Positions 1 through 64,000 of a DNA stretch of 64,000 nucleotides are shown here, piece after piece. The stretch spans positions 62,001-126,000 of the forward strand of contig NZ_AUEY01000004.1 of assembly GCF_000426225.1 (NCBI RefSeq), read 5' to 3'. Position 1 is the stretch's first letter. Every line of letters starts with the position of its first letter. The DNA comes from Desulforegula conservatrix Mb1Pa (GTDB taxonomy: Bacteria; Desulfobacterota; Desulfobacteria; Desulfobacterales; Desulforegulaceae). Position numbers and translations under genes: made by a program. Under the pieces are notes generated by a model, which was given only the letters and a program-made list of their open reading frames with translations, made no database searches and was not told where the DNA came from.

Positions 1-552
1 GTTGCCCCAAATGGCATGATCCTGAGATCAAAGGCTGATACTGCGATTGACTTCCCCCAGCAGATCCAGGCCGGAGTAAGGATATATCCGCTTAAAACCG
101 TTGCTTTCGAGGCAGACATTCTCTGGACAGAATGGTCAGTTACAAATGCTTATCACCTTTCTTTCAGCCCGGCCATTATTGGAATGATCCCTGAAATTTC
201 ATATCCAAGAAAATGGGAAGATAAATTCCAGCTCAAATTCGGTACAGAATGGCAGATTATTGAAAAAGTTACGCTTCGATGCGGATATACATATGATCCC
301 TCACCCATACCTGATGAAACTTTTGATTTTGTATGGCCAGACGCAGACCGCCATGTTTATGGGATCGGCGCGGGAATAGATCTGGAAGGAGTTACGGTCG
401 ACATTGCAGGAACATACGTGACATCAGACGGAGACAGAATAATAAAAGGCGAAAGCCAGAATCTGAACAGCTCATATAAAAGCCTCCCAGTCAGCATGAA
501 AGCTGGTGGTGATATGAAAGGAATCGGCCTGACCCTTACCTGGAAATACTGA
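1..552 (+). CDS. FadL/OmpP1-type outer-membrane transport protein, C-terminal part
   Basis: The frame is open from the left edge of the window, so only the last 183 residues are visible. They read as amphipathic beta strands alternating with short turns (for example WTEWSV, FGTEWQI, CGYTYD) and end in an aromatic residue (WKY), typical of outer-membrane barrels. The pattern of an RYGYTYDPSPIPDET-like stretch followed by a final set of strands matches the C-terminus of the FadL/OmpP1/TodX family, which imports long-chain fatty acids or other hydrophobic compounds. Two acyl-CoA dehydrogenases and an acyl-ACP thioesterase elsewhere in the window fit a fatty-acid-using cell, but they are not in the same operon. 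The substrate cannot be told. A MITE-like repeat follows at once. Confidence 0.75.
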   Translation, partial: VAPNGMILRSKADTAIDFPQQIQAGVRIYPLKTVAFEADILWTEWSVTNAYHLSFSPAIIGMIPEISYPRKWEDKFQLKFGTEWQIIEKVTLRCGYTYDPSPIPDETFDFVWPDADRHVYGIGAGIDLEGVTVDIAGTYVTSDGDRIIKGESQNLNSSYKSLPVSMKAGGDMKGIGLTLTWKY

Positions 553-577
553 TCAATAATTCCAATTTTGATGCCTT

Positions 578-704
578 CACAAAAAGTCAAAAAATGGCAT
601 CGGCGTCATGCCGGACTTGATCCAGCATCCAATATTTTCAGTTATTCATGGATTCCGGCCCGCGCCGGAATGACGGGAATCTGACTTTTGACGACCTTGT
701 AAAT
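578..704. repeat. MITE-like repeat, copy A
   Basis: A non-coding element of about 125 bp. It holds GTCATGCCGGACTTGATCC and GGATTCCGG...CCGGAATGAC segments, bounded by AAAAAGTCAAAAA on the left and TGACTTTTGACGACC on the right, which are roughly inverted. Related copies lie at 24171-24305, 32420-32545 and 58525-58650. This resembles small non-autonomous palindromic elements common in Desulfobacterota genomes. No coding capacity was seen. Confidence 0.75.
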
Positions 705-752
705 GTTCAAAAAAGATAACGTAAAAGTCGTTTGCCATTTCTCTATAAGCAG

Positions 753-1673
753 CTATTTTCTGCCATCGCTATTATTATTCTCAGTTAAAGACTCTTTCAA
801 AAAATGTGCTGAATACGCTTTCCTGAATCTATCAAGACTGCCTTTATCAAGCCATTTTTCAAAGATATCCCGATATTCATCGGTATTTCTTCTCTCTTTC
901 AGGATTCTTTCAATCTCGGTCATCACTCCCCTGCCCCATTCATTTTTGGGGCATGCAGCATAGCCCATTGTGTATTCCATGTTTTCCCTGATTGGTATAT
1001 TGATTACAGAGTCACCGACATCCATTTTTTTATGTATATACCCGGCCTCAAGAGGAGATCCAAGTATGAAATCGATGCGGCCTGCAAGAAGCATCCTTAA
1101 CAGCCCGGAATAAATATCAGCGCCTGACCTTGCATAAACAAGAGAGCTGCCTTCATTTCTCTTCAGAATATTGTCCAGGGGTTTTCCATAAGACCTGTCT
1201 GCGGCGATACCCACCCTCAATTTTTTCTTTTCAAGAAGTTCAGCCAGGGAACAATTATCATGATCAGGGAAGTCATCTTTCCTGTCAGCTTTTATGGTTA
1301 TACCAACAGGCGGCACAATGTCCGTAGGAATCGATGAAAAAAGGGCCTCAGCCTCCCGTTCGCTTGTCCTGAACAGAGCTGCGTGGCAAACATGCTCCCC
1401 GTTTCGCATCATATACATCAGCCTTGAAAGATTTATAACCCGGTGCTCATGGTCATACTGGGGCATATTTTTCTGAAGAAGCAGTGTTATTTCATCGACA
1501 ACCCCTTTGCCTTTGTCGCTTCCTTCAAGAATATAAAAGGGCGGAGCATCGACATCAACCCAGATTATTTTATCTTTTGCAAAAGCTGACGACGCAAAAG
1601 TCAGCATAAACATGGCAAAAGCAGCTATCGTCAATATTTTTTCTTTCGATATCATGAACCTGATTAAAAGCAC
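753..1673 (-). CDS. Periplasmic solute-binding protein, SBP family 3 / TIGR02285-like
   Basis: A 306-residue protein with a clear signal peptide (hydrophobic ILTIAAFAMFMLTFASSAFA, cleavage after AFA). The mature part starts IIWVDVDAPPFYI and continues with GVVDEI, the layout of type-3 periplasmic amino-acid-binding folds, and is closest in pattern to the TIGR02285 group. No permease or ATPase is adjacent, so it could be an orphan sensor-type binding protein rather than part of an ABC importer. The listed start is GTG; an internal ATG six codons on (first base 1655) gives a shorter, more usual signal peptide. It lies 23 bases after the RND pump gene on the same strand, so co-transcription is possible. 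The ligand is unknown. Confidence 0.7.
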   Translation of the reverse strand: MLLIRFMISKEKILTIAAFAMFMLTFASSAFAKDKIIWVDVDAPPFYILEGSDKGKGVVDEITLLLQKNMPQYDHEHRVINLSRLMYMMRNGEHVCHAALFRTSEREAEALFSSIPTDIVPPVGITIKADRKDDFPDHDNCSLAELLEKKKLRVGIAADRSYGKPLDNILKRNEGSSLVYARSGADIYSGLLRMLLAGRIDFILGSPLEAGYIHKKMDVGDSVINIPIRENMEYTMGYAACPKNEWGRGVMTEIERILKERRNTDEYRDIFEKWLDKGSLDRFRKAYSAHFLKESLTENNNSDGRK

Positions 1674-1696
1674 GCCCTTGAATCCTTACTTAAATA

Positions 1697-4600
1697 TCAT
1701 CTTTTTTTCATATACATTGCCTTTACCTTTTCCTGAACCTTTTCAAGATAAATGTAAATGACAGGCGTAATATAAAGGGTCAGAAACTGCGAAACGACCA
1801 GTCCTCCTACAACAGCGAGTCCAAGCGGACGTCTTGCTTCAGCTCCCGCTCCGATTCCAAGAGCTATAGGAAGCGTTCCCATGAGAGCAGCCATGGTCGT
1901 CATCATTATAGGTCTGAATCTCATGATGCAGCCTTCAAATATGGAATCTTCGGCATTCTTGCCTTCGTTTCTCTGGGCCGAGATCGCAAAGTCTATCATC
2001 ATGATGGCGTTTTTCTTTACTATGCCCACAAGCATTATTATTCCCACAAAGGCATAGATGCTCAGATCGACCTTGAAAACAAGCAGGGTAAGAAGAGCGC
2101 CGACACCAGCCGATGGAAGGCCGGAAAGAATTGTAATGGGGTGAATAAAGCTCTCGTAAAGAATTCCGAGAACTATATAAATAACGAATATGGCCATGAA
2201 AAGAAGCATAAACATTCCTTTCATGGACTCCTGGAATTGCTGGGCCGTACCCTGGAACGCCGTGCTTATGCCTTCAGGCACCTTCAGTTCATCAACCGCG
2301 CCTTCAATCTCTTTCACTGCCTGGCCAAGACCACTTCCAGGCTTTAGGTTGAAAGCGATTGTAACAGAAGGGAGCTGTCCGCTGTGGTTTACGGTAAGAG
2401 GCCCAACCTGCTGCTTTATCGAGGCCACTGTCTCAAGAGGGACAAGGCTTCCTGTTGAGGATCGTACATAGAGTTTTGATATGGAAGCAGGATCAGCCTG
2501 ATATTCAGGGTTGAACTCCATTATTACCTGATACTGGTTGGACGGCGAATAAATCGTCGAAATCTGCCTCGATCCAAACGCGCTGTACAGGGTGTTTTCA
2601 ATCTGTCTTGCTGAAATCCCCAATGATCCGGCTTTTTTACGGTCTATATCCACCAATATCTGAGGACTCGTTATCTGGAGATCTGTGCTCACATCCTGAA
2701 GCGAAGGAAGATCACGCATTGCTTTCTCTATTTTCGGAGCCCAGGCAAAAAGCTCGTTCATGTCCGAATCCTGGAGAGTATATTGATAAAGCCCTTTGCT
2801 TGAACGGCCTCCAATGCGTATTGCAGGCGGATTCTGGAGAAAGACCTTGATGCCTGGCACGGCAGCCAGCTTTGGTCTTAGTCTCTGGAGAATTTCATCC
2901 GCGCTGTCTTTCCTCTCGGACCTTGGCTTTAATTTTAGCAGAACCATGCCTGAATTTGAGGTCATTCTTGATCCGCTTGGCCCGACATTGGACATGACGT
3001 GCTCGACTCCAGGATCTTTCTGTATAATTTCGGCTATCTTTTTCTGATGCTCCTTCATGGATTCAAATGAAGCGCCTTCGATCGCTTCAGTAAAACCATA
3101 AAGCTGGCCTACGTCCTGACTAGGAATAAAGTCCTTGGGAGTTATTCTGAAAAGCCAGACTGTGATGAAAATGAGGGCTATGGACATGATAAGCGTGCTG
3201 AATTTGTGGCGTATAACCAATTTCAGGCTCGATTCATAGGCTCCGAGCATAATATCGAATCCGCGTTCAAAAAGCCTGAACATGCGGCCATGTTTTTCTT
3301 CTCCTTCATGATGACTCTTGTGATGTTTGACAAACCTGCTTGAAAGCATTGGGGAAAGCGAAAGGGATACAAATCCTGAAACAAGTATGGCAACACTTAT
3401 TGTTACGGCAAATTCTTTTAACAGGCGGCCAATCAACCCGCCCATGAAAAGAAGGGGGATGAACACGGCGGCAAGGGATATTGTCATGGAAATGATGGTG
3501 AACCCGATTTCCTTTGATCCTTCAAGTGAGGCCCTTAATCGTCCCTTTCCCATTTCCATATGCCTGACTATGTTTTCAAGCATAACAATGGCGTCGTCCA
3601 CGACAAATCCCACGGAAAGAGTGAGGGCCATCATTGAAAGGTTGTCCATACTGTAACCCATGAGCTGCATGACGGCAAATGTTCCTACAATTGAAAGCGG
3701 AAGCGCAAGGGCTGGAACAAGTGTGGCAGATACGTTTCTCAAAAAAACGAATATTACCAGAATAACGAGAACCATGCTTAGATATAGGGTAAAATTTACA
3801 TCTTCTATGGAATCCTTGATGGATTCAGAACGGTCGTAAAGAACCTTTAGGTCAACGTTTCCCGGAATCTGGGCCTTGAAGGAAGGAATAAGTTTTTTAA
3901 TGGCATCTGCGACAGCAACCGTATTTGTACCCGGCTGCCTCTGGACCGCAAGAACTATCGCCCTGTCACCGTCCATCCAGCTTGCGACCTTGTCGTTTTC
4001 AACACTTTCTATGATGCTGGCGACCTGTTTCAAATATACTGGTGAGCCGTTTTTATAACTCACAATCACGGATTTGTAGTCATCTGCCTTTAATAACTGA
4101 CCAGAAGCTTTTATGGTAAGCGCCCTGCTTTTCCCGGAAAAAGTTCCGGTGGGCAGATTCACGTTATTATCAGATACAGCCTTGCTGACATCCTCAAGAG
4201 CTATCCCTGCCGCGTTCAGCTTGTCAGGATCGACCTGAACCCTGACAGCCCTCTTCTGGGAACCGTAAATCTGAACCTGGGCAACCCCGTTTATCATGGA
4301 AATGCGCTGGGCAAGCATGGTATCAGCAAATTCATTGACCTCAGAAAGAGGAAGCACAGTGGAACTTAAGGCAAGATATATTATCGGCTGATCAGCAGGA
4401 TTTACTTTTCTGAAAGAAGGAGGCGTCGGCATTTCAGCAGGAAGAAGTCTGAGAGTCTTTGAGATTGCTGTCTGAACGTCCTGGGCCGCTGAATCAAGAT
4501 CCCTTTCCAGAGAAAACTGAAGCGTAATCTGGGTAATCCCAAGAGCGCTGCTGGATGACATGGAATCCAAACCTGATATGGTTGTAAATTCCCTTTCAAG

Positions 4601-4798
4601 CGGAGTCGCGACAGATGACGCCATTGTCTCAGGGCTTGAACCTGGAAGATTTGCGGAAACTTGGATGGTCGGAAAGTCAACATTGGGAAGTTCGCTAACT
4701 GGGAGCAGCCTGTAGGCCATTATCCCGAAGATGAGTATCGCCATCATGACCAGCGTAGTCATGACAGGCCTTTTTATAAAAAGTTCAGGAATGTTCAT
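1697..4798 (-). CDS. RND efflux transporter permease, HAE1 family
   Basis: The inner-membrane pump of a tripartite drug or small-molecule efflux system driven by proton import. It begins MNIPELFIKRPVMTTLVMMA, the standard opening of the family, and is 1033 residues long, the usual size, with the duplicated 6+6 helix layout and two large periplasmic loops. The conserved GFVVDDAIVMLENI motif in TM4 lies near residue 400 with its proton-relay aspartates, and GIVKKNAIMMIDFA near residue 930 carries the partner lysine. The open frame continues 15 codons further upstream, but those codons come from a dispersed repeat; the ATG at 4798 has GGAGG nine bases ahead. The adaptor gene lies upstream. No TolC-type outer-membrane gene is in the window. 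MdtB/MdtC-like in pattern; the substrate is unknown. Confidence 0.92.
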   Translation of the reverse strand: MNIPELFIKRPVMTTLVMMAILIFGIMAYRLLPVSELPNVDFPTIQVSANLPGSSPETMASSVATPLEREFTTISGLDSMSSSSALGITQITLQFSLERDLDSAAQDVQTAISKTLRLLPAEMPTPPSFRKVNPADQPIIYLALSSTVLPLSEVNEFADTMLAQRISMINGVAQVQIYGSQKRAVRVQVDPDKLNAAGIALEDVSKAVSDNNVNLPTGTFSGKSRALTIKASGQLLKADDYKSVIVSYKNGSPVYLKQVASIIESVENDKVASWMDGDRAIVLAVQRQPGTNTVAVADAIKKLIPSFKAQIPGNVDLKVLYDRSESIKDSIEDVNFTLYLSMVLVILVIFVFLRNVSATLVPALALPLSIVGTFAVMQLMGYSMDNLSMMALTLSVGFVVDDAIVMLENIVRHMEMGKGRLRASLEGSKEIGFTIISMTISLAAVFIPLLFMGGLIGRLLKEFAVTISVAILVSGFVSLSLSPMLSSRFVKHHKSHHEGEEKHGRMFRLFERGFDIMLGAYESSLKLVIRHKFSTLIMSIALIFITVWLFRITPKDFIPSQDVGQLYGFTEAIEGASFESMKEHQKKIAEIIQKDPGVEHVMSNVGPSGSRMTSNSGMVLLKLKPRSERKDSADEILQRLRPKLAAVPGIKVFLQNPPAIRIGGRSSKGLYQYTLQDSDMNELFAWAPKIEKAMRDLPSLQDVSTDLQITSPQILVDIDRKKAGSLGISARQIENTLYSAFGSRQISTIYSPSNQYQVIMEFNPEYQADPASISKLYVRSSTGSLVPLETVASIKQQVGPLTVNHSGQLPSVTIAFNLKPGSGLGQAVKEIEGAVDELKVPEGISTAFQGTAQQFQESMKGMFMLLFMAIFVIYIVLGILYESFIHPITILSGLPSAGVGALLTLLVFKVDLSIYAFVGIIMLVGIVKKNAIMMIDFAISAQRNEGKNAEDSIFEGCIMRFRPIMMTTMAALMGTLPIALGIGAGAEARRPLGLAVVGGLVVSQFLTLYITPVIYIYLEKVQEKVKAMYMKKR

Positions 4799-4804
4799 TA
4801 AAAA

Positions 4805-4858
4805 ACGCCTCCGGCGGGTCGCTTTTTGAAAAAAGCTCCGCAAAAACTTTATGATTAT
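4805..4858 (+). repeat. Dispersed about 50-bp repeat, copy a (supplies RBS of the RND gene)
   Basis: A full-length copy of the window's most frequent repeat: GCCTCCGGCGGGTCGC, then TTTTTGAAAAAAGC, then TCCGCAAAAACTTTATGATT. The middle part can fold into a GCTTTTT/AAAAAGC hairpin. On the minus strand its edge reads GCCGGAGGC, and this GGAGG (4808-4812) sits nine bases before the ATG of the RND pump gene. Confidence 0.85.
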
Positions 4859-4969
4859 GGCACATGCTTAAAAAATGAGATTGTCATTGCTTTCGGAATC
4901 TTGGTTTTTATGATCAGCCAACCGCACTGAGAATAATGCATTGCAATGAAAATCAATGGTCAAAAATTC

Positions 4970-6190
4970 TCATTTGGGTTTATCAGCCTCAGGCTTTTTC
5001 TTTCCGTCGTCTTTCTTGTCAGATGCTTCTTTAGCGTCCGCAATCTTTACCTTGGCGCCCGGAGCAATTTTCATCTGTCCATCTGTCACAACCTTTTCAC
5101 CGGCTGTCACTCCTTCATTGATGACAGTCTCGCCATTTATAGTCGAGCCTGGTTTTACAATTCTGAAATCAACGGTTTCATCCTCTTTGACCACAAGAAC
5201 ATATTCGCCTTTCTGGCCTGAAAGAATCGCCTGGGAAGGGACTGTAACAGCACCGCTTTTTATTCCAAGTCCAAGTGTGATATTTACGAACTGGCCAGGC
5301 CAAAGCCCTGCGTCTTCATTCGGGAAAGAGGCCTTCATCTGAATTGTGCCAGTTGCAACATCCACAGAGTTTTCAATAAAAGCGAGGCTGCCCTTTACCG
5401 GTTTAATATCTTTTGAAGACACCCGACCAGACATCTGATCAGACAATTGGGCTGTCACCTCAAGTTTTTTCTCGGCCATCAGCTTTCTGATTTCTGTTAG
5501 ATTCTTTTCAGGCACTGAAAAAACAGCATAAATAGGTTTGATCTGGTTAATGGTCACAAGCGGCCTGTCATTATCATTTGCCTTGACTATATTGCCCTTG
5601 CTGACCTTGAGACTGCCTGTAACTCCAGGAACCGGAGCCTTTATGGAGCAATATGAAACCCTGAGCTTTGCCGCGTCGATCATGGATTCGTCTGATTTTA
5701 TACTGGCTTCAAGGGAGGCAGCATTTGCTGAAAGATTATCATATTGTTCCTCGGTAATACCTTTTCTCAAAACAGAAGCATAACGCTCAAGCTGTTTTTT
5801 TGTATTAACAAGCTGGGCCTTGTTCTTGGCAAGACTTGCCTCGGCCTGCCTGAGCTGAGCCTCGTACATCCTCGCGTCAATGCCAAAAAGAGGATCTCCG
5901 GCCTTTACTTCCTGGCCCTCCTTAAAATAAACAGACGCTATTTCTCCCTCAACCTGGGATTTGATGCTTACAGTCGATAAAGCCTGAATATTCCCGACAG
6001 CAGTTATCTGAACAGGCACATCTTTTGTCAAAGCTTCAGCAACAACAACAGGAGCCGCACCCTTTTTCCCGGCGCCGTCTTTTCCACCCGCCGAATCAGA
6101 TCCTTTTTTGCAGCCTTGGACAAACCCAAGGGAAAGCATAAGAAAAATGGACAGGATCAATATGTTACGATTCTTTTTGCAGATGGGCAT
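4970..6190 (-). CDS. RND efflux periplasmic adaptor subunit (membrane fusion protein)
   Basis: A 406-residue adaptor that bridges the inner-membrane RND pump and an outer-membrane channel. The N-terminus has a hydrophobic segment ending in FVQGC followed by a KKGSDSAGGKDGAGKK linker, which suggests a lipoprotein anchored through the Cys at residue 27. Next comes the barrel-sandwich half (VSIKSQVEGEIASVYFKEGQEVKAGDPLF), a helical hairpin (about 110-185), the second half-motif (SIKAPVPGVTGSLKVSKGNIV) and beta-barrel and membrane-proximal domains. The last 25 residues are unusually Lys/Asp-rich. It lies upstream of the pump gene with a 171-base gap holding a dispersed repeat. The MdtA/AcrA family is clear; the exported compound is not. 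Confidence 0.9.
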   Translation of the reverse strand: MPICKKNRNILILSIFLMLSLGFVQGCKKGSDSAGGKDGAGKKGAAPVVVAEALTKDVPVQITAVGNIQALSTVSIKSQVEGEIASVYFKEGQEVKAGDPLFGIDARMYEAQLRQAEASLAKNKAQLVNTKKQLERYASVLRKGITEEQYDNLSANAASLEASIKSDESMIDAAKLRVSYCSIKAPVPGVTGSLKVSKGNIVKANDNDRPLVTINQIKPIYAVFSVPEKNLTEIRKLMAEKKLEVTAQLSDQMSGRVSSKDIKPVKGSLAFIENSVDVATGTIQMKASFPNEDAGLWPGQFVNITLGLGIKSGAVTVPSQAILSGQKGEYVLVVKEDETVDFRIVKPGSTINGETVINEGVTAGEKVVTDGQMKIAPGAKVKIADAKEASDKKDDGKKKPEADKPK

Positions 6191-6378
6191 TAAGTCCTCC
6201 TGAAATTCAATGAAGCAGTATTTAAATGAGCCATTGTTTCATCATGGTTCATAGTGTTTTATTGACAGAGAATATCAATATTATGAGTTTTAAAAAAAAG
6301 CAGTCAAAAAATGAAATCGGGGAATAATTTTCGAATGAAGTTAAAAATATTTGAAAATTTAGGGGGTTTGATTCTTTT

Positions 6379-6813
6379 TCAAAGCCTGCTGAAACCTTCA
6401 AGTGTAAGAGCTATGAATAAATAGCGAAGAAATTTACCTGTAAGCATGAAAACAGATACGGTCATTGGATTAGCCCTTGCAAGTCCTAGGGCAAAGGCAA
6501 TTATATCCCCGACAAAAGGAGTCCAGCACCAGATCGCAAACCAGGTTCCTTTATCAACGACCTTTTTTCTCCATTTTTCTGCCTTCACAGGATCAATTCT
6601 GAGGATTTTTGAGGCTCTTTCCCATTTGCCGAAATATCCGAGGGCAAAGGTTGTAAGTCCGCCGAACCAGTTGCCGATTGTAGCAGTAGCAACAAGGGAA
6701 GAAGCATCACCGCCGGATGCAAGCATATATGTAAAAAGGGGTTCACTCCCGATGGGAATTACTGTGGCTGCGCCAAAACTGAGTAAAAACAGACTGAAAT
6801 ATTCCAGAAGCAT
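6379..6813 (-). CDS. YqaA-family inner-membrane protein (SNARE-associated/VTT fold)
   Basis: A 144-residue integral membrane protein. The opening with FGAATVIPIGSEPLFTYML and the later GTWFAIWCWTPFVGDIIAFALGLARAN match the short YqaA branch of the DedA/VTT superfamily, proposed to act in lipid or ion homeostasis of the inner membrane. Its ATG directly follows the TAA of the acyl-ACP thioesterase gene (CTC TAA ATG), so translation is probably coupled. Family membership is well supported by sequence pattern; a role beside the thioesterase is only a guess from coupling. Confidence 0.75.
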   Translation of the reverse strand: MLLEYFSLFLLSFGAATVIPIGSEPLFTYMLASGGDASSLVATATIGNWFGGLTTFALGYFGKWERASKILRIDPVKAEKWRKKVVDKGTWFAIWCWTPFVGDIIAFALGLARANPMTVSVFMLTGKFLRYLFIALTLEGFSRL

Positions 6814-7653
6814 TTAGAGTGATGCCCGATCGATAGCCTCGTTAATGCTCTGGTTAATGCTCCGGTCAAATGCTCCGACAGGCTTTGAAGTAAGCGAGCA
6901 TCTGATCTCGGCTTTCAAAATATCCTGGGCCGTATCAGGAGAAAAAATTCCGCAGATAAAACTCTCGTCCTGTCCATTATTCCTTCTTTTCATGCTGCAA
7001 TCAAGGCTGTTACCCATATACGCAGACTTCATAAAAACAGCATCAATATTTTTAATCCAAGTTTCAGTAATATCAGAAGGCAGGGATTCAATGAGCCACT
7101 TGATAAAAACGGCATTATTGGCATGCCTGTTATAATCAAGATCCCATGCATGGACTTCAAATCTCGTTTTATTAATGACTCCTGAACCATTTCCTGATTC
7201 AGGTTCGAATTCTGGTGCTGGCAATTCAGGAATCTCGAAGTCTATTGGAGGCCCGGAAGGAAGTTCAGGAGGAAGATTCTTTCCAAGCCGAACTGGCTGC
7301 CCAGAGTCAATTTTCACAAGTATCCAGGCACTCTTTGCAAAGGCATAAACCTGACCTGAGCTTCCTGTAACCTCATAGGATCTAAGCTCGTAAAGATTCT
7401 TAAAAGGGAATCTCCATGTTCTTATCCTAAGTTCCTCATTCCACACAGGCAAGCTTTTAATTTCAAGACTATATGCTCTGACAACCCAGGTCAGGCCCTT
7501 TTCAGCCATGTGCAGGGCAGATACACCTTCATTAAAAGCATGGACACTGGCCGCATCCTGAAACAGATTGAAAAACATCCAGGGCCGCAGAAAACCTGAC
7601 ACACCAGCGTCGGAATACCTGACCCTGTATTTCTGTTCAAAAAATTCCGACAT
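6814..7653 (-). CDS. Acyl-ACP thioesterase, FatA/FatB-like
   Basis: A 279-residue double hot-dog thioesterase that releases fatty acids from acyl carrier protein. It begins MSEFFEQKYRVRYSDAGVSG and has FFNLFQDAASVHA in the first half, as in bacterial acyl-ACP thioesterases. The second half contains VHAWDLDYNRHANNAVFIKW, matching the family's catalytic Asp/Asn-His motif. A low-complexity tail (DRSINQSINEAIDRASL) ends the protein. It is the first gene of a two-gene unit with the YqaA-like gene, and the two are directly adjacent. The preferred chain length cannot be read from sequence. Confidence in the family is high. Confidence 0.85.
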   Translation of the reverse strand: MSEFFEQKYRVRYSDAGVSGFLRPWMFFNLFQDAASVHAFNEGVSALHMAEKGLTWVVRAYSLEIKSLPVWNEELRIRTWRFPFKNLYELRSYEVTGSSGQVYAFAKSAWILVKIDSGQPVRLGKNLPPELPSGPPIDFEIPELPAPEFEPESGNGSGVINKTRFEVHAWDLDYNRHANNAVFIKWLIESLPSDITETWIKNIDAVFMKSAYMGNSLDCSMKRRNNGQDESFICGIFSPDTAQDILKAEIRCSLTSKPVGAFDRSINQSINEAIDRASL

Positions 7654-7731
7654 ATTTTAACAGTTCTCGCTAAAAATTATGAAATCAATCCTTGAAAAAC
7701 TCAAACACAAGGGCCAAAGCTATAGATTGTT

Positions 7732-7759
7732 GGTGCGCAAGCCTTACGGCTTGAGCACC
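7732..7759. repeat. Palindromic hairpin in intergenic DNA
   Basis: GGTGCGCAAGCC, loop TTAC, then GGCTTGAGCACC: a 12-bp stem with one mismatch, followed by CTACGG. The theme of GGTGCG and CACCCTAC resembles the longer palindrome at 57295-57371. It lies between the thioesterase and vWA genes, both on the minus strand, and could act as a transcript-end structure, although no T-run follows on either strand. Confidence 0.6.
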
Positions 7760-7820
7760 CTACGGTCAGATGATTTTAAAATGAATATTTTTGAATTATG
7801 ATTTCTAACTTTAAACACAA

Positions 7821-7872
7821 ATCATAAAGTTTTTGCGAAGCTTTTTTCAAAAAGCGACCCGCCGGAGGCATC
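7821..7872 (-). repeat. Dispersed about 50-bp repeat, copy b
   Basis: The reverse orientation of the element at 4805-4858: ATCATAAAGTTTTTGCG, then AAGCTTTTTTCAAAAAGC, then GACCCGCCGGAGGC. It is nearly identical to copies a and j over its full length. Intergenic, downstream of the vWA gene that ends at 7911. Confidence 0.85.
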
Positions 7873-7910
7873 CTGATTAATTCCTCGTCCTTCAAAATTC
7901 ATAAATAGTA

Positions 7911-9104
7911 TCAATTTTTCCTCATAAGCTCAGCAACAGCTTTTTCGAGTCCGTCAAGTGACAGCTCGAACATGGGGAATATTCTTGAAATAACGGCGAC
8001 GGTGTGGGTGTAACCCCACATATATGGAGAAGTCGGATTCAGCCATATTGAATGCCTGAATGTGTCTGATATGAATTTCAGACGCTCGATGCTGGCCTTG
8101 CCACTTCTGTCCTGGATATGAATGGCACCTCCCGGAGACATAAGCTCATAGGGCGCCATGCTTGCGTCACCAAGGATTATCACCCTTGTCTCAGGATCCA
8201 TTCTTGAAAATGTATCAAGGGCCACGGGCTTCTTATATCTGGCAGGATCTTCCCACACCTTGTCATATATGGTGTTGTGGAAGAAATAGGTCTTTATTTC
8301 CTTGAACTGGGATCTGGCATAATCAAAAAGCGTCTGAACAACGTCGACATAAGGATCCATGGACCATCCGCCATTGTCTATCATGAGAACCACTTTGAGC
8401 CTGTCCCTGAGGCTTCTGTCAAATATGATCTCGATTTCCCCGGCATTCTTCATGGTGTGATATATGGTCTTGTCCACATTCACCTTATCCATGGGGCCGT
8501 GGGGAACCATATTTCTAAGGCGTTTCATGGCCTCGCCCATCATGGCCTGGGTTAGCGGCCCTTCAGTTGAATAATCCTTGTAGCGCCTCTCTCCGGCCAC
8601 CTTGACAGCTGATTTGTTACGGGAAACTCCGCCGACCCTCATACCGCCAGGATGATAGCCCGAGTGACCAACAGGAGACGTTCCGCCAGTTCCAATCCAT
8701 CTGTTTCCGCCATCATGGCGTTCAGCCTGATCTTTCAGCCTTTCCTTGAAATACTCTATCAATTCGTCTGGGCTCAGCTTGGAAAGCTTTTCAGGATCAA
8801 TTCCGAGTGCGTCCGCAATGTCTTTGGGATTTTTGAGCCACTCATCGAGGAGGGATTTTACAATCTCATCAAGCTCAATTCCTTTTATATCAGGAAGCTC
8901 TGCTCCTTCGAAATGACTCGCAAAAACCTGGTCATAGATATCGAAATATCTTTCGCTCTTTACAAGTACGGCCCTGGCTGTTGTGTAAAAATCATCCATG
9001 GAATTGACAAGCCCCATTCCAAGCGCTTTCTGAAGAGTCAGAAAAGCAGTCGGAGTCACAGGCACGCCGAGTTCTTTAAGTGTGTAGAAAAATTGTACGA
9101 ACAT
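7911..9104 (-). CDS. vWA-domain protein, CoxE-like, partner of MoxR ATPase
   Basis: A 397-residue cytoplasmic protein. The N-terminal half is helical (FFYTLKELGVPVTPTAFLTL), typical of CoxE/YehP-like vWA proteins, followed by a Gly-rich stretch (about 150-175) and a C-terminal vWA domain from about residue 235. The metal site reads LMIDNGGWSM in place of the classic DxSxS, so Mg binding may be altered; this variant is seen in MoxR-linked vWA proteins. It follows the MoxR gene after 26 bases on the same strand. Such pairs act as chaperones that insert cofactors or remodel target complexes. The target is not evident here. Confidence 0.82.
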   Translation of the reverse strand: MFVQFFYTLKELGVPVTPTAFLTLQKALGMGLVNSMDDFYTTARAVLVKSERYFDIYDQVFASHFEGAELPDIKGIELDEIVKSLLDEWLKNPKDIADALGIDPEKLSKLSPDELIEYFKERLKDQAERHDGGNRWIGTGGTSPVGHSGYHPGGMRVGGVSRNKSAVKVAGERRYKDYSTEGPLTQAMMGEAMKRLRNMVPHGPMDKVNVDKTIYHTMKNAGEIEIIFDRSLRDRLKVVLMIDNGGWSMDPYVDVVQTLFDYARSQFKEIKTYFFHNTIYDKVWEDPARYKKPVALDTFSRMDPETRVIILGDASMAPYELMSPGGAIHIQDRSGKASIERLKFISDTFRHSIWLNPTSPYMWGYTHTVAVISRIFPMFELSLDGLEKAVAELMRKN

Positions 9105-9130
9105 ATCTTATGCCTTTTATCAGGCTGAAA

Positions 9131-9982
9131 TTAGAATTTGCGTCTTGAAACAGCCGCAGTAACCCTCGTATAATCAGGACTCTTCTTGAAAAGAATTCCA
9201 AGAAAAGGAACTTCACCTTTAACAAGATCCTTTGCCTTGAAATCAGGATCAGCACTGAGAGCTCTTATCCAGTTAATAAGCTCGCGCGTAGCAGGTTTTT
9301 TTTCTATTCCGTCAAGCTCACGCAGCTTGTAAAAAGTGCTGATGGCATTCTCAGCCAGGGTCTCGTCCATCTTGGGGAAATGGACATCTATGATGTTTCT
9401 CATCATCTTTGGATCAGGAAAGGCAATATGATGGAAATTGCAGCGTCCCAAAAACGGATCTGAGAGGTCTTTCTTGGCATTCGAAGTGATTATTATGACA
9501 GGCCTGTGCTGGGCGCGGACTGTTCGGTCTGTTTCAAGAATGTCAAACTGCATCTGGTCAAGAACATCAAGCATGTCATCCTGAAAATCAGTGTCAGCCT
9601 TGTCTATCTCGTCAATCAGAAGCACGCATCTTTCATCCATGGTAAAGGACTGACCGATCTTTCCCATCCTTATATAGTTTTCTATATTGCTGACATCTTT
9701 CCCTGAGTCCCCAAAGCGGCTGTCATTGAGGCGCGTAAGGGTATCATACTGATAAAGGGCCTCGATCAGCTTCATGCTGGATTTTACATTAAGTATGATA
9801 AGGGGCATGCCAAGACTCTCGGTTATGGCATGGGCAAGCATGGTCTTGCCTGTTCCGGGCTCGCCCTTGAGAAGGAGCGGCATCTCCAGAGCCATGGATA
9901 TATTGACTATTTTTGCGAGTTCTTCATCAAGAACATATTTGCTTGCGCCTGAAAATTTATTTTTAAGTGTGTGTCTTGTCAT
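9131..9982 (-). CDS. MoxR-family AAA+ ATPase
   Basis: A 283-residue AAA+ protein. Walker A is GEPGTGKT at residues 40-47, Walker B is VLLIDEID near 120, sensor 1 is IIITSNAKKDLSDPFLGRC, and a lid domain follows (ATRELINWIRAL). This is the MoxR architecture, in which a hexameric ATPase acts with a vWA partner to activate or assemble metalloenzymes or other complexes. The vWA gene follows directly. The start ATG at 9982 is the first of the frame. It is divergent from tatA with a 259-base gap. The family is certain; the client is unknown. Confidence 0.9.
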   Translation of the reverse strand: MTRHTLKNKFSGASKYVLDEELAKIVNISMALEMPLLLKGEPGTGKTMLAHAITESLGMPLIILNVKSSMKLIEALYQYDTLTRLNDSRFGDSGKDVSNIENYIRMGKIGQSFTMDERCVLLIDEIDKADTDFQDDMLDVLDQMQFDILETDRTVRAQHRPVIIITSNAKKDLSDPFLGRCNFHHIAFPDPKMMRNIIDVHFPKMDETLAENAISTFYKLRELDGIEKKPATRELINWIRALSADPDFKAKDLVKGEVPFLGILFKKSPDYTRVTAAVSRRKF

Positions 9983-10170
9983 TTCTGCAATTTCCTTGGA
10001 ATTGTCCTGATATTCAGATAAATACTGCCGGTAAAAAAATGAGTTGCCGGTGCTTAAGTATTAGAGCATCCTGGCGCATCCGGCTTTTTGTCCGAAGTTG
10101 CCTTAAAAAAGTTTATAACCAAATTAATCACAACCCATTGTTAGTCAAGTGCTTTTAATAAATAGGCCTG

Positions 10171-10198
10171 TTGACAAAAAAGCAAATCTAATGATAGC
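10171..10198 (+). promoter_or_regulatory. Possible sigma-70 promoter of tatA
   Basis: A perfect TTGACA at 10171-10176 followed after 16 bases by GATAGC, a weak -10 match. It lies 44 bases upstream of the tatA start in otherwise A-rich intergenic DNA. Only the -35 element is convincing. Confidence 0.35.
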
Positions 10199-10241
10199 GT
10201 TCAATCTTTTTAAGTAAACTCACTTTTGCAGGAGAAAAAAA

Positions 10242-10418
10242 ATGGCCGGATTGGGCATTCCAGAACTTTTAGTAATACTTGTTATTGTCCTTGTCGTATT
10301 CGGAGCTGGAAAGCTTCCTGAAATAGGCAAAAGCCTCGGGCAAAGCATCAAAAATTTCAAGAACGCAGCCAAGGAAGAAGATAAAGCCAAGCAGGAAGAT
10401 TCGGAAGATAGCAAATAA
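10242..10418 (+). CDS. tatA: Twin-arginine translocase subunit TatA/TatE
   Basis: A 58-residue protein. It starts [21 protein letters not shown], one short N-terminal membrane helix with the family's Glu (GIPELL), then the [20 protein letters not shown] hinge and amphipathic helix, and ends in a short charged tail. All are hallmarks of TatA, the pore-forming element of the Sec-independent export system for folded proteins. AGGAG lies seven bases before the ATG. It is a single gene here, without tatB or tatC, which is common in this group. TatA versus TatE cannot be separated by sequence alone. Confidence 0.93.
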
Positions 10419-10548
10419 TTACAGATATTTGTCACAGCCAAAGCCAGGCCAGGAACCCCATGGCCTCGCCTGACATCCGAAATCGACCTTAATACATTGT
10501 ATTCATTTTGTTTTTTTTGAGCTTATAAAAAAATAAAACCAAAAAAAC

Positions 10549-10576
10549 TTGACAATAGAGTCCTTACAAATAGAAT
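10549..10576 (+). promoter_or_regulatory. Sigma-70-type promoter of the TetR gene
   Basis: TTGACA (10549-10554), a 16-base spacer, then TAGAAT (10571-10576), a five-of-six -10 match. It lies 36 bases before the proposed GTG start of the regulator and sits in an A/T-rich stretch. Confidence 0.55.
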
Positions 10577-10612
10577 ACGGATTTCATAAAATTAGCATGC
10601 TTGGAGTGCCTG

Positions 10613-11245
10613 GTGATAAAGAAGTCCCGCAAAGAAAGAGAATACGAGCTGAAAAAGGCCGAAATAATCAAGGCCGCTGAGAAAGTCTTCGCAGCCGGAG
10701 GATATCACGGAACAACAATGGCCCAGATAAGCCAGGCTTCCGAATATCCGCTCGGAACAATATACAAATTCTTTTCAGGCAAAGAACAGATCTACCATGA
10801 TCTTGTTTTCACCAAAGGGCTGGAACTCGGAGATATCCTGATTGACATAACAAAGAACCGGGACATTCAGCCAAGCCTGAGACTCATGGACAGCCTCAGG
10901 GCATGTGCAAAATTCTGCCAGGGCAACCAGAATTTCATCCGTATATATGTGTCTGAAAGAAGCAATATTGATGGAGCCCTTACCCCAAGTCTGAACAAAA
11001 AAATCAACAAACTCCATGACAGACTAATAGCTCTTTTCCAGGAGCTCTTTGAAGAAGGCATAGAAAAAAAAGAATTCAAGCCATATTCAGCTCACCAGAT
11101 GGCGGTCATGTTCACAGGAATAATGACCTCCATTGCCTGGTTCTGGCTTACCGAGGAAGCTGGCGAACCGGATGCGCTGGACGCCTTCATTAAAACAGTG
11201 CTCGATATATTCACCCACGGAATAAGTTCTGACAATAATTTGTAA
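10613..11245 (+). CDS. TetR/AcrR-family transcriptional regulator
   Basis: A 210-residue DNA-binding repressor. The N-terminal helix-turn-helix reads AEKVFAAGGYHGTTMAQIS...GTIYKFFSGKEQIYHDL, the standard TetR_N pattern; the rest is the helical ligand and dimer domain. The GTG at 10613 is chosen because GGAG lies six bases before it; a TTG four codons upstream is in frame but overlaps that site. It stands 342 bases upstream of, and in the same direction as, a large acyl-CoA dehydrogenase gene, so it may control fatty-acid degradation as FadR/PsrA-like TetR proteins do. That link is inference from position. Confidence 0.85.
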   Translation: MIKKSRKEREYELKKAEIIKAAEKVFAAGGYHGTTMAQISQASEYPLGTIYKFFSGKEQIYHDLVFTKGLELGDILIDITKNRDIQPSLRLMDSLRACAKFCQGNQNFIRIYVSERSNIDGALTPSLNKKINKLHDRLIALFQELFEEGIEKKEFKPYSAHQMAVMFTGIMTSIAWFWLTEEAGEPDALDAFIKTVLDIFTHGISSDNNL

Positions 11246-11587
11246 TACTATGCAATTTTAGGTTTACAGACTTAAAACTTATAAATATAAACGACTGTTG
11301 ATTGTATGCAAAATAATTACTCGATGGTCTCGTAAAAAATTAAAAAAAGTCCATGCCATTTAAGGATTTTATCCGGTACCGGTGTTTTCAGATATTCAAG
11401 GAGTTCACTATCAAACGGAAATCTTTTTTTGCAACACCAAATTAGGCAATAAAACTATATATGCAGGATATAGTTTTCAAAAAAGGTTCGTCCTTTTTAT
11501 TTTAATATTTTTATAATGGAACTGGCCGGGGTGATTCAACTCCGGCTCAAAGGAATCAAACTTAAGCCACTTTAAGGAGATATTCAG
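11246..11587. other. Intergenic leader region of the acyl-CoA dehydrogenase gene
   Basis: 342 bases without a gene. It is A/T-rich in the first two thirds. A GCCGGGG...CTCCGGC hairpin with an 8-base loop lies at 11525-11546, about 40 bases ahead of the start codon. A TATAAT-like stretch lies around 11510. AAGGAG at 11573-11578 is the ribosome binding site. No small gene was recognised. Confidence 0.5.
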
Positions 11588-13411
11588 ATGGCACAGCAGA
11601 TCGCTGACCGCAGGGACCAGGACTTCGTTCTCCATGAAATGTTCGAAGCATCACAGATTTCAAAGCATGAAGACTATGCTGCTTTCAACAAAAAAACCAT
11701 GGACATGACTCTTACAGCAGCAAGAGAGTTCGCAATCAAGGAAATCCTTCCCACCATGGTACCTGGTGACAAAGAAGGCGTTACACTTGAAAATGGCCAG
11801 GTAAAAGTTCCACCTTCATTCCACAAGCCTTACAAAAAATACTGCGAAGGTGAGTGGGTAGCAATGTGTGATGATCCTGAGTACGGCGGACAGGGCATGC
11901 CACACGTTCTTGCAATGGCTTGCGGTGAAATGTTCACCGGCGCAAACTGCGCATTCCTCATGTACCCAGGCCTTACACACGGTTGCGGCAACATCATCGC
12001 AAGCGTAGGTTCTGAAAAGCAGAAGGAACTCTATCTCAAGAAACTTTACACCGGCGAGTGGGGCGGCACAATGTGTCTCACCGAAGCAAACGCAGGTTCT
12101 GACGTTGGTGCTCTTGAGTCAGTAGCTACCCTCAATGCAGACGGAACATACAACATCGTTGGTAACAAGATTTTCATCTCCGGCGGTGACTCTGATATGG
12201 TTCCAAACGTAATTCATCCTGTTCTTGCTCGTATCATCGAGCCAGACGGATCAAGCGTTCCTGGTACTCCTGGTATTTCTCTCTTCATCGTTCCAAAGCT
12301 CTGGGTAAACGATGACGGTTCAATCGGTGAAGACAATGACGTAACAATCACCGGTGTTGAACACAAAATGGGTATCCATGGCAACGCTACCTGTTCAATC
12401 GCTTTCGGAAGCAAGGGCAAATGCCGCGGCTACCTCATCGGCGACAAGAACAAGGGCATGAGAACCATGTTCCTCATGATGAATGAAGCGCGTCAGGGCG
12501 TTGCTCTTCAGGGTCATGGCTTTGCTACCCATTCTTACATGAATGCGGTTAACTACGCTAAAGAGCGTAAGCAGGGTCCGGATCTTATCAAGGCAGTTCT
12601 TGAAAAGAACATCACCCCAGTGCCAATAATCCAGCATCCGGACGTTCGTCGTAACCTTCTTATGATGAAGACCTATGTTGAAGGTATGCGCTCTCTTATC
12701 TACTATCTCGGCTGGTGCTTTGACATGGTTAACACCGCAGCCAATGAAGATGACAAGGCGAAGTGGAACGGTCTTATCGAAATCATCACTCCTATCGCAA
12801 AAGCGTACTGCACCGATAAGGGCTGTGAAGTTGCAAGAACCGGTATCCAGATCTACGGTGGTTACGGTTTCATCGAAGAATATCCTCAGGCTCAGCTCCT
12901 TCGTGACTGTATCATCACAGCAATCTACGAAGGTACCAACGGCATCCAGGCTATGGACCTTCTTGGTCGTAAGCTCGGCATGAAGAAGGGCAAGCCTCTC
13001 ATGGATCTTCTTGGCGAAGTAAACAAGACCATCGCTGCTGCTAAGGCTGCTGGCCTTGAAGATATGGCTGAAAAAGTTCAGAAAGCAGTTAACAAGTTTG
13101 GTGAAGTTGCAATGACCCTTGGTGGCGCTGCAATGAGCGAAAAAGTTCTTTCTGCTTTCGCTAACGCTACTCCTTTCTGTGAAGTAGCCGGTGACGTTAT
13201 TATGTCATGGCTCCATCTCTGGAGAGCATCAGTTGCTCAGCCTAAGATCGAAAAAGCTTCCAAGAAAGATAAGGCATACTACGAAGGTCAGGTTATCGGC
13301 GCTCGTTTCTTCATTGAGCACATGCTTCCAACAGCAATGGGCAAAATGATCGGAACCATGGCAGTTTCTACAGCAGCTATGGATATGCCTGAAGATGCAT
13401 TCATCGGCTAA
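11588..13411 (+). CDS. Acyl-CoA dehydrogenase, long form with C-terminal extension
   Basis: A 607-residue FAD enzyme that introduces the trans-2 double bond into acyl-CoA in beta-oxidation. FAD- and substrate-binding segments include MCLTEANAGSDVGALES (about 160-175) and the C-terminal EVARTGIQIYGGYGFIEEYPQ; the catalytic base is the Glu of IYEGTNGIQAMDLLGRK near residue 455. About 100 further residues follow, matching the C-terminal domain of long bacterial acyl-CoA dehydrogenases. Codon use is strikingly even and rich in CTT, GTT and ATC relative to neighbours, suggesting strong expression. It is monocistronic, with AAGGAG ahead of the ATG and a strong terminator behind. A TetR gene lies upstream. 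Confidence 0.93.
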   Translation: MAQQIADRRDQDFVLHEMFEASQISKHEDYAAFNKKTMDMTLTAAREFAIKEILPTMVPGDKEGVTLENGQVKVPPSFHKPYKKYCEGEWVAMCDDPEYGGQGMPHVLAMACGEMFTGANCAFLMYPGLTHGCGNIIASVGSEKQKELYLKKLYTGEWGGTMCLTEANAGSDVGALESVATLNADGTYNIVGNKIFISGGDSDMVPNVIHPVLARIIEPDGSSVPGTPGISLFIVPKLWVNDDGSIGEDNDVTITGVEHKMGIHGNATCSIAFGSKGKCRGYLIGDKNKGMRTMFLMMNEARQGVALQGHGFATHSYMNAVNYAKERKQGPDLIKAVLEKNITPVPIIQHPDVRRNLLMMKTYVEGMRSLIYYLGWCFDMVNTAANEDDKAKWNGLIEIITPIAKAYCTDKGCEVARTGIQIYGGYGFIEEYPQAQLLRDCIITAIYEGTNGIQAMDLLGRKLGMKKGKPLMDLLGEVNKTIAAAKAAGLEDMAEKVQKAVNKFGEVAMTLGGAAMSEKVLSAFANATPFCEVAGDVIMSWLHLWRASVAQPKIEKASKKDKAYYEGQVIGARFFIEHMLPTAMGKMIGTMAVSTAAMDMPEDAFIG

Positions 13412-13439
13412 TCGATGAATCCATAATAAGCATTTATAA

Positions 13440-13474
13440 AGCTGTATCGCCTTCGGGCGGTACAGCTTTTTTTA
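13440..13474 (+). terminator. Rho-independent terminator of the acyl-CoA dehydrogenase gene
   Basis: A stem GCTGTATCGCC, loop TTCG, GGCGGTACAGC (one mismatch), followed at once by a run of seven T. The UUCG tetraloop makes it very stable. It lies 29 bases after the stop codon. Confidence 0.92.
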
Positions 13475-13599
13475 TTTCGTGGTATAAATATGGGGGAAAG
13501 ACTGGTTTGAATAATTTAATTTCAAATCAAGAGTAAAGTAATCAGGAGTGCCAGCGGGTCGCAAAATCATCCGCAACTTATTTCCTGCAATATTTATAT

Positions 13600-14292
13600 T
13601 TAAATGCTGAAATCCTTGTCAGTCAGGCCCACGTTGATCTTGAGATTCTCATAGCCGTATTCCTCCATAAATTCATTTTTCCAGTCAAGCATCGATATTT
13701 TAAGAGGAAGTCCTGTTTCGTCATCATACCACAGCTGAACTATATGAGCGTAATACCCTTTATTTTCAGGGTATACGGTCTTGATCTGATGGGCTTTTCT
13801 TCCATAAATTTCAGATACGCCTTCATATGTAAATACAGCATCTTTGTTTTTTCTGGCCCTTGCAATATCTTTTGACGCAGATGAAAGGATGTACCCAATA
13901 CCAATATGAGTAATTGGATGTCTGTTGCCTTTCATTGCCACGAAGCCTGTGGGATCAAGGCTTACGGTCACAAGACCCAGAATACCCGTATTTCTTGTTG
14001 CCATCATATTGTCATTCTGGCCTTCGATATATACACAGGCTATGTCCTTGTTCGATCCGACAAATTCTTTATAGAATATGGAAAACGGTTTTTTTACTTT
14101 CAGATCAGATTTTGAAGTTATTATCTCTCCATTGACCATTTCTTTTTTATGGAATGTGCATGTGTAGTCATTAACTGTTTCAAACGAAAGCACTGCCTTG
14201 TTGAATAAATCTAAACCCTTTGCCGTTTCGTCCGCACTTGCAGAACCGACAGCAGTCAACATAGCAAAAAAAAACATGATAATCCGGCGCAT
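13600..14292 (-). CDS. DUF1571-domain exported protein
   Basis: A 230-residue protein with a signal peptide (MRRIIMFFFAMLTAVGSASADE, cleavage after ASA). The body has FNKAVLSFETVNDYTCTFHKKEMVNGEI near the start, KKPFSIFYKEF, and a later VQLWYDDETGLPLKISMLDW, the pattern of DUF1571 proteins, which are predicted to adopt a LolA-like half-barrel fold that binds lipids. It is alone, convergent with the acyl-CoA dehydrogenase gene. AAGGAG lies upstream of the ATG at 14292. Function beyond a periplasmic lipid- or polymer-binding role cannot be claimed. Confidence 0.75.
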   Translation of the reverse strand: MRRIIMFFFAMLTAVGSASADETAKGLDLFNKAVLSFETVNDYTCTFHKKEMVNGEIITSKSDLKVKKPFSIFYKEFVGSNKDIACVYIEGQNDNMMATRNTGILGLVTVSLDPTGFVAMKGNRHPITHIGIGYILSSASKDIARARKNKDAVFTYEGVSEIYGRKAHQIKTVYPENKGYYAHIVQLWYDDETGLPLKISMLDWKNEFMEEYGYENLKINVGLTDKDFSI

Positions 14293-14665
14293 TTCAATCT
14301 CCTTGATTTAAAGTTGATCTTTTTCGATTATTTTTTAGTTAGTTTATATAATGAGAGGTTTGTATTTATCAACAATCAGATCGAGTATGCCTCATGATAA
14401 GCCGTTCTTGATCCGTATTATAGAAAAGGCAGTCCATAACGCTCTCAAGGTAAAAAAAGCCATCTATTTCATTTTATTATAATGACTACATGTATAACAC
14501 ATATGTCATTTTTTATATTATTATTTCAAATAGTTATCATCATAAAAAATCATAAATTTAAAAAATATTCATAAATGGTTTTGTCTCATATGTCTGACAT
14601 GCTATAAAATCAGCTTTGTTTTAAATCTTCCGCTGTTGCGGAATAAAAAAAAGGAGGTATCTCAT
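14293..14665. other. A/T-rich divergent intergenic region
   Basis: 373 bases between two divergent exported-protein genes. It is very A/T-rich, with stretches such as TTTTATATTATTATTTC around 14512. Promoters for both flanking genes must lie here, but none could be fixed with confidence. No RNA gene or repeat copy was recognised. Confidence 0.5.
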
Positions 14666-15109
14666 ATGAAAAAAACATTTTTAGCAACAGTTATTTTTTC
14701 TGTAACTCTTTTATCCACGCCTATTTTATCGTTTTCAGAACAAAGACTCAGTGTTCAAAAAGATAAAATCAACGTCAGATCAGGACCAGGAACAAACCAT
14801 GAGATTCTTTGGAAGGCTGAAAAATACTATCCATTACAAGTCCTTGACACCAATGACAAATGGATCCATTTCAGGGATTTTGAAGGTTATGATGGATGGG
14901 TTTACAAACCCCTCCTGAGCAATGACAAAACGATTGTTACCAAAAACCGCAAAAGCAATATTAGAAAAGGACCAGGAAAGGAATATCCGGTTTTATTCAC
15001 CGCTGGCAAAGGAGTCCCGTTTCTTGTTTTGGAAACAAAAAAAGACTGGTACAAAGTCCGTCATTCTGACGGCGACACTGGCTGGGTATTCAAATCCCTG
15101 ATCTGGTAG
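14666..15109 (+). CDS. Exported protein with two bacterial SH3 domains
   Basis: A 147-residue secreted protein. The start ATG at 14666 follows AAGGAGG by nine bases and opens a signal peptide (MKKTFLATVIFSVTLLSTP...FS). Two SH3b repeats follow: DKINVRSGPGTNHEILWKAEKYYP...GYDGWVYKPLL and KSNIRKGPGKEYPVLFTAGKGVP...GDTGWVFKSLIW. Each has the NVRSGPG-type opening and GWV ending of SH3_3 domains (COG3103), which often bind peptidoglycan or mediate protein contacts in the periplasm. No catalytic domain is attached. The gene is followed by a long hairpin. Confidence 0.85.
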   Translation: MKKTFLATVIFSVTLLSTPILSFSEQRLSVQKDKINVRSGPGTNHEILWKAEKYYPLQVLDTNDKWIHFRDFEGYDGWVYKPLLSNDKTIVTKNRKSNIRKGPGKEYPVLFTAGKGVPFLVLETKKDWYKVRHSDGDTGWVFKSLIW

Positions 15110-15118
15110 AGGATTGAC

Positions 15119-15174
15119 GGCTTAGTAAAAGGTCGGAGATTATAAGGGTAATCTAAAAGACCTTTTACAAAGCC
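15119..15174 (+). terminator. Long hairpin after the SH3 gene
   Basis: GGCTTAGTAAAAGGTC (15119-15134) pairs with GACCTTTTACAAAGCC (15159-15174), one mismatch in 16. An inner AGATTA/TAATCT pair extends the structure. There is no T-run after it, so it may be a factor-dependent transcript end or the palindromic end of an old mobile element. It lies ten bases after the stop codon. Confidence 0.5.
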
Positions 15175-15299
15175 GCCACTCGAATGCCTTATTATGAAGG
15201 CATACTTATTCCAGTCCTATTTCAAACAGATAATAAAGCTGTGGAGTTTTTGTACTGGCTTCCATACTTCAGCGTAGGAGTCTGACCTATTGATAAACG

Positions 15300-15635
15300 A
15301 ATCGGATAAGCACCGACCACCGGCAAAGCCGGTGGCATGGGATTCTGAACCGCTCAAAGCGGTAAAAAATGGGGATCACCTAAAGGTGATTAATCAAATA
15401 GTCTTAATTGTTCAATTCTGCGTTCCTCGTGTTCCTGTTTTTTAATATACTCTCGAACCGACAGCTCATCTTTGCCAACTGTCGATACATCATAGCCTCT
15501 TGCCAAAAAATTCTGGCCGGTAAAATTCTTTTTCCGGCCACCATAGTTCCTTGCTATACTTATTGCGCTCTTACCCTTTATAAAGACTACTACTTGCGCC
15601 ACAGAATAAAGAGCCTTCTGTATTTTCAAGGAGAA
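15300..15635 (-). mobile_element. IS200/IS605-type element remnant
   Basis: Contains the C-terminal half of a Y1 transposase (15390-15629) and, next to it, three small hairpins in a row: CCACCGGCAAAGCCGGTGG, ACCGCTCAAAGCGGT and ATCACCTAAAGGTGAT (about 15318-15394). Such stem-loops mark the ends of IS200/IS605 elements. The N-terminal half of the transposase is missing, and the left edge abuts a RelA/SpoT-domain fragment near 15635, so the copy is dead. Confidence 0.75.
15390..15629 (-). pseudogene. IS200-type transposase TnpA, C-terminal fragment
   Basis: The 79 residues include YSVAQVVVFIKGKSAISIAR, GGRKKNFTGQNFLARGYDVSTVG and EYIKKQEHEERRIEQLRLF. This is the second half of Y1 single-strand transposases; the catalytic Tyr is the one in REYIKKQE. 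The first half, with the HUH metal-binding histidines, is absent: upstream codons belong to a different gene fragment. The product cannot be active. In intact elements the protein is about 130-150 residues. Confidence 0.8.
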
Positions 15636-15998
15636 CGATTTTATTTGTGATTTCTATGACATCGAAAAGCCCACTAAGAGCCTTGCCTATTTTCGCAATA
15701 TCATCTTCTTACAGACAAACAATCCTCAGGCCGATTAAGTCTGAGATATGATCCTTGATAGAATATGCTTGGGAAATGGCCTCCAGCTCGGTTCTGTATT
15801 TTTGATTAAATTTCTTGATGCACTCTTCCTTGTTTTTTACCCTGCCCTCAACCTTTGAAACTGCTATGTGTCCTGAGTGGGTAACGAGCGTATTCACGAG
15901 GGTGACAAATGAATTCTTGGCATCTTCAAGCAAATTATGATTAAAATCATAAAAGTCTCTAAACTGATTTTTTTAATTCTCAAAATCAAGCGAAGCCA
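15636..15998 (-). pseudogene. RelA/SpoT-domain (p)ppGpp synthetase-like gene, broken
   Basis: The longest open piece (15709-15933) reads LLEDAKNSFVTLVNTLV and ends AYSIKDHISDLIGLRIVCL, the conserved core of RelA/SpoT nucleotidyltransferase domains. The next codon is TAA (15709-15711), where a Tyr is usual, and the same frame goes on EDDIAKIGKALSGLFDVIEITNKI, which also fits the family. It then runs into the IS200 remnant near 15635. At the other end a likely start, MASLDFE, at 15998 is in another frame, requiring a shift near 15975. So there is one stop, one probable frameshift and one truncation by the mobile element. The original enzyme probably made or modified alarmone-type nucleotides. 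Confidence 0.7.
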
Positions 15999-16238
15999 TA
16001 TATTTCCCCAGCCCGTTAACTCAAATATTGTTCAATATTTTAATTAGAATACTCAAATATCTTACCCTGCTTACAAAATTAAATCCCTTTAGGCAAACTT
16101 TCCAGATAAAGAATTCCAAGCAAGGAAAGGCCTTTCTGGACTTTTTAATGAATCGTTAATATGTTTATTGAATTTTCTGGCACCAGATCACATTCATGAT
16201 CCAAATCCATAAATAGGATTCAAAAACAGGCCAAAACC

Positions 16239-17477
16239 ATGAAAATCATTCATACCTCTGACTGGCACATCGGCCGAACACTATACGGAAGAAAACGCTA
16301 CAACGAATTCGAGGCCTTTTTAGACTGGCTCGCTGAGCTTATTGAAAAAGAAAACATAGATGTGCTTCTCGTAGCAGGTGACATTTTTGATACAAGCACA
16401 CCCAGCAACAGAGCCCAGGAGATTTATTACAGATTCCTTTGTAGGGTGTCTTTGTCATGCTGCCGCCATGTGGTCGTTATAGCTGGGAACCATGATTCCC
16501 CTTCCTTTCTGAATGCGCCTAAAGAACTGCTTCGTGTTCTTAATGTCCATGTAACAGGATCTGCCCCGGAAAACTTAGAGGATGAGGTTCTTGTCCTTAA
16601 AGATCCGGCAGGCAAGTCTGAGCTGATTGTCTGCGCTGTTCCATACTTAAGAGACAGGGACATCAGAACAGTCGAAGCAGGTGAAAGTATTGAGGATAAA
16701 AATATTAAGTTGGTTCAGGGCATAAAGGATCATTATGGCGATGTCTGCCAGATAGCCCGTGAAAAGCAGAAAGAAGCAGGCAATATCCCAATTGTGGCCA
16801 TGGGTCATCTTTTCACTGCCGGAGGAAAAACAGTCGATGGAGACGGAGTGCGCGAGCTTTATGTCGGCTCCCTTGCCCATGTCGGAAGGGATATATTCCC
16901 CTCGTTTATTGATTATATAGCCCTCGGCCATCTTCACGTTCCCCAGAAAACAGGTGATTCCGAAAACATGAGGTACTGCGGCTCGCCAATTCCCATGGGC
17001 TACGGAGAAGCAAACCAGAAAAAAAGCGTTGTACTTGTTGAATTTGAAAAAAATGAATCGGAAAATAATGTCCCCAAGATATCTATTCAACCCGTTCCGA
17101 CGTTTCAGAAGCTTATAAAAATCTCAGGGGATCTTGACAGCATTACGGGAAAGATCAAAGAGCTGAAAACATCATCAAGCAAGGCTTGGCTCGAGATAGA
17201 ATACACAGGCGAAGACATTGCCGCAAACCTTCGGGAAAGCATTGACGAAGCTGTGGCTGGCTCTGAAATAGAAGTAAGAAAAATCAGAAACAAACGCATC
17301 ATCGACCGCATCATCAGCCGCATGGATGAAGAAGAAACCCTCGATGATCTGAATGTTGAAGATGTTTTTACAAGATGCCTGGACGCCCGCGGAATTCCTG
17401 AAGAAAAAAGGCCTCTTTATATCGAAACGTATAAGGAGACCCTTAAAAGTATGTATGAAGAAGAGCAGGATATGTGA
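16239..17477 (+). CDS. sbcD: Nuclease SbcCD subunit D
   Basis: A 412-residue Mre11-type nuclease subunit that cleaves DNA hairpins and blocked ends together with SbcC. Phosphoesterase motifs are in order: I (HTSDWHIGRTLYGRKRYNEF), II (LLVAGDIFDTSTP), III (VVIAGNHDSPSFL), IV (IPIVAMGHLF) and V (YIALGHLHVPQ). A capping and C-terminal domain follows. Length and motif order are typical. The sbcC gene follows after 241 bases on the same strand rather than overlapping it as is usual; the gap holds an inverted pair of dispersed repeats. Roles are hairpin processing at palindromes and repair in the cytoplasm. Confidence 0.95.
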   Translation: MKIIHTSDWHIGRTLYGRKRYNEFEAFLDWLAELIEKENIDVLLVAGDIFDTSTPSNRAQEIYYRFLCRVSLSCCRHVVVIAGNHDSPSFLNAPKELLRVLNVHVTGSAPENLEDEVLVLKDPAGKSELIVCAVPYLRDRDIRTVEAGESIEDKNIKLVQGIKDHYGDVCQIAREKQKEAGNIPIVAMGHLFTAGGKTVDGDGVRELYVGSLAHVGRDIFPSFIDYIALGHLHVPQKTGDSENMRYCGSPIPMGYGEANQKKSVVLVEFEKNESENNVPKISIQPVPTFQKLIKISGDLDSITGKIKELKTSSSKAWLEIEYTGEDIAANLRESIDEAVAGSEIEVRKIRNKRIIDRIISRMDEEETLDDLNVEDVFTRCLDARGIPEEKRPLYIETYKETLKSMYEEEQDM

Positions 17478-17536
17478 TTTTAAATTTCCGAATTTGGATT
17501 TTTAAAGAGGTATTTTTCCGATTGCATATAAAAATT

Positions 17537-17675
17537 CCGCTTTTTTGAAAAAAAGCTTGGCAAAAAACTTTATGATTTGGTGCGTTTAAAAATGCTGTAC
17601 TTAGATTGTCATGAGCAAAAAAATATAAAGTTTTTGGGGGTGTGGGGACTTTTTACAAAAAATCCCCACATATTT
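17537..17675. repeat. Inverted pair of dispersed repeats, copies c and c2
   Basis: 17537-17578 reads TCCGCTTTTTTGAAAAAAAG then CTTGGCAAAAAACTTTATGA, a plus-orientation copy. About 40 bases on, ATATAAAGTTTTTGGGGGTG and TGGGGACTTTTTACAAAAAA is a diverged minus-orientation copy. The two lie head-to-head between sbcD and sbcC. Separately, TGTGGGGACTTTTTACAAAAAATCCCCACA (given here in two overlapping parts, TGTGGGGA and TCCCCACA) forms a good hairpin at about 17641-17670. Confidence 0.7.
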
Positions 17676-17718
17676 CAGGAGACAACAATCATAAATCACA
17701 ACTCAAAATTCAAAAATC

Positions 17719-20700
17719 ATGAAAATTCTTAAGCTTAGATTCAAAAACCTGAATTCCCTGCATGGCGAATGGTCCATAGACTTTACTTCTCCCCAATATA
17801 TTTCAGACGGCATTTTTGCCATAACAGGTCCTACCGGAGCTGGAAAATCAACCATTCTCGACGCAATCTGCCTTGCGCTTTACGGAAGAACACCAAGGCT
17901 GAAGCAGATATCCCAGAAAAGCAATGAAATCATGTCGCGTCAGACCGGAGAGTGCTTTTCAGAAGTTACGTTCGAGACAGACAAAGGCAGATTCAGATGC
18001 CACTGGAGTCAGGCAAAGGCTCGCAAGAAAACAGACGGGAATCTTCTTGATTCTAAGCATGAGATTTCAGATGACGATTCGGGTAATGTAATAGAATCAA
18101 AAAAAAGGGATGTTGCAAAAGCCATAGAAGAGCGGACAGGGATGGATTTCGACAGATTCACAAGATCCATTCTACTTGCCCAGGGCGGTTTCGCTGCATT
18201 TCTACAGGCTTCTCCTGATGACAGGGCGCCCATACTCGAAGACATAACAGGCACTGAAATCTACACTGTAATTTCCAAAAAGGTTCATGAGATACAGAAG
18301 TCCCAAAAAGAAAAGCTTGAGATCCTGAAGGCCGAAACATCAGGCATACAGATCCTTGAAAAAGATGAAGAAATAAGGATCAGCAAGGAACTGAAAGAAA
18401 AACAGGACTCGGAAAAAAATCTTTCAGCCCAAAATATACAGACCTCTGATGCCATTATCTGGCACAAGACCATAAAAGCCCTGGAAGAAGAGCTGGCTTT
18501 GCTTGAAAAAGAGGCCTCAGAAATATCGTCAGAGCTTGAGAACTTCAAACAAAACCGTGAAAAATTAGCCAAAGCGCTCATTGCAGCAGAACTTGATGGC
18601 CAGCACGGAACTCTTATGTCTTTAAGGCAGCAGCAGAAAAAAGATATTGAGGCCCTTTCTTTATCTGAAAAGCTGCTTCCTGAAAAAGAAGAAATTCTGG
18701 CAATTAGGGTTGGAGAGCTGAATAAAACAGAAGAAATTCTATCAGAATTAAAAGAAAATCAAAAAAAAGAGTCTGAGATCATCAAAAATATTCGAACTCT
18801 TGATCTGCAAATAAAAGAAAATGAAAAGCACCTTAATTCAGTTTCATCAGAAATAAAGGCAATTCAGGATCAGATTGCGGCAAATATAAACATGAAAAAT
18901 GGGGCTGAAGCAAAAAAAGCTTCTGCACAGGATAATCTTGCAAAAAACAACCTTTATATCTCGGAAAATCCCTCTGACTCCGAGCTTGTTTCAGGATTCA
19001 CGGGAATTAAAGAAAAGATCAAAAACCTAAAGGCATCTCTTTCTAAAAAGGACTCTCTGTCCGCAGATCTGAAAAAAGCTGGGAAACAGATTGAAAGCGC
19101 TAATTCAGCCCTTAAGCTTCAGGAAAAACAGTTTGAAATAAGTAAATCAGCATTAGAAAAAAGCCAGGCAGATTCAAAAATGATCTCAGGCTCAATCTTT
19201 GAAGTTCTTCAGGGAAAAGAGCTAAAAAAAATCAGGGATGAGAACGATCTTCTGAAAGAAAGACAAAGAAATCTTGATTCGCTCTCCAAACTTTCCGAAT
19301 CCATTAAAAAAGACACCAAAAACCTTTCCGAGGCTGTAGTTTTAAAGGCTGGGCTGAACCAAAAAATCAGCGGCATTCTATCTAAAACAGATGCCTTGTC
19401 AGAAAAAAGAAAAAATCAGGAAAGGGAAATAACCCTGATTGAAGATAAAGTCTCGCTCCTGAACAGAATAAGGGATCTCGAGTCAGAGCGCCAGAGGCTT
19501 GAAGATGGCAAGCCCTGCCCTTTGTGCGGATCTCCTGATCATCCCTTCGCCAAAGGCAATATCCCTGAAAAAGGCGAGGCAGAAGAAGAGCTTTCAAAGG
19601 CTAAAACTGCGCTAAAAGCAACGGATTCTGTTCTTTCATCCCTTAACATAACCAAGGCTGGCCTTGAGAAAGACTTAGAGCATTCTGAAAAAAGAATTCT
19701 TGAATTTGGTAAATCCATTGAACAGAACAAGGCAGCATTTTTAGAACATCTTCAAAAGCTTGGAATCACAGAACGCGAATCATTATCAGATGAAAGCATA
19801 TGTAAGGATCAGGACTTAACCAGAGAAAGCACTTCTTCCCTTTCCGCTGTCATAGAAAAGGCTGAAAAACTTGAAGATGAGCTTAAAGCTGCCATGATTC
19901 AGGAAAAAAGCGCTGAAAAAACGTATGCGGAATCTGAAAAAAATCTGGACAGGCTAAAAAGCAAAAAAAACGAGGCAGAGTCAGATTCTGAAAGAATCAA
20001 GAAAGCTCATTTTGATACAGATCAGACCTGCACAGAAATCAGAAATAATCTTCTTTCTGAAACAGCAGCTTACGGATTTAACGAGATCCCTGATTCTGAG
20101 CTGGACAAGGTATCTTCGTCCCTTGAAAAAAGGCTCACCTCCTGGCTTAACAATCAGAAACAAAAGACTGAAACAGAAAAGCTGATTAATGAGATTTCAA
20201 ATGAGCTGAATGCGCTTAATTCACAATTTGAAGCTTATGAGGCAAATCTCAAGAACAGGCAGTCATCACATACTGAGATTGAAGCGGCTCTCCATGAATT
20301 AAAAACCAGTCGCATTGAGATTTACGGAACAAAAAATCCTGATCATGAAGAACGCCGTCTCGGACTTCTTGTGGCAGGTTCAGAAGCTGATCTTGCAAAG
20401 GCAAGGCTGGCGCGTGATGAGGCAGACAGAAATCTCCATGAGCTGACGACAAGGATTCTTTCCCTCAAGGATAATATTGAAAAACGAGGCAATGACTTAA
20501 ATCAGCTTGAATCCGATTTTATGAAGAGGCTGGAACAAAGCTGTTTTGATGGAGAATCCGATTATCTTGAAAAAAGGCTTTCAAAAGAAGAAAGGGACAG
20601 GCTTGCAAATGACGCCAAAGATCTTGATACAAAGAATGCCGAAATCATGGCACGCCACAAGGATCGTGTAGAAAAGCTTGAACAGGAGCGCGAAAGAAAA

Positions 20701-21393
20701 TCCACGTCAAAATCCCTCGAGGAATTGTCAGAAGAACACGATTCTGTTTCAAAGGCCTTAAATAGCCTCGTTCAGGAAATGGGTGGCATAAAGCAAAGGC
20801 TTGCTGATAATGAAAGCGCCAGACTTAAATTTAATGAAAAACTCGTATTAATTGAAAAGCAGAAAACAGAATGCTCAAGATGGGATGATCTTCACGATCT
20901 GATCGGATCTGCTGACGGCAAAAAATTCAGGAATTTCGCCCAGGGCCTTACTTTCGAGATAATGGTATCCCACGCCAACAGGCAGCTTGGAAAAATGACA
21001 GATAGGTATCTTCTTATCAGGGACGACATCCAGCCCCTCGAGCTGAATGTGGTGGACAATTATCAGGCCGGAGAAATCAGATCCACAAAGAATCTTTCAG
21101 GCGGTGAAAGCTTCATTGTCAGCCTGTCACTCGCCCTCGGCCTTTCCCATATGGCGAGCAGAAAAGTACGAGTCGATTCCCTATTTCTTGACGAAGGTTT
21201 CGGAACACTCGACGAGGAAGCCCTCGAAACAGCACTCGAAACCCTTTCCAGCCTCCAGCAGGATGGCAAGCTTATTGGCGTCATTTCACACGTATCTGCC
21301 TTGAAAGAAAGAATCAGCACAAGGATTAATGTCCAGCCTATATCCGGCGGAAAGAGTGAAATATATGGTCCTGGTTGTGAGCAGGTGAAGTGA
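17719..21393 (+). CDS. sbcC: Nuclease SbcCD subunit C (SMC-like ATPase)
   Basis: A 1224-residue Rad50-type ATPase. It starts MKILKLRFKNLNSLHGEWSI with Walker A GPTGAGKST near residue 40. Long coiled-coil arms flank a zinc hook, CPLCGSPDH, near residue 600. The C-terminal lobe has the signature LSGGESFIVSLSLALGLSH near 1125 and Walker B LFLDEGFGTLDEE. This is the complete layout of SbcC, which forms a tethered complex with SbcD for ATP-dependent hairpin and double-strand-end cleavage. The length is a little above the E. coli protein. It follows sbcD in the same direction. The family is certain. Confidence 0.96.
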   Translation: MKILKLRFKNLNSLHGEWSIDFTSPQYISDGIFAITGPTGAGKSTILDAICLALYGRTPRLKQISQKSNEIMSRQTGECFSEVTFETDKGRFRCHWSQAKARKKTDGNLLDSKHEISDDDSGNVIESKKRDVAKAIEERTGMDFDRFTRSILLAQGGFAAFLQASPDDRAPILEDITGTEIYTVISKKVHEIQKSQKEKLEILKAETSGIQILEKDEEIRISKELKEKQDSEKNLSAQNIQTSDAIIWHKTIKALEEELALLEKEASEISSELENFKQNREKLAKALIAAELDGQHGTLMSLRQQQKKDIEALSLSEKLLPEKEEILAIRVGELNKTEEILSELKENQKKESEIIKNIRTLDLQIKENEKHLNSVSSEIKAIQDQIAANINMKNGAEAKKASAQDNLAKNNLYISENPSDSELVSGFTGIKEKIKNLKASLSKKDSLSADLKKAGKQIESANSALKLQEKQFEISKSALEKSQADSKMISGSIFEVLQGKELKKIRDENDLLKERQRNLDSLSKLSESIKKDTKNLSEAVVLKAGLNQKISGILSKTDALSEKRKNQEREITLIEDKVSLLNRIRDLESERQRLEDGKPCPLCGSPDHPFAKGNIPEKGEAEEELSKAKTALKATDSVLSSLNITKAGLEKDLEHSEKRILEFGKSIEQNKAAFLEHLQKLGITERESLSDESICKDQDLTRESTSSLSAVIEKAEKLEDELKAAMIQEKSAEKTYAESEKNLDRLKSKKNEAESDSERIKKAHFDTDQTCTEIRNNLLSETAAYGFNEIPDSELDKVSSSLEKRLTSWLNNQKQKTETEKLINEISNELNALNSQFEAYEANLKNRQSSHTEIEAALHELKTSRIEIYGTKNPDHEERRLGLLVAGSEADLAKARLARDEADRNLHELTTRILSLKDNIEKRGNDLNQLESDFMKRLEQSCFDGESDYLEKRLSKEERDRLANDAKDLDTKNAEIMARHKDRVEKLEQERERKSTSKSLEELSEEHDSVSKALNSLVQEMGGIKQRLADNESARLKFNEKLVLIEKQKTECSRWDDLHDLIGSADGKKFRNFAQGLTFEIMVSHANRQLGKMTDRYLLIRDDIQPLELNVVDNYQAGEIRSTKNLSGGESFIVSLSLALGLSHMASRKVRVDSLFLDEGFGTLDEEALETALETLSSLQQDGKLIGVISHVSALKERISTRINVQPISGGKSEIYGPGCEQVK

Positions 21394-21487
21394 TGGAAAG
21401 GGCGGCTTGGATAAGATTATCGATTTGTAGAATTTTGAATTTATGATTGATGTGCCAGACCAATATCCCAAAATCATAAATCCAAAA

Positions 21488-21540
21488 TTCTGGGAAAGTT
21501 CGCTTTTTTGAAAAAAAGCTCCGCAAAAAAAAATGGTTTC
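21488..21540 (+). repeat. Dispersed about 50-bp repeat, copy d
   Basis: A diverged plus-orientation copy: AAGTTCGCTTTTTTGAAAAA, AAAGCTCCGCAAAAAAAAAT, GGTTT. Lies between sbcC and the DUF4062 gene. The GCCTCCGGCGGG arm seen in full copies is missing. Confidence 0.7.
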
Positions 21541-21638
21541 CAATTTTATGAGGGAATTGATTCTAATTTACTGACGATCAATCTATCAACCCATTTTGAT
21601 AGGTTTGTATCACAGCATTTCTAAAGGATTCTGTTTTT

Positions 21639-22772
21639 ATGCGTGATATCAGTGATAATAATAATGTTTTGAATATTTTCTTAAGTTCAACAGGAAGAGA
21701 TCTGCAGGCTCAAAGAGATGATCTTTATGATGTCTTGAGAAAAATACACTCTTTAAAATGTATACGAATGGAAGATTTTACAGCCAGCGTTGATTCTGCT
21801 GCTGAGCACTGCAAAAAAATGGTTCAAAAATGCGATTTATTTATTGGGATAATTGGTCATTACTATGGAAGCATACCGCCCAAAGGATATGAGATATCTT
21901 ATACAGAACTCGAATTTTTAACGGCTCAAAAGCTTGAGAAGCCAGGATTATTTTTTATGGCGACTGATAATTTTCATATGCCAGCGGGAATCCGTGAATC
22001 TGACAAATTTTTTGAAAAGCAAAAAGAATTCAGAAAGCGAATCTTAGAATACTGCATGCCTGCTATATTTAAGGATTCCAATGAGCTTACTAACAACGTT
22101 ATGGCATCACTTATGAACACTAAATATTTAAGTGATATAAAAATAGCTAAAGCAAAAATGCCTCAGGTAATACATGATGATTATTTAATTTTTATCGAAT
22201 ATGCTGATGGATATGAACACAAAAAAGAAATTGTATGGACTTCGCCGTGGAAAATATGCGCCAATGATGAACCGCTAATTATTAAAAGGTTGGTATTTTT
22301 TAAACAAAGTAATTTGCAGCCCATTGAATTCGATTTTACAAAAGGAATACTGCCAAAAAAAGTACAATATTCAGGATCAAATCCAAGATTTATTGAATAT
22401 AAAGATGGGACAACAGCGCTCTTTTTAGAAAGAACATCCACGAATCACTTGAAAGATAGCGAGAATCCTAAAGACCAATATGTAAACATAGTTGGCAAAG
22501 GTAAATATATTTTTTGGGTAGAAGGATCTGGAAAAGCAATCATTAAGATTAAAGAACTCAAAAATGTCGTAACTGAAGAAGCACCTTTCACTTTTGAAAC
22601 TGAATCATATAATTGTGCAATAACAGTAAAAATTATTGGCCAACTTAATAGATTTCAACTGGAGGATGGTTCTAAGCCAACAAGCTTTATTAAAACAACG
22701 AATGAATACATTGTAAGCCGAGCTTCAAATATACTCTATTTTGATGTACCTTCAAGTGTAAGCATTATCTGA
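21639..22772 (+). CDS. DUF4062-domain protein with unassigned C-terminal region
   Basis: A 377-residue protein. Residues about 12-120 are a DUF4062 domain: NIFLSSTGRDLQAQRDDLYD, LKCIRMEDFTAS, CDLFIGIIGHYYGS and YTELEFLTAQKLEKP. This Rossmann-like domain, related to TIR-type folds, usually sits at the N-terminus of STAND NTPases or other conflict proteins. Here no NTPase follows: about 200 residues rich in beta strands (YLIFIEYADGYEHKKEIVW onward) end the protein, and no family was recognised for them. A/T content is higher than in sbcC, hinting at transfer. It is a single gene downstream of sbcCD. A role in defence is possible but rests only on the domain's usual company. Confidence 0.7.
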   Translation: MRDISDNNNVLNIFLSSTGRDLQAQRDDLYDVLRKIHSLKCIRMEDFTASVDSAAEHCKKMVQKCDLFIGIIGHYYGSIPPKGYEISYTELEFLTAQKLEKPGLFFMATDNFHMPAGIRESDKFFEKQKEFRKRILEYCMPAIFKDSNELTNNVMASLMNTKYLSDIKIAKAKMPQVIHDDYLIFIEYADGYEHKKEIVWTSPWKICANDEPLIIKRLVFFKQSNLQPIEFDFTKGILPKKVQYSGSNPRFIEYKDGTTALFLERTSTNHLKDSENPKDQYVNIVGKGKYIFWVEGSGKAIIKIKELKNVVTEEAPFTFETESYNCAITVKIIGQLNRFQLEDGSKPTSFIKTTNEYIVSRASNILYFDVPSSVSII

Positions 22773-22953
22773 AATCTCTACATTATCCTTTTCGGTTGCG
22801 CATCATATTCTCTAAAGGTTTTAAGCCTAAAAGAGTTTGTTTTTATTTTCCCAAATATTGAGGCATCATAACCATGTAGATCATATGCTGATGCTGGCTC
22901 AAACAACCTCATTTAGAATCTTGTCACGCCTCACAACTTTGAAAAAGCTTTCT

Positions 22954-22975
22954 CTGAGGTTGAGAAACCTCTCAG
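22954..22975. terminator. Small hairpin between convergent genes
   Basis: CTGAGGTT, loop GAGA, then AACCTCTCAG, a stem with a two-base bulge. It lies between the DUF4062 gene and the convergent metallophosphatase gene, without a clear T-run. A bidirectional transcript end is plausible. Confidence 0.35.
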
Positions 22976-23006
22976 TCAATTGCCCTGATTGATTCAAAAA
23001 AAGAGA

Positions 23007-23936
23007 TCAATGAGAATCTGATTCAGGAACTTCTTTGCGAAAGTCCTTGAAAAGGGCGGCCATATCAGGATCGTCAGGATATTTAGCAGTAAGAGCTATA
23101 TTTTCAAGTTTTGCTTCAACCGGCCTGTTCTCGTCGTCAAGTACAAGCTTCAAAACTCCGAGGTATTCACCTTCCGAAGTATTCTGAACAAGATAGACCC
23201 CCTTGATCTTTTTTGGCTCGTTGGTTATGTATCTTTCGTGCCCTGCTATAGCGACCGTTATGCCGCCCGCATCATTATATTCCAGATAATTCTGAGCTGC
23301 TTCTTTCCCAGTATGCAACAGAGCAATAACTATATCCGCCTTGTTTTTTTTGAGTTCATCCACTCTCTGGCGAAGGCTTTCATTCACATCTTTGAAGCCC
23401 ACCGTTTTTTCAAGGGAACTCTGCTCCTTGAAATAAGATGATGGCGTTCCTCCGGTTATTCCAATTTTCATATCTTTAAAGGCTTTTATCACATACGGTT
23501 TTACGGCCTTGTATTCCGGGCCAGACATACTGATATTGGCCGAAACAAATGGAAGCTTGTGCTTTTTGACTGCTTCAGCAAAAAAAGGCATCCCTGTATC
23601 AAGCTCCCCGTCTCCTATGTTTATGGCATCGTATTTCATGGCCGCCATTGCCACCGCAAGGGTTTTTGATCTGAATTCAACGGGTGCTTTTGAGCTTGAA
23701 AACACGTCTCCGCTGTCCACCACAACCGTATTCTTGTTTTCTTTTCTTATTTTGTTTATAAGGGCTGCCCTCCGGGCAATCCCGCCTTTTTCAGGCTGTC
23801 AGCCGCATGGTTCCACATGGCCGTTAATATCTCCGGTAAAAACGATTGTCAGCTCCTTGCTGAAAACAGTATCGCAATTAATGAAAAACACGGCTGAACA
23901 GCACAGAATAAATAAAAAGTAATTAAACAGTTTCAT
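23007..23936 (-). CDS. Candidate selenocysteine-containing metallophosphatase (5'-nucleotidase-like)
   Basis: Read from the ATG at 23936 to the stop at 23007 the frame encodes 309 residues with one internal TGA (23799-23801) at codon 46. Both sides belong to one protein: a signal peptide (MKLFNYFLFILCCSAVFFIN), then ELTIVFTGDINGHVEPCG, the TGA, then QPEKGGIARRAAL, NTVVVDSGDVF, YDAINIGDGELDTG, IALLHTGKE and VAIAGHERY. The order matches exported metallophosphatases of the UshA/5'-nucleotidase superfamily. In relatives I recall, the motif before GG-ARRA is a CGC, so the TGA sits where the second Cys is expected, which suggests Sec. A strong hairpin follows the TGA at the right distance. The alternative is a nonsense mutation. 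No selenocysteine machinery is in the window. Confidence 0.72.
23762..23798 (-). promoter_or_regulatory. Putative bacterial SECIS hairpin after the in-frame UGA
   Basis: Downstream of the UGA come 15 bases, then GGGATTGCCC, a GGA loop and GGGCAGCCC. Nine base pairs form (one a G-U) with a single bulged A. The loop lies 26-28 bases after the UGA, within the 16-37 range described for bacterial SECIS elements, and has G at its first positions as expected. An inner GCC/GGC pair can form nearer the UGA. Position and shape fit SelB recruitment; this was judged by eye, not by a covariance model. Confidence 0.65.
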
Positions 23937-24170
23937 AATTGGTTGCATAAAAAGTCCTCTTTATTTGAAATAATACAGGGCTTATAAATTACAAAATCTT
24001 CGAAAGCCAAGTTTTTATTGAAAATTACATTGTAAAACCACGTTAGCTTTTTATCCGCTCATCATGTTCTTGGAATAAAAGTGCAAAACCGCTCTCTTCC
24101 AAGGCCGACACCAGATCACATCCTGAGTCACCGGCCACTGGCAAAGCCGGTAATTTACTTATAATCAATT

Positions 24171-24305
24171 ATGACAAGGTCGCAAAAAGTCAGACTTCCG
24201 TCATTCCGGCGCAGGCCGGAATCCAGAAGTTCCTGAAATTACTGGATGCCAGATCAAGTCCGGCATGACGCTAAAACCATTTTTTGACTTTTTGCGAGTC
24301 CATCA
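24171..24305. repeat. MITE-like repeat, copy B
   Basis: About 135 bp. The ends TGACAAGGTCGCAAAAAGTC and TTTTTTGACTTTTTGCGAGTC are inverted repeats. Inside are GTCATTCCGGCGCAGGCCGG followed by AATCCAGAAG, and TGGATGCCAGATCAAGTCC followed by GGCATGACG. This is the best-preserved copy of the family and shows the long terminal inverted repeats most clearly. Confidence 0.85.
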
Positions 24306-24700
24306 ATTATGACAAACACCTGAAAAATATGACTATCATTGTTTAAAACCTTGTATTGCATCTTCTTAATACAGTATAAACAGGCAATCTGAATCGACAT
24401 TTTTCATAACATCCGACTCACCAGCCCTTCTGTGGCCTTGCCAGTTATAAACAGCATAATACTTTTTGAAATGATTGTGGGACGGCATCTATATTCACAT
24501 TTTTAGTAATTAGCCAGAGACATCCAAAGAAACACTTTCAGAAAATGAAACAAAAAATCTGATATTCTAAAGAATGTAGCAACCTGTTTTTCAGGAAATA
24601 TAGTGGCTTGGGTTAAGAGCGTCACAAAATAATCATCATTTTATCAAAAAAATAAAGAATCATTATTTTAAAAATAATATTGCACATATCATTTTTAGAA

Positions 24701-24718
24701 TGTTATGTATACATAACA
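24701..24718. promoter_or_regulatory. Perfect 18-bp palindrome, possible operator
   Basis: TGTTATGTATACATAACA reads the same on both strands. A half-site TTTGTATACTGT follows at once. It lies about 340 bases upstream of the acyl-CoA dehydrogenase start; its core GTATAC also occurs in the inverted repeat at that gene's promoter. A dimeric regulator site is plausible; the regulator is unknown. Confidence 0.45.
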
Positions 24719-24953
24719 GTTTGTATACTGTCAGGCCTGATCGAATACAAGACGTTATGGGACATCCCCATCCCATGAACCAACTTTTCAGATTCGCCTG
24801 ATTTTAAACCCCGGGCATAGGCTCAGATTCGTACTGATAATATTTATCAATAAACACAAAATAATATCATCGATACATTTTGAGCAACACCTATAAAATG
24901 CCCGTCTGATTCTACATATAAATAAAGGACTTGGATGGTTTACCAAAAGCCGC

Positions 24954-25000
24954 TTGACAAAGATCATATATTTCGTATACAAACATTATGTACACGAAAT
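24954..25000 (+). promoter_or_regulatory. Promoter with overlapping inverted-repeat operator
   Basis: TTGACA (24954-24959), 16 bases, then TATACA (24976-24981). Overlapping the -10 is ATTTCGTATAC (24970-24980), nine bases, GTACACGAAAT (24990-25000), an inverted repeat with a single mismatch in 11. Such an operator over the -10 suits repression by a dimeric regulator such as a TetR protein. Confidence 0.6.
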
Positions 25001-25054
25001 AAAATACAACGATTTTACACCAAGCAATCCAAACATAATACATGGAGGTAAATA

Positions 25055-26767
25055 GTGGTTCTACTAAATCCCAAAAATTACAAAGACAGAAATTACCCTG
25101 ATGCAAGATCCAAAGAAATCATGGTTAAAACCATTGAATGGTTCGAAAATAAAGGCCTGGCAAAAGTCAAGGAAGACTTCCAGAGCCGCGTTTTCACTTC
25201 AGACTTTGCTGAATTTGTGAAGAAAGAAAGAATTTTCGAAACCCTATTCCTTCCAAAAGGCTATGGCGAAGATCCGAATCAGTACTACAGCACCTACAGG
25301 ATGTTTGAATACTCTGAAATTCTCGGATTCTACGGATCAGCCTACTGGTACATGTTCCATGTTTCAACCCTTGGTCTTGACCCGGTTCTTCTGGGAGACA
25401 ACGAGGAAGCCAAGCACAAGGCAGCAGCCAAATTGAAAGAAAACCCGCTTTGCGCATTCGGTCTTTCAGAAAAAGCTCACGGTGCTGACATCTACTCAAG
25501 TGAAATGAAGCTCTATCCCCAGGCAGACGGCACATATCTTGCCAAAGGATCAAAATACTATATCGGTAACGGCAACGAAGCAGCTACAGTAACAGTTTTC
25601 GGTAAAATTGCAGACACAGAAGATTACGTATTTTTTGCAGTTGATTCACATCACGAAAAATATGAGTGCGTCAAAAACGTAATTGCGTGTGACCAGATGT
25701 ATGTTGCTGAATTTGCCCTGCATGACTATCCGATCACAGAAGCAGACATCCTGTCCCGCGGCCAGAAAGCATGGGACGACATGCTCAACACCATCAACGT
25801 CTGCAAGTTCAACATAGGATCTGCTGCCATCGGTCTTTGCGAGCACAGCCTTTATGAATCACTGAACCATGCTGCTCATCGTAATATCTTCGGCAAAAAC
25901 GTCACCGAGTTCGCTCATATCCGCCAGCTCTTCTTTGATTCATACATCCGCACTGTGGCAATGAAACTTTTCGGTCTCCGCGCAACTGATTACCTACGCG
26001 CTGCAAATCCGGAAGACAGACGTTACCTCCTTTTCAACCCTCTTATGAAAATGAAAGTAGCTACCCAGGGCGAACGAGTCATGGAAGATCTTTGGGATAT
26101 CATCGCAGCAAGGGGCTTTGAAAAAGACATGTTCTTCGAGCAGGCAGCCATGGAAATCAAAGGTATGCCAAAACTCGAAGGAACCAAGCACGTCAACATG
26201 GCGCTTATTGCCAAGCTGATCCCTAACTACATGTTCAACCCGAAAGAATACCCTGAAGTTGGCCGCATGAACGGAAGCCAGAACGATGACTTCCTGTTCA
26301 ACCAGGGTCCGACAAAAGGCTACGGAAAGATTCAGTTCCACGACTATATGCCAGTATTCAACAGCGTTTCTCACCTGAGCAACGTGAAAGTTTTCATCGA
26401 GCAGGTCAAAGCGTTCCAGGAAGTTCTCATGGTATCAGGCGCAGGCATCATGAACCAGATGATGAACTTCGACTTCCTGTTCGCTATGGGCGAAATCTTC
26501 TCTGTAATTCCTTACGCTCAGCTTATTGTTGAAGCAGCAAAAATGGAAGGCGTTGCAGATGAAATCATCAATGGCATTTTCGACGTATTCGTTCGTGATA
26601 TGTCCAATTATGCCACAACCTTCCTCATGAAGCCTTCAACCACAGAACAGCAGATTGAAAGCATCAAAAAAATCATCAAAAAACCTGTTACCGATGCCGC
26701 GGAATTCGACAAGGTGATCAACGATCATATCTACACACTGATCGATACATACACCATGAATCCATAG
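25055..26767 (+). CDS. Acyl-CoA dehydrogenase family protein (divergent)
   Basis: A 570-residue flavoenzyme of the acyl-CoA dehydrogenase superfamily. Family features are LCAFGLSEKAHGADIYSSEM (FAD- and substrate-binding strand, about 140-155), the helical bundle with IGSAAIGLCEHSLYESLNHA and RNIFGKNVTEFAHIRQLFFD, and a C-terminal EIKGMPKLEGTKHVNMALI in which the Glu of LEGT is the likely catalytic base. It differs clearly from the 607-residue paralogue at 11588, so a different substrate is likely. The start is GTG at 25055 with GGAGG seven bases ahead. It is monocistronic, driven by a promoter overlapped by an operator-like inverted repeat, and closed by a hairpin. Codon use suggests high expression. 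Confidence 0.88.
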   Translation: MVLLNPKNYKDRNYPDARSKEIMVKTIEWFENKGLAKVKEDFQSRVFTSDFAEFVKKERIFETLFLPKGYGEDPNQYYSTYRMFEYSEILGFYGSAYWYMFHVSTLGLDPVLLGDNEEAKHKAAAKLKENPLCAFGLSEKAHGADIYSSEMKLYPQADGTYLAKGSKYYIGNGNEAATVTVFGKIADTEDYVFFAVDSHHEKYECVKNVIACDQMYVAEFALHDYPITEADILSRGQKAWDDMLNTINVCKFNIGSAAIGLCEHSLYESLNHAAHRNIFGKNVTEFAHIRQLFFDSYIRTVAMKLFGLRATDYLRAANPEDRRYLLFNPLMKMKVATQGERVMEDLWDIIAARGFEKDMFFEQAAMEIKGMPKLEGTKHVNMALIAKLIPNYMFNPKEYPEVGRMNGSQNDDFLFNQGPTKGYGKIQFHDYMPVFNSVSHLSNVKVFIEQVKAFQEVLMVSGAGIMNQMMNFDFLFAMGEIFSVIPYAQLIVEAAKMEGVADEIINGIFDVFVRDMSNYATTFLMKPSTTEQQIESIKKIIKKPVTDAAEFDKVINDHIYTLIDTYTMNP

Positions 26768-26782
26768 TCGATCCAAATAAAG

Positions 26783-26807
26783 GGCTGCCTTCTCAAGGAA
26801 GGCAGCC
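26783..26807 (+). terminator. Hairpin after the second acyl-CoA dehydrogenase gene
   Basis: GGCTGCCTTC, loop TCAAG, GAAGGCAGCC, a perfect 10-bp stem 15 bases after the stop codon. The following TGCTCCTTGAATT is only moderately T-rich, so it is an intrinsic terminator of medium quality. Confidence 0.7.
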
Positions 26808-26884
26808 TGCTCCTTGAATTCAGCAAATTAATCTCCCCCCATAAATGTCTGACCATTGCATTTTAAAACATCCTTTGAACATTG

Positions 26885-27045
26885 ATCAGACCACTTTTTG
26901 ACAAAAGCTCCACAAAACTTTATGGTTTACCTATCTTGGCAATAAATCCTATACTTCTGGGGGGCTCTGCCTTATTTTCAGTTATGAGAGCCTTCGGCGA
27001 GTCGCTTTTTGTAAAAAACTCCGCAAGAACTTTATAATTTTTCAA
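26885..27045 (+). repeat. Two dispersed repeats in tandem, copies e and f
   Basis: Copy e (about 26888-26926) reads GACCACTTTTTGACAAAAGC then TCCACAAAACTTTATGGTTT. Copy f (about 26989-27040) reads GCCTTCGGCGAGTCGC, TTTTTGTAAAAAACTCC, GCAAGAACTTTATAATT. Both are in plus orientation in the 335-base gap before the phosphoesterase gene, which otherwise holds only the terminator hairpin. Confidence 0.75.
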
Positions 27046-27102
27046 ATGCTTAAAAAAATGTTCCCGTTATTTTGGTAAGTCACATTTTCCGAGGCTAAAA
27101 CA

Positions 27103-27765
27103 TTGAATATTCTCGTAGTTTCAGACATGCATGGTGATAATGCGTTCGTTGACAGAATAGAGCCGTACATACGCGAAGCTGATCTTATCATAGTTGCCGG
27201 AGACATAACCCATTCCGGAGGAAAAGAAGACGCTGCAAGTGTTATTGAAGCTATCAGAAGCATTCAGCCAAGGCTATTTGCCGTTCCCGGGAATTGGGAT
27301 AATTCAAGCGTGTCAAAATATCTTGGCTCAAAAGACATCAATTTGAATATGCGAGTCGTTGAAATTGACGGAATATTTTTAGTCGGCATAGGTTATTCGC
27401 CGCCAACCCCTGCAAGAACACCGAACGAATTATCAGAAAACGATTTTTTGAAGCTTGTAAACAAGGTAGATGCAATAATTCCTGATGGCGTTGATTTTAT
27501 TCTTGTTTCCCACTGTCCTCCTTTTAAAACAGCCTGCGACATAATCTACTCAGGAATCCATGTAGGAAGCGAAGCTGTCAGAAATCTTATAGAAAAAAGA
27601 AAACCGCTCGCCTGCATTTCCGGGCATATTCATGAGGGATTTGGAAGTGACAGGATTGGAAATTCAATTATTCTTAATCCAGGTTCTACAATGGATGGAC
27701 ACTTTGCCTTGCTGGATCTTTCATCAAGGCCCATTAGATCTGTTATCAGAAATTTTATGGCATAG
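27103..27765 (+). CDS. Metallophosphoesterase (calcineurin-like)
   Basis: A 220-residue cytoplasmic phosphoesterase. Motifs are NILVVSDMHGDNAF (DxH), IIVAGDITHSGG (GDxxH-like), LFAVPGNWDNSS (GNxD, with Trp in place of His), ILVSHCPPFKTACD and ACISGHIHEGFG (GHxH), and the end is SIILNPGSTMDGHFALLDL. This matches small YfcE-related or archaeal-type phosphoesterases. The start is TTG at 27103, with GAGG about eight bases before it; no ATG in frame precedes it. It is a single gene. The substrate (phosphodiester or phosphomonoester) is not evident. Confidence 0.82.
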   Translation: MNILVVSDMHGDNAFVDRIEPYIREADLIIVAGDITHSGGKEDAASVIEAIRSIQPRLFAVPGNWDNSSVSKYLGSKDINLNMRVVEIDGIFLVGIGYSPPTPARTPNELSENDFLKLVNKVDAIIPDGVDFILVSHCPPFKTACDIIYSGIHVGSEAVRNLIEKRKPLACISGHIHEGFGSDRIGNSIILNPGSTMDGHFALLDLSSRPIRSVIRNFMA

Positions 27766-28031
27766 GTGTTGATGCTAATAAGTATTCTGCGTGATTCTAA
27801 AAATGTCATTGGTTCGCTTTATTCACCATGAACTATCCATTAGTTTTTTATGCAGAATTACGTTAAGGTCATTAAAATTAGAGCGCCGGGTTATTTAGAT
27901 GAAATCATCATAATCAGTATCCCAATAAACGCCCATCATATAAACATCTTTTAAATCCCCCTCTAATACACCTCAGATAGTCTTTTTTGCTTTATCAATG
28001 ACAACAATAAACAGGCAGGGATAATCAAAGC

Positions 28032-29453
28032 ATGAATATTACTGTTATTGGAACCGGATATGTAGGACTTGTGACAGGCGCATGTTTCTCAGAAATGGGC
28101 AACCATGTCACATGCGTTGATGTTGATGCAGTAAAGATTGAGGGGCTAAAAAACGGAATCATCCCCATACATGAACCAGGACTTGCGGAAATGGTGGTCA
28201 GGAATTCAAAAGACGGCTTTCTCGCTTTCACCACAAGTCTTGAAGATGCCATGAGAGCATCCAGCATATATTTCATTGCGGTTGGTACTCCTCCTGGCGA
28301 GGATGGCTCCGCAGATCTCAGCCATGTAATAGAAGTGGCAGGCAAGATCGGCCTGAACATGTCCGGCTATTCGCTTGTTGTCAATAAATCCACAGTCCCT
28401 GTCGGAACCGGTGATCTTGTTCGGAATGAGATTAAAAAGGCCCTTGAAAAAAGAGCTCTTGATATCGAATTTGACGTGGTCAGCAATCCTGAATTTCTTA
28501 AAGAAGGTGATGCTGTCAATGATTTCATGAGGCCTGACAGGATAATAATAGGCATGGAACACAAGAATGAGGCTACACCTGAAACAAGACATGAGACCAG
28601 ACATGAGACCAGATTTAAATCGGGGTATGGTTTGCCTGCAAGATCAGCAAGGGCAACTGAAATACTTCAGAGGCTTTACTCACCTTTTTCAAGGAATCAC
28701 GACAAGATAATTTTCATGGGAATACGTGACGCGGAAATGACCAAATACGCCGCCAACTGCATGCTTGCCACCAAAATATCTTTCATGAATGAAATAGCCG
28801 GAATATGCGAAATCATGGGCGCAGATGTGGAAAATGTCAGAAAAGGTATAGGCTCTGATTCCCGCATCGGATACTCCTTCATTTATCCGGGTTGCGGATA
28901 TGGAGGTTCATGTTTTCCAAAGGACATCAAGGCATTGATTAAGACTTCGAAATCCGCCGGTTTTTCTCCTCTTCTCCTTAGCGCCGTGGAAAAAAGAAAT
29001 GCAGCTCAGAAAAACAGCCTTTTTGAAAAAGTTTCAGCCCGCTTTGGAAATAATCTCGCTGGACTGACATTCGCTGTATGGGGGTTTTCCTTCAAGCTAG
29101 GAACCGACGATATGAGGGAAGCTCCGTCTTTGGTGCTGATAAAAAGCCTTATATCCGCCGGAGCATGCGTCAGGGCATATGACCCTGTTGCCGAACCCCA
29201 GACTGACCGGGAATTCCCTGGCGAATGGATGGAATCAGGAAAAATCGTATTTTGCAGTCATCAGTACGCAGCCCTTGAAAACGCGGACGCCATGTTTCTT
29301 GTGACAGAGTGGAAACCCTTCAGACAGCCTGATTTCATCGCAATGAAGAAAATTATGAAAACCCCAGTTATTTTTGACGGAAGAAATCAGTATGATCCAC
29401 TAGAAATGAAGGAGTTAGGGTTTGAATACGAAGGAATTGGGAGGAAAGCCTAA
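28032..29453 (+). CDS. ugd: UDP-glucose 6-dehydrogenase
   Basis: A 473-residue enzyme that oxidises UDP-glucose to UDP-glucuronate with two NAD+, supplying acidic sugar for surface polysaccharides. It begins MNITVIGTGYVGLVTGACFS (Rossmann GxGxxG), has the central AKYAANCMLATKISFMNEIA helix, and the active-site GCGYGGSCFPKDIKAL with the catalytic Cys at residue 294. The C-terminal NAD/UDP domain has WGFSFKLGTDDMREAPS. An extra loop near residues 183-205 includes ETRHETRHETRF, three 12-base tandem units (28581-28616), absent from typical family members. It is alone; no glycosyltransferases are adjacent. Confidence 0.93.
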   Translation: MNITVIGTGYVGLVTGACFSEMGNHVTCVDVDAVKIEGLKNGIIPIHEPGLAEMVVRNSKDGFLAFTTSLEDAMRASSIYFIAVGTPPGEDGSADLSHVIEVAGKIGLNMSGYSLVVNKSTVPVGTGDLVRNEIKKALEKRALDIEFDVVSNPEFLKEGDAVNDFMRPDRIIIGMEHKNEATPETRHETRHETRFKSGYGLPARSARATEILQRLYSPFSRNHDKIIFMGIRDAEMTKYAANCMLATKISFMNEIAGICEIMGADVENVRKGIGSDSRIGYSFIYPGCGYGGSCFPKDIKALIKTSKSAGFSPLLLSAVEKRNAAQKNSLFEKVSARFGNNLAGLTFAVWGFSFKLGTDDMREAPSLVLIKSLISAGACVRAYDPVAEPQTDREFPGEWMESGKIVFCSHQYAALENADAMFLVTEWKPFRQPDFIAMKKIMKTPVIFDGRNQYDPLEMKELGFEYEGIGRKA

Positions 29454-29495
29454 AGGGCGCCTCTAAAATCTTCCATCTCCCTTTATTACAATTCT

Positions 29496-29933
29496 TCACG
29501 CATAACCTATCTTTTCAGTCAGCGGTATTTTGCTTCTCACAAAAACGCCATTGGCTCTGGCTATCTCGTTGTCATTGGAATCATAAAGAACTGATTCAGC
29601 AATGAACTGGGACTTATTCTGATGAACAACCTTACCCACAGCCTTGACAACTCCTTCTGAAACGGGTCTGGTCAAATATGTGGTAAAGCTGGTGGTCAAA
29701 ACGAAAACATCCTCTACCAGGGAATTGACCGCAAAAAACGCCGCGTTATCAAGGGCAAGAAAATAAAGGGCTCCGTGCAGGGCTCCTGCCGCATGATGCA
29801 AATCCTCTCTTACAGGAAGATATATTGTCGCCTCTCCGTCACCGATGCGTGCCTTTGCTCCGGCGAGCTTTACGAAAGGAGCAGAATGCATCATGTTTTC
29901 AAGTTTTCTGTAATGTTCGGTATTTGCCATCAT
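29496..29933 (-). CDS. PaaI-type hot-dog thioesterase
   Basis: A 145-residue single hot-dog protein. LHHAAGALHGALYFLALDNAAFFAVNS holds the HGA-type core where the conserved Gly and Asp line the thioester pocket, followed by LTTSFTTYLTRPVSEGVVKAVG and later ESVLYDSNDNEIARANGVF. This is the PaaI/YiiD-like pattern of small acyl-CoA thioesterases. The ATG at 29933 is followed by a second Met. It is convergent with ugd and has no partner in the same strand. The acyl substrate is unknown, though the window has two acyl-CoA dehydrogenases. Confidence 0.8.
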   Translation of the reverse strand: MMANTEHYRKLENMMHSAPFVKLAGAKARIGDGEATIYLPVREDLHHAAGALHGALYFLALDNAAFFAVNSLVEDVFVLTTSFTTYLTRPVSEGVVKAVGKVVHQNKSQFIAESVLYDSNDNEIARANGVFVRSKIPLTEKIGYA

Positions 29934-30205
29934 TATCTCCGAAAATAGCGGGTTTACGGCCTCAGTTCTTTTCGTTATCAGCTATACAATGATTAACATG
30001 AGCATACAAGCAAGCGACTGATAAAATCAGGCTAAAAATACTAAAGACAAGGCCCGATTTCTTTTCAAACCGTTTTCTTCAAATCTCTGTATTTGCCAAT
30101 TTAGGATGCAAAATATTGCCGAAGCATGTAACGTATACTTATAGGTATCATCAAATCAAAAAATCATCCTGATCCCACACCGAGAACCTACAGAAAGAGG
30201 CTCCA

Positions 30206-31282
30206 ATGCAGATAAAATCCAAATCAGAAGCACAGAGCAGAACTGATCAGATCGGCTGTTTCAGAAAAGAATTATTAAATCTTGAAGAAGAGAAAATTCT
30301 TGTACTGGATGATAACCAGAAAGCGGCAGTGACAAAATATCATGATGATTTTATTGCCAAAATGTCAGGGATATTTGATGTCGATGCTGACAGCAGGGAA
30401 AAACAGCTCAGCCTTGGAATGCGTATTGCCTCGTTTCTTGGAGCACTGGGACTTGCCGCAAGCGTGTTTTTTCTTTTCTACCAGTTCTGGGGGATGTTTT
30501 CCACCGCAGTACAGGTCTTTATCCTGATCGCAGCGCCTTTGATAAGCATTCCGGCGGCGGCCTTTGCAATAAAAAAAGAACCAACAGGTTATTTTGCAAA
30601 ACTGATAAGCATGGTGGGTTTTGCCTGTTTTGTGCTGAACCTCGCCATGCTCGGCCAAATTTTCAACATCACTCCTTCGGACAAGGCTTTCCTCGCCTGG
30701 GCCGCGTTTGCCTTCATTATGGCTTATGCCTGCGACGCGAGGCTCCTTCTTGCCACAGGGATTATATGCCTTTCCTTTTTTCTTTCAGCACGGACTGGCA
30801 CATGGAGCGGGTGCTACTGGCTGGATTTTGGTCAGAGGCCTGAAAATTTCTTTCCTGCGGCAATTCTGCTCTTTATCCTGCCTTCTTTCATATCCCATAA
30901 ACGGTTTTCAGGATTTGACCCTATATTCAGGGTCTTTTCAATGCTTCAGCTTTTCCTTCCCGTACTGATTCTCTCGAACTGGGGATATATCAGCTATCTT
31001 GATATGGATGCGAAATTAATCGAATACATGTATCAGGCTGCCGGATTCATCTTCAGTGCAGGCGCCATATGGATCGGCATTAAAAAAACGTGGCCCGAGG
31101 TCGTTAATACAGGAAACGTATTTTTTGTGATTTTCCTTTATACCAAATTTTATGACTGGTGGTGGGATCTGATGCCCAAATATCTGTTTTTCCTTATAAT
31201 CGGGCTTACATCTATTCTTTTCCTGATGATATTCAAACGTCTGCGCAATTCACCGACTAACAATACTGGGAGGGCTGCCTAA
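30206..31282 (+). CDS. DUF2157-like integral membrane protein
   Basis: A 358-residue protein. A 70-residue cytoplasmic, Lys/Asp-rich N-terminus precedes about ten hydrophobic helices from residue 75 (MRIASFLGALGLAASVFFLFY) to 345. The arrangement and the early LGMRIASFLGALGLAASVFF match the DUF2157 group of membrane proteins, which are often paired with a small periplasmic partner. Its last codons overlap the next gene by one base (TAATG), so translation is coupled. AGAGG lies upstream of the ATG. No biochemical function is established for the family. Confidence 0.7.
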   Translation: MQIKSKSEAQSRTDQIGCFRKELLNLEEEKILVLDDNQKAAVTKYHDDFIAKMSGIFDVDADSREKQLSLGMRIASFLGALGLAASVFFLFYQFWGMFSTAVQVFILIAAPLISIPAAAFAIKKEPTGYFAKLISMVGFACFVLNLAMLGQIFNITPSDKAFLAWAAFAFIMAYACDARLLLATGIICLSFFLSARTGTWSGCYWLDFGQRPENFFPAAILLFILPSFISHKRFSGFDPIFRVFSMLQLFLPVLILSNWGYISYLDMDAKLIEYMYQAAGFIFSAGAIWIGIKKTWPEVVNTGNVFFVIFLYTKFYDWWWDLMPKYLFFLIIGLTSILFLMIFKRLRNSPTNNTGRAA

Positions 31283-32172
31283 TGAACCAGATTAATCAGA
31301 TGAACTCGAAAAATCTTTTCATGGCAGGAGCCTTTATTGTTCTTGTAATAAATGCCATCGTTCTTTCAGGTGTTGCCTACAACAGATCAGGAGAGCCTGA
31401 ATCAGTCATAACTCTTTCTGGCAGGGAGATGGAAGTTAGCAGATCCTATACTTCGGATTTTAAAAACAGCGGAATTTCACTTCGGATAAACTGGCGGGCC
31501 CTTGGCAAGGAAAAAGATACGGACGAAAGATATTATTATACTGACTGGAGAGCGCCCATCTGGCTTGACGAAAAAAAGCTGACAGAGCTTGGGTTTGACA
31601 TCAATAGATATGCAAAGCGGAATACAAATCATTATCAGGATCTGCCGGAAAAGGAAGTCTGCCTTGTTCTTGAAAATAACGGCGAAGCATACAGGGAAGC
31701 TGTGAAAAGATCTGAAAAAACATTGGCTTCTGCTGAAGCAAAACTGAAGGAAAATCCGAACAGCAAGGATCTGATTGACCGCCGCAAATCAGCTGAAGAA
31801 GAGCTGAAAAACGAAATCAAATCCAGATCACGCCTTTTCGTAATCGACGCAGGACTTGAAGCTTCTGCACTCAGATCAAAATATCAGGACAAAAACAGAT
31901 ATATGATCACAAAAGGTATCGTAAGACCGGGTTATGATTACAGTGATGAAAAAGCCACCAAACGCCTGACAGGCTGGATTTCAAGACTTGGAGTGGTATC
32001 TCTCCATCTGCCCCTTGAATATGAGAAAAAGCTGGAATCATTCAAAAACTCAAAAATGAATGAGGACTGCGGAAAGTATTCCGAATATCAATGCTATGAA
32101 ATAGAACTTTTTTACGGAAAAAGATTAGAGCCGTGGATTAATTCAATCAAAGAATCTGGGCGGCCTTCTTGA
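31282..32172 (+). CDS. DUF4824-family protein
   Basis: A 296-residue protein with one N-terminal membrane helix (LFMAGAFIVLVINAIVLSGV), after which AYNRSGEPESVITLSGREME and ISLRINWR follow, the typical opening of DUF4824. The remainder is predicted periplasmic, with a Lys/Glu-rich helical stretch at about 140-180 and a C-terminus with VVSLHLPLEYEKKLESF. It is translationally coupled to the DUF2157-like gene; this gene order recurs for these two families. Function unknown; likely a membrane complex with its partner. Confidence 0.72.
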   Translation: MNQINQMNSKNLFMAGAFIVLVINAIVLSGVAYNRSGEPESVITLSGREMEVSRSYTSDFKNSGISLRINWRALGKEKDTDERYYYTDWRAPIWLDEKKLTELGFDINRYAKRNTNHYQDLPEKEVCLVLENNGEAYREAVKRSEKTLASAEAKLKENPNSKDLIDRRKSAEEELKNEIKSRSRLFVIDAGLEASALRSKYQDKNRYMITKGIVRPGYDYSDEKATKRLTGWISRLGVVSLHLPLEYEKKLESFKNSKMNEDCGKYSEYQCYEIELFYGKRLEPWINSIKESGRPS

Positions 32173-32275
32173 GAATTGCTTAAAGGTGGCCTAGGAGATG
32201 CTGACAAACTCCAAATCCATATTGTAAGTATACTTCACACCGTCATAAATTGAACTCATCTGATAGATGAAAGGT

Positions 32276-32326
32276 CAAAGGCCGCTTTTTGAAAAAAGCT
32301 TGGCAAAAACTTTTCGATTATGGATT
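32276..32326 (+). repeat. Dispersed about 50-bp repeat, copy g
   Basis: A plus-orientation copy: GGCCGCTTTTTGAAAAAAGC, then TTGGCAAAAACTTTTCGATT, then ATGG. As in copy c the second half starts TTGGC instead of TCCGC, so the two may form a subfamily. Confidence 0.75.
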
Positions 32327-32419
32327 CTTTTCCAGTAATAATGCAACAACAGGCTTGCAATTCAAACGGCCTGACTCATTTCAAATGTTCAAGCTGTGAC
32401 ATTGATGAGTATATGATTA

Positions 32420-32545
32420 TCTCACAAAAAAGAGCGCCGGCGTCATAATTAACTTGATCCTGCATCTTTGTATTTTCAGTTACTTCTGGATTCCTGCCTG
32501 CGCCGGAATGACTAAAATTCAACTTTTGCGGCCTGGTCAAGTATG
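32420..32545. repeat. MITE-like repeat, copy C
   Basis: A degraded copy: AAAAAAGAGCGCCGGCGTCA, TTAACTTGATCCTGCATC, TTTTCAGTTACTTCTGGATT, CCTGCCTGCGCCGGAATGAC, AACTTTTGCGGCC. The order of blocks is the same as copy A. It lies between the DUF4824 gene and the convergent EAL/GGDEF gene. Confidence 0.75.
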
Positions 32546-32585
32546 GATCTTGATTAATCAGCATCGAGAATAATCAATAAAAATC

Positions 32586-34400
32586 TTAATTCGAAAGTTC
32601 CCTGAAAGCATCCGTGCAATTCTCGATGCAGGCAATGCACAACTTATCCTCCCTGCTTTTGGCAACAGGCTTTAGTTTGGCTATGACATTTGAAACCTCT
32701 TCCGAGGAATAATTGTTTCTGCGGTTCCCCTGGATCTTCAAAAGCACGGCGCTTACTGTCATCAGGGGGAATCTTGACATATTTCCGTTTCTGTCTTTTG
32801 CCTCTATAAAGCCGCTTTTAATGGCGGTTGGTTCATAGAAACTCTCAACATTTTTTCTGAAGGTTTCAATGATGTTCCTAACCATTTCGGTAGCCTCGGA
32901 AAGACTCATATTTTCGATACCTACGAAAAAATCATCCCCTCCTATATGACCCGTAAAAATCCCGATTTCGGATCTGAGCTTCTTTAATATATCAGCAAAT
33001 AAAAGGATCACTCTGTCTCCGCTTCTAAAGCCATAGGTATCATTATAAGCTTTAAAATGATCAAAATCGAAATACACAAAAAAATGAAATGATTTCAGAT
33101 CTTCCATGGCGTTTGACACATATTCGTAAATGACCGTGTTGCCAGGCAAACCTGATAAAGGATTCTGGTCCCTTGCCGTTTCGATATTTTTTTCATTAAT
33201 GATTTTAAGGAGTGAAGAAGCGCTCAGGAATCCGGCATATCTCATTCTGTCCACCATAATTATGCCTTCAATATTCTGATCCTGGGAATAGATCTCAAGA
33301 ATTCTGCTGATTGGTGAATGAATGTCAGCAACCGGGTATTTTGTTACAAATTTCTGGATATTCTTTGACACCGAAGGATTTTGTAAAAGGGAGACTCCGT
33401 ATCTTGAATATGCGTAATCCTTGAGACTTTTTTCCTGAATTATTCCGATTGGCTCGCCTGAAACATCAAGAATGGGGAAGAATGAATATGTCTGGTCCTT
33501 GATCAGGTCTTGGCGGAATTTCTGGAAAATACTGAAGATATCATCATTAATTGATACGGCAGGTATCATGGCTGTTTCATTATTTATGAGTTGGCTGTCC
33601 AAGGACGTATTCTGGCGTCTGTCCTTTTTGGCAAGTGCGCCAATATGGAAATAATTATCTGAAAGAACACTCAGATCAAGCTGCGGCCTTTGTACAAAAT
33701 ATCCCTGGACAAGATCACAGCCTATTTTTCTGCATATATAATATTCCGCCTCTGTTTCCACACCTTCGGCTATGACCATGCTGCCAAGAATATGAGCTAT
33801 CTCGACTATTTTTGAAACAAACAGTCGCTTCCTTGCATCTTTCTCCATCTCATTTATAAAAAATCTGTCAATCTTTATGAAATCAGGCTCTGTGTAATAA
33901 AGCATCTTGAGGCCTGAAAAACCGGTTCCAAAATCGTCCATAGCAATTCTGAACCCTTGGAATCTGTATTTTGTAAGAACTTCCATCATGGCGGACGCAT
34001 TAGGATCTATTCGTTCGGATATTTCAAAACAGACAATGTCCTTGGGAAGATTGAAATCTTTTAGTATTTGAAGTGTGTTTCCAGGCTTGTAATCTCCTGA
34101 GGCAAGAACACGGGGATCGAGATTAAGGAAGAGTTTTGCATTGCCCCTCACGGATGCAGGTATTTTTGAAAATGTGCTGACTGCTTTTGCTCTAAGGCTA
34201 AGCTCAACATTGTGAAGGCATTTTTCTTCATGAGCCATATCAAAAACCGATGCTATCGAGTTGAAACCAGCTTCTTGCCAGCCCCTGAGGAGAGCCTCGT
34301 ATCCGTAACATATTCCGGAATGAATGTTTACTATGGGCTGGAAAGCATAGCTGACCTTTGAAAGGGCGTTGATCCAGAAAGAATCATTGAGCGGTATCAT
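32586..34400 (-). CDS. EAL-CBS-GGDEF cyclic-di-GMP signalling protein
   Basis: A 604-residue cytoplasmic protein. An N-terminal EAL phosphodiesterase domain keeps the key motifs (YEALLRG, CFEISER, DDFGTGFSGLKML, FIKIDRF, IAEGVET, VQGYFVQRP). A CBS pair follows (about 275-410; FPILDVSGEPIGIIQEKSL and EGIIMVDRMRYAGFLS), then a GGDEF domain with signature GHIGGDDFFVG, a GGDDF variant. Both catalytic types look intact, so it may make or break c-di-GMP in response to a nucleotide bound by CBS. The start is the ATG at 34400 with GGAG eight bases before; an upstream frame extension lacks an RBS. It follows a chemotaxis receptor gene on the same strand. Confidence 0.9.
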   Translation of the reverse strand: MIPLNDSFWINALSKVSYAFQPIVNIHSGICYGYEALLRGWQEAGFNSIASVFDMAHEEKCLHNVELSLRAKAVSTFSKIPASVRGNAKLFLNLDPRVLASGDYKPGNTLQILKDFNLPKDIVCFEISERIDPNASAMMEVLTKYRFQGFRIAMDDFGTGFSGLKMLYYTEPDFIKIDRFFINEMEKDARKRLFVSKIVEIAHILGSMVIAEGVETEAEYYICRKIGCDLVQGYFVQRPQLDLSVLSDNYFHIGALAKKDRRQNTSLDSQLINNETAMIPAVSINDDIFSIFQKFRQDLIKDQTYSFFPILDVSGEPIGIIQEKSLKDYAYSRYGVSLLQNPSVSKNIQKFVTKYPVADIHSPISRILEIYSQDQNIEGIIMVDRMRYAGFLSASSLLKIINEKNIETARDQNPLSGLPGNTVIYEYVSNAMEDLKSFHFFVYFDFDHFKAYNDTYGFRSGDRVILLFADILKKLRSEIGIFTGHIGGDDFFVGIENMSLSEATEMVRNIIETFRKNVESFYEPTAIKSGFIEAKDRNGNMSRFPLMTVSAVLLKIQGNRRNNYSSEEVSNVIAKLKPVAKSREDKLCIACIENCTDAFRELSN

Positions 34401-34480
34401 AATAAAACTCCATAAATACCTTAAAATTTTCAAAAAACATTTTTATTATCTATTACACGTTAAATTTACATGTCATTGAA

Positions 34481-36178
34481 TCATATCTGAAAATTTCCAA
34501 GCCATCGCACAAGACGTCCTGCAAGACGTTTTACCCCATCAGCGTCACCAGCAATAGTACGTCCGCTTGAAGCTATTCTTTCTGCTGTTTCATTTACTTC
34601 GGAAAGATTTGCCACCATGCTTTCCGAAGCCTTGAGGCTTATTTCAGACTGATCTTTAAGCATTATCATTTCTCCGGACAGAACAAGCATGCTTTCAGAC
34701 ATGGATCTCATCGAACCGCCATGTCTTTCCACAGACTGGTTGATGTAAGAGACTATGGAATCCACATTTTTAATTGTATCAGACATGCTTCCTATTTTTT
34801 TCACCGCATTTACAACATCATCCCTGATTCTCTCTATCCTGTCCCTGATGGTTTCGGTGGCATCCCTTGTTTCCTGGGACAATTTCTTGATTTCTCCGGC
34901 AACAACTGCAAATCCCCTGCCTGCCTCCCCTGCCCTTGCTGATTCAATGGTTGCATTAAGTGCAAGAAGAGATGTCTGATCAGATATTTCAGAAATAAGA
35001 TCCGTGACCTGGTTTATCTCCATCGCTGATTCGCCAAGGCTTTTGAAAGACTCGGACATGGCACCGGCTTCTTCTACAGCTGAATTTACAATTTGCGTGG
35101 CCTGACCTGCGCTTTCAGATATTTCTGCCATTTTTTGACTAAGGCTGTCCGCAAGGATTCTGGCACCTGAAAGATTGGCTTCCGTTTTTGAAGATGTACT
35201 GCTGACAAGCATTATATGCTCCCGCAGATTAAGAGCCTCTGTCGAAACCTGGCCGCATTTCTGGCTGGCATCATCTGCGGCATCTATAAGAACGGATGAT
35301 ACATCATTGAATTGAATAGAGGACGCGTGAAGGGTTCCTGCATTTCCTTTGATTGCCTGGATAATCTGAACCGTATTTTCAAGAAGTTGGTTGACTCCTT
35401 CAATAAGCTCGCCAGCCTCGTCCTTTGTCTTTACAGGAAACCTTGTAGTCAGATCAGCATTGCCGGAAGCAATCCCTTTAATTGTGTCAGATGCAAGATT
35501 CAAAGGTACGACTATTCTGCGGGCGATAAAATCGGCCAGAATGATAACGATCACAAGACCTGACGCGACCATGGAAAAAAAGAAAATCAGGCTTTTCCTT
35601 TTCTGCTTTTCTACCTCATCGAGTCTGTTTTTAACTATTCCATTAATATCATCCATATAAAGGCTTGAACATATTACCCATTTCCATTCCATAAAAACCC
35701 TGAAATAGGTTAATTTCTGAACAGGCTCCGAACCATCTTTGCGGGGCCATTTGTGAGTAATAAAGCCATTGTCTTCCGTTTTAGCTCTCTCTATTATCTC
35801 CCTGAAAATTTCCCTGCCTTCCGAATCCTTGAAATCAATCCTTTTTTTATTTTTTGCTTCAGGGAGTCCCGGATGAACATAGATGATACCTGAAAAGTCC
35901 ATGACAACAAAGTAACCTGAATGTTCTGGCCCGAATCTCATGCCTTCAATTGCAGCAATTGCGTCAGTATAAAAATTGGAGGATGCCGCAACTGCATAAG
36001 CAGAGTCGCCGAGATCCCTTAGCTGGGTCTCCCTCTCTTTTTCCATGAGGCCTCTGAGATGGGTAATTTCAGCCTCTGTATTTCTGGTGATTGACCTGTA
36101 GTAGAGAAAAACAGACACAACCGAAATAGCGATTGCCGTAATGCAGACAAGTGATGTGATTTTGCTTCTTATTTTCAA
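34481..36178 (-). CDS. Methyl-accepting chemotaxis protein with Cache sensor
   Basis: About 565 residues. A membrane helix ([19 protein letters not shown]) is followed by a periplasmic single Cache domain ([50 protein letters not shown]), a second helix ([20 protein letters not shown]), HAMP, and a signalling domain with the hairpin tip [34 protein letters not shown] given here only by its ends, [14 protein letters not shown] and [11 protein letters not shown]. The TTG at 36178, with AAGGA seven bases ahead, is chosen as start; the frame stays open to a TTG at 36295 but those residues are not membrane-like and cover an inverted repeat. The ligand is unknown. Confidence 0.88.
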
Positions 36179-36227
36179 AGTCAGATCCTTAAAAAACTGA
36201 AAAACAAAATAGCTGCTTTGTTTTGTT

Positions 36228-36260
36228 CTCCGGCCAGCCAGCGGTTTAGACTGGCCGGAG
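36228..36260. repeat. Inverted repeat upstream of the chemotaxis receptor gene
   Basis: CTCCGGCCAG, 13 bases, CTGGCCGGAG: a perfect 10-bp stem. It is 50 bases upstream of the proposed TTG start and would lie in the 5' untranslated region or act as a terminator of an upstream transcript. No T-run follows on the minus strand. Confidence 0.6.
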
Positions 36261-36295
36261 ATAGCGCGAAGTGTTCGGAGAGCAGCTTTGCCCAA

Positions 36296-36673
36296 TACGC
36301 GGGCAATTAGTCTGTAGTATGGCGCAGTTTGAATTTTGTTAGAGGTTCTTCAGAATATTGTGAAATTATGTCTTAGGAAGAAGTCGCCATATCAGGAAAT
36401 GCTGGCCTCGATGCTTTGGGCTTAAAGGATAGGTGAACGCTCATTTGAGGAAATTATAGGGTCGCTTTTTGAAAATACACGGATACTGTTAAGCTTGTCA
36501 TGTTGATTTTTGGGAGACACTTTTTGTAAAAACTTTTATATGGTTGACGGGCTTTTTTTAAAATAACCTCTGGCCTTGTTTAAAAAAGCCTTTTTATTTT
36601 AGCATAAAAAAATACTTTTACTAAAAGCTGATTCAGCCCATTCCTATTTTTTGAGGATCAATTCCTCGATCCC
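36296..36673. other. Intergenic region with degenerate repeat copies
   Basis: No gene in 378 bases. GGGTCGCTTTTTGAAAATAC at about 36461 and GGGAGACACTTTTTGTAAAA followed by ACTTTTATATGGTT at about 36511 look like decayed copies (h) of the dispersed 50-bp repeat. The remainder is A/T-rich with nothing recognisable. Confidence 0.5.
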
Positions 36674-37504
36674 CTACTTCTCTTTGACCAAAAAAGGTTT
36701 CAAGGCCCTGTAATAATGTAGTCCGAAAACAGAAAGAATCTCAGATATAAAAAGCACTACTATGGGGCGTATTACATATGCTTTGGGATCGTCAATGGTT
36801 GCTGATAGACCAAAAACCATCATCAGGAACATCATAGCACCAATAATGAAAGACAATCCGGCAACAGCATGGAGGAGATTCAGAAAACCTCTGCTTTTTA
36901 GCAGTTTACGTGCTTTTTCTGCATGTTCTTCTTCAAGGTCCTGAAGAATTTTTGCTGATAGCACTATTCCGACAACAACAATAATCGCCATAAGTGTGGC
37001 AGCCAAAAAACCCATCTGACCTTCTCTTAATTTTTTTTCCATTTCGAGAACTGTTTTGCCATCTATTCCCATCTGAACCAGTTTGCCGTTTTTCCAGACA
37101 TTATAGACTCCATCAGGAACAACCTTAATGTGCTGATCCGTCTCAATATAGATGTCACTTGTACTGACAGTAATCATCGCAGGTTTTGACACGATATAAA
37201 GCAAGCCCACCAATAATAACTGTATCAGAATAACCATAATGATTTTTTGATATACAGAAGCGCCCTTTTCTGGCGCTAACTTTTTCATTGAAGGCTCTGT
37301 GATTCCATCCGACTCAAGCCTGATTGGTTTCAGTTCTGACATCTTCCTGGGAATTGCACCACATCCTGGGCACTCGCCCATTCCATTGAAACTGGTCAAT
37401 AAAGGGTCATTCTCACTCTGCGCCTTATATCCGCATTTCATACATACAGGTAAACCATTATCCATGCTGTTTCTCTTCATATAGTTGTTTATGCCATCTA
37501 TCAA
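36674..37504 (-). CDS. Membrane protein with N-terminal zinc-ribbon, unknown function
   Basis: A 276-residue protein. Near the start CMKCGYKA (about 21-28) and ECPGCGAIP (about 44-52) form a four-Cys zinc-ribbon. A helix at about 85-105 (IIMVILIQLLLVGLLYIV) is followed by a 50-residue segment likely outside the membrane, a second helix (FLAATLMAIIVVVGIVLSA), a charged linker and two more helices (LLHAVAGLSFIIGAMMFLMM, PIVVLFISEILSVFGLHYY). The listed start is TTG; the ATG at codon 14 (MDNGLPVCMKCG) is an alternative. I do not recognise a family. The layout suggests a membrane-anchored regulatory or assembly factor, but that is a guess. Confidence 0.65.
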   Translation of the reverse strand: MIDGINNYMKRNSMDNGLPVCMKCGYKAQSENDPLLTSFNGMGECPGCGAIPRKMSELKPIRLESDGITEPSMKKLAPEKGASVYQKIIMVILIQLLLVGLLYIVSKPAMITVSTSDIYIETDQHIKVVPDGVYNVWKNGKLVQMGIDGKTVLEMEKKLREGQMGFLAATLMAIIVVVGIVLSAKILQDLEEEHAEKARKLLKSRGFLNLLHAVAGLSFIIGAMMFLMMVFGLSATIDDPKAYVIRPIVVLFISEILSVFGLHYYRALKPFLVKEK

Positions 37505-37863
37505 AACTGATGCCGAGAATACTTAAACCTGAGCCAGTAAGCCTTCAACCGAATTGAATACCAGATTGGATTGCAATGACTGCACGCGGCTTGTTCAAAG
37601 ACATATCATTCTCCTATAGTTGCAAAAGATATATAGTTATGAAAGAAGACAGACAGTATCAAGGTCTCATTATAATCATCAATTGCAGTCCATTATGAAC
37701 AGTGATGTATTAAAATTAAACATATCTGATTAAACGCAAACAGGACATTGGATGGTTTTTTCTATTTCTTGCTACATTTAAAACATAGATTTTAAAACAT
37801 GAAAAGACCATTTTTTCATCAGCATAGACCTCTGTCCATATTTGTAAACAGTTTCAAACTATT
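37505..37863. other. Intergenic region with a possible short ORF
   Basis: 359 bases between two minus-strand genes. On the minus strand an ATG at 37604 follows GGAG by six bases and opens a 19-codon frame (MSLNKPRAVIAIQSGIQFG) ending in TGA at 37545, about 40 bases upstream of the zinc-ribbon gene. It could be a leader peptide or chance. The rest is A/T-rich without recognisable elements. Confidence 0.4.
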
Positions 37864-38922
37864 TCAAATTTTGTCCCTTGCCACGTCAAAGGATATCTTT
37901 GAAGTGGTTACGCTGCTTCTGCCAGTATAGACAAAAGAAACTATCCACAGAAGAAGAAGAAACACAATAACGCCCGGATCCCAGACCAGGGGAAAGGCCT
38001 TGGCGATTAGTGGCTTCATGTTAATATCAGGCCATGGTGCCACAAAAAGAAGGATGAGGATGTAAATAACAGAAACTGCGGCCATGATCTGGTATGGCGT
38101 GATTTTTTTATCGCCCCTGAAATCGGCTCTTAGAAATTCTGATGATACTCTCCAGATCTGGGAAACACCGATGCTTAGAGCAAGGGAAAGACCAAACTTT
38201 CCTTCAAGAAAAAGAAAGACGCAGGCTGCCGCGGTCAGACCAAGAACAACAGCCGACACTGCCTGGACAGGAAAGAGTTTGACACCTTCAAGCCCGGACT
38301 CATAGGATGACTTTTTGGTTTTGCCATGAAAAACCATTGAAAATGATGAAAATAGCCTGGCAACAGGAGCAGGACAGTCAGAAAGACTTTTTCCATAACA
38401 GCATCCGAAACTTATGCAGGCAAGCCTGCCAATGCTCTCTCCAAGGACGTAGGAAGTACCCATGGCTGCCATTATCGGCCATACAGGAAGCTCGGTCTGG
38501 TAACCATTTTTTCTAAGAAGAACCGAAACCGCCCAGATAATCCAGGGCGCAGAAACAATCCCGACGAATGACGCGCCTCCAATTGTAAGTGTGTGGGCCT
38601 TGCCTTCGACAATGCGGGCCACCCATTTTGCCGATGGCATGCAGACAAGAAGAAGCGTTGTTGCTAAAACCATTGCAGCTCCCGGAGTTATGGACACAGA
38701 GGCCATCAGGATAAAGGCCAGAAGAACCGCCGCAGTATAACCTGTTGCAGAAAAAAAGCCGTAAAAAGTATAATTCACTCCTGTCCAGGAATCAGGGCCA
38801 TTCTTTTTGGGGTGGGCAGTTGCCAGAAATTGCCATTCTTCACGGGGAAGCGTTCTGAAAGCCCAAGAAAAAAGAATCCCAAGCGTCACAATCAAAGCAA
38901 ATGTAAAAATTAGATTTTCCAT
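37864..38922 (-). CDS. Lgt-like prolipoprotein diacylglyceryl transferase homologue
   Basis: A 352-residue integral membrane protein. YVLGESIGRLACISFGCCYGK matches the Lgt signature (GR-x-CF-x-GCC-x-G), and SSEFLRADFRGDKK matches the later E-x-x-R-x-D motif of that family, which transfers diacylglycerol from phosphatidylglycerol to the lipobox Cys of prelipoproteins. It has extra hydrophobic segments and is longer than typical Lgt (about 260-290), so it may be a paralogue with a different acceptor rather than the housekeeping enzyme. It lies 102 bases downstream of the phosphatidylserine decarboxylase gene on the same strand, suggesting a link to phospholipid metabolism. Confidence 0.72.
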   Translation of the reverse strand: MENLIFTFALIVTLGILFSWAFRTLPREEWQFLATAHPKKNGPDSWTGVNYTFYGFFSATGYTAAVLLAFILMASVSITPGAAMVLATTLLLVCMPSAKWVARIVEGKAHTLTIGGASFVGIVSAPWIIWAVSVLLRKNGYQTELPVWPIMAAMGTSYVLGESIGRLACISFGCCYGKSLSDCPAPVARLFSSFSMVFHGKTKKSSYESGLEGVKLFPVQAVSAVVLGLTAAACVFLFLEGKFGLSLALSIGVSQIWRVSSEFLRADFRGDKKITPYQIMAAVSVIYILILLFVAPWPDINMKPLIAKAFPLVWDPGVIVFLLLLWIVSFVYTGRSSVTTSKISFDVARDKI

Positions 38923-38948
38923 TAAATTTCTCCAATAATCATCAAATC

Positions 38949-38998
38949 ACTAAAGTTTTTGCGGAGCTTTTTTAAAAAGCGACTCACCGAAGGCACAT
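38949..38998 (-). repeat. Dispersed about 50-bp repeat, copy i
   Basis: A reverse-orientation copy: ACTAAAGTTTTTGCGGAGCT, TTTTTAAAAAGCGACTCACC, GAAGGCAC. It lies between the decarboxylase and Lgt-like genes. Confidence 0.8.
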
Positions 38999-39023
38999 TC
39001 CTCAGCCTTAAGCCAAAACCACT

Positions 39024-40022
39024 TTATTTTATTGCCACAGCTATTTCAGACCTTACCCTGACATCTGTTTCCACAAGAGGCTGCCTGAAGCCGATGGAAA
39101 AACGGCTTTGCACACCAGGCCTGAAAAGGTTTGCTATTATGTCGTCAGAAAATCTGATTCTGCCTTTTTCAAAAAGAAGTATGTCAGTGGAGCTTCCCGG
39201 ACGAAAAAGGCTCTTTGGACAGCCTTTTTTCACATAAAGCCCTGACGTCACAGGCGTTGGAGAATCATATCCTTCCTCGCTGTAACACTGGACAACATCT
39301 CCTATCATGAGGGCCACAACTTCGATCATGGCAACAATCCCGACTCCGCTTCCGGCTTCGACATCTGTGTCGATCAAGGTAACAAAGCGCCTGTTTTTTG
39401 AATAAGGCGTGACCATTGAAACGATGGCGCAGGGATTACACGAATGAAAACCACCGTCTATTTCATAGAAATCCAGAATCCTTCCTGAAACCGGCATGTG
39501 ATTATAATGATATTTGTCCGGTGTCAGCCTGAATACGGCAAAATCACCATCGGCAAATCTCTCTGCCCAGATGCTTTTACCCATAAGTTCTCCGACAGTG
39601 AAAAACTTATCCTTAATAAATATATCTTCGGTCTCGAGAAGCGATCCGGTAATCACCCTGCTGTCTGCCGGAGAAACGATTGAGTCATGATTTTCTGGCA
39701 TGGGTCTTGTTTCGCAGTATCTAATTTTTCTTTCAAAGAGTTTTCTGGCTGAATCAAAGTAGCCTGGATCTTCAAGACATTCAGGAAGGTCTATTCCGAG
39801 CTTTTTTGCCATCTGCCCGGCCTGTCTCCTGCCCAAAAACGGAAAGTCATAATTGAATTTGGCTATGAAATCAGAGTATCCGGGAGAGGTAATCATTCTG
39901 AACATCTTCTCTGATTTTTCCCTTACAGGCGAGTAAAGAAAGCGAACAATAGCATCCGCAGCCAGTTTTTCCATGACAGCCCCGCCTGTATGTCTGTCAA
40001 TATAGTAATGATGATAATTCAT
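39024..40022 (-). CDS. Phosphatidylserine decarboxylase family protein
   Basis: A 332-residue protein starting MNYHHYYIDRHTGG at the ATG 40022, preceded by AGGAG. An N-terminal helical part (about 1-105) leads into the decarboxylase domain: IVSPADSRVI (the Asp of the catalytic triad), DKYHYNHMPVSGRILDF (the His), and FRPGSSTDILLFEKGRI, where the usual LGST self-cleavage motif reads PGSS. Cleavage at Gly-Ser would make the pyruvoyl group that converts phosphatidylserine to phosphatidylethanolamine. The long N-terminus resembles the eukaryotic-like PSD branch. A frame extension to 40112 overlaps the upstream gene and is not needed. It follows a large unknown gene after 43 bases. Confidence 0.85.
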   Translation of the reverse strand: MNYHHYYIDRHTGGAVMEKLAADAIVRFLYSPVREKSEKMFRMITSPGYSDFIAKFNYDFPFLGRRQAGQMAKKLGIDLPECLEDPGYFDSARKLFERKIRYCETRPMPENHDSIVSPADSRVITGSLLETEDIFIKDKFFTVGELMGKSIWAERFADGDFAVFRLTPDKYHYNHMPVSGRILDFYEIDGGFHSCNPCAIVSMVTPYSKNRRFVTLIDTDVEAGSGVGIVAMIEVVALMIGDVVQCYSEEGYDSPTPVTSGLYVKKGCPKSLFRPGSSTDILLFEKGRIRFSDDIIANLFRPGVQSRFSIGFRQPLVETDVRVRSEIAVAIK

Positions 40023-40065
40023 GTTTTTTTGTTTTCTCCTGATGGTGCATAGTGCATTTCGGCAT

Positions 40066-42465
40066 TTACCATGAAATCTGGTGCTTTGATCTGTCTGCCT
40101 GGATGGACACAAGAACGATGTGAATCTGTTTCATGATTTGATCAGCGTCCGCCTTTCCTGAAAAGACCCTGTCCCTTGTTTCTTCATAAAACGCTCCTAT
40201 GCTGCATTTTCCTTCTGTTATCCCTGAAAGCGAGGCCTGCATGGAGCTATCTCGATATCCTGCCCACATCTCAAGACGCCTGATATCATCATCCATGAAC
40301 TCGATTGCCTCTGAAATATGCTTATTGAAAAGCCCTTCCCTGAAATATTCCTCGGCATTGCGGTTGAACGTGTCTGCGTCCACAGACACAGGATTTTTTA
40401 TGCCTGACGACGAACAAATCCCATTTACGAGCTTTTCAGAAACAGAGTCGCCGGAAATCCTTCTTTCAAGATCTCCCATAAGACCTGTGAACCCGAACAT
40501 CTCTATCAAATCAGCTCCGTCTTTTTTTATGATGTTCACAAGCGCCTTGAGATAATCCTTCATGCCTATCACCCAGAAACCGGGATAGTTCTTCGACTCC
40601 CTGATTTTTGGTATCTCCTTTAGAATTTTTGACAAAAAAGGGCTGGTTTTCTTGCGGCTTACAAAAAAACATGGATTCCCAAGAGCCTGGGCAAAAAATA
40701 TCTGGCGACGCTCGCTTTCCATAAAAGGCTTGTCCGGAATGGATTCGTGATCTATCTCACCTTTGAGAATATAGCTGAAAGTCAGGGCAGTAAGGAGCAT
40801 CTGAAGATTAACAGCTGAGGTCATATCGTTTTTCACGCTTTCAAAAAGACTGTAATGACGCCCCTCAAAACCTGAAAACCCCATCTGGCTGAAAAGTCTC
40901 TGGCGTACTGGAAGGTACATCGGCATTCTTGTGTCAAAAACACCAAGATCCATCAGATCTTTTTTAAGCCTTTCATTGTTGCCCTGGCCGCCGTCAAGGG
41001 CCGGGCTGCTCATGGTGCTTTTAAGAGCGCAAAGGTAATCTATGATCCTGAAATCAGGCACAAGGTCGCCCTTGATATGAAGCAGTTTCTTGAGCATTCT
41101 GTCCAGCCATACCGGGCCGAACGGAGTAATCGATCTGCCCATGAATCTTAGTCCGGCCTTGCGTTTCCATTCTCTCCAGATCATTCTGAGGTGAATATCC
41201 TCAAGTTCATGGGGAAGAAAGCCAAGTGCCTGCTCAGGATGAAAATCCTCAAAATCCATTCTGCAAGGCGAGCCGCTAAGCACGCATGTAAAAATCGGCA
41301 GAAAATACTCGAACATCTTTATGGAAAGATCCCCGTAGTATTTCTCCATGCCGCCTTCGAAACCAGTCCCCTTGTCCTTGCATAGCCGGGTGAGTTTCAG
41401 GCTTCCAAGGCTGACATGCGTTCCGTTGTTCGCAAGGCTGATATTTGAGGTATTTGGTAGAACCGCAAGATTTGACTGGATTATTCCCGAATCTTTAAGC
41501 CTTGATATGGTGTTCAACTGGCTTCTTGAAAGCACCTGATGGCACAGAATCATGTACTTGTGTTTTTCTTCGCCCCTGTCCCAACCTGAAAGGCAGGGAC
41601 TCATAAAAATTTCCCTGTAAAAGGAATCAGTAACCAGACTGTTCAGTTTTTTCTGACGAACCGGAGGATGCGGTGAAAAATAGACTTTCACTTCCTGTCC
41701 GTTTTCCTCAAGCCCGAATCTTTTTCCTGCATAAAGTGTCAGAAGATGGGTCAGAAGAAAGCGTTTCAGGGTTTCACGAGCCACTTCCTCTCCGTGGGAA
41801 TGGGTTTTTCTGAGCCATGACGGATAGAATGAAAATGTTTCTGGGGAAGTGTTGTCGCTCAAAAAATGATCCATGGCGCTCTTGCCAGCAACCCTTACAG
41901 TCGCGTGTGCGAGAGGAGTTCTGCCTATGCTGTCTGCAATGGCGAGTTTCAAAAGATAGCTGACAGGCACCCTGAGCCATGTTTCGCCATTCTTTTCGAA
42001 AAAAAATCTGTCAGAATCATCACGCCTACCAAGATCCGGCTCTTTTTTGTCCTTCAGAAGATCCTCGCCTAAGATGAGCCTTGCGTAACCTGACAATCGT
42101 GACATTGGAAATCTTACCCAGCTGTGCTCCCAAACCCGTGACGAGTTTCCTGAAAGGAATTCCTCCAGCTCCTCGGCTCTGGCTGTGGGCATGTCATCCT
42201 GGAGGGCCTGCTCCCGAATATTTTTATAATAATTTGAGTTTTTGATGAATAGAGGGAGGTCGCAATCATCCGGAGAGCCCTTTACAACAACCTGAAGCTC
42301 GTTTTCGGTTCCGGCCGTAACATCTCCATTTCCAAAGGGCAAATTTGCAAGAAGGTTATTTGCATCCCCGGATATTCCAAGAATATTTCTGAATTTCTCA
42401 AGTCTGCATTCCGGGGTAACAGCGGCTCTTGAAGCTTTTTGATCAGTATCCCAGGCCGTAATCAT
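40066..42465 (-). CDS. Large protein of unknown function, upstream of the decarboxylase gene
   Basis: A 799-residue protein with no signal peptide and no convincing membrane helix, so likely cytoplasmic. The N-terminal half includes VWEHSWVRFPMSRLSGYARL, WLRVPVSYLLKLAIADSIGR, FLLTHLLTLYAGKRFGL and KYMILCHQVLSRSQLNTISR; the middle has LAVLPNTSNISLANNGTHVS, GRSITPFGPVWLDRMLKKL and TSAVNLQMLLTALTFSYILK; the end is helical and charged. I do not recognise a family. His, Asn and Arg in short conserved-looking clusters suggest an enzyme rather than a scaffold. Its stop lies 43 bases before the decarboxylase start on the same strand, so the two probably form an operon with the Lgt-like gene. Confidence 0.7.
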   Translation of the reverse strand: MITAWDTDQKASRAAVTPECRLEKFRNILGISGDANNLLANLPFGNGDVTAGTENELQVVVKGSPDDCDLPLFIKNSNYYKNIREQALQDDMPTARAEELEEFLSGNSSRVWEHSWVRFPMSRLSGYARLILGEDLLKDKKEPDLGRRDDSDRFFFEKNGETWLRVPVSYLLKLAIADSIGRTPLAHATVRVAGKSAMDHFLSDNTSPETFSFYPSWLRKTHSHGEEVARETLKRFLLTHLLTLYAGKRFGLEENGQEVKVYFSPHPPVRQKKLNSLVTDSFYREIFMSPCLSGWDRGEEKHKYMILCHQVLSRSQLNTISRLKDSGIIQSNLAVLPNTSNISLANNGTHVSLGSLKLTRLCKDKGTGFEGGMEKYYGDLSIKMFEYFLPIFTCVLSGSPCRMDFEDFHPEQALGFLPHELEDIHLRMIWREWKRKAGLRFMGRSITPFGPVWLDRMLKKLLHIKGDLVPDFRIIDYLCALKSTMSSPALDGGQGNNERLKKDLMDLGVFDTRMPMYLPVRQRLFSQMGFSGFEGRHYSLFESVKNDMTSAVNLQMLLTALTFSYILKGEIDHESIPDKPFMESERRQIFFAQALGNPCFFVSRKKTSPFLSKILKEIPKIRESKNYPGFWVIGMKDYLKALVNIIKKDGADLIEMFGFTGLMGDLERRISGDSVSEKLVNGICSSSGIKNPVSVDADTFNRNAEEYFREGLFNKHISEAIEFMDDDIRRLEMWAGYRDSSMQASLSGITEGKCSIGAFYEETRDRVFSGKADADQIMKQIHIVLVSIQADRSKHQISW

Positions 42466-42560
42466 TTTCCTCCTTATTGATTATTATGGTCTGGGAGCAG
42501 CTTAGATGTGAATTGTTCTGATTTTGTTATGATAAAATGAGTAGTGTGTTGAGGCCTCCT

Positions 42561-43697
42561 CTAAAAACGAATACTTGCGGAATCAATATACTCGGGCTTT
42601 TTCCCCATTCGTTTTTCAATCAGCTTCATATGCTGATAATCATCCTCGGATAAAAGAGTCACTGCAACTCCTTTCATGCCCGCCCTTCCTGTACGCCCTA
42701 TGCGGTGGATATAATCAGCTGCGGATCTTGGAAGCTCATAATTAACGACATATGGTAGCTGTTCAATATCAAGCCCCCTTGAAGCAAGATCCGTCGCCAC
42801 AAGCACCCTGGTTTTTCCCTGTTTGAAACGGGTTAAAGCTCCGTTGCGCGCGCCCTGACTTTTATCTCCATGCAATGCTTCAGCGCTTATTCCGTTTGTT
42901 ATAAGTTTTCTTGTAACATTATCCGCCCTCCGCTTTGAGGACACAAAAACAAGAACCTGAGTCCATCCTCCATTTTTTATCATATGGCGGAGAAGCAGGC
43001 CTTTGCTGTTCTGATCGACAGTATAGACAATCTGTTCAACAGGTTCAGGAGGAGTTTCAGGTTCTTCGATACCTATTTTCACGGCCTCTTTTAAAAAATC
43101 CATGCCTGGAATTTCAATCTTGCTTCCAAGTGTTGCTGAAAACAGGAGATTCTGTCTTTTGGAAGGAAGCATCCCGAGGATAATAGCGAGTTCGTCCTTG
43201 AATCCGAGGTCGAGCATCCTGTCTGCTTCATCGAGAACCAGGGTTTCTACATGAGAAAGCCTGGCAGCGTTATTATTCACAACATCAATTAACCTGCCCG
43301 GTGTTGCGACAAGAATATCCGCGCCAGTGCTGACGCTTTTCAATTGAGGATTTATAGAAACGCCTCCATGAACAGCCGTAATCTTAATTTTTTCAGGGAT
43401 ATAACGGCAGAATACCTTTGCAGCCTCGGCCACCTGCAGAGCAAGTTCCCTTGTCGGAACGAGTACAAGAACCCGCACCGATGATGATTTGACAGCTTTT
43501 TGTTCAGACAGGCGCTGCAAAAGCGGAAGCAAAAAAGCCGCAGTCTTTCCGGAACCTGTCTGAACCGCCACTGCAAGGTCTTTTCCTGCAAGAATCACAG
43601 GAATGGCATCTCTCTGGATCGGAAAGAGTTCCTTGTAGCCGAGTTCATCTGCGGCAAGGCAAAGGCCGCCAGACAAGCCTGAAGACTGTAATGACAA
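42561..43697 (-). CDS. DEAD-box RNA helicase, RhlE-like
   Basis: A 378-residue ATP-dependent RNA helicase. Motifs in order: Q (ELFPIQRDAIPVIL), I (AVQTGSGKTAAF), Ia (LVPTRELALQ), Ib (TPGRLID), II (VLDEADRMLD), III (FSATLG), IV (VLVFVSSKR), V (VATDLASRGLDIEQLP) and VI (YIHRIGRTGRAG). The protein stops soon after the core, without the basic tail of many RhlE proteins. The start is weak: TTG at 43697, while the frame stays open about 18 codons further with no ATG; the N-terminus is therefore uncertain. It would act in ribosome assembly or RNA turnover. Confidence 0.9.
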   Translation of the reverse strand: MSLQSSGLSGGLCLAADELGYKELFPIQRDAIPVILAGKDLAVAVQTGSGKTAAFLLPLLQRLSEQKAVKSSSVRVLVLVPTRELALQVAEAAKVFCRYIPEKIKITAVHGGVSINPQLKSVSTGADILVATPGRLIDVVNNNAARLSHVETLVLDEADRMLDLGFKDELAIILGMLPSKRQNLLFSATLGSKIEIPGMDFLKEAVKIGIEEPETPPEPVEQIVYTVDQNSKGLLLRHMIKNGGWTQVLVFVSSKRRADNVTRKLITNGISAEALHGDKSQGARNGALTRFKQGKTRVLVATDLASRGLDIEQLPYVVNYELPRSAADYIHRIGRTGRAGMKGVAVTLLSEDDYQHMKLIEKRMGKKPEYIDSASIRF

Positions 43698-43837
43698 ATC
43701 ATTATCCGCAGATTGATTTGGAAAAGATGTTTGAGTCTTAATAAGAATAATTCCTTCCGGGATTTATCAGAGCAGAAATGAATAATGATTTGAAACGGCT
43801 TCTTTCATTACACAGGTTAAGCAAAAAGTTCAGCGCC

Positions 43838-44092
43838 CTACCCTTCGATATTTTGAACGGGTTTAGAACCCTTACGCTTGACCATCTGGACATATAAACG
43901 CTCAACTTTGGTTCTGGCCCAGGGAGTTCGTCTCAAAAATTTCAGGCTTGACATGATGGATGGATTCTCCTCAAAACAGCGGACATGAACTTTTTCAGCC
44001 AGGGCCTCCCATCCGTAATTCTCATGCAGATCTGTAATTATCCGCTCAAGAGTTACACCCTGGAGAGGATCCTTGCTTTTTACTTCTGTCAT
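43838..44092 (-). CDS. VF530/DUF2132-family small protein
   Basis: An 84-residue protein. DPLQGVTLERIITDLHENYGWEALAEKV, CFEENPSIMSSLKFLRRTPWAR and KVERLYVQM are the characteristic blocks of the VF530 (DUF2132) family, small helical proteins proposed to bind DNA. The match runs the whole length. AGGGAATATG gives a reasonable ribosome site before the ATG at 44092. It stands alone between the helicase gene and a divergent flavoprotein gene. Cellular role unknown. Confidence 0.85.
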   Translation of the reverse strand: MTEVKSKDPLQGVTLERIITDLHENYGWEALAEKVHVRCFEENPSIMSSLKFLRRTPWARTKVERLYVQMVKRKGSKPVQNIEG

Positions 44093-44417
44093 ATTCCCTT
44101 TCCCGAATCACAAATATTGTGTTCACAGGTATTGTTCAGGTTTTGGCAAACTTCATTTATAATTGCCTGAGTTCTACAGCCATAAATGCGCCTTGTCAAC
44201 GAGGACAAAGACTGTCCTGTCAGTATATTTAGCACCATTTAATTGACGCCGCTGTTTATAGAATATCCATCATTGGCAAAATAAATTCTGATTTTCATCA
44301 TTTTGCTTTTCCTCGGCAAGAGAGACGGTTAGGATTGCATTCCTTACTGGAATCAAGCGAGAAAACGGTAGTTGGCATCATAATAGAGAATTGTTTAAAT
44401 AATTTCAGGAGCTTTCT
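44093..44417. other. Divergent intergenic region
   Basis: 325 bases between the VF530 gene (minus) and the COG2509 gene (plus). It contains A/T-rich stretches and AGGAGCTTTC directly before the TTG start of the plus-strand gene. No repeat copy, hairpin or RNA gene was recognised. Confidence 0.45.
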
Positions 44418-46022
44418 TTGGATCTTATAATCAGAAATTTGCGTATTCCCATAGAAAAAGACGGGATGGATGAATATATAAAGGCCGCTTCTGAAAAGCT
44501 GCAATTAAACCCAGATAATATTGCAATCTCGAAAATCCTGAGTAAATCACTTGATTCCAGCAACCATGAACAATTCTATTATATTATCTCTTTCGTCGTA
44601 AATATTTCAGGCAGTTTCGAGAACAAGCAAAACCTTCCTGTATACACAGAACAACCGGAAGCGATCAGAAAGACAAACATAAAGGACAGACCGATAATAA
44701 TTGGTTTTGGCCCGGCAGGAATGTTTGCTGCCATAGAACTCATCGATTATGGAATCAAACCATTAATCTTTGAAAGAGGCAAAAATATAGAAGAGCGCTC
44801 CATTGATGTTCAAAGATTTATTCAAGACAGGGAATTAGACCCGGAATCGAATATCCAGTTCGGCGAAGGCGGAGCAGGTTCATATTCGGACGGCAAGCTG
44901 TTTTCCAGAAGAAATAACAATACGAGCCATGTGAATCGGGTATTAAATACCTTTATAAAATTTGGAGCGCCCGAAGAAATTGCCTACATCAGCAAGCCCC
45001 ATCTTGGCACTGATGTGCTTTGTTCAATAGTCGGCAATATAAGACGCTATATCCTTGAAAGAGGCGGCGAGATATTTTTTGACTCAAAAATGACGGATAT
45101 CCTGATCTCGGATGGCAAGGCTTCGGGCGTAATCATAAATGGAGAAAATGAATATCTATCTTCAGGTATTTTTATCGCACTCGGTCATTCTGCCCGGGAT
45201 ACTTTTGAGATGATGCATAAAAAAGGTATCGCAATTGAGCAGAAACCCATTTCAGTTGGTGTGAGAATCGAGCATCCTGTCGACACCATCAACCTTATCA
45301 GATACGGCAATAAATATAAGAACTTCAAAGGTTTGGGAGCAGCCACATATTCTTTGAATTACACGAACCGGAAGATCAGGAGGGGAGTATATACTTTCTG
45401 CATGTGCCCGGGAGGCGAGGTAATCAATGCTTCATCAGAACAAGGCATGATGGTTGTAAATGGGATGAGTTATTCTCAGAGATCTTCGGCATTTTCAAAT
45501 TCTGCAATGATTGTAACCTGCCATACGGACGATTATGAATCAACCTGCCCATTGGCAGGTATAGAATTCCAAAAGAGTATCGAAAGAAAGGCCTTTAAAG
45601 CAGGAGGAGGAAGATGGGAGGTGCCTGCCCAGAATCTTATGGATTTTTTAGAAGGGAAAAATTCAGCCGCTTTAAATGATAATTCATACAAGATGGGCGC
45701 TGTTCCAGCTGATATGAAAGACATTTTCCCTGAATTCATAATCAATGAGCTGCTGGCCGCGTTTGAAAAATGGAAAGAAGAAGTTCCTTTGTTTATTTCG
45801 AATCAGGCCATATTATTAGGCGCTGAAACTAGAGCCTCATCTCCGGTGCTGATCAAACGCAATGAAAAATTTGAATCTGTAAACACAAAGAACATATATC
45901 CGATAGGCGAAGGTTCGGGTTATACTGGAGGCATAACAAGCTCTGCGGCAGATGCTGTAAAGGCTGTGGAAGCGTATATATCTAAAATCAATGAAAAACT
46001 GTCGATAACTCACATTGCATAA
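44418..46022 (+). CDS. FAD-dependent oxidoreductase, COG2509 family
   Basis: A 534-residue flavoprotein. The first 90 residues are a small domain (LIIRNLRIPIEKDGMDEYIK). An FAD-binding Rossmann motif follows (PIIIGFGPAGMFAAIELIDYG), then IEERSIDVQRF, IQFGEGGAGSYSDGKLFSR and a C-terminal YPIGEGSGYTGGITSSAADA that closes the FAD site. This is the pattern of uncharacterised COG2509 dehydrogenases, close to the HI0933/geranylgeranyl-reductase-like flavoproteins. The start is TTG at 44418, with AGGAG seven bases ahead. It is monocistronic. The substrate is unknown. Confidence 0.85.
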   Translation: MDLIIRNLRIPIEKDGMDEYIKAASEKLQLNPDNIAISKILSKSLDSSNHEQFYYIISFVVNISGSFENKQNLPVYTEQPEAIRKTNIKDRPIIIGFGPAGMFAAIELIDYGIKPLIFERGKNIEERSIDVQRFIQDRELDPESNIQFGEGGAGSYSDGKLFSRRNNNTSHVNRVLNTFIKFGAPEEIAYISKPHLGTDVLCSIVGNIRRYILERGGEIFFDSKMTDILISDGKASGVIINGENEYLSSGIFIALGHSARDTFEMMHKKGIAIEQKPISVGVRIEHPVDTINLIRYGNKYKNFKGLGAATYSLNYTNRKIRRGVYTFCMCPGGEVINASSEQGMMVVNGMSYSQRSSAFSNSAMIVTCHTDDYESTCPLAGIEFQKSIERKAFKAGGGRWEVPAQNLMDFLEGKNSAALNDNSYKMGAVPADMKDIFPEFIINELLAAFEKWKEEVPLFISNQAILLGAETRASSPVLIKRNEKFESVNTKNIYPIGEGSGYTGGITSSAADAVKAVEAYISKINEKLSITHIA

Positions 46023-46079
46023 AGTCTCAAAAAAGACGGAACACATGAAAAGATAGCCTGTTTTTTTTCTTATCTGCAA

Positions 46080-47396
46080 TCATCCAGGACTCCTTATAGA
46101 CCTGTTCAAGCTCAAAGCAGGCGAGCTAAAATGTTTTGACAGATAAGCAAGCCCCGCCTTTCTTGCTCCTGCCCATCCTATTTCAGCGGCGATTCCCCAG
46201 GGAGAAGCTTTTTGGGCAAGTCTGTAAGCTTTCCACGGCCATTTCAGCCATGCCCACACTTTGCCAGCAGTCCCGATCACGGGCCAAAGTCTGCCGCCTG
46301 TAATCGCGCTGGTAAAATCCTTTGCCTTTCTCAGGGTTTTAAGTCTGACTCCGTAAAATTTTCCAAGCAAAGGATAATCCTCGGCCTTTCTGAATGTGCT
46401 TATCCAGTGCCGACCTCGTTCCACAAGAGGACCAATCGCAGCTTCTTCAACAGGGCGCTCCGATTCAGGAAAATATTTTCCGGAAATGATCCCGGCAGCC
46501 TCGACCACCGCAGCCTTCCACTCGCCAAACGTTGGATTTGACATAATGAGATGCCTGAAACTGATGAGCCTCTTTCTGAGTTCAAGAAGCTCAGGACTAC
46601 TAAGCTCTGAATTGACGGCATCTTCCTCTTCCTTATCATCCGCAGCCATGCTTAGGCCTTCAAGAGCGTTCTCAAGAGTCTCCTTCTCATCATCCGAAAC
46701 AGTGCTTTTTTCAATATCATAGGCATTCAGGGCAAGTTTACCCACAAAAAGATAAATGTCCGCAAGAAGGCATTTTGTCAGAAGAAGCAGAAGAAGCCTT
46801 CGCGAAAGATATGCAAGCCATGAAAAAGGGTCTGGAACAAGGTAAAGATTGAGTTTCAAAAGAACCTGAATCTTCTTTCTGTATTTCTGATAACATTTCC
46901 AGATCGCAGTGTCTGTGATGGTCTCGTAATAATCCAGGGAGTCCTTAATATGACGGATTCTGACAAACCTTAGACGCCAGAAACCAGGACGATCCATAAT
47001 TGATTCGAACCGTGAAAGGGCAAGATCAAGGCTTCTGGCGATTGAACCTATGCTGACCTCAAGCTCCGGCCTTTCAGACTCAGGATGATAGCAGGCCGCG
47101 ATTTCAGCCACAAAATCAGGAATATCCTTTAATTCCATTATTTCAGGAGAAGTTACCCCGAATATTTCCAGACATTTGTCCCTGATGATTCCAATGCCTG
47201 AATGCCTTGCCGAATTATTGGCGCAGCCATCTGTACAATCATCGATGCAGTCAGAAGCAAGAGTATCAAGCTCTGTTTTAAGCGCCCTTTTCCACCTGAA
47301 AATGCTGCCGAATCTCGCCAGAATGACCAGGACAACAACAAGCACAAAAACAGAGAAAAACGCCCATGAAATTTTAAATATAAGCAACCAGTCCAT
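46080..47396 (-). CDS. Membrane protein of unknown function with an internal duplication
   Basis: A 438-residue protein. An N-terminal helix (IFKISWAFFSVFVLVVVLVILA) anchors it; a second hydrophobic part is at about 195-222 (LSRRLLLLLLTKCLLADIYLF). Two related blocks are visible: residues 99-160 and 303-365 share a PESERP core (105-110 and 310-315) followed by E-x-x-IG and then a helical RRF/RLK segment ending near DSLDY and KAKDF. Three cysteines sit close together at C50, C54 and C58 (SDCIDDCTDGC). An acidic stretch lies at 235-265. I do not recognise a family. It ends 57 bases from the convergent COG2509 gene. Confidence 0.65.
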   Translation of the reverse strand: MDWLLIFKISWAFFSVFVLVVVLVILARFGSIFRWKRALKTELDTLASDCIDDCTDGCANNSARHSGIGIIRDKCLEIFGVTSPEIMELKDIPDFVAEIAACYHPESERPELEVSIGSIARSLDLALSRFESIMDRPGFWRLRFVRIRHIKDSLDYYETITDTAIWKCYQKYRKKIQVLLKLNLYLVPDPFSWLAYLSRRLLLLLLTKCLLADIYLFVGKLALNAYDIEKSTVSDDEKETLENALEGLSMAADDKEEEDAVNSELSSPELLELRKRLISFRHLIMSNPTFGEWKAAVVEAAGIISGKYFPESERPVEEAAIGPLVERGRHWISTFRKAEDYPLLGKFYGVRLKTLRKAKDFTSAITGGRLWPVIGTAGKVWAWLKWPWKAYRLAQKASPWGIAAEIGWAGARKAGLAYLSKHFSSPALSLNRSIRSPG

Positions 47397-47727
47397 GATT
47401 CACGCCAGATTGGGGATTAGTATTGATCTAAGGCCCGGCCAAATCATCAATCGGATAACCAATCAGATATAAGGTCAGGACATGTCAATTAATACAGTAA
47501 AAGGGAGACAGGAGATATGCAAATCTTTGATCAGAAAACGGGAATAAAAATGATGGACAAGAACAGGTATGATGTGCTTTTGATAAATTGTGTTTTTAAT
47601 TAATTCAATACCGATATTTTTAAGGAATAATAGTTATGATTTAGCAAAACATTGAATTCCTGTCCATTTAGTAACTTTTTTAAACAGAACTTAATCCAAA
47701 CATGAGCCAAAGCGCAAGAAGGAAAGA
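47397..47727. other. Intergenic region before the PEGA lipoprotein gene
   Basis: 331 bases. On the plus strand an ATG at 47517 follows GGGAG and AGGAG and opens a 28-codon frame (MQIFDQKTGIKMMDKNRYDV...) ending at 47603. It could be a small protein or a leftover of a longer gene; no relative is recognised. A/T content rises from here on. Confidence 0.35.
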
Positions 47728-48360
47728 ATGATGAAGTCGAATAGTAAAAAATGCCTCATAAATAATGTAAAATTTCTTTTATGTATTTTGTTATTCGCAG
47801 GTTGTGCAACTATTATTAATAGGACAGAACAAAGCGTTTCCATAAATTCCACACCTATAGACGCTATAGTACAAATTAATGGAAATGACGTTGGCAAAAC
47901 CCCTTGGACGGGATCAGTTTCTCGAAAAGATTCAATGCAGGCAACAATCAAAAAGGAAGGTTACAACCCTCAAATTATCAATCTGGAAGGACGCTTATCT
48001 GGCTGGTTCTGGGGGAATATAATAAGTGGGGGTTTTTGTGGGTCAGGAACGGATGCAATATCTGGAGGAGCTTATGAATATTCTCCAAGTTCGTATCATG
48101 TAGCTCTTGAGCCCATAAACAAAAATGAAAAGGTAGTAATTGAATCTCAATCTAGGCTCAAACGCTATATTCTGGCAAACTGGAGCGATATCGGATCAGA
48201 ATTGGTTTCCAAGCCTGCTGAAAGAGTCGATGCTCTCAGAGAAATTATGGGGTATTCAAACAAGCCTCTCCCAGACTTCGCAAAAATGATTAATACTGAT
48301 TATTTATCGAGTAAAGAACCAGATGAATTTGCAGAAAAAATGTTGCTTATTTCTAAATAA
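47728..48360 (+). CDS. PEGA-domain lipoprotein
   Basis: A 210-residue lipoprotein. The signal peptide ends in the lipobox LFAGC (Cys near residue 26). SVSINSTPIDAIVQINGNDVGKTPWTGSVSRKD is a PEGA domain, with the V-x-V-x-G-x-x-x-GxTP pattern found in surface-attached and S-layer-associated proteins. After it come a Gly-rich segment (GWFWGNIISGGFCGSGTDAI) and a C-terminal helical part. Codon use is more A/T-rich than the flanks. A second lipoprotein gene is convergent downstream. Exact function unknown. Confidence 0.75.
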   Translation: MMKSNSKKCLINNVKFLLCILLFAGCATIINRTEQSVSINSTPIDAIVQINGNDVGKTPWTGSVSRKDSMQATIKKEGYNPQIINLEGRLSGWFWGNIISGGFCGSGTDAISGGAYEYSPSSYHVALEPINKNEKVVIESQSRLKRYILANWSDIGSELVSKPAERVDALREIMGYSNKPLPDFAKMINTDYLSSKEPDEFAEKMLLISK

Positions 48361-48534
48361 GAAATACTGATAATGAAATCTATTCTACACTTAGGCATTG
48401 TAAAATAATAGTATGACCGAATATAAATCTTTATTTCAATATTTACTAAATAAGGCTATGTAAGGGGGTTATAGATCCTTATTATAACTCGTCTCCTAAC
48501 GAGTTATAATAAGAAAACTAATTGGGTTGTGCTA

Positions 48535-49440
48535 TTACACATCATCAATTCTAAATACAAAGTTATAATTTTTCACTACACCGTTGATTTCAAGGGGCAT
48601 AAAAATTGAGAATGTTTTACCCTTTACTAATACTACAGCTAACCCCTTGTCAGTTGGAAACAAAGGTTTATTTTCCCAGATCTTTGAACTTTCTATATAA
48701 TCTGACAAATATATCGAATCACTTATTTGGGCCGAAGGTGGGATAATGGCAATTGCTTGAGGTTTTTCCTTGTCAATTATTCTTACCCCAGAATGAATAA
48801 CTCTATGAGCAGCTCCATTTACATCAACAAATGAAAAAGAATCCCAATCAAGCTTAATTCTTCCACCCGACTTATTTGTAATATTAAAAGAAATCCCAGA
48901 CTGTTCAATATCAAAACGTATTGAAATATTAGAGTCTGAAAAATATTTATCTTTGTTATAAGAAGGCTTATGAAGGCTAAACTTATAATTAACAGGAGTA
49001 TTCTCATCACTTACAGGAGTATTCTTATTGGCCTCGGTTTCTGATATTTTTTTGGATTGTTTCAAAATTATTTTAATATCTTTAATTTCTCCATCAAAGT
49101 CACTCCTGCTACAGCTAAGACTTATTGGCTTAGACTCCCCCTTATTAACAGAAATAACTTTTCTTTGGGTTGTGTTATCTTGATCAACCAGTTGAAAATC
49201 ATAAGTGTTAACACAATCATATTTTGAATTACTTGAAAGATTGCAGGTAATAACAATATTATAGCCGGATGATTTAACCACAATGTTTTTAAAAAAGTTA
49301 TCGCCATTATCGGTTTTTATGGTTATATCTTCAAATTTTAATTCTGTTAAAGGCGGATCAGGATTAATTATCCTTTTCACCAAAGCTGCACAACCGTTCA
49401 AGACAAATAAACATCCAATAATAATGACAATTTTTTTCAA
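48535..49440 (-). CDS. Lipoprotein of unknown function
   Basis: A 301-residue protein starting at the TTG 49440 (MKKIVIIIGCLFVLNGC), which is preceded by AGGAGG; the open frame continues 35 codons upstream but without an RBS. The lipobox is VLNGC. The mature part has two beta-rich halves with similar topology: ELKFEDITIKTDNGDNFFKN... and a later DIEQSGISFNITNKSGGRIK...DSFSFVDVNGAAHRVIHSGV, the second resembling the immunoglobulin-like domains that carry surface or periplasmic lipoproteins. No family is recognised. A/T-rich codon use like its neighbour suggests both came in together. Confidence 0.6.
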   Translation of the reverse strand: MKKIVIIIGCLFVLNGCAALVKRIINPDPPLTELKFEDITIKTDNGDNFFKNIVVKSSGYNIVITCNLSSNSKYDCVNTYDFQLVDQDNTTQRKVISVNKGESKPISLSCSRSDFDGEIKDIKIILKQSKKISETEANKNTPVSDENTPVNYKFSLHKPSYNKDKYFSDSNISIRFDIEQSGISFNITNKSGGRIKLDWDSFSFVDVNGAAHRVIHSGVRIIDKEKPQAIAIIPPSAQISDSIYLSDYIESSKIWENKPLFPTDKGLAVVLVKGKTFSIFMPLEINGVVKNYNFVFRIDDV

Positions 49441-50001
49441 AACGCCCTCCTTTTTAATCCCCAATATCAACATTGCAGTATGCAACATAATGCTTATTCT
49501 AACAGTTCCCAAAGATCTAAAACTACACTTAACACATTTATTCAAATATTCCTGAAAGATGCTCGTTAACTTTTATCCATAACATAAGCAAATATCTTTT
49601 CACTGATAGATGCGTCAATACAATTTTTCTAATATCTAAGTGTTTTTAAGCAATACAAGCCGTAAAAATTTCGTATGTCTTATTGAGACATACTAATATA
49701 TAACATATGGAAATATTTTTTAAATTCACATGTCTTATGAAATTCAGTTTATGTCCGTGCATACTGTATTTGAGGATTAGATTTTCGATAAAAAGACAAT
49801 TTGCCCTCTCAACAGAAAACGATAGACAAAAACAGGCAGATTATGTTTCTGTTGAAAGCTTTAAGCATATTCTGACAGATCAGCTCCATTTCCAAATGAT
49901 AATAGCAAAATAGCCTTAAACAGGTGGAAAAAGCCGAGGCTGGTCGCGTTCATTTATGGTGCCTTGCTGGAACAAAACAACAAAGCAAAAAAGGGGATAA
50001 T
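49441..50001. other. A/T-rich intergenic region
   Basis: 561 bases between the divergent lipoprotein and transporter genes. An open frame at 49707-49913 has no ribosome site and no recognisable sequence, so it is not called. The last part (from about 49924) has the base composition of coding DNA but lies before the transporter start and matches nothing known. Confidence 0.45.
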
Positions 50002-51600
50002 ATGGAGATACTGATCTCATTTCTAAACCAGCAGCCGTTCCTGGCTCTGTTTCTGGTAATTGCCACAGGATATGCGTTAGGCTCAATAAATATCAAGGGG
50101 TTTTCCCTTGGTGTTGGAGCCGTTATTTTTTCAGGCCTTTTCATTGGTGCAATCGCCACCAAGAGCCAACCTCCACCTATGGTCGGCACACTGGGACTGG
50201 TCATGTTTCTTTATGGACTTGGCGTGCAGTATGGGAAACAGTTTTTCGAAGGTCTGACAGGCAAGGCAGGGCGCAAATTCAACCTGCTTGCCGTGATAGC
50301 TCTGATCGCCGCATCTGCCGTAAGCATCATAGAAATGTATGTGCTTAATACTTCCAATCCTTTGATTGTCGGTCTTTTCGCAGGGTCAGGAACAAGTTCC
50401 GCATGTATGCAGGCTGCCATGGAAGCTGCGAAAAACACCGAGCCTGCGGTCGGCTACAGCCTTTCATATCCTTTTGGTGTGTTTGGCGCCATCCTTTGCA
50501 TGTACGTCATGCAGCTTATAATAAAACCTAATATCGAGGCATCTTCTTCATCAAGACTTGAGCTTCTCGAGGTAGCCATCCATTCGGCAGATGTGATAGG
50601 ACGTCCGATCGGAGAAATAGTCCCTCGATTGCCTGTGGGAGTCCGAATTCTTCTGGCCCGCATAGGAAATGAAAACATGCATCCTGATCCCGAGCTGATT
50701 CTGGGCGCTGACGATGTTCTGTTTCTTGAAGGCATAAACAAGGCTTCGATTGATTCTGCACGCGAGATGCTGGGCAAACAGGCCACTGGCCGTCTTGTCT
50801 GTGATCGCAGCGACATCGATTATCTCCACGTTTTTGTTTCAAAACCCAATCTTATTGGAATGATGCTGTCCGATTTAAAGATGCCTGAAGGTATTGAAGC
50901 AACCATCTCCCATATCCAGCGCGGTGACTCCGAAATGCTTATCACACCAAGCATTACCCTTGAATACGGTGATCGTATCGGCTTGCTTGCAAACCGCAAG
51001 TCATTTGATGATTTGAGAAAATTCTTCGGCAACTCGATCAAGACTACAACCGAATTCAGTTATATTTCCCTTGGCATAGGAATGGTTCTGGGCGTTCTTC
51101 TGGGCGTTACACCAATACCTGTTCCCATGATAGGAACGATCAAGCTGGGGATTGCCGGAGGATCGCTCATTGTCGCTCTTATCCTCGGAAAACTTGGCCG
51201 AACCGGAAAACTTACCTGGACAATGCCGCTTTCAGCAAACATCACCCTTAGAAACTTTGGTCTTTCCATATTTCTTGCCCAGGTTGGAATGAGTTCAGGC
51301 GCTCCATTCATAAATGTGGTCAAGGACAGCGGATTTACCCTGATTATTGCCGGTGCATGCATTCTTTTGGCCCTCGCACTGATCCCTATGATTATCGGCC
51401 ATTATGTCATGCGGATTCCATTTGACGAACTACTCGGTATAACAGCCGGTGTCACAGGCAATCCCGCAATACTTGCATACGCTTACAGAACCGTCCCTTC
51501 TGACCGCGTGGAAATATGCTATGCGATGATTTTTCCTGCGGCCACTATCTTGAAAATCCTGATAGCACAAATCATGATCGCGGTCTTTGCAGGCGGATAG
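50002..51600 (+). CDS. Transporter with TrkA-C domains, AspT/YidE family
   Basis: A 532-residue membrane protein. The ATG at 50002 follows AAGGGG and starts MEILISFLNQQPFLALFLVI, removing 26 non-conserved codons of the longer frame. Two hydrophobic halves, each with about five or six helices and GT-rich motifs (TLGLVMFLYGLGVQYG; SLGIGMVLGVLLGVTPIPVP), flank two RCK_C/TrkA-C domains (about 180-260 and 270-350; IGRPIGEIVPRLPVGVRILL, LSDLKMPEGIEATISHIQRG). This is the AspT/YidE/YbjL duplication family (PF06826), which includes aspartate:alanine and other anion antiporters. The substrate is not evident. It is monocistronic. Confidence 0.85.
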   Translation: MEILISFLNQQPFLALFLVIATGYALGSINIKGFSLGVGAVIFSGLFIGAIATKSQPPPMVGTLGLVMFLYGLGVQYGKQFFEGLTGKAGRKFNLLAVIALIAASAVSIIEMYVLNTSNPLIVGLFAGSGTSSACMQAAMEAAKNTEPAVGYSLSYPFGVFGAILCMYVMQLIIKPNIEASSSSRLELLEVAIHSADVIGRPIGEIVPRLPVGVRILLARIGNENMHPDPELILGADDVLFLEGINKASIDSAREMLGKQATGRLVCDRSDIDYLHVFVSKPNLIGMMLSDLKMPEGIEATISHIQRGDSEMLITPSITLEYGDRIGLLANRKSFDDLRKFFGNSIKTTTEFSYISLGIGMVLGVLLGVTPIPVPMIGTIKLGIAGGSLIVALILGKLGRTGKLTWTMPLSANITLRNFGLSIFLAQVGMSSGAPFINVVKDSGFTLIIAGACILLALALIPMIIGHYVMRIPFDELLGITAGVTGNPAILAYAYRTVPSDRVEICYAMIFPAATILKILIAQIMIAVFAGG

Positions 51601-51687
51601 ATTTGACTCTTCCCTTGGCTCTGCGCTTTGAATAAAAAAATGAATGCAGATGCCAAGGGAAAAGACAGACTGATTAGGAAGATATGT

Positions 51688-51740
51688 GCCTCCGGCGGGT
51701 CGCTTTTTGAAAAAAGCTCCGCAAAAACTTTAGGATTCTG
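51688..51740 (+). repeat. Dispersed about 50-bp repeat, copy j
   Basis: A full-length plus-orientation copy, nearly identical to copy a: GCCTCCGGCGGGTCGC, TTTTTGAAAAAAGC, TCCGCAAAAACTTTAGGATT. It lies in the leader of the beta-lactamase gene, 60 bases before its start. Confidence 0.85.
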
Positions 51741-51800
51741 CCTGACCCTCGAAAAAAAACAGAGCATAGCTGCTCAAAAAACACACATAAAGATAGAGAA

Positions 51801-52583
51801 ATGAATAAATTCCTTTTTTGCGTTGCTATTTCCTTCTTTTTTGTTTTAGCGACCCAGGCACATAGCGAAACTTTTGTTGAAGATCCTGATATTTCAAATC
51901 TTTTCAAAAATAAAAAAATTAATGGAACCATAGTCATTGCATCTCTGAAAGGCGACAAGACATTTTGTCACAATAAAGACCGCGCCAGATCCCGTTTTCT
52001 TCCTGCATCGACCTTCAAGATACCAAACACGCTCATAGCTCTTGAAGAAGGTGCAGTGGCAGATGAAAAAGAAATTATAAAATGGGACGGTAAAAACCAG
52101 GAGATTCCAAGCTGGAATAAAGACCAATCCATGGAGACAGCTTTCCCATCTTCATGTGTCTGGTTTTATCAGGAGCTTGCAAAACGTGTGGGCAAAGACA
52201 AGTACGAGTTCTATCTTAAAAAAATAAAATACGGAAATGAGCAGGCTGGCCCCGAAATCACCACATTCTGGCTTAGTGGGGATTTAAGGATCAGCGCCTT
52301 TGAACAGATTGATTTTCTTAAAAAAGTCTATACCAGAGCGTATCCTTTTAAAACGTCATCATACGAACTGCTCAAAAAGCTCATGATTATTGAACAGACA
52401 TCTTCCCATACTATAAGGGCAAAGACCGGATGGTCACAAAAAGTTGGCTGGCTCACAGGCTATGTCGAATCAGGTGGCAAGGTATGGTTTTTTGCAACCA
52501 ATATGGAGATCAATACCCCAAAGGATCTTCCCCTTCGCCAGGAAATTACCTTTGAGGCGTTAAGGCTCAAGGGTATAATCTGA
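51801..52583 (+). CDS. Class D (OXA-type) beta-lactamase
   Basis: A 260-residue exported serine beta-lactamase that hydrolyses penicillin-like drugs. The signal peptide is MNKFLFCVAISFFFVLATQA. All class D motifs are present: STFK (S70-K73, acylation Ser and carboxylated Lys), SCV (118-120), YGN (144-146), the WLSGDLRIS segment with the conserved Trp at 157, and KTG (208-210) followed by W. Length is usual for the class. There is no transposase, integron or resistance gene next to it and its codon use matches the flanks, so it looks like an intrinsic chromosomal gene. Its activity spectrum cannot be read from sequence. Confidence 0.93.
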   Translation: MNKFLFCVAISFFFVLATQAHSETFVEDPDISNLFKNKKINGTIVIASLKGDKTFCHNKDRARSRFLPASTFKIPNTLIALEEGAVADEKEIIKWDGKNQEIPSWNKDQSMETAFPSSCVWFYQELAKRVGKDKYEFYLKKIKYGNEQAGPEITTFWLSGDLRISAFEQIDFLKKVYTRAYPFKTSSYELLKKLMIIEQTSSHTIRAKTGWSQKVGWLTGYVESGGKVWFFATNMEINTPKDLPLRQEITFEALRLKGII

Positions 52584-52649
52584 CTCGATCCAGCAAGGCG
52601 GGAAACCACACTGATAATGATCCACAAGCCCAAAAGCATGATCGGGATC

Positions 52650-54041
52650 TTATCTGCTTATCCAAAAAAAATTCTCCAGATGGAATTCGAACTGTTCTTC
52701 CCATCTTGAAAAGCCGTGGTAATTATCCTTGTGATGAAGCCTGTCTTTTGCAAGGTTTCTGTCTTTGAGCATGGAAACGTTCACATTGACAGTCTCGTCA
52801 GGGCTGAATGGGAGCTGGCTGTAAACATAAACGGCTCCGCCCACGCCGCCAAACTCGACAAACCAGTGATCCCCGACCTTCATTATGAGGGCGTTATTAT
52901 GAAGAATGCTAAGGCCGTCATCAATGGCGATAAGTCTGCCTTCCATTTTTCTTTTCTGATCCATGAATTCCGGGCGCCTGTCAGTCATGGCGTCCCTGCC
53001 AAGGGCAAAATACATCTCGCTGATTCGAGCAATATGCCGAATCCAGAAATCAGAACGCCTCGAGCTGTTGAATCCGTCTCCTGAAAAAAATTCAAAAAAC
53101 CGCTTAAGAAGATCCACCCGTATCCATCTTGCCACCATATTTCTTGCTTCAGATGAAACCATCTTCCATTTTGATATCTCCGAAAAAATCCAGGGATTCT
53201 TCCAATGTCTGACCGAAAAATACATAAGTTCAGGATTAATATGCTCTATTCCGAAGGATGAATATCTGTCCAGAATCATGGAAAGGCCCTTATCGAGAAA
53301 GCGGGCGTAACGTCTGTCTTCGAGCATTTTCATGAGCTTTGGAAGATAACTTATGAACTCGTCATCACCGCACTCAATGGCAGCTGAAAATCTCGCCTTG
53401 AAAATTGCCCTTGAAACCCAGGTAGAAGCAGATATGTCAAGTTCCGCTTGTTCGCCGGTTAAAAAGCCCTTGCCATATCTTTCGCAGGGGTTATTTGAAA
53501 GGAGATTTCTGTGTTCGAGTATGGCATTCATCCAGTCATGCATAGAAAGTCCTGAAATGCTTAACTGACTGATTTTCTTTTCAAGATAGAATCTTAAAAA
53601 CTCCCAGTTCTTTTTGCCAGTTTCAGTCGAAGCCTTATCATCAGGATCATATCCGAAATAAGCGGCAAGAAGCCCCCTGAAGCATCTGCGGAATTCCTTT
53701 GGCTCAAGCAAATAGCCATCGACTGACGTCATAAGCCTCTGAAAAAGCCTGTCATCCTCTATCAGAAGGTATTTACCATCTTCTAATCTCGTTGCAGCTC
53801 CCCAGCAAACAAACCTGGTCTCCCTTGAACCTTTTAATCTGAATGAAGACCTGAAAGATAAAACCGCATCACGTATCATTTTATCCGGCGGTTTTGTATT
53901 TGAGACATGGCTGAGCCATGAGTGGATTTTTTTTGCCTCTGTCTGTATTTTTTTTATGGAATCGTCACCAAAGCGCATTTCTCCCGCGACTTTAATATTG
54001 ATGGCGTTCAGATCGCTTATGAGGGTATTAAGCGGGTTCAT
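52650..54041 (-). CDS. zorC: EH_Signature-domain protein, ZorC-like
   Basis: A 463-residue protein starting at the ATG 54041 (MNPLNTLISDLNAINIKVAG), one base after the zorB stop. The N-terminal two thirds are helical. The last part carries the EH_Signature arrangement: RRSDFWIRHIARISEMYFAL, then a beta-rich KVGDHWFVEFGGVGGAVYVY with the conserved Glu, and a closing FEFHLENFF with the His. In type I Zorya systems ZorC binds DNA and works with the ZorAB motor and the ZorD helicase-nuclease. ZorD or ZorE is not downstream: a divergently placed beta-lactamase gene follows. The family call rests on domain pattern and gene order. Confidence 0.75.
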   Translation of the reverse strand: MNPLNTLISDLNAINIKVAGEMRFGDDSIKKIQTEAKKIHSWLSHVSNTKPPDKMIRDAVLSFRSSFRLKGSRETRFVCWGAATRLEDGKYLLIEDDRLFQRLMTSVDGYLLEPKEFRRCFRGLLAAYFGYDPDDKASTETGKKNWEFLRFYLEKKISQLSISGLSMHDWMNAILEHRNLLSNNPCERYGKGFLTGEQAELDISASTWVSRAIFKARFSAAIECGDDEFISYLPKLMKMLEDRRYARFLDKGLSMILDRYSSFGIEHINPELMYFSVRHWKNPWIFSEISKWKMVSSEARNMVARWIRVDLLKRFFEFFSGDGFNSSRRSDFWIRHIARISEMYFALGRDAMTDRRPEFMDQKRKMEGRLIAIDDGLSILHNNALIMKVGDHWFVEFGGVGGAVYVYSQLPFSPDETVNVNVSMLKDRNLAKDRLHHKDNYHGFSRWEEQFEFHLENFFWISR

Positions 54042-54042
54042 G

Positions 54043-54765
54043 CTACATTCCAAGTACGCAGTTACCAAAATCACCCCTGACAATGCCCTCTGTGGAAGGA
54101 CGATTTTCTCCTATGCCAAGAAATTCGAGTCTCATTTCAATTCGCCGACTGGCTTCCAAAGAGGATTTAGCAGAATTGAAGGAATATCCGCCCACCATGA
54201 AAAGCTCCCGGATCTGCTCACGAATTTCAGGAGCAAGCGGAATCTCTCCTGGAAGAGGATTTGCAAGAAGTGCGCAAAGAACCATCTGACTCCTCTGAAG
54301 TGAAAGATTAAGATTATACAGATATGTCCCCCTTGAATCAGCAAAACCCTCGACAACAACTCTCTTCAGCCATTTTTTACCAAGATCGTCATTTGCGACC
54401 GCAAGAATATCAGGAATAAAGGATCTCAGAAGTTTTGCCTGATCAGGAGTAAGTTTGTAACTTCCGGTCTCGAATCTGGCCCTTTCCCCAAAATCTATTA
54501 CCTTGCGTTCCTGATCCACGGTCACGCCCGGAAAATTAACTGTAATTTCCTTCATTTTGTCTATAAGGCTGTCAATGTCAGACTCCCTTGAAGTTTTTGC
54601 CCTTTCAACTTCCGTAACTGTCTTGGTTACAGCAAGAAGTGCTACGCTCATTACAACAAGAAAAAGAACCATGAGCGCTGTCATGAGATCGGCAAAAGAA
54701 ATCCAGAACGGCTTTTCAGCTTCATCCTCTGACCCTCGCTTTATAACTATACGTCCGCCCAGCAT
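54043..54765 (-). CDS. zorB: ZorB-like OmpA/MotB protein of a Zorya-type motor
   Basis: A 240-residue protein. A short N-terminus is followed by one membrane helix, FWISFADLMTALMVLFLVVM, in which Asp26 is the likely proton-carrying residue, as in MotB and ZorB. Residues about 95-235 are an OmpA-like peptidoglycan-binding domain (KVIDFGERARFETGSYKL, VVVEGFADSRGTYLYNLNLS). The ATG at 54765 follows GGGAGG located inside the end of zorA, so the genes are coupled. Together with ZorA it would form an inner-membrane, proton-driven motor that senses phage-induced envelope damage. Confidence 0.85.
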   Translation of the reverse strand: MLGGRIVIKRGSEDEAEKPFWISFADLMTALMVLFLVVMSVALLAVTKTVTEVERAKTSRESDIDSLIDKMKEITVNFPGVTVDQERKVIDFGERARFETGSYKLTPDQAKLLRSFIPDILAVANDDLGKKWLKRVVVEGFADSRGTYLYNLNLSLQRSQMVLCALLANPLPGEIPLAPEIREQIRELFMVGGYSFNSAKSSLEASRRIEMRLEFLGIGENRPSTEGIVRGDFGNCVLGM

Positions 54766-54770
54766 ATTTT

Positions 54771-57020
54771 CTATACCTCCCGGGAAACACTTCCGCCAAT
54801 TCTGCCGATGGTGGCTTCAAGCTCCTCAATCCCCTCACGAAGCTTTGAAACAGCCGTAGTAAGATGATCAAAAAACTGGGTATTAACATCTTTAAGTGTG
54901 GAACGCATATTTGATGAAAACTCCTTATGCGTTGTAGTCAGAACTTCTGAAACAGATGAAAGATAACCATCCGCCTGCTGCTGGGCTGCAAAAAGCTTCT
55001 TGGCAGAACCGTCTATCCTGCTCAGGACATCTTCTGTGAGACTCGCTTCCCTTCTGGCTGATTCAACAATGATGCTGACATTATCAAGCATAGCAGAGAG
55101 GCTTTGCTTCGAATCCCTGAAATCGCTCGATATTCCTTCCAGCATCCTCGCAGCTCCTGCAACGGATGATGATGACGAAGACATATCCTTGCCAATAAGC
55201 GAGAGTTTATCAAGTATTCCGGTCAATCCCCTTGATGCCTTGCCAAATTCCTCGGAAGACATGAGAAGATTTTTAGAGCCTTCGTTCATGTCCCTGGCAG
55301 AGGTTCCTGTTATTTCAGTAAGGTCAGTGACAGCAAGGTGAATGGATCTGACTGCAGTTGTTGTGTTGTCGTTGCTCGTCTCAACCATGCGGGAGAGACT
55401 GCTGATCATCTCTGTTGTTTTGCCTGTTGAAAGAGAAACCGTATTTTCGACATTTTTGGAAAAATCAATAACAGCCTTCTCTGTTCTGTCAACAAAGCGT
55501 TCCTGCTGTTTTTCTATAACGTTCAGAAGCTGAAGAATCTGGTTCTGCATGGTCTGCATGGAATTTTTCAGTTCGGTTGAAACCGAGCTGATCGCGTTAA
55601 CAGTGGCAAGGGAGAGATCACTATGTGTGGTTTTATTCATTACAGTCATATCATTGGCCTGGTTTCTCAGTTCCGAAACCATCAGAGAAACCTGGCTGCC
55701 AAGTTCAGAAATAATCTCCTGCAGTTTTCTGGATGTTTCTGACTGGGACTGGCTGACCAGATTCCTTATCTGCTCAACAAATTCAGACATCGTTGCATTC
55801 ATCATTCTCTGGCGGACTTCCATGGAAGAAACCGCGTCCGTCATTTTTTCGGCCATAGCATCGGTAGCGCCGCGTCCTGCATCATTAAGATCAGACATCA
55901 TTTTATTAAGCTGATTGACCGCTGATTCAAGAGCCGTCAAGGTTTTCTGCTGAATATCATTCATTCCTGTTATCTGGCCGCCAAGAAGCTCGTTCTGATC
56001 TTTGGAAAAGGAAGAAAGCACGTCGCCAAGGGCCGAACTTATTTCATCCCCTGCCCTCTCCCTCTGTCCGCGGAACACTTCGGCAATGGACTCGAGGGGT
56101 TTGGAAATTCCGGCCTCTATGCTTTTGACAATCTGGTCTCCAAGATCCTTCTGACTAGTAAGCGTTGCATGGGCAAAAACTGACATCTGCTCGTTAAATG
56201 CGGTGATCTGTTTCTGATTGAGCTCGAACATGGTCTGTTTAAGCTCCATGATAAAGGAATCCTTCAGATTCCTTGACTGAACGCTCGAATCCTCAGACGC
56301 TTTAACAAGTCTTTCAAGGTATTCCTCTCCGGCTCCTGTTTCAAAAAAACTGTCTATTATATAACAGAGCTGCTCAATTTTACGGTGAAGTGAAGAAAGC
56401 AGACTTTTTTCTATGAGAGTGACGAGCATTGCAAGGCCAATTGCTATGGCAGATACGACAAAAGCCTCTGATACTCCGGCAAGCAGGCTTTCAAGGCTTT
56501 TACGCACAATTTCGGTATTTTCAGAAACGTTGAAGGCTTTCAAACCTTTTATCAGACCAGAAAAAGTCCCGATTATGCCAAGGCCCGTAAAAATACCTGG
56601 AAGATGCCTGAAAAAATCAGCGCTCAGACGACTGTCCACAAGAGCCTGGGTACTGAAAAAAGCCTCGGCAGGGACAGTTGCCCTCAGTGCATGGATTTCT
56701 TCTTCACCTGTTTCAGGATTGATTCTTTTTTGGGGATGAAGGGTATCTTTATATTCAGTCCAGAGATGGAACATTTCCCTGCCCCGCTTGGCAGAAAAAA
56801 GTTCCGAAGGATCTATTCCTTTGGTCTTTTTGAAATTCCTGAGATCCTTTAGAAGATTCCGAAGCTTAAAGGACAGATAAAGACCTTTAATAAGATATTT
56901 CCATAAAAATGCCAGGGACAGAACAATTATGAAACAGCCAACTATCTGAACCTGTAGAGGAAGGGCCGACACCAATGCCGTTGTTTTTACAAAAAATGTG
57001 TTTAGATCCATATCAGGCAT
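54771..57020 (-). CDS. zorA: ZorA-like MotA/TolQ/ExbB protein with long cytoplasmic tail
   Basis: A 749-residue protein. Residues 1-215 form a MotA/ExbB-type channel unit: helix QIVGCFIIVLSLAFLWKYLI, then LPGIFTGLGIIGTFSGLIKG and EAFVVSAIAIGLAMLVTLIE. After that comes a very long alpha-helical tail rich in Ser, Glu and Gln (about 220-745), much like the cytoplasmic tail of ZorA. The tail could be mistaken for a chemotaxis receptor but has no receptor tip motif. It is first of three coupled genes, zorA-zorB-zorC. The assignment to ZorA over a generic TolQ-like protein rests on the length, tail and partners. Confidence 0.85.
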   Translation of the reverse strand: MPDMDLNTFFVKTTALVSALPLQVQIVGCFIIVLSLAFLWKYLIKGLYLSFKLRNLLKDLRNFKKTKGIDPSELFSAKRGREMFHLWTEYKDTLHPQKRINPETGEEEIHALRATVPAEAFFSTQALVDSRLSADFFRHLPGIFTGLGIIGTFSGLIKGLKAFNVSENTEIVRKSLESLLAGVSEAFVVSAIAIGLAMLVTLIEKSLLSSLHRKIEQLCYIIDSFFETGAGEEYLERLVKASEDSSVQSRNLKDSFIMELKQTMFELNQKQITAFNEQMSVFAHATLTSQKDLGDQIVKSIEAGISKPLESIAEVFRGQRERAGDEISSALGDVLSSFSKDQNELLGGQITGMNDIQQKTLTALESAVNQLNKMMSDLNDAGRGATDAMAEKMTDAVSSMEVRQRMMNATMSEFVEQIRNLVSQSQSETSRKLQEIISELGSQVSLMVSELRNQANDMTVMNKTTHSDLSLATVNAISSVSTELKNSMQTMQNQILQLLNVIEKQQERFVDRTEKAVIDFSKNVENTVSLSTGKTTEMISSLSRMVETSNDNTTTAVRSIHLAVTDLTEITGTSARDMNEGSKNLLMSSEEFGKASRGLTGILDKLSLIGKDMSSSSSSVAGAARMLEGISSDFRDSKQSLSAMLDNVSIIVESARREASLTEDVLSRIDGSAKKLFAAQQQADGYLSSVSEVLTTTHKEFSSNMRSTLKDVNTQFFDHLTTAVSKLREGIEELEATIGRIGGSVSREV

Positions 57021-57401
57021 AAGATCACTTTCTTAAGGATGTGGGATTAATCGAATCAATAAAAGAAGATTTGGAAAACAGTTTTTTATAAAACGTTGCA
57101 AACAGGGGTGTTGTCAAGGTTTAAATGAATGATTCACGATATTGTCAATCAGAAAAAAGCATCTGAGAGTGCTGGAAACGGACGTAAACCGGCTTTTAAG
57201 TCCATCTCCTTTTTATGGGCGTAGGTATCTAAACAATTTGGATATGCAGATACCATTTAGCCCCGAAAGGCAATGATGTTGAAATAAGACAAAATGTAGG
57301 GTGCGTGGCGCTTTTCCACGCACCGTTTTGTTCAAAAGCATGGTGCGTGCAAGGACGGCACACACCCTACATAAAATTATAATTCTTATTATTCGATGAT
57401 C
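57021..57401. other. Intergenic region with a large palindrome
   Basis: 381 bases upstream of zorA and downstream of the rhodanese gene. It holds the palindromic element at 57295-57371; the promoter of zorA must lie at about 57030-57150, which is A/T-rich, but no clear -35/-10 pair was fixed. Confidence 0.5.
57295..57371. repeat. Nested palindromic repeat
   Basis: The ends TGTAGGGTGCGTGG and GGCACACACCCTACA pair with one another, and inside GTGCGTGG, CGCTTTT, CCACGCAC forms a second hairpin. The whole can fold into a branched structure. It resembles the smaller palindrome at 7732-7759. It lies just downstream of the rhodanese gene stop. Confidence 0.7.
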
Positions 57402-57914
57402 TTATGGCTCAACAGGAAAACCTGACTCCATCCAAGCCTTGATTCCGCCCGGATATCTGTAAACATTTGTGTATCCGAGTTTCTTGGCCCACATTGCGGC
57501 ATTGTGACTTCTGGTGCATTTCGGGAATCCACAGTAAAAAACGATTGTTTTGTTCTTCTCAACGCCGAGAAGCTTAACAAGGGCATCCTGAACATCAGGC
57601 TTAATTTCTGTCATTTCAGGAATTGGAAACTCCATCTGGAGAGCCTTGGGAAGATGGTTTTTCTTGTAGCTGCTTTCAAGAGGCATGGTGTCAACGAGTA
57701 TGATATCCTTTTTCTCATCGATCCATTTCTTAAGCTCGGCGGTATTTACAACCTCATAGCCGCCCCTTTTAACTTCATTATAAAAATTCACGGCTATTTC
57801 TTCATTTGTCAGTTCCTGCTTGCTGAACTCGTTAGCATAGACCGCCCCTGTTGCAATGAATACGCAAGCAGTAGCAGCAATTATTGTGATAATTCTTGAA
57901 AAACGTTTCATCAA
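57402..57914 (-). CDS. Exported rhodanese-like protein
   Basis: A 170-residue protein with a signal peptide (RIITIIAATACVFIATGAVYA). The rhodanese fold starts at about 55 (VVNTAELKKWIDEKKDIILVDTMP, given here only by its ends VVNTAELKK and IILVDTMP), and the active-site loop reads FYCGFPKCTRSHNAA, with the first Cys as the sulfur-carrying nucleophile. It ends YPGGIKAWMESGFP, typical of single-domain rhodaneses. Two genes on this strand (MauE-like, then this) are separated by 19 bases and probably co-transcribed. A role in periplasmic sulfur transfer or thiol oxidation fits the pair. Confidence 0.85.
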   Translation of the reverse strand: MMKRFSRIITIIAATACVFIATGAVYANEFSKQELTNEEIAVNFYNEVKRGGYEVVNTAELKKWIDEKKDIILVDTMPLESSYKKNHLPKALQMEFPIPEMTEIKPDVQDALVKLLGVEKNKTIVFYCGFPKCTRSHNAAMWAKKLGYTNVYRYPGGIKAWMESGFPVEP

Positions 57915-57933
57915 TAAACCTCCTTAAAAAAAA

Positions 57934-58401
57934 TTAGAAAACAAATAACTGTTTAAAACGAACCCTGTGAAAAAACAGATAAAAGGACATGGCAAGAAGC
58001 CCCCAGTCCCTTTTGAAAGCTGTTTTAAGTCCATCATGGTAATTCTGCTCAGAAGCTGAAAAGCATCCGCAGTCTATATCGAGATTTTTCAGAATTCCAA
58101 ACCAGAGTATAATGATGAACATGATTATCATGGAGGTAATTAGGCTCAGGCAATAGGGTTTGTCCGCAATCAGACCAAGCCCGGCCAGCACTTCAATCAG
58201 AGGGAGTCCGATTGCAATGACAGGAAGAAACATTTCAGGGACGATTCTGTACTGGGATATGATCTGGCCGAAGCTCTTGGGATCCATTAGTTTTACTGCT
58301 CCGGCCCATATAAATACGCCTCCTATAATAAGGCGGAAGGAGATATAAATTAAATCAGGGAGGCTTGCGGTGAATAATCTGCTTGTTGTTGTCTCTGCCA
58401 T
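57934..58401 (-). CDS. MauE/DoxX-family membrane protein
   Basis: A 155-residue protein with four helices. Key blocks are FGQIISQYRIVPEMFLPVIA, the central LPLIEVLAGLGLI and ILKNLDIDCGCFSAS with a CxC pair near the membrane surface. This is the MauE/DoxX redox-associated pattern; MauE assists disulfide formation in methylamine dehydrogenase, and many homologues pair with thioredoxin- or rhodanese-like proteins. The exported rhodanese gene follows 19 bases downstream. Substrate unknown; quinone-linked thiol oxidation is a reasonable guess. Confidence 0.8.
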   Translation of the reverse strand: MAETTTSRLFTASLPDLIYISFRLIIGGVFIWAGAVKLMDPKSFGQIISQYRIVPEMFLPVIAIGLPLIEVLAGLGLIADKPYCLSLITSMIIMFIIILWFGILKNLDIDCGCFSASEQNYHDGLKTAFKRDWGLLAMSFYLFFHRVRFKQLFVF

Positions 58402-58524
58402 TGATATCCTCTTGAGTTTTTTAAGGATAATTAGGCTATAGAAGAAAACGAAGTCAAATCGATAATTCTAATCGGTTTTTATATATGCATAGATTATATT
58501 TATAGAAGTTAGCCCTGATAGCCT

Positions 58525-58650
58525 CACAAAAAATCAAAAAAAGGCGTCCGCTTCATACCTGACTTAATCCGGTATCCAGTATTTCAGAGACTTCTGGATT
58601 CCGGCCTGCGCCAGAATGACTGGAATCAGAGTTTTTGCGACTTTTTCAAC
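58525..58650. repeat. MITE-like repeat, copy D
   Basis: CCTCACAAAAAATCAAAAAA, GGCGTCCGCTTCATACCTGA, AATCCGGTATCCAGTATTTC, GACTTCTGGATTCCGGCC, TGCGCCAGAATGACTGGAAT, GAGTTTTTGCGACTTTTT. The block order is the same as copies A and C. It fills the gap between the MauE-like gene and the zinc-peptidase gene end. Confidence 0.8.
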
Positions 58651-58666
58651 CCGGGAAAGCTAATTG

Positions 58667-59344
58667 TTATCTTATGAATCTTATCCATCTCCAGAAATTG
58701 AGTATGCCTGCAAGGGCAGAGGCTACATAGGTCAGGGCGCAGGCAAGAAGAATCTTTCTCGCCTCTTTTAAATCTTCAGCCGGAATCCATTTACCTTCGG
58801 CAAGTATGGGAAGGGCCCTTCTGAAGCTTGCGTCAAACTCCACTGGGAGAGTAATAAGATGAACCACAATTGGGAATCCAAGAGCCAGAAATCCTCCGGC
58901 TGCGACCAGAAGTCCTGCGGCAGGGACTCTGAGAACAGAGATTATTATGGGGACGCCCAGAATAAGAAAAGCGCCGGCCTTTTCAGCATAAAAACCAGCA
59001 TGGGCGAGTCTTGTTCTTAAAACCAGGGGAAGATATCCTTCCCGTCTCTGGATTGCGTGGCCAATCTCATGGGCAGCAACTACAACTGAGGTCAGCGATC
59101 TTTTGCCGCAATTGAATCTTGTCAGACGGACAATATTCAATAAAGGGTCATAATGATCGCCTGCAAGGCTCTCTTCCACTTTCACATCATCCATGCCAAG
59201 CTCTTTCAGCAAAAGGCGGGCGAACTCAAATCCATCTCCTGAAAAATACTCGGACTTGCTGTTTCTTGCCAGAACCGAACCGGCCCACAAAGCTGGTCCA
59301 TAAAGAACAGAAAGAATAATGATTGCAAATATTAACCAGAGCAT
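58667..59344 (-). CDS. Membrane zinc metallopeptidase, YugP-like
   Basis: A 225-residue membrane protein. One N-terminal helix is followed by the metalloprotease motif VVVAAHEIGHAIQRREGYLP, with the HExxH in which His and Glu hold zinc, and further helices (AGAFLILGVPIIISVLRVPA, GLLVAAGGFLALGFPIVVHL, LLACALTYVASALAGIL). It matches the Zn_peptidase_2 (PF04298, YugP) group. Its start overlaps the 3' end of the radical SAM gene by 13 bases on the same strand, so the two are translationally linked. The substrate is unknown. Confidence 0.88.
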   Translation of the reverse strand: MLWLIFAIIILSVLYGPALWAGSVLARNSKSEYFSGDGFEFARLLLKELGMDDVKVEESLAGDHYDPLLNIVRLTRFNCGKRSLTSVVVAAHEIGHAIQRREGYLPLVLRTRLAHAGFYAEKAGAFLILGVPIIISVLRVPAAGLLVAAGGFLALGFPIVVHLITLPVEFDASFRRALPILAEGKWIPAEDLKEARKILLACALTYVASALAGILNFWRWIRFIR

Positions 59345-60255
59345 GGTTCGTAGAGTCTCCCCTGCCAGGTGTCCCTTTTTTCAAGGAGCTTTATTACAGC
59401 CTGACGGTTAGGTGTCTTGTCAAGTGCCCACATAGGAGCAACAAGCTCGTCAGGATGGGGGTCAGCTGTTATCCGGTGAATTATCATTTCAGGAGGAAGA
59501 AGCTCCAGAAAGTCGCAGGCAAGTTCAGAATACTCATCCCTTGACATGCATGTGTAATCCCCCTTTTTGTACATTTCATCGAGAGCTGTTCCCTTGACAA
59601 CATATAAAAGATGAAGCTTGACGCCGTCTATTCCAAGAGAGGCTATTTTTCTTGCTGACGCGAGCATCATCCCGCGTGTTTCGCCTGGAAGTCCGAGAAT
59701 AATATGGCAGCAGATTTTTATGCCCCGGTTTTTTGTCATTTCCACGGCCTTAACAAATGTCTCATAATCATGGCCGCGGTTTATTATATCAAGGGTTGAA
59801 TCATGAACTGACTGAAGCCCGTATTCCATCCAGATAAGATGTTTTTCAGCATAGCCAGCAATAAGATCAATCTTTTCCTGATCCACGCAGTCAGGCCTTG
59901 TTCCAATTGAAAGCCCGACAACGCCCTCGACTGAAAAAGCCTCGTCATACATTTCCTTAAGGCGTTCCACAGGTGCGTATGTGTTTGTGAATGACTGGAA
60001 ATAAGCAAGAAACTTCTTGGCCTTATACCTCTGGCCCACTCCTTTTTTCGCAGATTCTATCTGCCTTGCTATGGGAATACCCTGGACGCTCAGGCCGGTT
60101 CCTGACCCCTGGGGATTGCAATAAATGCACCCGCCGGTTCCTCGGCTTCCATCCCTGTTAGGGCATGTAAGACCCGCATCGACCGTTATCTTCTGCACTC
60201 TTTCCCCAAAAAGAGAGCGAAGATAGTTATTCAAATCATTATATCTTGCCTGCAT
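59332..60255 (-). CDS. TIGR01212-family radical SAM protein (YhcC-like)
   Basis: A 307-residue protein from the ATG at 60255; the frame continues 22 codons but that part is not conserved. MQARYNDLNNYLRSLFGERV and CPNRDGSRGTGGCIYCNPQG hold the unusual CxxxxxxxxxCxxC Fe-S motif of this family, followed by AYFQSFTNTYAPVERLKEMY, VVGLSIGTRPDCV and CCHIILGLPGETRGMM. The TIGR01212 group also has LHLLYVVKGTALDEMY. A radical S-adenosylmethionine enzyme of unknown target, often seen with tRNA-modification genes; mnmG lies divergently next to it. Confidence 0.9.
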   Translation of the reverse strand: MQARYNDLNNYLRSLFGERVQKITVDAGLTCPNRDGSRGTGGCIYCNPQGSGTGLSVQGIPIARQIESAKKGVGQRYKAKKFLAYFQSFTNTYAPVERLKEMYDEAFSVEGVVGLSIGTRPDCVDQEKIDLIAGYAEKHLIWMEYGLQSVHDSTLDIINRGHDYETFVKAVEMTKNRGIKICCHIILGLPGETRGMMLASARKIASLGIDGVKLHLLYVVKGTALDEMYKKGDYTCMSRDEYSELACDFLELLPPEMIIHRITADPHPDELVAPMWALDKTPNRQAVIKLLEKRDTWQGRLYEPCSG

Positions 60256-60358
60256 TTGCTTGACCTTGTTCAAACTGGTGATATACTTCGTTTTTGTTTT
60301 TTTCTGAAACACGGATAACACAAACGGCCCAACTTAAGGAATCCTAAAAAAAGATAAA

Positions 60359-62245
60359 ATGGCTTTTTATAATAAAAAATACGACGTTATTGTTACCGGA
60401 GCAGGCCACGCAGGATGCGAAGCAGCACTTGCAGCGGCGAGAATGGGCTGCTCGGTTCTTGTTTTGACCATAGATCTTGACAAGGTTGCGGCCATGCCTT
60501 GCAGCCCTTCAATTGGCGGTACTGCAAAAGGCGCACTTGTAAGGGAAATCGATGCCCTCGGCGGCGCGATGGCGAGGGCGGCTGACATTACAGCCCTTCA
60601 GTACAGGACCCTTAATACCAAAAAAGGGCCGGCTGTTCATTCCACAAGAACCAGAAACGACAAGAAAAAATACCACATGACCATGAAAACGGTAATGGAA
60701 TCATGTGAAAATCTTGATCTCAAACAGGGAATAGTTGAACGCCTTGTAGTTGAAGACGGGAAAATAGTCGGCGTCATAGATCACACAGGTTTCGGATTCA
60801 TGGCAGGCGCAGTCATTCTCGCAGGAGGAACATTTTTCAGCGGCCTCGTTCACATCGGAACAAGCTCCATAAAGGCAGGAAGAGCAGGAGAGTTCGCATC
60901 TTACAGCCTTCCCGAGCATCTCAGGGAACTCGGTTTTGAGCTTGGGAGAATGAAAACAGGAACTCCTCCGAGACTCCACAGGCGCAGCATCGATTTTTCC
61001 AAATTTTCAGTTCATATGCCTGATGATGTGCCTGTCCCTTTTTCATACAGAACTTCAGGCGAAATGCCGGTTCAATACCCAAGCTTCATGGGCAGAACAA
61101 ATACGAGAAGCAGACAAATAGTTCAGGATCACATACATCTTTCACCGCTTTATAATGGAACCATAAAAGGCGTTTCAGCCAGGTATTGCCCTTCATTTGA
61201 AGACAAGACAATGCGCTTTCCTGAAAAGGAGACCCATAACGTAATCTTAGAACCAGAAGGCCTTGAGACAGACGAAATCTATGCAAGCGGTCTTGGTAAC
61301 AGTCTTCCAGTCGAGGTTCAGATTCAGTTCGTGAGATCCGTCGAAGGACTCGAAGAAGCAGAAATAATGCGCCCGGCCTATGCCATAGAATATGATTACA
61401 TCAATCCTTTGCAGCTGAAGCCCACCCTTGAGACCAAGCTCATTTCAGGTCTTTTCACGGCAGGCCAGATAAACGGAACATCAGGATATGAAGAAGCAGG
61501 AGCCCAGGGAATATGGGCAGGAATAAACGCTGCATGCAAAATTCAAAAAAGGCCGGAATTCATCCTCGACAGATCCGAAGCATATATGGCCGTTCTTGTT
61601 GACGACCTTGTGACACGGGGAACCAAAGAACCATACAGAATGTTCACATCAAGGGCTGAATACAGGCTGATTCTGAGGGAAGATAATTCAGATCTAAGGC
61701 TTGCGGCAAAAGCATTTGAATATGGCCTGATATCAAAGGATCGTTTTCAGGAACTTGAAGACACAAGGGCTATAATTGATTCTGAATTTAAAAGGGTCAA
61801 GGCTGCAACTGTCAGACCAACTCCAGAAAACAACGAGTGGCTTGAATCCAAGGGATCTTCGCCAATCACCACAGGCGCTCACATGGATCAGCTTCTTAAA
61901 AGAGCCGAGCTTGATTATTCTGCGGTCGAAGCCCTTGCGCCCCCGGAAAACAAAATCCCTGAAAAAGCCAGCCGCCAGGTTGAAATCGAAATCAAGTATG
62001 AGGGTTACATAAGCAGGCAGATGCAGGAAATTGAGCGATTCAGGGACATTGAAAAAATAAGGATTCCCGACGGATTCGACTACAGCATCATACAGGGACT
62101 TTCAACAGAGCTTAAGGGCAAGCTGGAAAAAATAAAACCTTCTTCAGTGGGGCAGGCATCCAGAATTGAGGGAATAACCCCTGCGGCCATATCTGCTGTA
62201 ATGATAGCCATAAAAGCGTGGAAGAAAAATAAGGATGCCGGATAA
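60359..62245 (+). CDS. mnmG: tRNA uridine-5-carboxymethylaminomethyl synthesis protein MnmG (GidA)
   Basis: A 628-residue FAD protein that, with MnmE, modifies wobble U34 in certain tRNAs. The start [20 protein letters not shown] has the GxGxxG motif; [38 protein letters not shown], and [20 protein letters not shown] are family hallmarks, and the C-terminal helical domain is complete (GISTELK-like; [16 protein letters not shown]). The length is typical. The fetA-like gene begins immediately after its TAA. It is divergent from the radical SAM gene, with 103 bases between. Confidence 0.97.
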
Positions 62246-62842
62246 ATGCCTGGAAAGCTTATCGTTTCCGGGCTTAAGGCCCTTGATATCGGCCCTGTGA
62301 ACCTGGAAATAAATCCTGGTGAAACCGTTTGCATAAAAGGTGATTCAGGATCAGGGAAAAGCATTATGCTCAAGGCAATTGTGGATATAATTCCCCATGA
62401 TGGGGATGTCTTCCTTGGGACAACCTCCATGAACATGGTCTCAGGGCCTGAATGGAGAAAAAAGGTGGGGCTTCTTCCAGCAAGTAGTTCATGGTGGGAA
62501 GACAGGGTAAGGGATCATTTCATATTTCCGGAACAGACTGATTTCGGCATTATGGGCTTTGAAAATGATATCCTTGAATGGGAAATAAAAAGGCTCTCAA
62601 GTGGAGAAAAGCAGAGACTTTCAATATTGCGGCTGCTCGAGAACAGACCAGAGGCTCTTCTTCTCGATGAACCCACAGCCAATCTTGATCCAGGAAATAC
62701 AGAAAGAGTCGAAAACATCATATCAGATTTTTCAAAAAGTACGGGATGCCCGGTAATATGGGTAAGCCATGATACTGCCCAGGCTGACAGGATCGCTTCA
62801 AGGCTTTTTATAATGAATAATGGCAAGCTGACAGAGGGATAA
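62246..62842 (+). CDS. fetA: ABC transporter ATP-binding protein, FetA-like
   Basis: A 198-residue ATPase. Walker A is GDSGSGKS (about 32-39), the Q-loop is VGLLPASSSWW, the ABC signature is LSSGEKQRLSILR, Walker B is ALLLDEPTANLD and the switch His is in WVSHDTAQ. The ATG follows the mnmG stop at once, and the permease gene starts right after this one's stop (TAA ATG), so the three are coupled. The permease partner is of the FetB type, making this the iron-export or oxidative-stress ABC pair; metal specificity is inferred from family. Confidence 0.87.
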   Translation: MPGKLIVSGLKALDIGPVNLEINPGETVCIKGDSGSGKSIMLKAIVDIIPHDGDVFLGTTSMNMVSGPEWRKKVGLLPASSSWWEDRVRDHFIFPEQTDFGIMGFENDILEWEIKRLSSGEKQRLSILRLLENRPEALLLDEPTANLDPGNTERVENIISDFSKSTGCPVIWVSHDTAQADRIASRLFIMNNGKLTEG

Positions 62843-63646
62843 ATGGAACCAATAATCAAACTGTCAGTTCTTGACCTTTCGGTTTCGGCGGTATTCATTG
62901 CCGTGCTTGCGGCCATCGCCTACAGAATGCGTCTTGGAATATCGAGAATCCTTATTTCAAGCGCGGCAAGGGCCTTTATACAGCTTTCCCTTGTCGGCAT
63001 AGCTCTCAAATTTATATTCGAGAAGTCGAACCCTTTATGGATAAGCTTAATATCAGTAATCATGCTTCTTTCAGCAGCCAGAGAAGTTTACGGAAGACAG
63101 AAGAGAAAACACAGCGGAGCCTCGGGTTTTATGATGGGTGCGCTCCCTCTTATGGTTTCATCATTTACGATAACAATTCTGGCCTTGACGATAATAATTA
63201 AAATCAAGCCCTGGTACACCCCTCAATACGCCATACCCTTACTTGGAATGCTTCTTGGCAATACAATGACAGGCATAGCCCTCGGCCTTGACAGGCTGAG
63301 TCAGGGAGCATGGGACAGAAAAGATGAGATCGAGGCAAGGCTCATGCTGGGACACAAGGCCCAGGATGCCATATCAGAAATCAAAAAGGACAGCATCCGA
63401 AGTGCCATGACTCCGATAATAAACTCCATGTCAGTGGCAGGACTCGTAAGCCTTCCCGGAATGATGACGGGCCAGATTCTCGGCGGCAATCCTCCCATGG
63501 AAGCAGTAAAATATCAGATCCTGATAATATTTCTCATCGCATGTGCGTCAGGATTCGGGGTAATAATTGCGGTACATGCTTCTTCTGCAAGGCTTTTTGA
63601 TGTACGCCAGAGACTGAGACTGGACAGACTGAAAACAGACAGATAA
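62843..63646 (+). CDS. fetB: ABC transporter permease, FetB/YbbM (UPF0014) family
   Basis: A 267-residue membrane protein with six or seven helices. SAARAFIQLSLVGIALKFIF, REVYGRQKR, YAIPLLGMLLGNTMTGIALG and VSLPGMMTGQILGGNPPMEA are the typical blocks of the FetB family, whose members pair with FetA to export iron and protect against peroxide. It is directly downstream of the fetA-like gene. The length and the well-conserved PGMMTGQILGG segment support the call. Confidence 0.9.
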   Translation: MEPIIKLSVLDLSVSAVFIAVLAAIAYRMRLGISRILISSAARAFIQLSLVGIALKFIFEKSNPLWISLISVIMLLSAAREVYGRQKRKHSGASGFMMGALPLMVSSFTITILALTIIIKIKPWYTPQYAIPLLGMLLGNTMTGIALGLDRLSQGAWDRKDEIEARLMLGHKAQDAISEIKKDSIRSAMTPIINSMSVAGLVSLPGMMTGQILGGNPPMEAVKYQILIIFLIACASGFGVIIAVHASSARLFDVRQRLRLDRLKTDR

Positions 63647-63792
63647 AGCAAAACTTTAAAACACAGGCCTGTTTTGCCAAACTTCCGTATTCATAAATCT
63701 TCACAGATACTGAAATTACGGGCTTGACAGCACTTACTACAAAATTAAATTATCTCTGAGAGAGAATCTATACTACGAGGATATAATATACT

Positions 63793-64000
63793 ATGGCAGC
63801 CGAAGATTATTATAAGGAATTGGGAGTGGCAAAAACAGCCACTGCCGAAGAAATCAAAAAGTCTTACAGGAAACTTGCGGTAAAATATCACCCTGACAAA
63901 AACAAGGGCGACAAGGCGGCAGAGGAAAAATTTAAAAAAATCAGCGAGGCCTATGCCGTTCTGAGCGATCCTGAAAAAAGAAAACAGTATGACACATACG
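63793..64000 (+). CDS. DnaJ-type J-domain protein, N-terminal part (runs off the window)
   Basis: The first 69 residues are visible: [20 protein letters not shown], then [20 protein letters not shown] with the essential HPD tripeptide, then [20 protein letters not shown]. This is a complete J-domain at the very N-terminus, so a DnaJ or CbpA-type co-chaperone of DnaK follows. The start ATG at 63793 has GAGG ahead. Whether it is DnaJ (with a zinc-finger region) or CbpA cannot be told, because the rest lies outside the window. Confidence 0.85.

Follow-up and report, generated by a model that had tools for sequence, protein, structure and literature searches.

A candidate short UshA-like selenoprotein with a degenerate metallophosphatase centre in Desulforegula conservatrix

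Introduction

An ocean-sampling study of 2008 lists 'COG0737, UshA-like, CxU' as a selenoprotein family with 76 sequences (PMC2398784). Reviews name the UshA-like protein NF041198, which carries a CxU motif, and the UshA-like family 2, NF049981, which carries a CxxU motif (PMC13188914; PMC9312934). No function was found in the literature for UshA-like selenoproteins.

The gene considered here lies in a window of 64,000 nucleotides from Desulforegula conservatrix Mb1Pa (contig NZ_AUEY01000004.1, positions 62,001 to 126,000 of the forward strand). A preliminary description of this DNA proposed a selenocysteine (Sec)-containing metallophosphatase and knew of no account of such proteins as selenoproteins; the UshA-like (COG0737) CxU family had in fact already been described and is represented in NCBIfam by NF041198 and NF049981. 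What appears to be new, from sequence comparison, is a short form without the cytochrome domain that is missed by both curated models. The window protein scores 154.2 bits against the NF041198 cut-off of 275 and 56.5 bits against the NF049981 cut-off of 140, while two cytochrome-bearing control proteins pass NF041198 (L100, 477 bits; L099, 285 bits). A six-frame search of 291 genomes of the class gave no match above the NF041198 cut-off. Because it lacks the haem domain and falls under both cut-offs, the window protein is best regarded as a short version of a selenoprotein type already known. Automatic annotation may end genes of this short type at the UGA, as they score below both UshA-like cut-offs.

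Long UshA-like Sec/Cys proteins with a terminal four-CxxCH domain were seen at nine loci (L076, L094, L099, L100, L102, L106, L108, L109 and L111). This type of domain also occurs free-standing, as proteins of 150-200 aa.

Gene structure

The features of the gene are as follows.

23007..23948, minus strand: putative UshA-like selenoprotein gene, 313 aa with UGA50 read as Sec; terminal stop TGA at 23009-23007
23799..23801, minus strand: in-frame UGA, predicted Sec codon 50, or 46 when counted from the inner ATG, in a C-G-U motif with Cys48
23955..23960, minus strand: ribosome-binding site AGAGGA, read from the sequence, 6 nt before ATG 23948

The frame from 23948 to 23007 on the minus strand contains one internal TGA, at 23801-23799, and no further disruption was found in its 313 codons. 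This agrees with the earlier report of a frame broken by a single TGA, and VEPCG-TGA-QPEKGGIARRA reads exactly as quoted there. The PCGU motif of NF041198 is present within EPCGU, and the proposed CxU pair corresponds to Cys48-Gly-Sec50. The start had been placed at ATG 23936, from which a frame of 309 residues is indeed open, with the TGA (read as U) as codon 46. However, AGAGGA lies 6 nt upstream of ATG 23948 in the same frame, so translation probably begins at the latter, giving a product of 313 aa with Sec50. The gene encodes a predicted N-terminal export signal followed by a single metallophosphatase-fold domain. The export suggested previously is consistent with a signal peptide recognized by eye and with an N-terminal helix in the AF2 model, which together make up its support.

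Relatives and Sec/Cys exchange

Matches were found in 56 of the 194 genomes of the order that were searched. When contigs were searched, a single-protein query returned none and an alignment query recovered relatives. The closest relatives of the window protein are only 43-49% identical to it. The same genome encodes a Cys paralogue on contig C81 (49% identity) and a second Sec paralogue on contig C27 (43%), and the homology to both runs across the TGA, as had been claimed.

The Sec/Cys column is invariant in all 25 sequences of an alignment that, like the seven-member clade described below, was assembled by similarity, with the window protein and the NF041198 model as queries. It is likewise invariant in 44 of 44 UshA-like relatives from several phyla; members of this wider set were selected for similarity and for a Cys or Sec preceding GG, and the invariance is partly built in. 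The residue is U in 29 of these relatives and Cys in 15, in line with the expectation that homologues carry Cys at this position. The preceding Cys that completes CxU is kept in the clade of the window protein but is not universal in the sister groups, where xGUGGK or CxxU also occur. In a maximum-likelihood tree the window copy and the paralogues on C27 and C81 group together (100/98), within a seven-member Sec/Cys clade. Labelling the tree for Sec requires eight changes, six of them forced by starred branches, and thus repeated exchange between Sec and Cys.

The metallophosphatase fold

The AF2 model of the window protein (pLDDT 88, pTM 0.86) finds its best PDB matches in CD73, UshA and YfkN, with E values of about 1e-24 to 1e-21 and TM scores of 0.75-0.80 by query length. 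In CD73, the di-metal ligands and the Asn-His dyad comprise D36, H38, D85, N117, H118, H220 and H243. The window protein keeps D36, D85, H220 and H243 as D40, D81, H212 and H237, and replaces H38 by N, N117 by D and H118 by G. The same positions are affected among the 44 relatives, where N117 is lost throughout (44/44), while two retain H118 (lost in 42/44) and five retain H38 (lost in 39/44). D85, H220 and H243 have also largely disappeared from the xGUGGK subgroup, yet the Sec/Cys residue never has. This loss of metal ligands while Sec/Cys stays suggests that Sec is retained independently of the phosphatase centre. Canonical relatives, 17 in number and forming a single clade (100/99), keep all the CD73 residues bar one H243; as their selection relied on the motifs [ND]D.H and GNHE, they serve as an independent control for D85, H220 and H243 only.

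The preliminary description set the redox pair next to a phosphoesterase centre. That centre is degenerate in the window protein and throughout its group, and a working phosphoesterase beside Sec is unlikely. One form of this idea is a Sec-dependent metallophosphoesterase resembling SoxB, in which Sec50 and Cys48 would supply extra ligands or the nucleophile to an altered di-metal centre that cleaves a phosphorus or sulfur ester. The retention of D40, D81, H212 and H237 in the window protein's own subgroup, the location of Sec in the loop that follows the first metal-ligand strand and a match to the SoxB model (E 8e-25) would all fit such an enzyme. The subgroup has nevertheless lost the catalytic Asn-His, and sister subgroups without nearly all the metal ligands still keep Sec, which makes Sec independent of the metal site and leaves this reading improbable. 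No sox gene context was seen near the window gene.

Gene neighborhood

The window gene is solitary. About 1.1 kb upstream of it (23949-25054) precedes a divergent acyl-CoA dehydrogenase gene, and this interval holds no ORF of at least 80 codons and no Rfam match above the gathering score; downstream lies a plus-strand gene. Rfam matches around the gene fall far under the gathering scores and amount to chance, and promoter and terminator scans gave counts about equal to those in shuffled sequence.

The C27 paralogue and most short-form relatives adjoin an exported protein of ~805 residues, with a WSGYWWP motif and assigned to Pfam TGase_elicitor, and a lipoprotein of ~145 residues. In the C27 paralogue the arrangement is as follows.

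2044-6793 of locus L042 (genome G000, contig C27): cassette of a ~220-aa exported protein, a ~805-aa TGase_elicitor-like protein, the UshA-like selenoprotein and a ~145-aa lipoprotein

In Desulfobacterales and relatives, iterated HMM searches found about 16 separate loci with the large protein and 18 with the lipoprotein. C102, H158 and D212 are conserved in 11 large proteins, an arrangement that would suit the catalytic triad of a transglutaminase or cysteine peptidase. No description of the cassette was found in the literature, where a text search for transglutaminase elicitors returned oomycete and plant-disease papers only. The window copy lacks both the cassette and the conserved C-terminal tail of its relatives, and might for these reasons be a decaying paralogue.

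Two Cys-type relatives with EPxGCC (L046 and L047) lie, as judged by eye, among genes whose beginnings resemble ArsR, ArsM, thioredoxin-like and CcdA-like proteins, apparently genes for arsenic and thiol-redox functions.

Selenocysteine insertion

A bacterial SECIS (bSECIS) is a hairpin directly 3' of the UGA, with a G within the first two bases of a loop that lies 16-37 nt away. The candidate element of the window gene is the following.

23762..23783, minus strand: SECIS-like hairpin GGGAUUGCCC-GGA-GGGCAGCCC, stem from 15 nt and loop from 25 nt past the UGA

The nine pairs and GGA loop noted before are borne out: the hairpin has nine pairs, one bulged A and a GGA triloop whose start is 25 nt past the UGA. 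Folding of the 50 nt from the UGA gives a minimum free energy of -20.0 kcal/mol, with z -2.97 relative to dinucleotide shuffles. Against codon-preserving shuffles the hairpin reaches z -3.75, with 0 of 200 as low, which indicates that it is more than a by-product of coding for GGIARRA. With its GGA loop, its spacing of 25 nt and this z score, it has the properties expected of a bSECIS.

The relatives were compared in the same manner, using the 45 nt that follow the Sec/Cys codon and 200 codon-preserving shuffles per gene. Mean z is -1.30 for 29 Sec genes versus -0.14 for 14 Cys genes (Mann-Whitney p 1e-4, the genes being related and the draws not independent), and the Cys paralogue on C81 gives no hairpin signal (z +0.43). 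TGA-bearing relatives keep a hairpin; in five close Sec genes, 84% of the cells of the window gene's stem pair versus 33-56% when slid. Covariation among these five sequences consists of one two-sided change, U-A for G-C, which 179 of 500 shuffles reach, and is too thin to count alone. Outside Desulfobacterota, a Chloroflexi MAG (L098, 4803-5705) encodes a short selenoprotein carrying EPCGU, and its gene has the same hairpin, GGCCC-GGC-GGGCC; this copy may reflect transfer or a binning error.

The source genome (4.47 Mb in 178 contigs, 96% complete) encodes SelA (528 bits), SelB (contig C97), SelD (366 bits, from a gene with one in-frame TGA of its own) and a tRNA-Sec with anticodon UCA (77.6 bits, above the gathering score). 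All of selA, selB, selC and selD are therefore present, including the two whose absence had been named as grounds for rejecting a selenoprotein, and none of the other refuting observations named beforehand was made. Reading of TGA as Trp under another code was rejected, as no relative has Trp in the column and tRNA-Sec is present.

Sec at UGA50 is thus highly probable and, by computation, well supported. It is very improbable that the gene is instead dead, its TGA arising from an ancestral Cys codon (TGC or TGT) by mutation or sequencing error. Such decay would agree with a copy that is solitary, outside the cassette and without the conserved C-terminal tail, but 28 other relatives, among them the C27 paralogue and those of the DeMMO and Desulfosudis genomes, carry TGA at precisely this Cys/Sec site, the 313 codons are otherwise intact, the hairpin is strong and the Sec machinery is present. 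That the UGA is a true stop, followed by an N-truncated protein from GTG 23723, is scarcely credible, for although a 238-aa ORF does begin there, its product would have neither the export signal nor the first strand nor the invariant Sec/Cys loop, and homology spans the whole frame.

Proposed function

The product is quite likely an exported Sec protein with redox activity, built on a metallophosphatase fold that has been put to a new use. SelB and Sec-tRNA(UCA), guided by the hairpin 3' of UGA50, would insert Sec in vivo. The protein would then be exported and would adopt the fold of the N-terminal metallophosphatase domain found in 5'-nucleotidases, with no C-terminal nucleotide-binding domain. 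Nucleotide hydrolysis is most likely absent, because the protein lacks the Asn-His dyad and one of the metal-ligand His residues; as D40, D81, H212 and H237 are retained, some hydrolysis by another route is possible. Sec50, in the loop right after the first metal-ligand strand, would be the functional residue; with Cys48 it may form a CxU thiol/selenol redox pair within what was once the active-site cleft, possibly assisted by residual metal on D40, D81, H212 and H237. The large loss of the phosphatase centre suggests a redox rather than a phosphatase job, and the four-CxxCH haem fusion in long NF041198-type relatives lends circumstantial support to a redox role.

There is perhaps an even chance that this extends to short UshA-like selenoproteins at large, as pseudo-phosphatases turned redox proteins that lost the catalytic centre and kept only Sec/Cys. 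In Desulfobacterales and their kin their partners would be a small lipoprotein and an exported, transglutaminase-like enzyme of Cys-His-Asp type, all encoded in an undescribed cassette that the window copy, as a paralogue, would have left. A phosphatase centre nearly gone beside a fully kept Sec/Cys hints at what these selenoproteins do not do, and the pattern yields a redox hypothesis with a named partner gene.

Comparison with known systems

The window protein shares the fold of the N-terminal metallophosphatase domain of the 5'-nucleotidases CD73 and UshA, but lacks their catalytic His and Asn and their C-terminal nucleoside-binding domain. Canonical relatives from the same order differ from it in having no Sec/Cys motif. 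The thiosulfohydrolase SoxB is also exported and has a related metallophosphatase domain; it contains no Sec, however, and the window protein scores 87 bits (E 8e-25) against a SoxB cut-off of 550. Family 2 (NF049981) is likewise short and single-domain with Sec in the same loop, but its motif is CxxU whereas that of the window protein is CxU. With NF041198 (UshA_like_PCGU) the window protein shares the PCGU motif, the metallophosphatase-fold domain, export and Sec/Cys exchange. The NF041198 model spans 519 positions and includes a C-terminal four-CxxCH (haem c) domain at ~397-519, whereas the window protein, at 313 aa, is without this domain.

What the first reader, a model, noticed from the sequence alone, without database searches (positions are those of the whole stretch)
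52650..57020. A zorA-zorB-zorC operon without zorD or zorE
Three coupled genes encode a MotA-like protein with a very long tail, an OmpA/MotB protein with membrane Asp26 and an EH_Signature protein. This is the start of a type I Zorya anti-phage system, but the ZorD helicase-nuclease that should follow is absent; the next gene is a convergent beta-lactamase. Either the effector lies elsewhere, it was lost, or this is a reduced variant in which ZorC or another protein is the effector.
Basis: partly seen in the sequence, partly recalled or inferred. Interest (0 to 1): 0.72.

Follow-up and report, generated by a model that had tools for sequence, protein, structure and literature searches.

The report
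Phage-defence motor operon without its nuclease
The bacterium carries a three-gene version of the Zorya anti-phage machine (motor, anchor and DNA-associated adaptor) whose DNA-cutting enzyme is gone; similar nuclease-less versions turn up in other bacteria and are kept intact by selection, so the cutter may not be needed everywhere.

Summary
At 52650-57020 (-) lie intact, coupled zorA (749 aa), zorB (240 aa) and zorC (463 aa) with strong PADLOC type I and Pfam EH_Signature matches. The locus is far from a contig end. No zorD lies nearby, and ZorD queries of the 96%-complete genome find only a 1379-aa SNF2 protein 21 kb away that matches the helicase part alone. One thing was missed: ZorC also lacks its linker and C-terminal domain; its predicted fold equals the ordered core of solved ZorC (8r68).

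The nearest relative (L027) has zorABCD with a full ZorC, so zorD and the ZorC tail were lost in this lineage. Such loss is recurrent: among 68 assessable loci close in ZorB, 17 lack zorD. They form at least two further lineages, and an AU test rejects joining the window to the other tail-less one. There zorC stays under purifying selection (omega 0.09-0.25, as with zorD).

Most likely this is a secondarily reduced, probably still functional ZorABC variant. Decay of this one copy is the main rival. It meets three of the four defining genes of type I Zorya. No function was tested.

The parts
54771..57020 (-). zorA: MotA/ExbB-like motor subunit with long cytoplasmic tail, 749 aa
   Evidence: PADLOC ZorA1 6.5e-202; PF01618 3.1e-05; PDB 8qyd ZorA 5e-68
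54043..54765 (-). zorB: MotB/OmpA-like peptidoglycan-binding subunit, 240 aa, membrane Asp26
   Evidence: PADLOC ZorB1 1e-103; PF00691 and PF13677; 8qyd_F 2.8e-59; all 61 near-invariant positions kept
52650..54041 (-). zorC: EH_Signature core only, 463 aa (ATG at 54041), E396 and H437 kept; linker and C-terminal domain absent
   Evidence: PADLOC ZorC1 4.8e-122, profile 24-462 of 570; PF15611 1.8e-33; alignment; model mean pLDDT 87.0; 8r68 Z 21.4
52584..52649 (-). 66 bp between the zorC stop and the convergent stop, where linker, C-terminal domain and zorD would lie; no remnant found by eye in three frames
   Evidence: three-frame translation of 51701-52700
51801..52583 (+). convergent flanking gene, penicillin-binding/class D beta-lactamase-like, 260 aa; not part of the system
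   Evidence: PF00905 8.5e-38; 'class D' is recalled

Best explanation
A secondarily reduced type I Zorya operon. SHOWN: its closest relative is a zorABCD locus, so it most simply descends from one; zorD and the ZorC linker and C-terminal domain are missing, while ZorA, ZorB and the ZorC core are intact. INFERRED: it still works as a three-protein unit. ZorA5ZorB2 would sit in the inner membrane, dock to peptidoglycan when a phage breaches the envelope, run on ion flow and pass the signal down the ZorA tail to the ZorC core. ZorC core would then be the only dedicated cytoplasmic output, most likely by holding or blocking incoming DNA at the breach, or by presenting it to a nuclease that is not dedicated to the operon.
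For: Intact coupled ORFs. Near-invariant positions kept: ZorA N-part 41 of 44, ZorB 61 of 61, ZorC core 31 of 33. EH residues E and H present in 80 of 83 ZorC rows, the other 3 having a gap there; the window is among the 80. The ORF ends where the ordered fold ends: model confident to about residue 470, last helix 461-476; 8r68 aligned to chain residue 471, Z 21.4 over 369 residues. Sister locus L027 has full ZorC and ZorD, support 100/99. zorD-less zorABC recurs: 17 of 68 assessable loci; 0 of 22 such genomes had a full-length ZorD while 4 of 4 controls did. zorC omega 0.09-0.25 in 11 zorD-less pairs against 0.13-0.22 in 4 informative zorD+ pairs.
Against: No function was tested. ZorABC taken out of a four-gene type I system gave no significant protection in E. 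coli (PMC11890865 Fig. 2a legend). The selection test uses other lineages; the window has no close relative in the sets searched. Its branch is longer than its sister's (0.73 against 0.38). In its own phylum the other 5 loci with a true ZorC all keep zorD.
Confidence: 0.55

Rival explanations
1. Recent decay: one 3' deletion removed the zorC linker and C-terminal domain plus zorD, killed the system, and the three remaining ORFs have not yet degenerated.
For: One event explains both absences; sister L027 is complete; the other 5 true zorC loci of the phylum have zorD; longer window branch; ZorABC alone did not protect in another system.
Against: No frameshift or stop in about 4.3 kb; near-invariant positions kept; the break lies at the fold boundary; the same ZorC length without tail and without zorD is found in an independent lineage (L036, L037, L038, L081) under purifying selection.
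Confidence: 0.33
2. The effector acts in trans: an unlinked helicase or Mrr-type nuclease of the same genome replaces ZorD.
For: The genome has one SNF2 protein (1379 aa, C4:140131-144270) and two Mrr_cat proteins (C7, C21); ZorD of L027 combines SNF2 and Mrr_cat; 19 of 22 zorD-less genomes gave at least a partial helicase match.
Against: SNF2 is general (it rang in 14 of 14 control genomes); this one lies beside priA-like sequence (my reading) and scores best to DpdE models; only the ZorD helicase region matches; no linkage; 3 of 22 zorD-less genomes had no match at all.
Confidence: 0.09
3. ZorABC has left defence and serves envelope or stress signalling.
For: In 12 of 22 zorD-less loci a Ser/Thr kinase and a cyclase-FHA protein lie beside zorABC, in varying order, and in none of the other loci compared.
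Against: These genes were not detected in the window; the association lies in one clade; ZorC of this type is patchy in the Gallionella-type family (28 of 150 genomes), which is more like an accessory defence gene.
Confidence: 0.03

Closest known systems
Zorya type I (zorABCD; E. coli, Shewanella)
   Same: ZorA, ZorB and ZorC families, gene order, coupling, membrane Asp, peptidoglycan-binding domain, EH residues, core fold of 8r68
   Different: no zorD; ZorC without linker and C-terminal domain
zorABCD of Candidatus Contendobacter (L027)
   Same: closest relative found: ZorA 44%, ZorB 72%, ZorC 40% identity
   Different: ZorC 573 aa; ZorD 1253 aa with SNF2, Helicase_C and Mrr_cat
zorD-less zorABC of Oxalobacter/Burkholderiaceae (L036, L037, L038, L081)
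   Same: no zorD; ZorC 475-477 aa without C-terminal domain
   Different: separate lineage: AU p 1.65e-06 against one clade
zorD-less zorABC of Gallionellaceae and others (17 loci)
   Same: no zorD
   Different: ZorC 521-534 aa with a short divergent C-terminal part; 12 of these 17 beside a kinase and a cyclase-FHA gene
Zorya types II and III
   Same: ZorAB motor
   Different: ZorE, or ZorF and ZorG, in place of ZorC and ZorD; here ZorC is present, one ZorE model found nothing, DUF3348 search inconclusive

Membership tests
Zorya type I | ZorA: MotA-like motor protein with long tail | tested here: met
   PADLOC ZorA1 6.5e-202; 8qyd 5e-68
Zorya type I | ZorB: MotB/OmpA-like with membrane Asp | tested here: met
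   PADLOC ZorB1 1e-103; D26 invariant
Zorya type I | ZorC: EH_Signature protein | tested here: met
   PF15611 1.8e-33, cut-off 27.5, score 116.9; EH residues kept; 8r68 Z 21.4. The C-terminal domain is absent
Zorya type I | ZorD: SNF2 helicase with Mrr-like nuclease | tested here: not met
   no zorD beside zorC; own genome: PF00176 and a close ZorD find only the 1379-aa SNF2 protein, matching ZorD residues 571-1072 of 1085 at 36%. The genome is 96.4% complete
Zorya type I | protection against phage | not testable with these tools
   needs an experiment
Zorya type II | ZorE HNH nuclease | tested here: not met
   PADLOC model PDLC00645 finds nothing in the own genome; one model only, ringing in 1 of 14 controls
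Zorya type III | ZorF (DUF3348) and ZorG (DUF2894) | tested here: inconclusive
   PF11828 finds nothing, but no control rang either; DUF2894 not searched

The most novel reading that the evidence does not exclude
ZorABC without ZorD is a recurrent, selectively maintained form of Zorya that arose at least three times and defends (or signals) without a dedicated nuclease. The ZorC core is its output; in a Gallionella-type branch a Ser/Thr kinase and a cyclase-FHA protein may take the effector's place.
Probability: 0.4. Interest if true: 0.8.

Novelty: new variant of a known kind. Interest (0 to 1): 0.62.

Why it matters
Current models make ZorAB a breach sensor that recruits a nuclease. A lineage-spanning set of zorABC operons kept by selection without that nuclease would mean that ZorC has an output of its own, and it gives natural ZorD-free systems in which to test what ZorC and its EH residues do. 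It also means that loci which annotation tools would count as incomplete Zorya may be a real subtype.

Tried and rejected
Contig-edge or assembly artefact: rejected, since the operon is 114.65-119.02 kb into a 158-kb contig. Third gene not EH_Signature: rejected. C-terminal domain or zorD hidden in another frame downstream: none seen in three frames.

A conserved gene replacing zorD: no family follows zorC across all the zorD-less loci. Ten neighbours, mostly downstream of zorC, scanned with Pfam gave a kinase, a cyclase-FHA, glycosyltransferases, a histidine kinase, an oxidoreductase, a partial NAD-synthase match, a WD40-like match and proteins without a match. Ten proteins (downstream neighbours, two of them further from zorC) scanned with PADLOC gave only one with a hit, a type III ZorA in L104.

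Hu et al. 2025 (Nature, the ZorC/ZorD structure paper) is not held, so its statements on ZorC are recalled and not used as evidence. Searches of the held library for ZorD-less Zorya showed no description of it; this is not proof of absence from print. The species of the window was not determined.

Weak points: I left L099 in the 'D' group although no zorD was found in it (its zorC is broken), and I labelled L104 zorD-less although its ZorC is 584 aa and looks degenerate; one search uses 32 rows without either. The AU test group was named after the tree was seen. A first AU attempt on 83 rows did not finish. In one search the ZorA value 46/46 of L064 comes from a partial protein. L036 is labelled Alistipes but its locus is nearly that of Oxalobacter L037; probably a mixed bin. 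The omega values are counting estimates by a script of my own (Nei-Gojobori type); pair L033/L035 (dS 0.01, zorC omega 0.40) was dropped from the quoted zorD+ range. The kinase/cyclase association may be one inherited event.

Full report
THE OBSERVATION. The three ORFs are present, complete and tightly coupled on the minus strand: zorA 54771-57020 (749 aa), zorB 54043-54765 (240 aa), zorC 52650-54041 (463 aa from the ATG one base after the zorB stop). PADLOC names them ZorA1, ZorB1 and ZorC1 with E-values 6.5e-202, 1e-103 and 4.8e-122; Pfam gives MotA_ExbB, MotB_plug plus OmpA, and EH_Signature. Solved relatives are ZorA and ZorB of 8qyd and ZorC of 8r68. The window is G000:C4:62001-126000 of a 158,136-base contig, so the operon is not at a contig end. 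Downstream is a convergent gene, beta-lactamase-like by Pfam PF00905. Upstream lie a rhodanese and a MauE/DoxX-like gene.

NO ZORD, AND A SHORT ZORC. In the own genome (96.4% complete) the SNF2 family has one member, a 1379-aa protein at C4:140131-144270, 21 kb from zorA. It scores best against DpdE models, then ZorD models, over its C-terminal helicase half. ZorD of Polymorphobacter finds the same gene only, at 36% over residues 571-1072 of 1085. One ZorE model found nothing; DUF3348 was inconclusive because no control rang. Aligned with five ZorC proteins from zorABCD loci, the window ZorC stops right after the core and lacks the linker and the C-terminal domain; three-frame translation of the following kilobase shows no remnant that I could recognise.

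SHAPE. AlphaFold2 on an alignment of 29 ZorC sequences gives mean pLDDT 87.0 and pTM 0.77; confidence is high to about residue 470 of 477 (numbering from the TTG), and the last helix is 461-476. The best structural match is 8r68, Z 21.4, rmsd 4.0, 369 residues aligned, chain residues 58-471; the resolved chain has 391 residues although the protein has 560. The window protein thus equals the ordered core of ZorC.

RELATIVES. In 395 genomes drawn from the phylum, a ZorC model rang in 8. Apart from the window, 5 have a true ZorC and zorD follows in all 5; the other 2 (G071, G277) share only the C-terminal domain. A scan of genome contigs with a ZorB alignment found 259 encoding stretches, of which the best 80 were kept. 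Of the 80: 51 have zorD; 17 have a complete zorC and at least 3.8 kb of downstream DNA without zorD; 6 have a complete zorC but too little downstream DNA (5 of them of zorD-less types, plus L071); 3 have zorC cut by the contig end; 1 has a broken zorC (L099); 2 have no zorC. So 17 of 68 assessable loci lack zorD; one of the 17, L104, looks degenerate. A ZorD search of the genomes of 22 zorD-less loci (these 17 and the 5) found no full-length ZorD in any: 3 had no match, the rest only partial matches of at most 42% identity, mostly in the helicase region; the 4 control genomes gave near-full-length ZorD at 41-61%.

HISTORY. On ZorA N-part, ZorB and ZorC core the window is sister to L027, a complete zorABCD of Candidatus Contendobacter (99 in an 83-row quick tree; 100/99 in a 32-row careful tree). 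The label 'no zorD' needs 4 changes on the first tree and 3 on the second. The tail-less and zorD-less ZorC of Oxalobacter/Burkholderiaceae (L036, L037, L038, L081; 475-477 aa) is not joined with the window (AU p 1.65e-06 against one clade; group named after the tree was seen). The Gallionella-type branch (17 loci, ZorC 521-534 aa with a short divergent tail) is separated from the Oxalobacter type by Crenothrix with zorD (L063, L064), so those two may be two losses or one loss and a regain.

IS IT ALIVE? In 11 zorD-less pairs zorC has omega 0.09-0.25, zorA 0.03-0.21 and zorB 0.03-0.14 (zorA was not scored in one pair). In 4 informative zorD+ pairs zorC has 0.13-0.22; a fifth (L033/L035, dS 0.01) was dropped. 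So in those lineages zorC is kept without zorD. The window itself has no near relative to compare, but it keeps 41 of 44, 61 of 61 and 31 of 33 positions that are at least 95% conserved in zorD+ loci, and E396 and H437 of the EH signature are kept. Against function: ZorABC, cut out of a complete type I system, showed no significant protection against phage Alma in E. coli (passages of PMC11890865), and the other true zorC loci of the phylum keep zorD.

HOW IT WOULD WORK. From PMC11890865 (abstract, introduction, discussion and passages read): ZorA and ZorB form a 5:2 ion-driven motor; peptidoglycan binding by ZorB, ion flow and the ZorA tail are needed; [quoted passage not shown] The window keeps everything upstream of the nuclease. 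I infer that the ZorC core is the output, by holding incoming DNA or handing it to a general nuclease. This step is not shown.

CONTEXT LEAD. In 12 of 22 zorD-less loci, all of the Gallionella type, a Ser/Thr kinase (PF00069) and a cyclase-FHA protein (PF00211 and PF00498) lie beside zorABC. The order varies: the kinase follows zorC in L075, the cyclase follows zorC in L039. None of the other loci compared, nor the window, has either. ZorC of this kind is patchy: 28 of 150 genomes of that family gave a match, 3 of them weak.

VERDICT. The finding is real and more than a curiosity of one genome: a reduced ZorABC operon derived from zorABCD, one of at least three independent cases if Crenothrix did not regain zorD. 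It is not filed as a type I Zorya because zorD was tested and not found. Whether this copy works is undecided; I put function at a little over one half.

Noticed in passing
L039, L041, L047, L062, L069, L072, L075, L076, L077, L078, L097, L101: Ser/Thr kinase and cyclase-FHA genes beside zorABC in 12 of 22 zorD-less loci and in none of the other loci compared, in varying order.
   Followed up: partly
window 57295-57371: Hairpin upstream of zorA (DNA fold z-score -5.35) whose 16-base arm occurs 12 times in the genome with up to 1 mismatch, 0 in the reversed control; looks like a dispersed palindromic repeat.
   Followed up: partly
L042, L043, L044, L045, L049, L053, L065: Methylococcaceae-type loci with roughly 0.7-3 kb inserted between zorB and zorC; possibly an extra component.
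   Followed up: no
L024:8802-10355 (-): 517-aa protein that shares only the ZorC C-terminal domain, beside a PAPS-reductase-type protein: the ZorC tail occurs in other systems.
   Followed up: partly
L047:12374-13984, L076:12372-13982, L078:12376-13995: Unknown 536-539 aa protein about 80 bp after zorC in three Sideroxydans-type zorD-less loci; the L047 copy has no Pfam or PADLOC match.
   Followed up: partly
G000:C7:71410-71763 and G000:C21:14590-14940 (L155, L156): Two Mrr_cat proteins in the window's genome, possible but unlinked nucleases.
   Followed up: partly
L104:15225-18382: A second zorAB, type III by PADLOC for zorA, downstream of a zorD-less and degenerate-looking zorABC.
   Followed up: no
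window 51801-52583: Penicillin-binding/class D beta-lactamase-like gene convergent with zorC (PF00905 8.5e-38).
   Followed up: no
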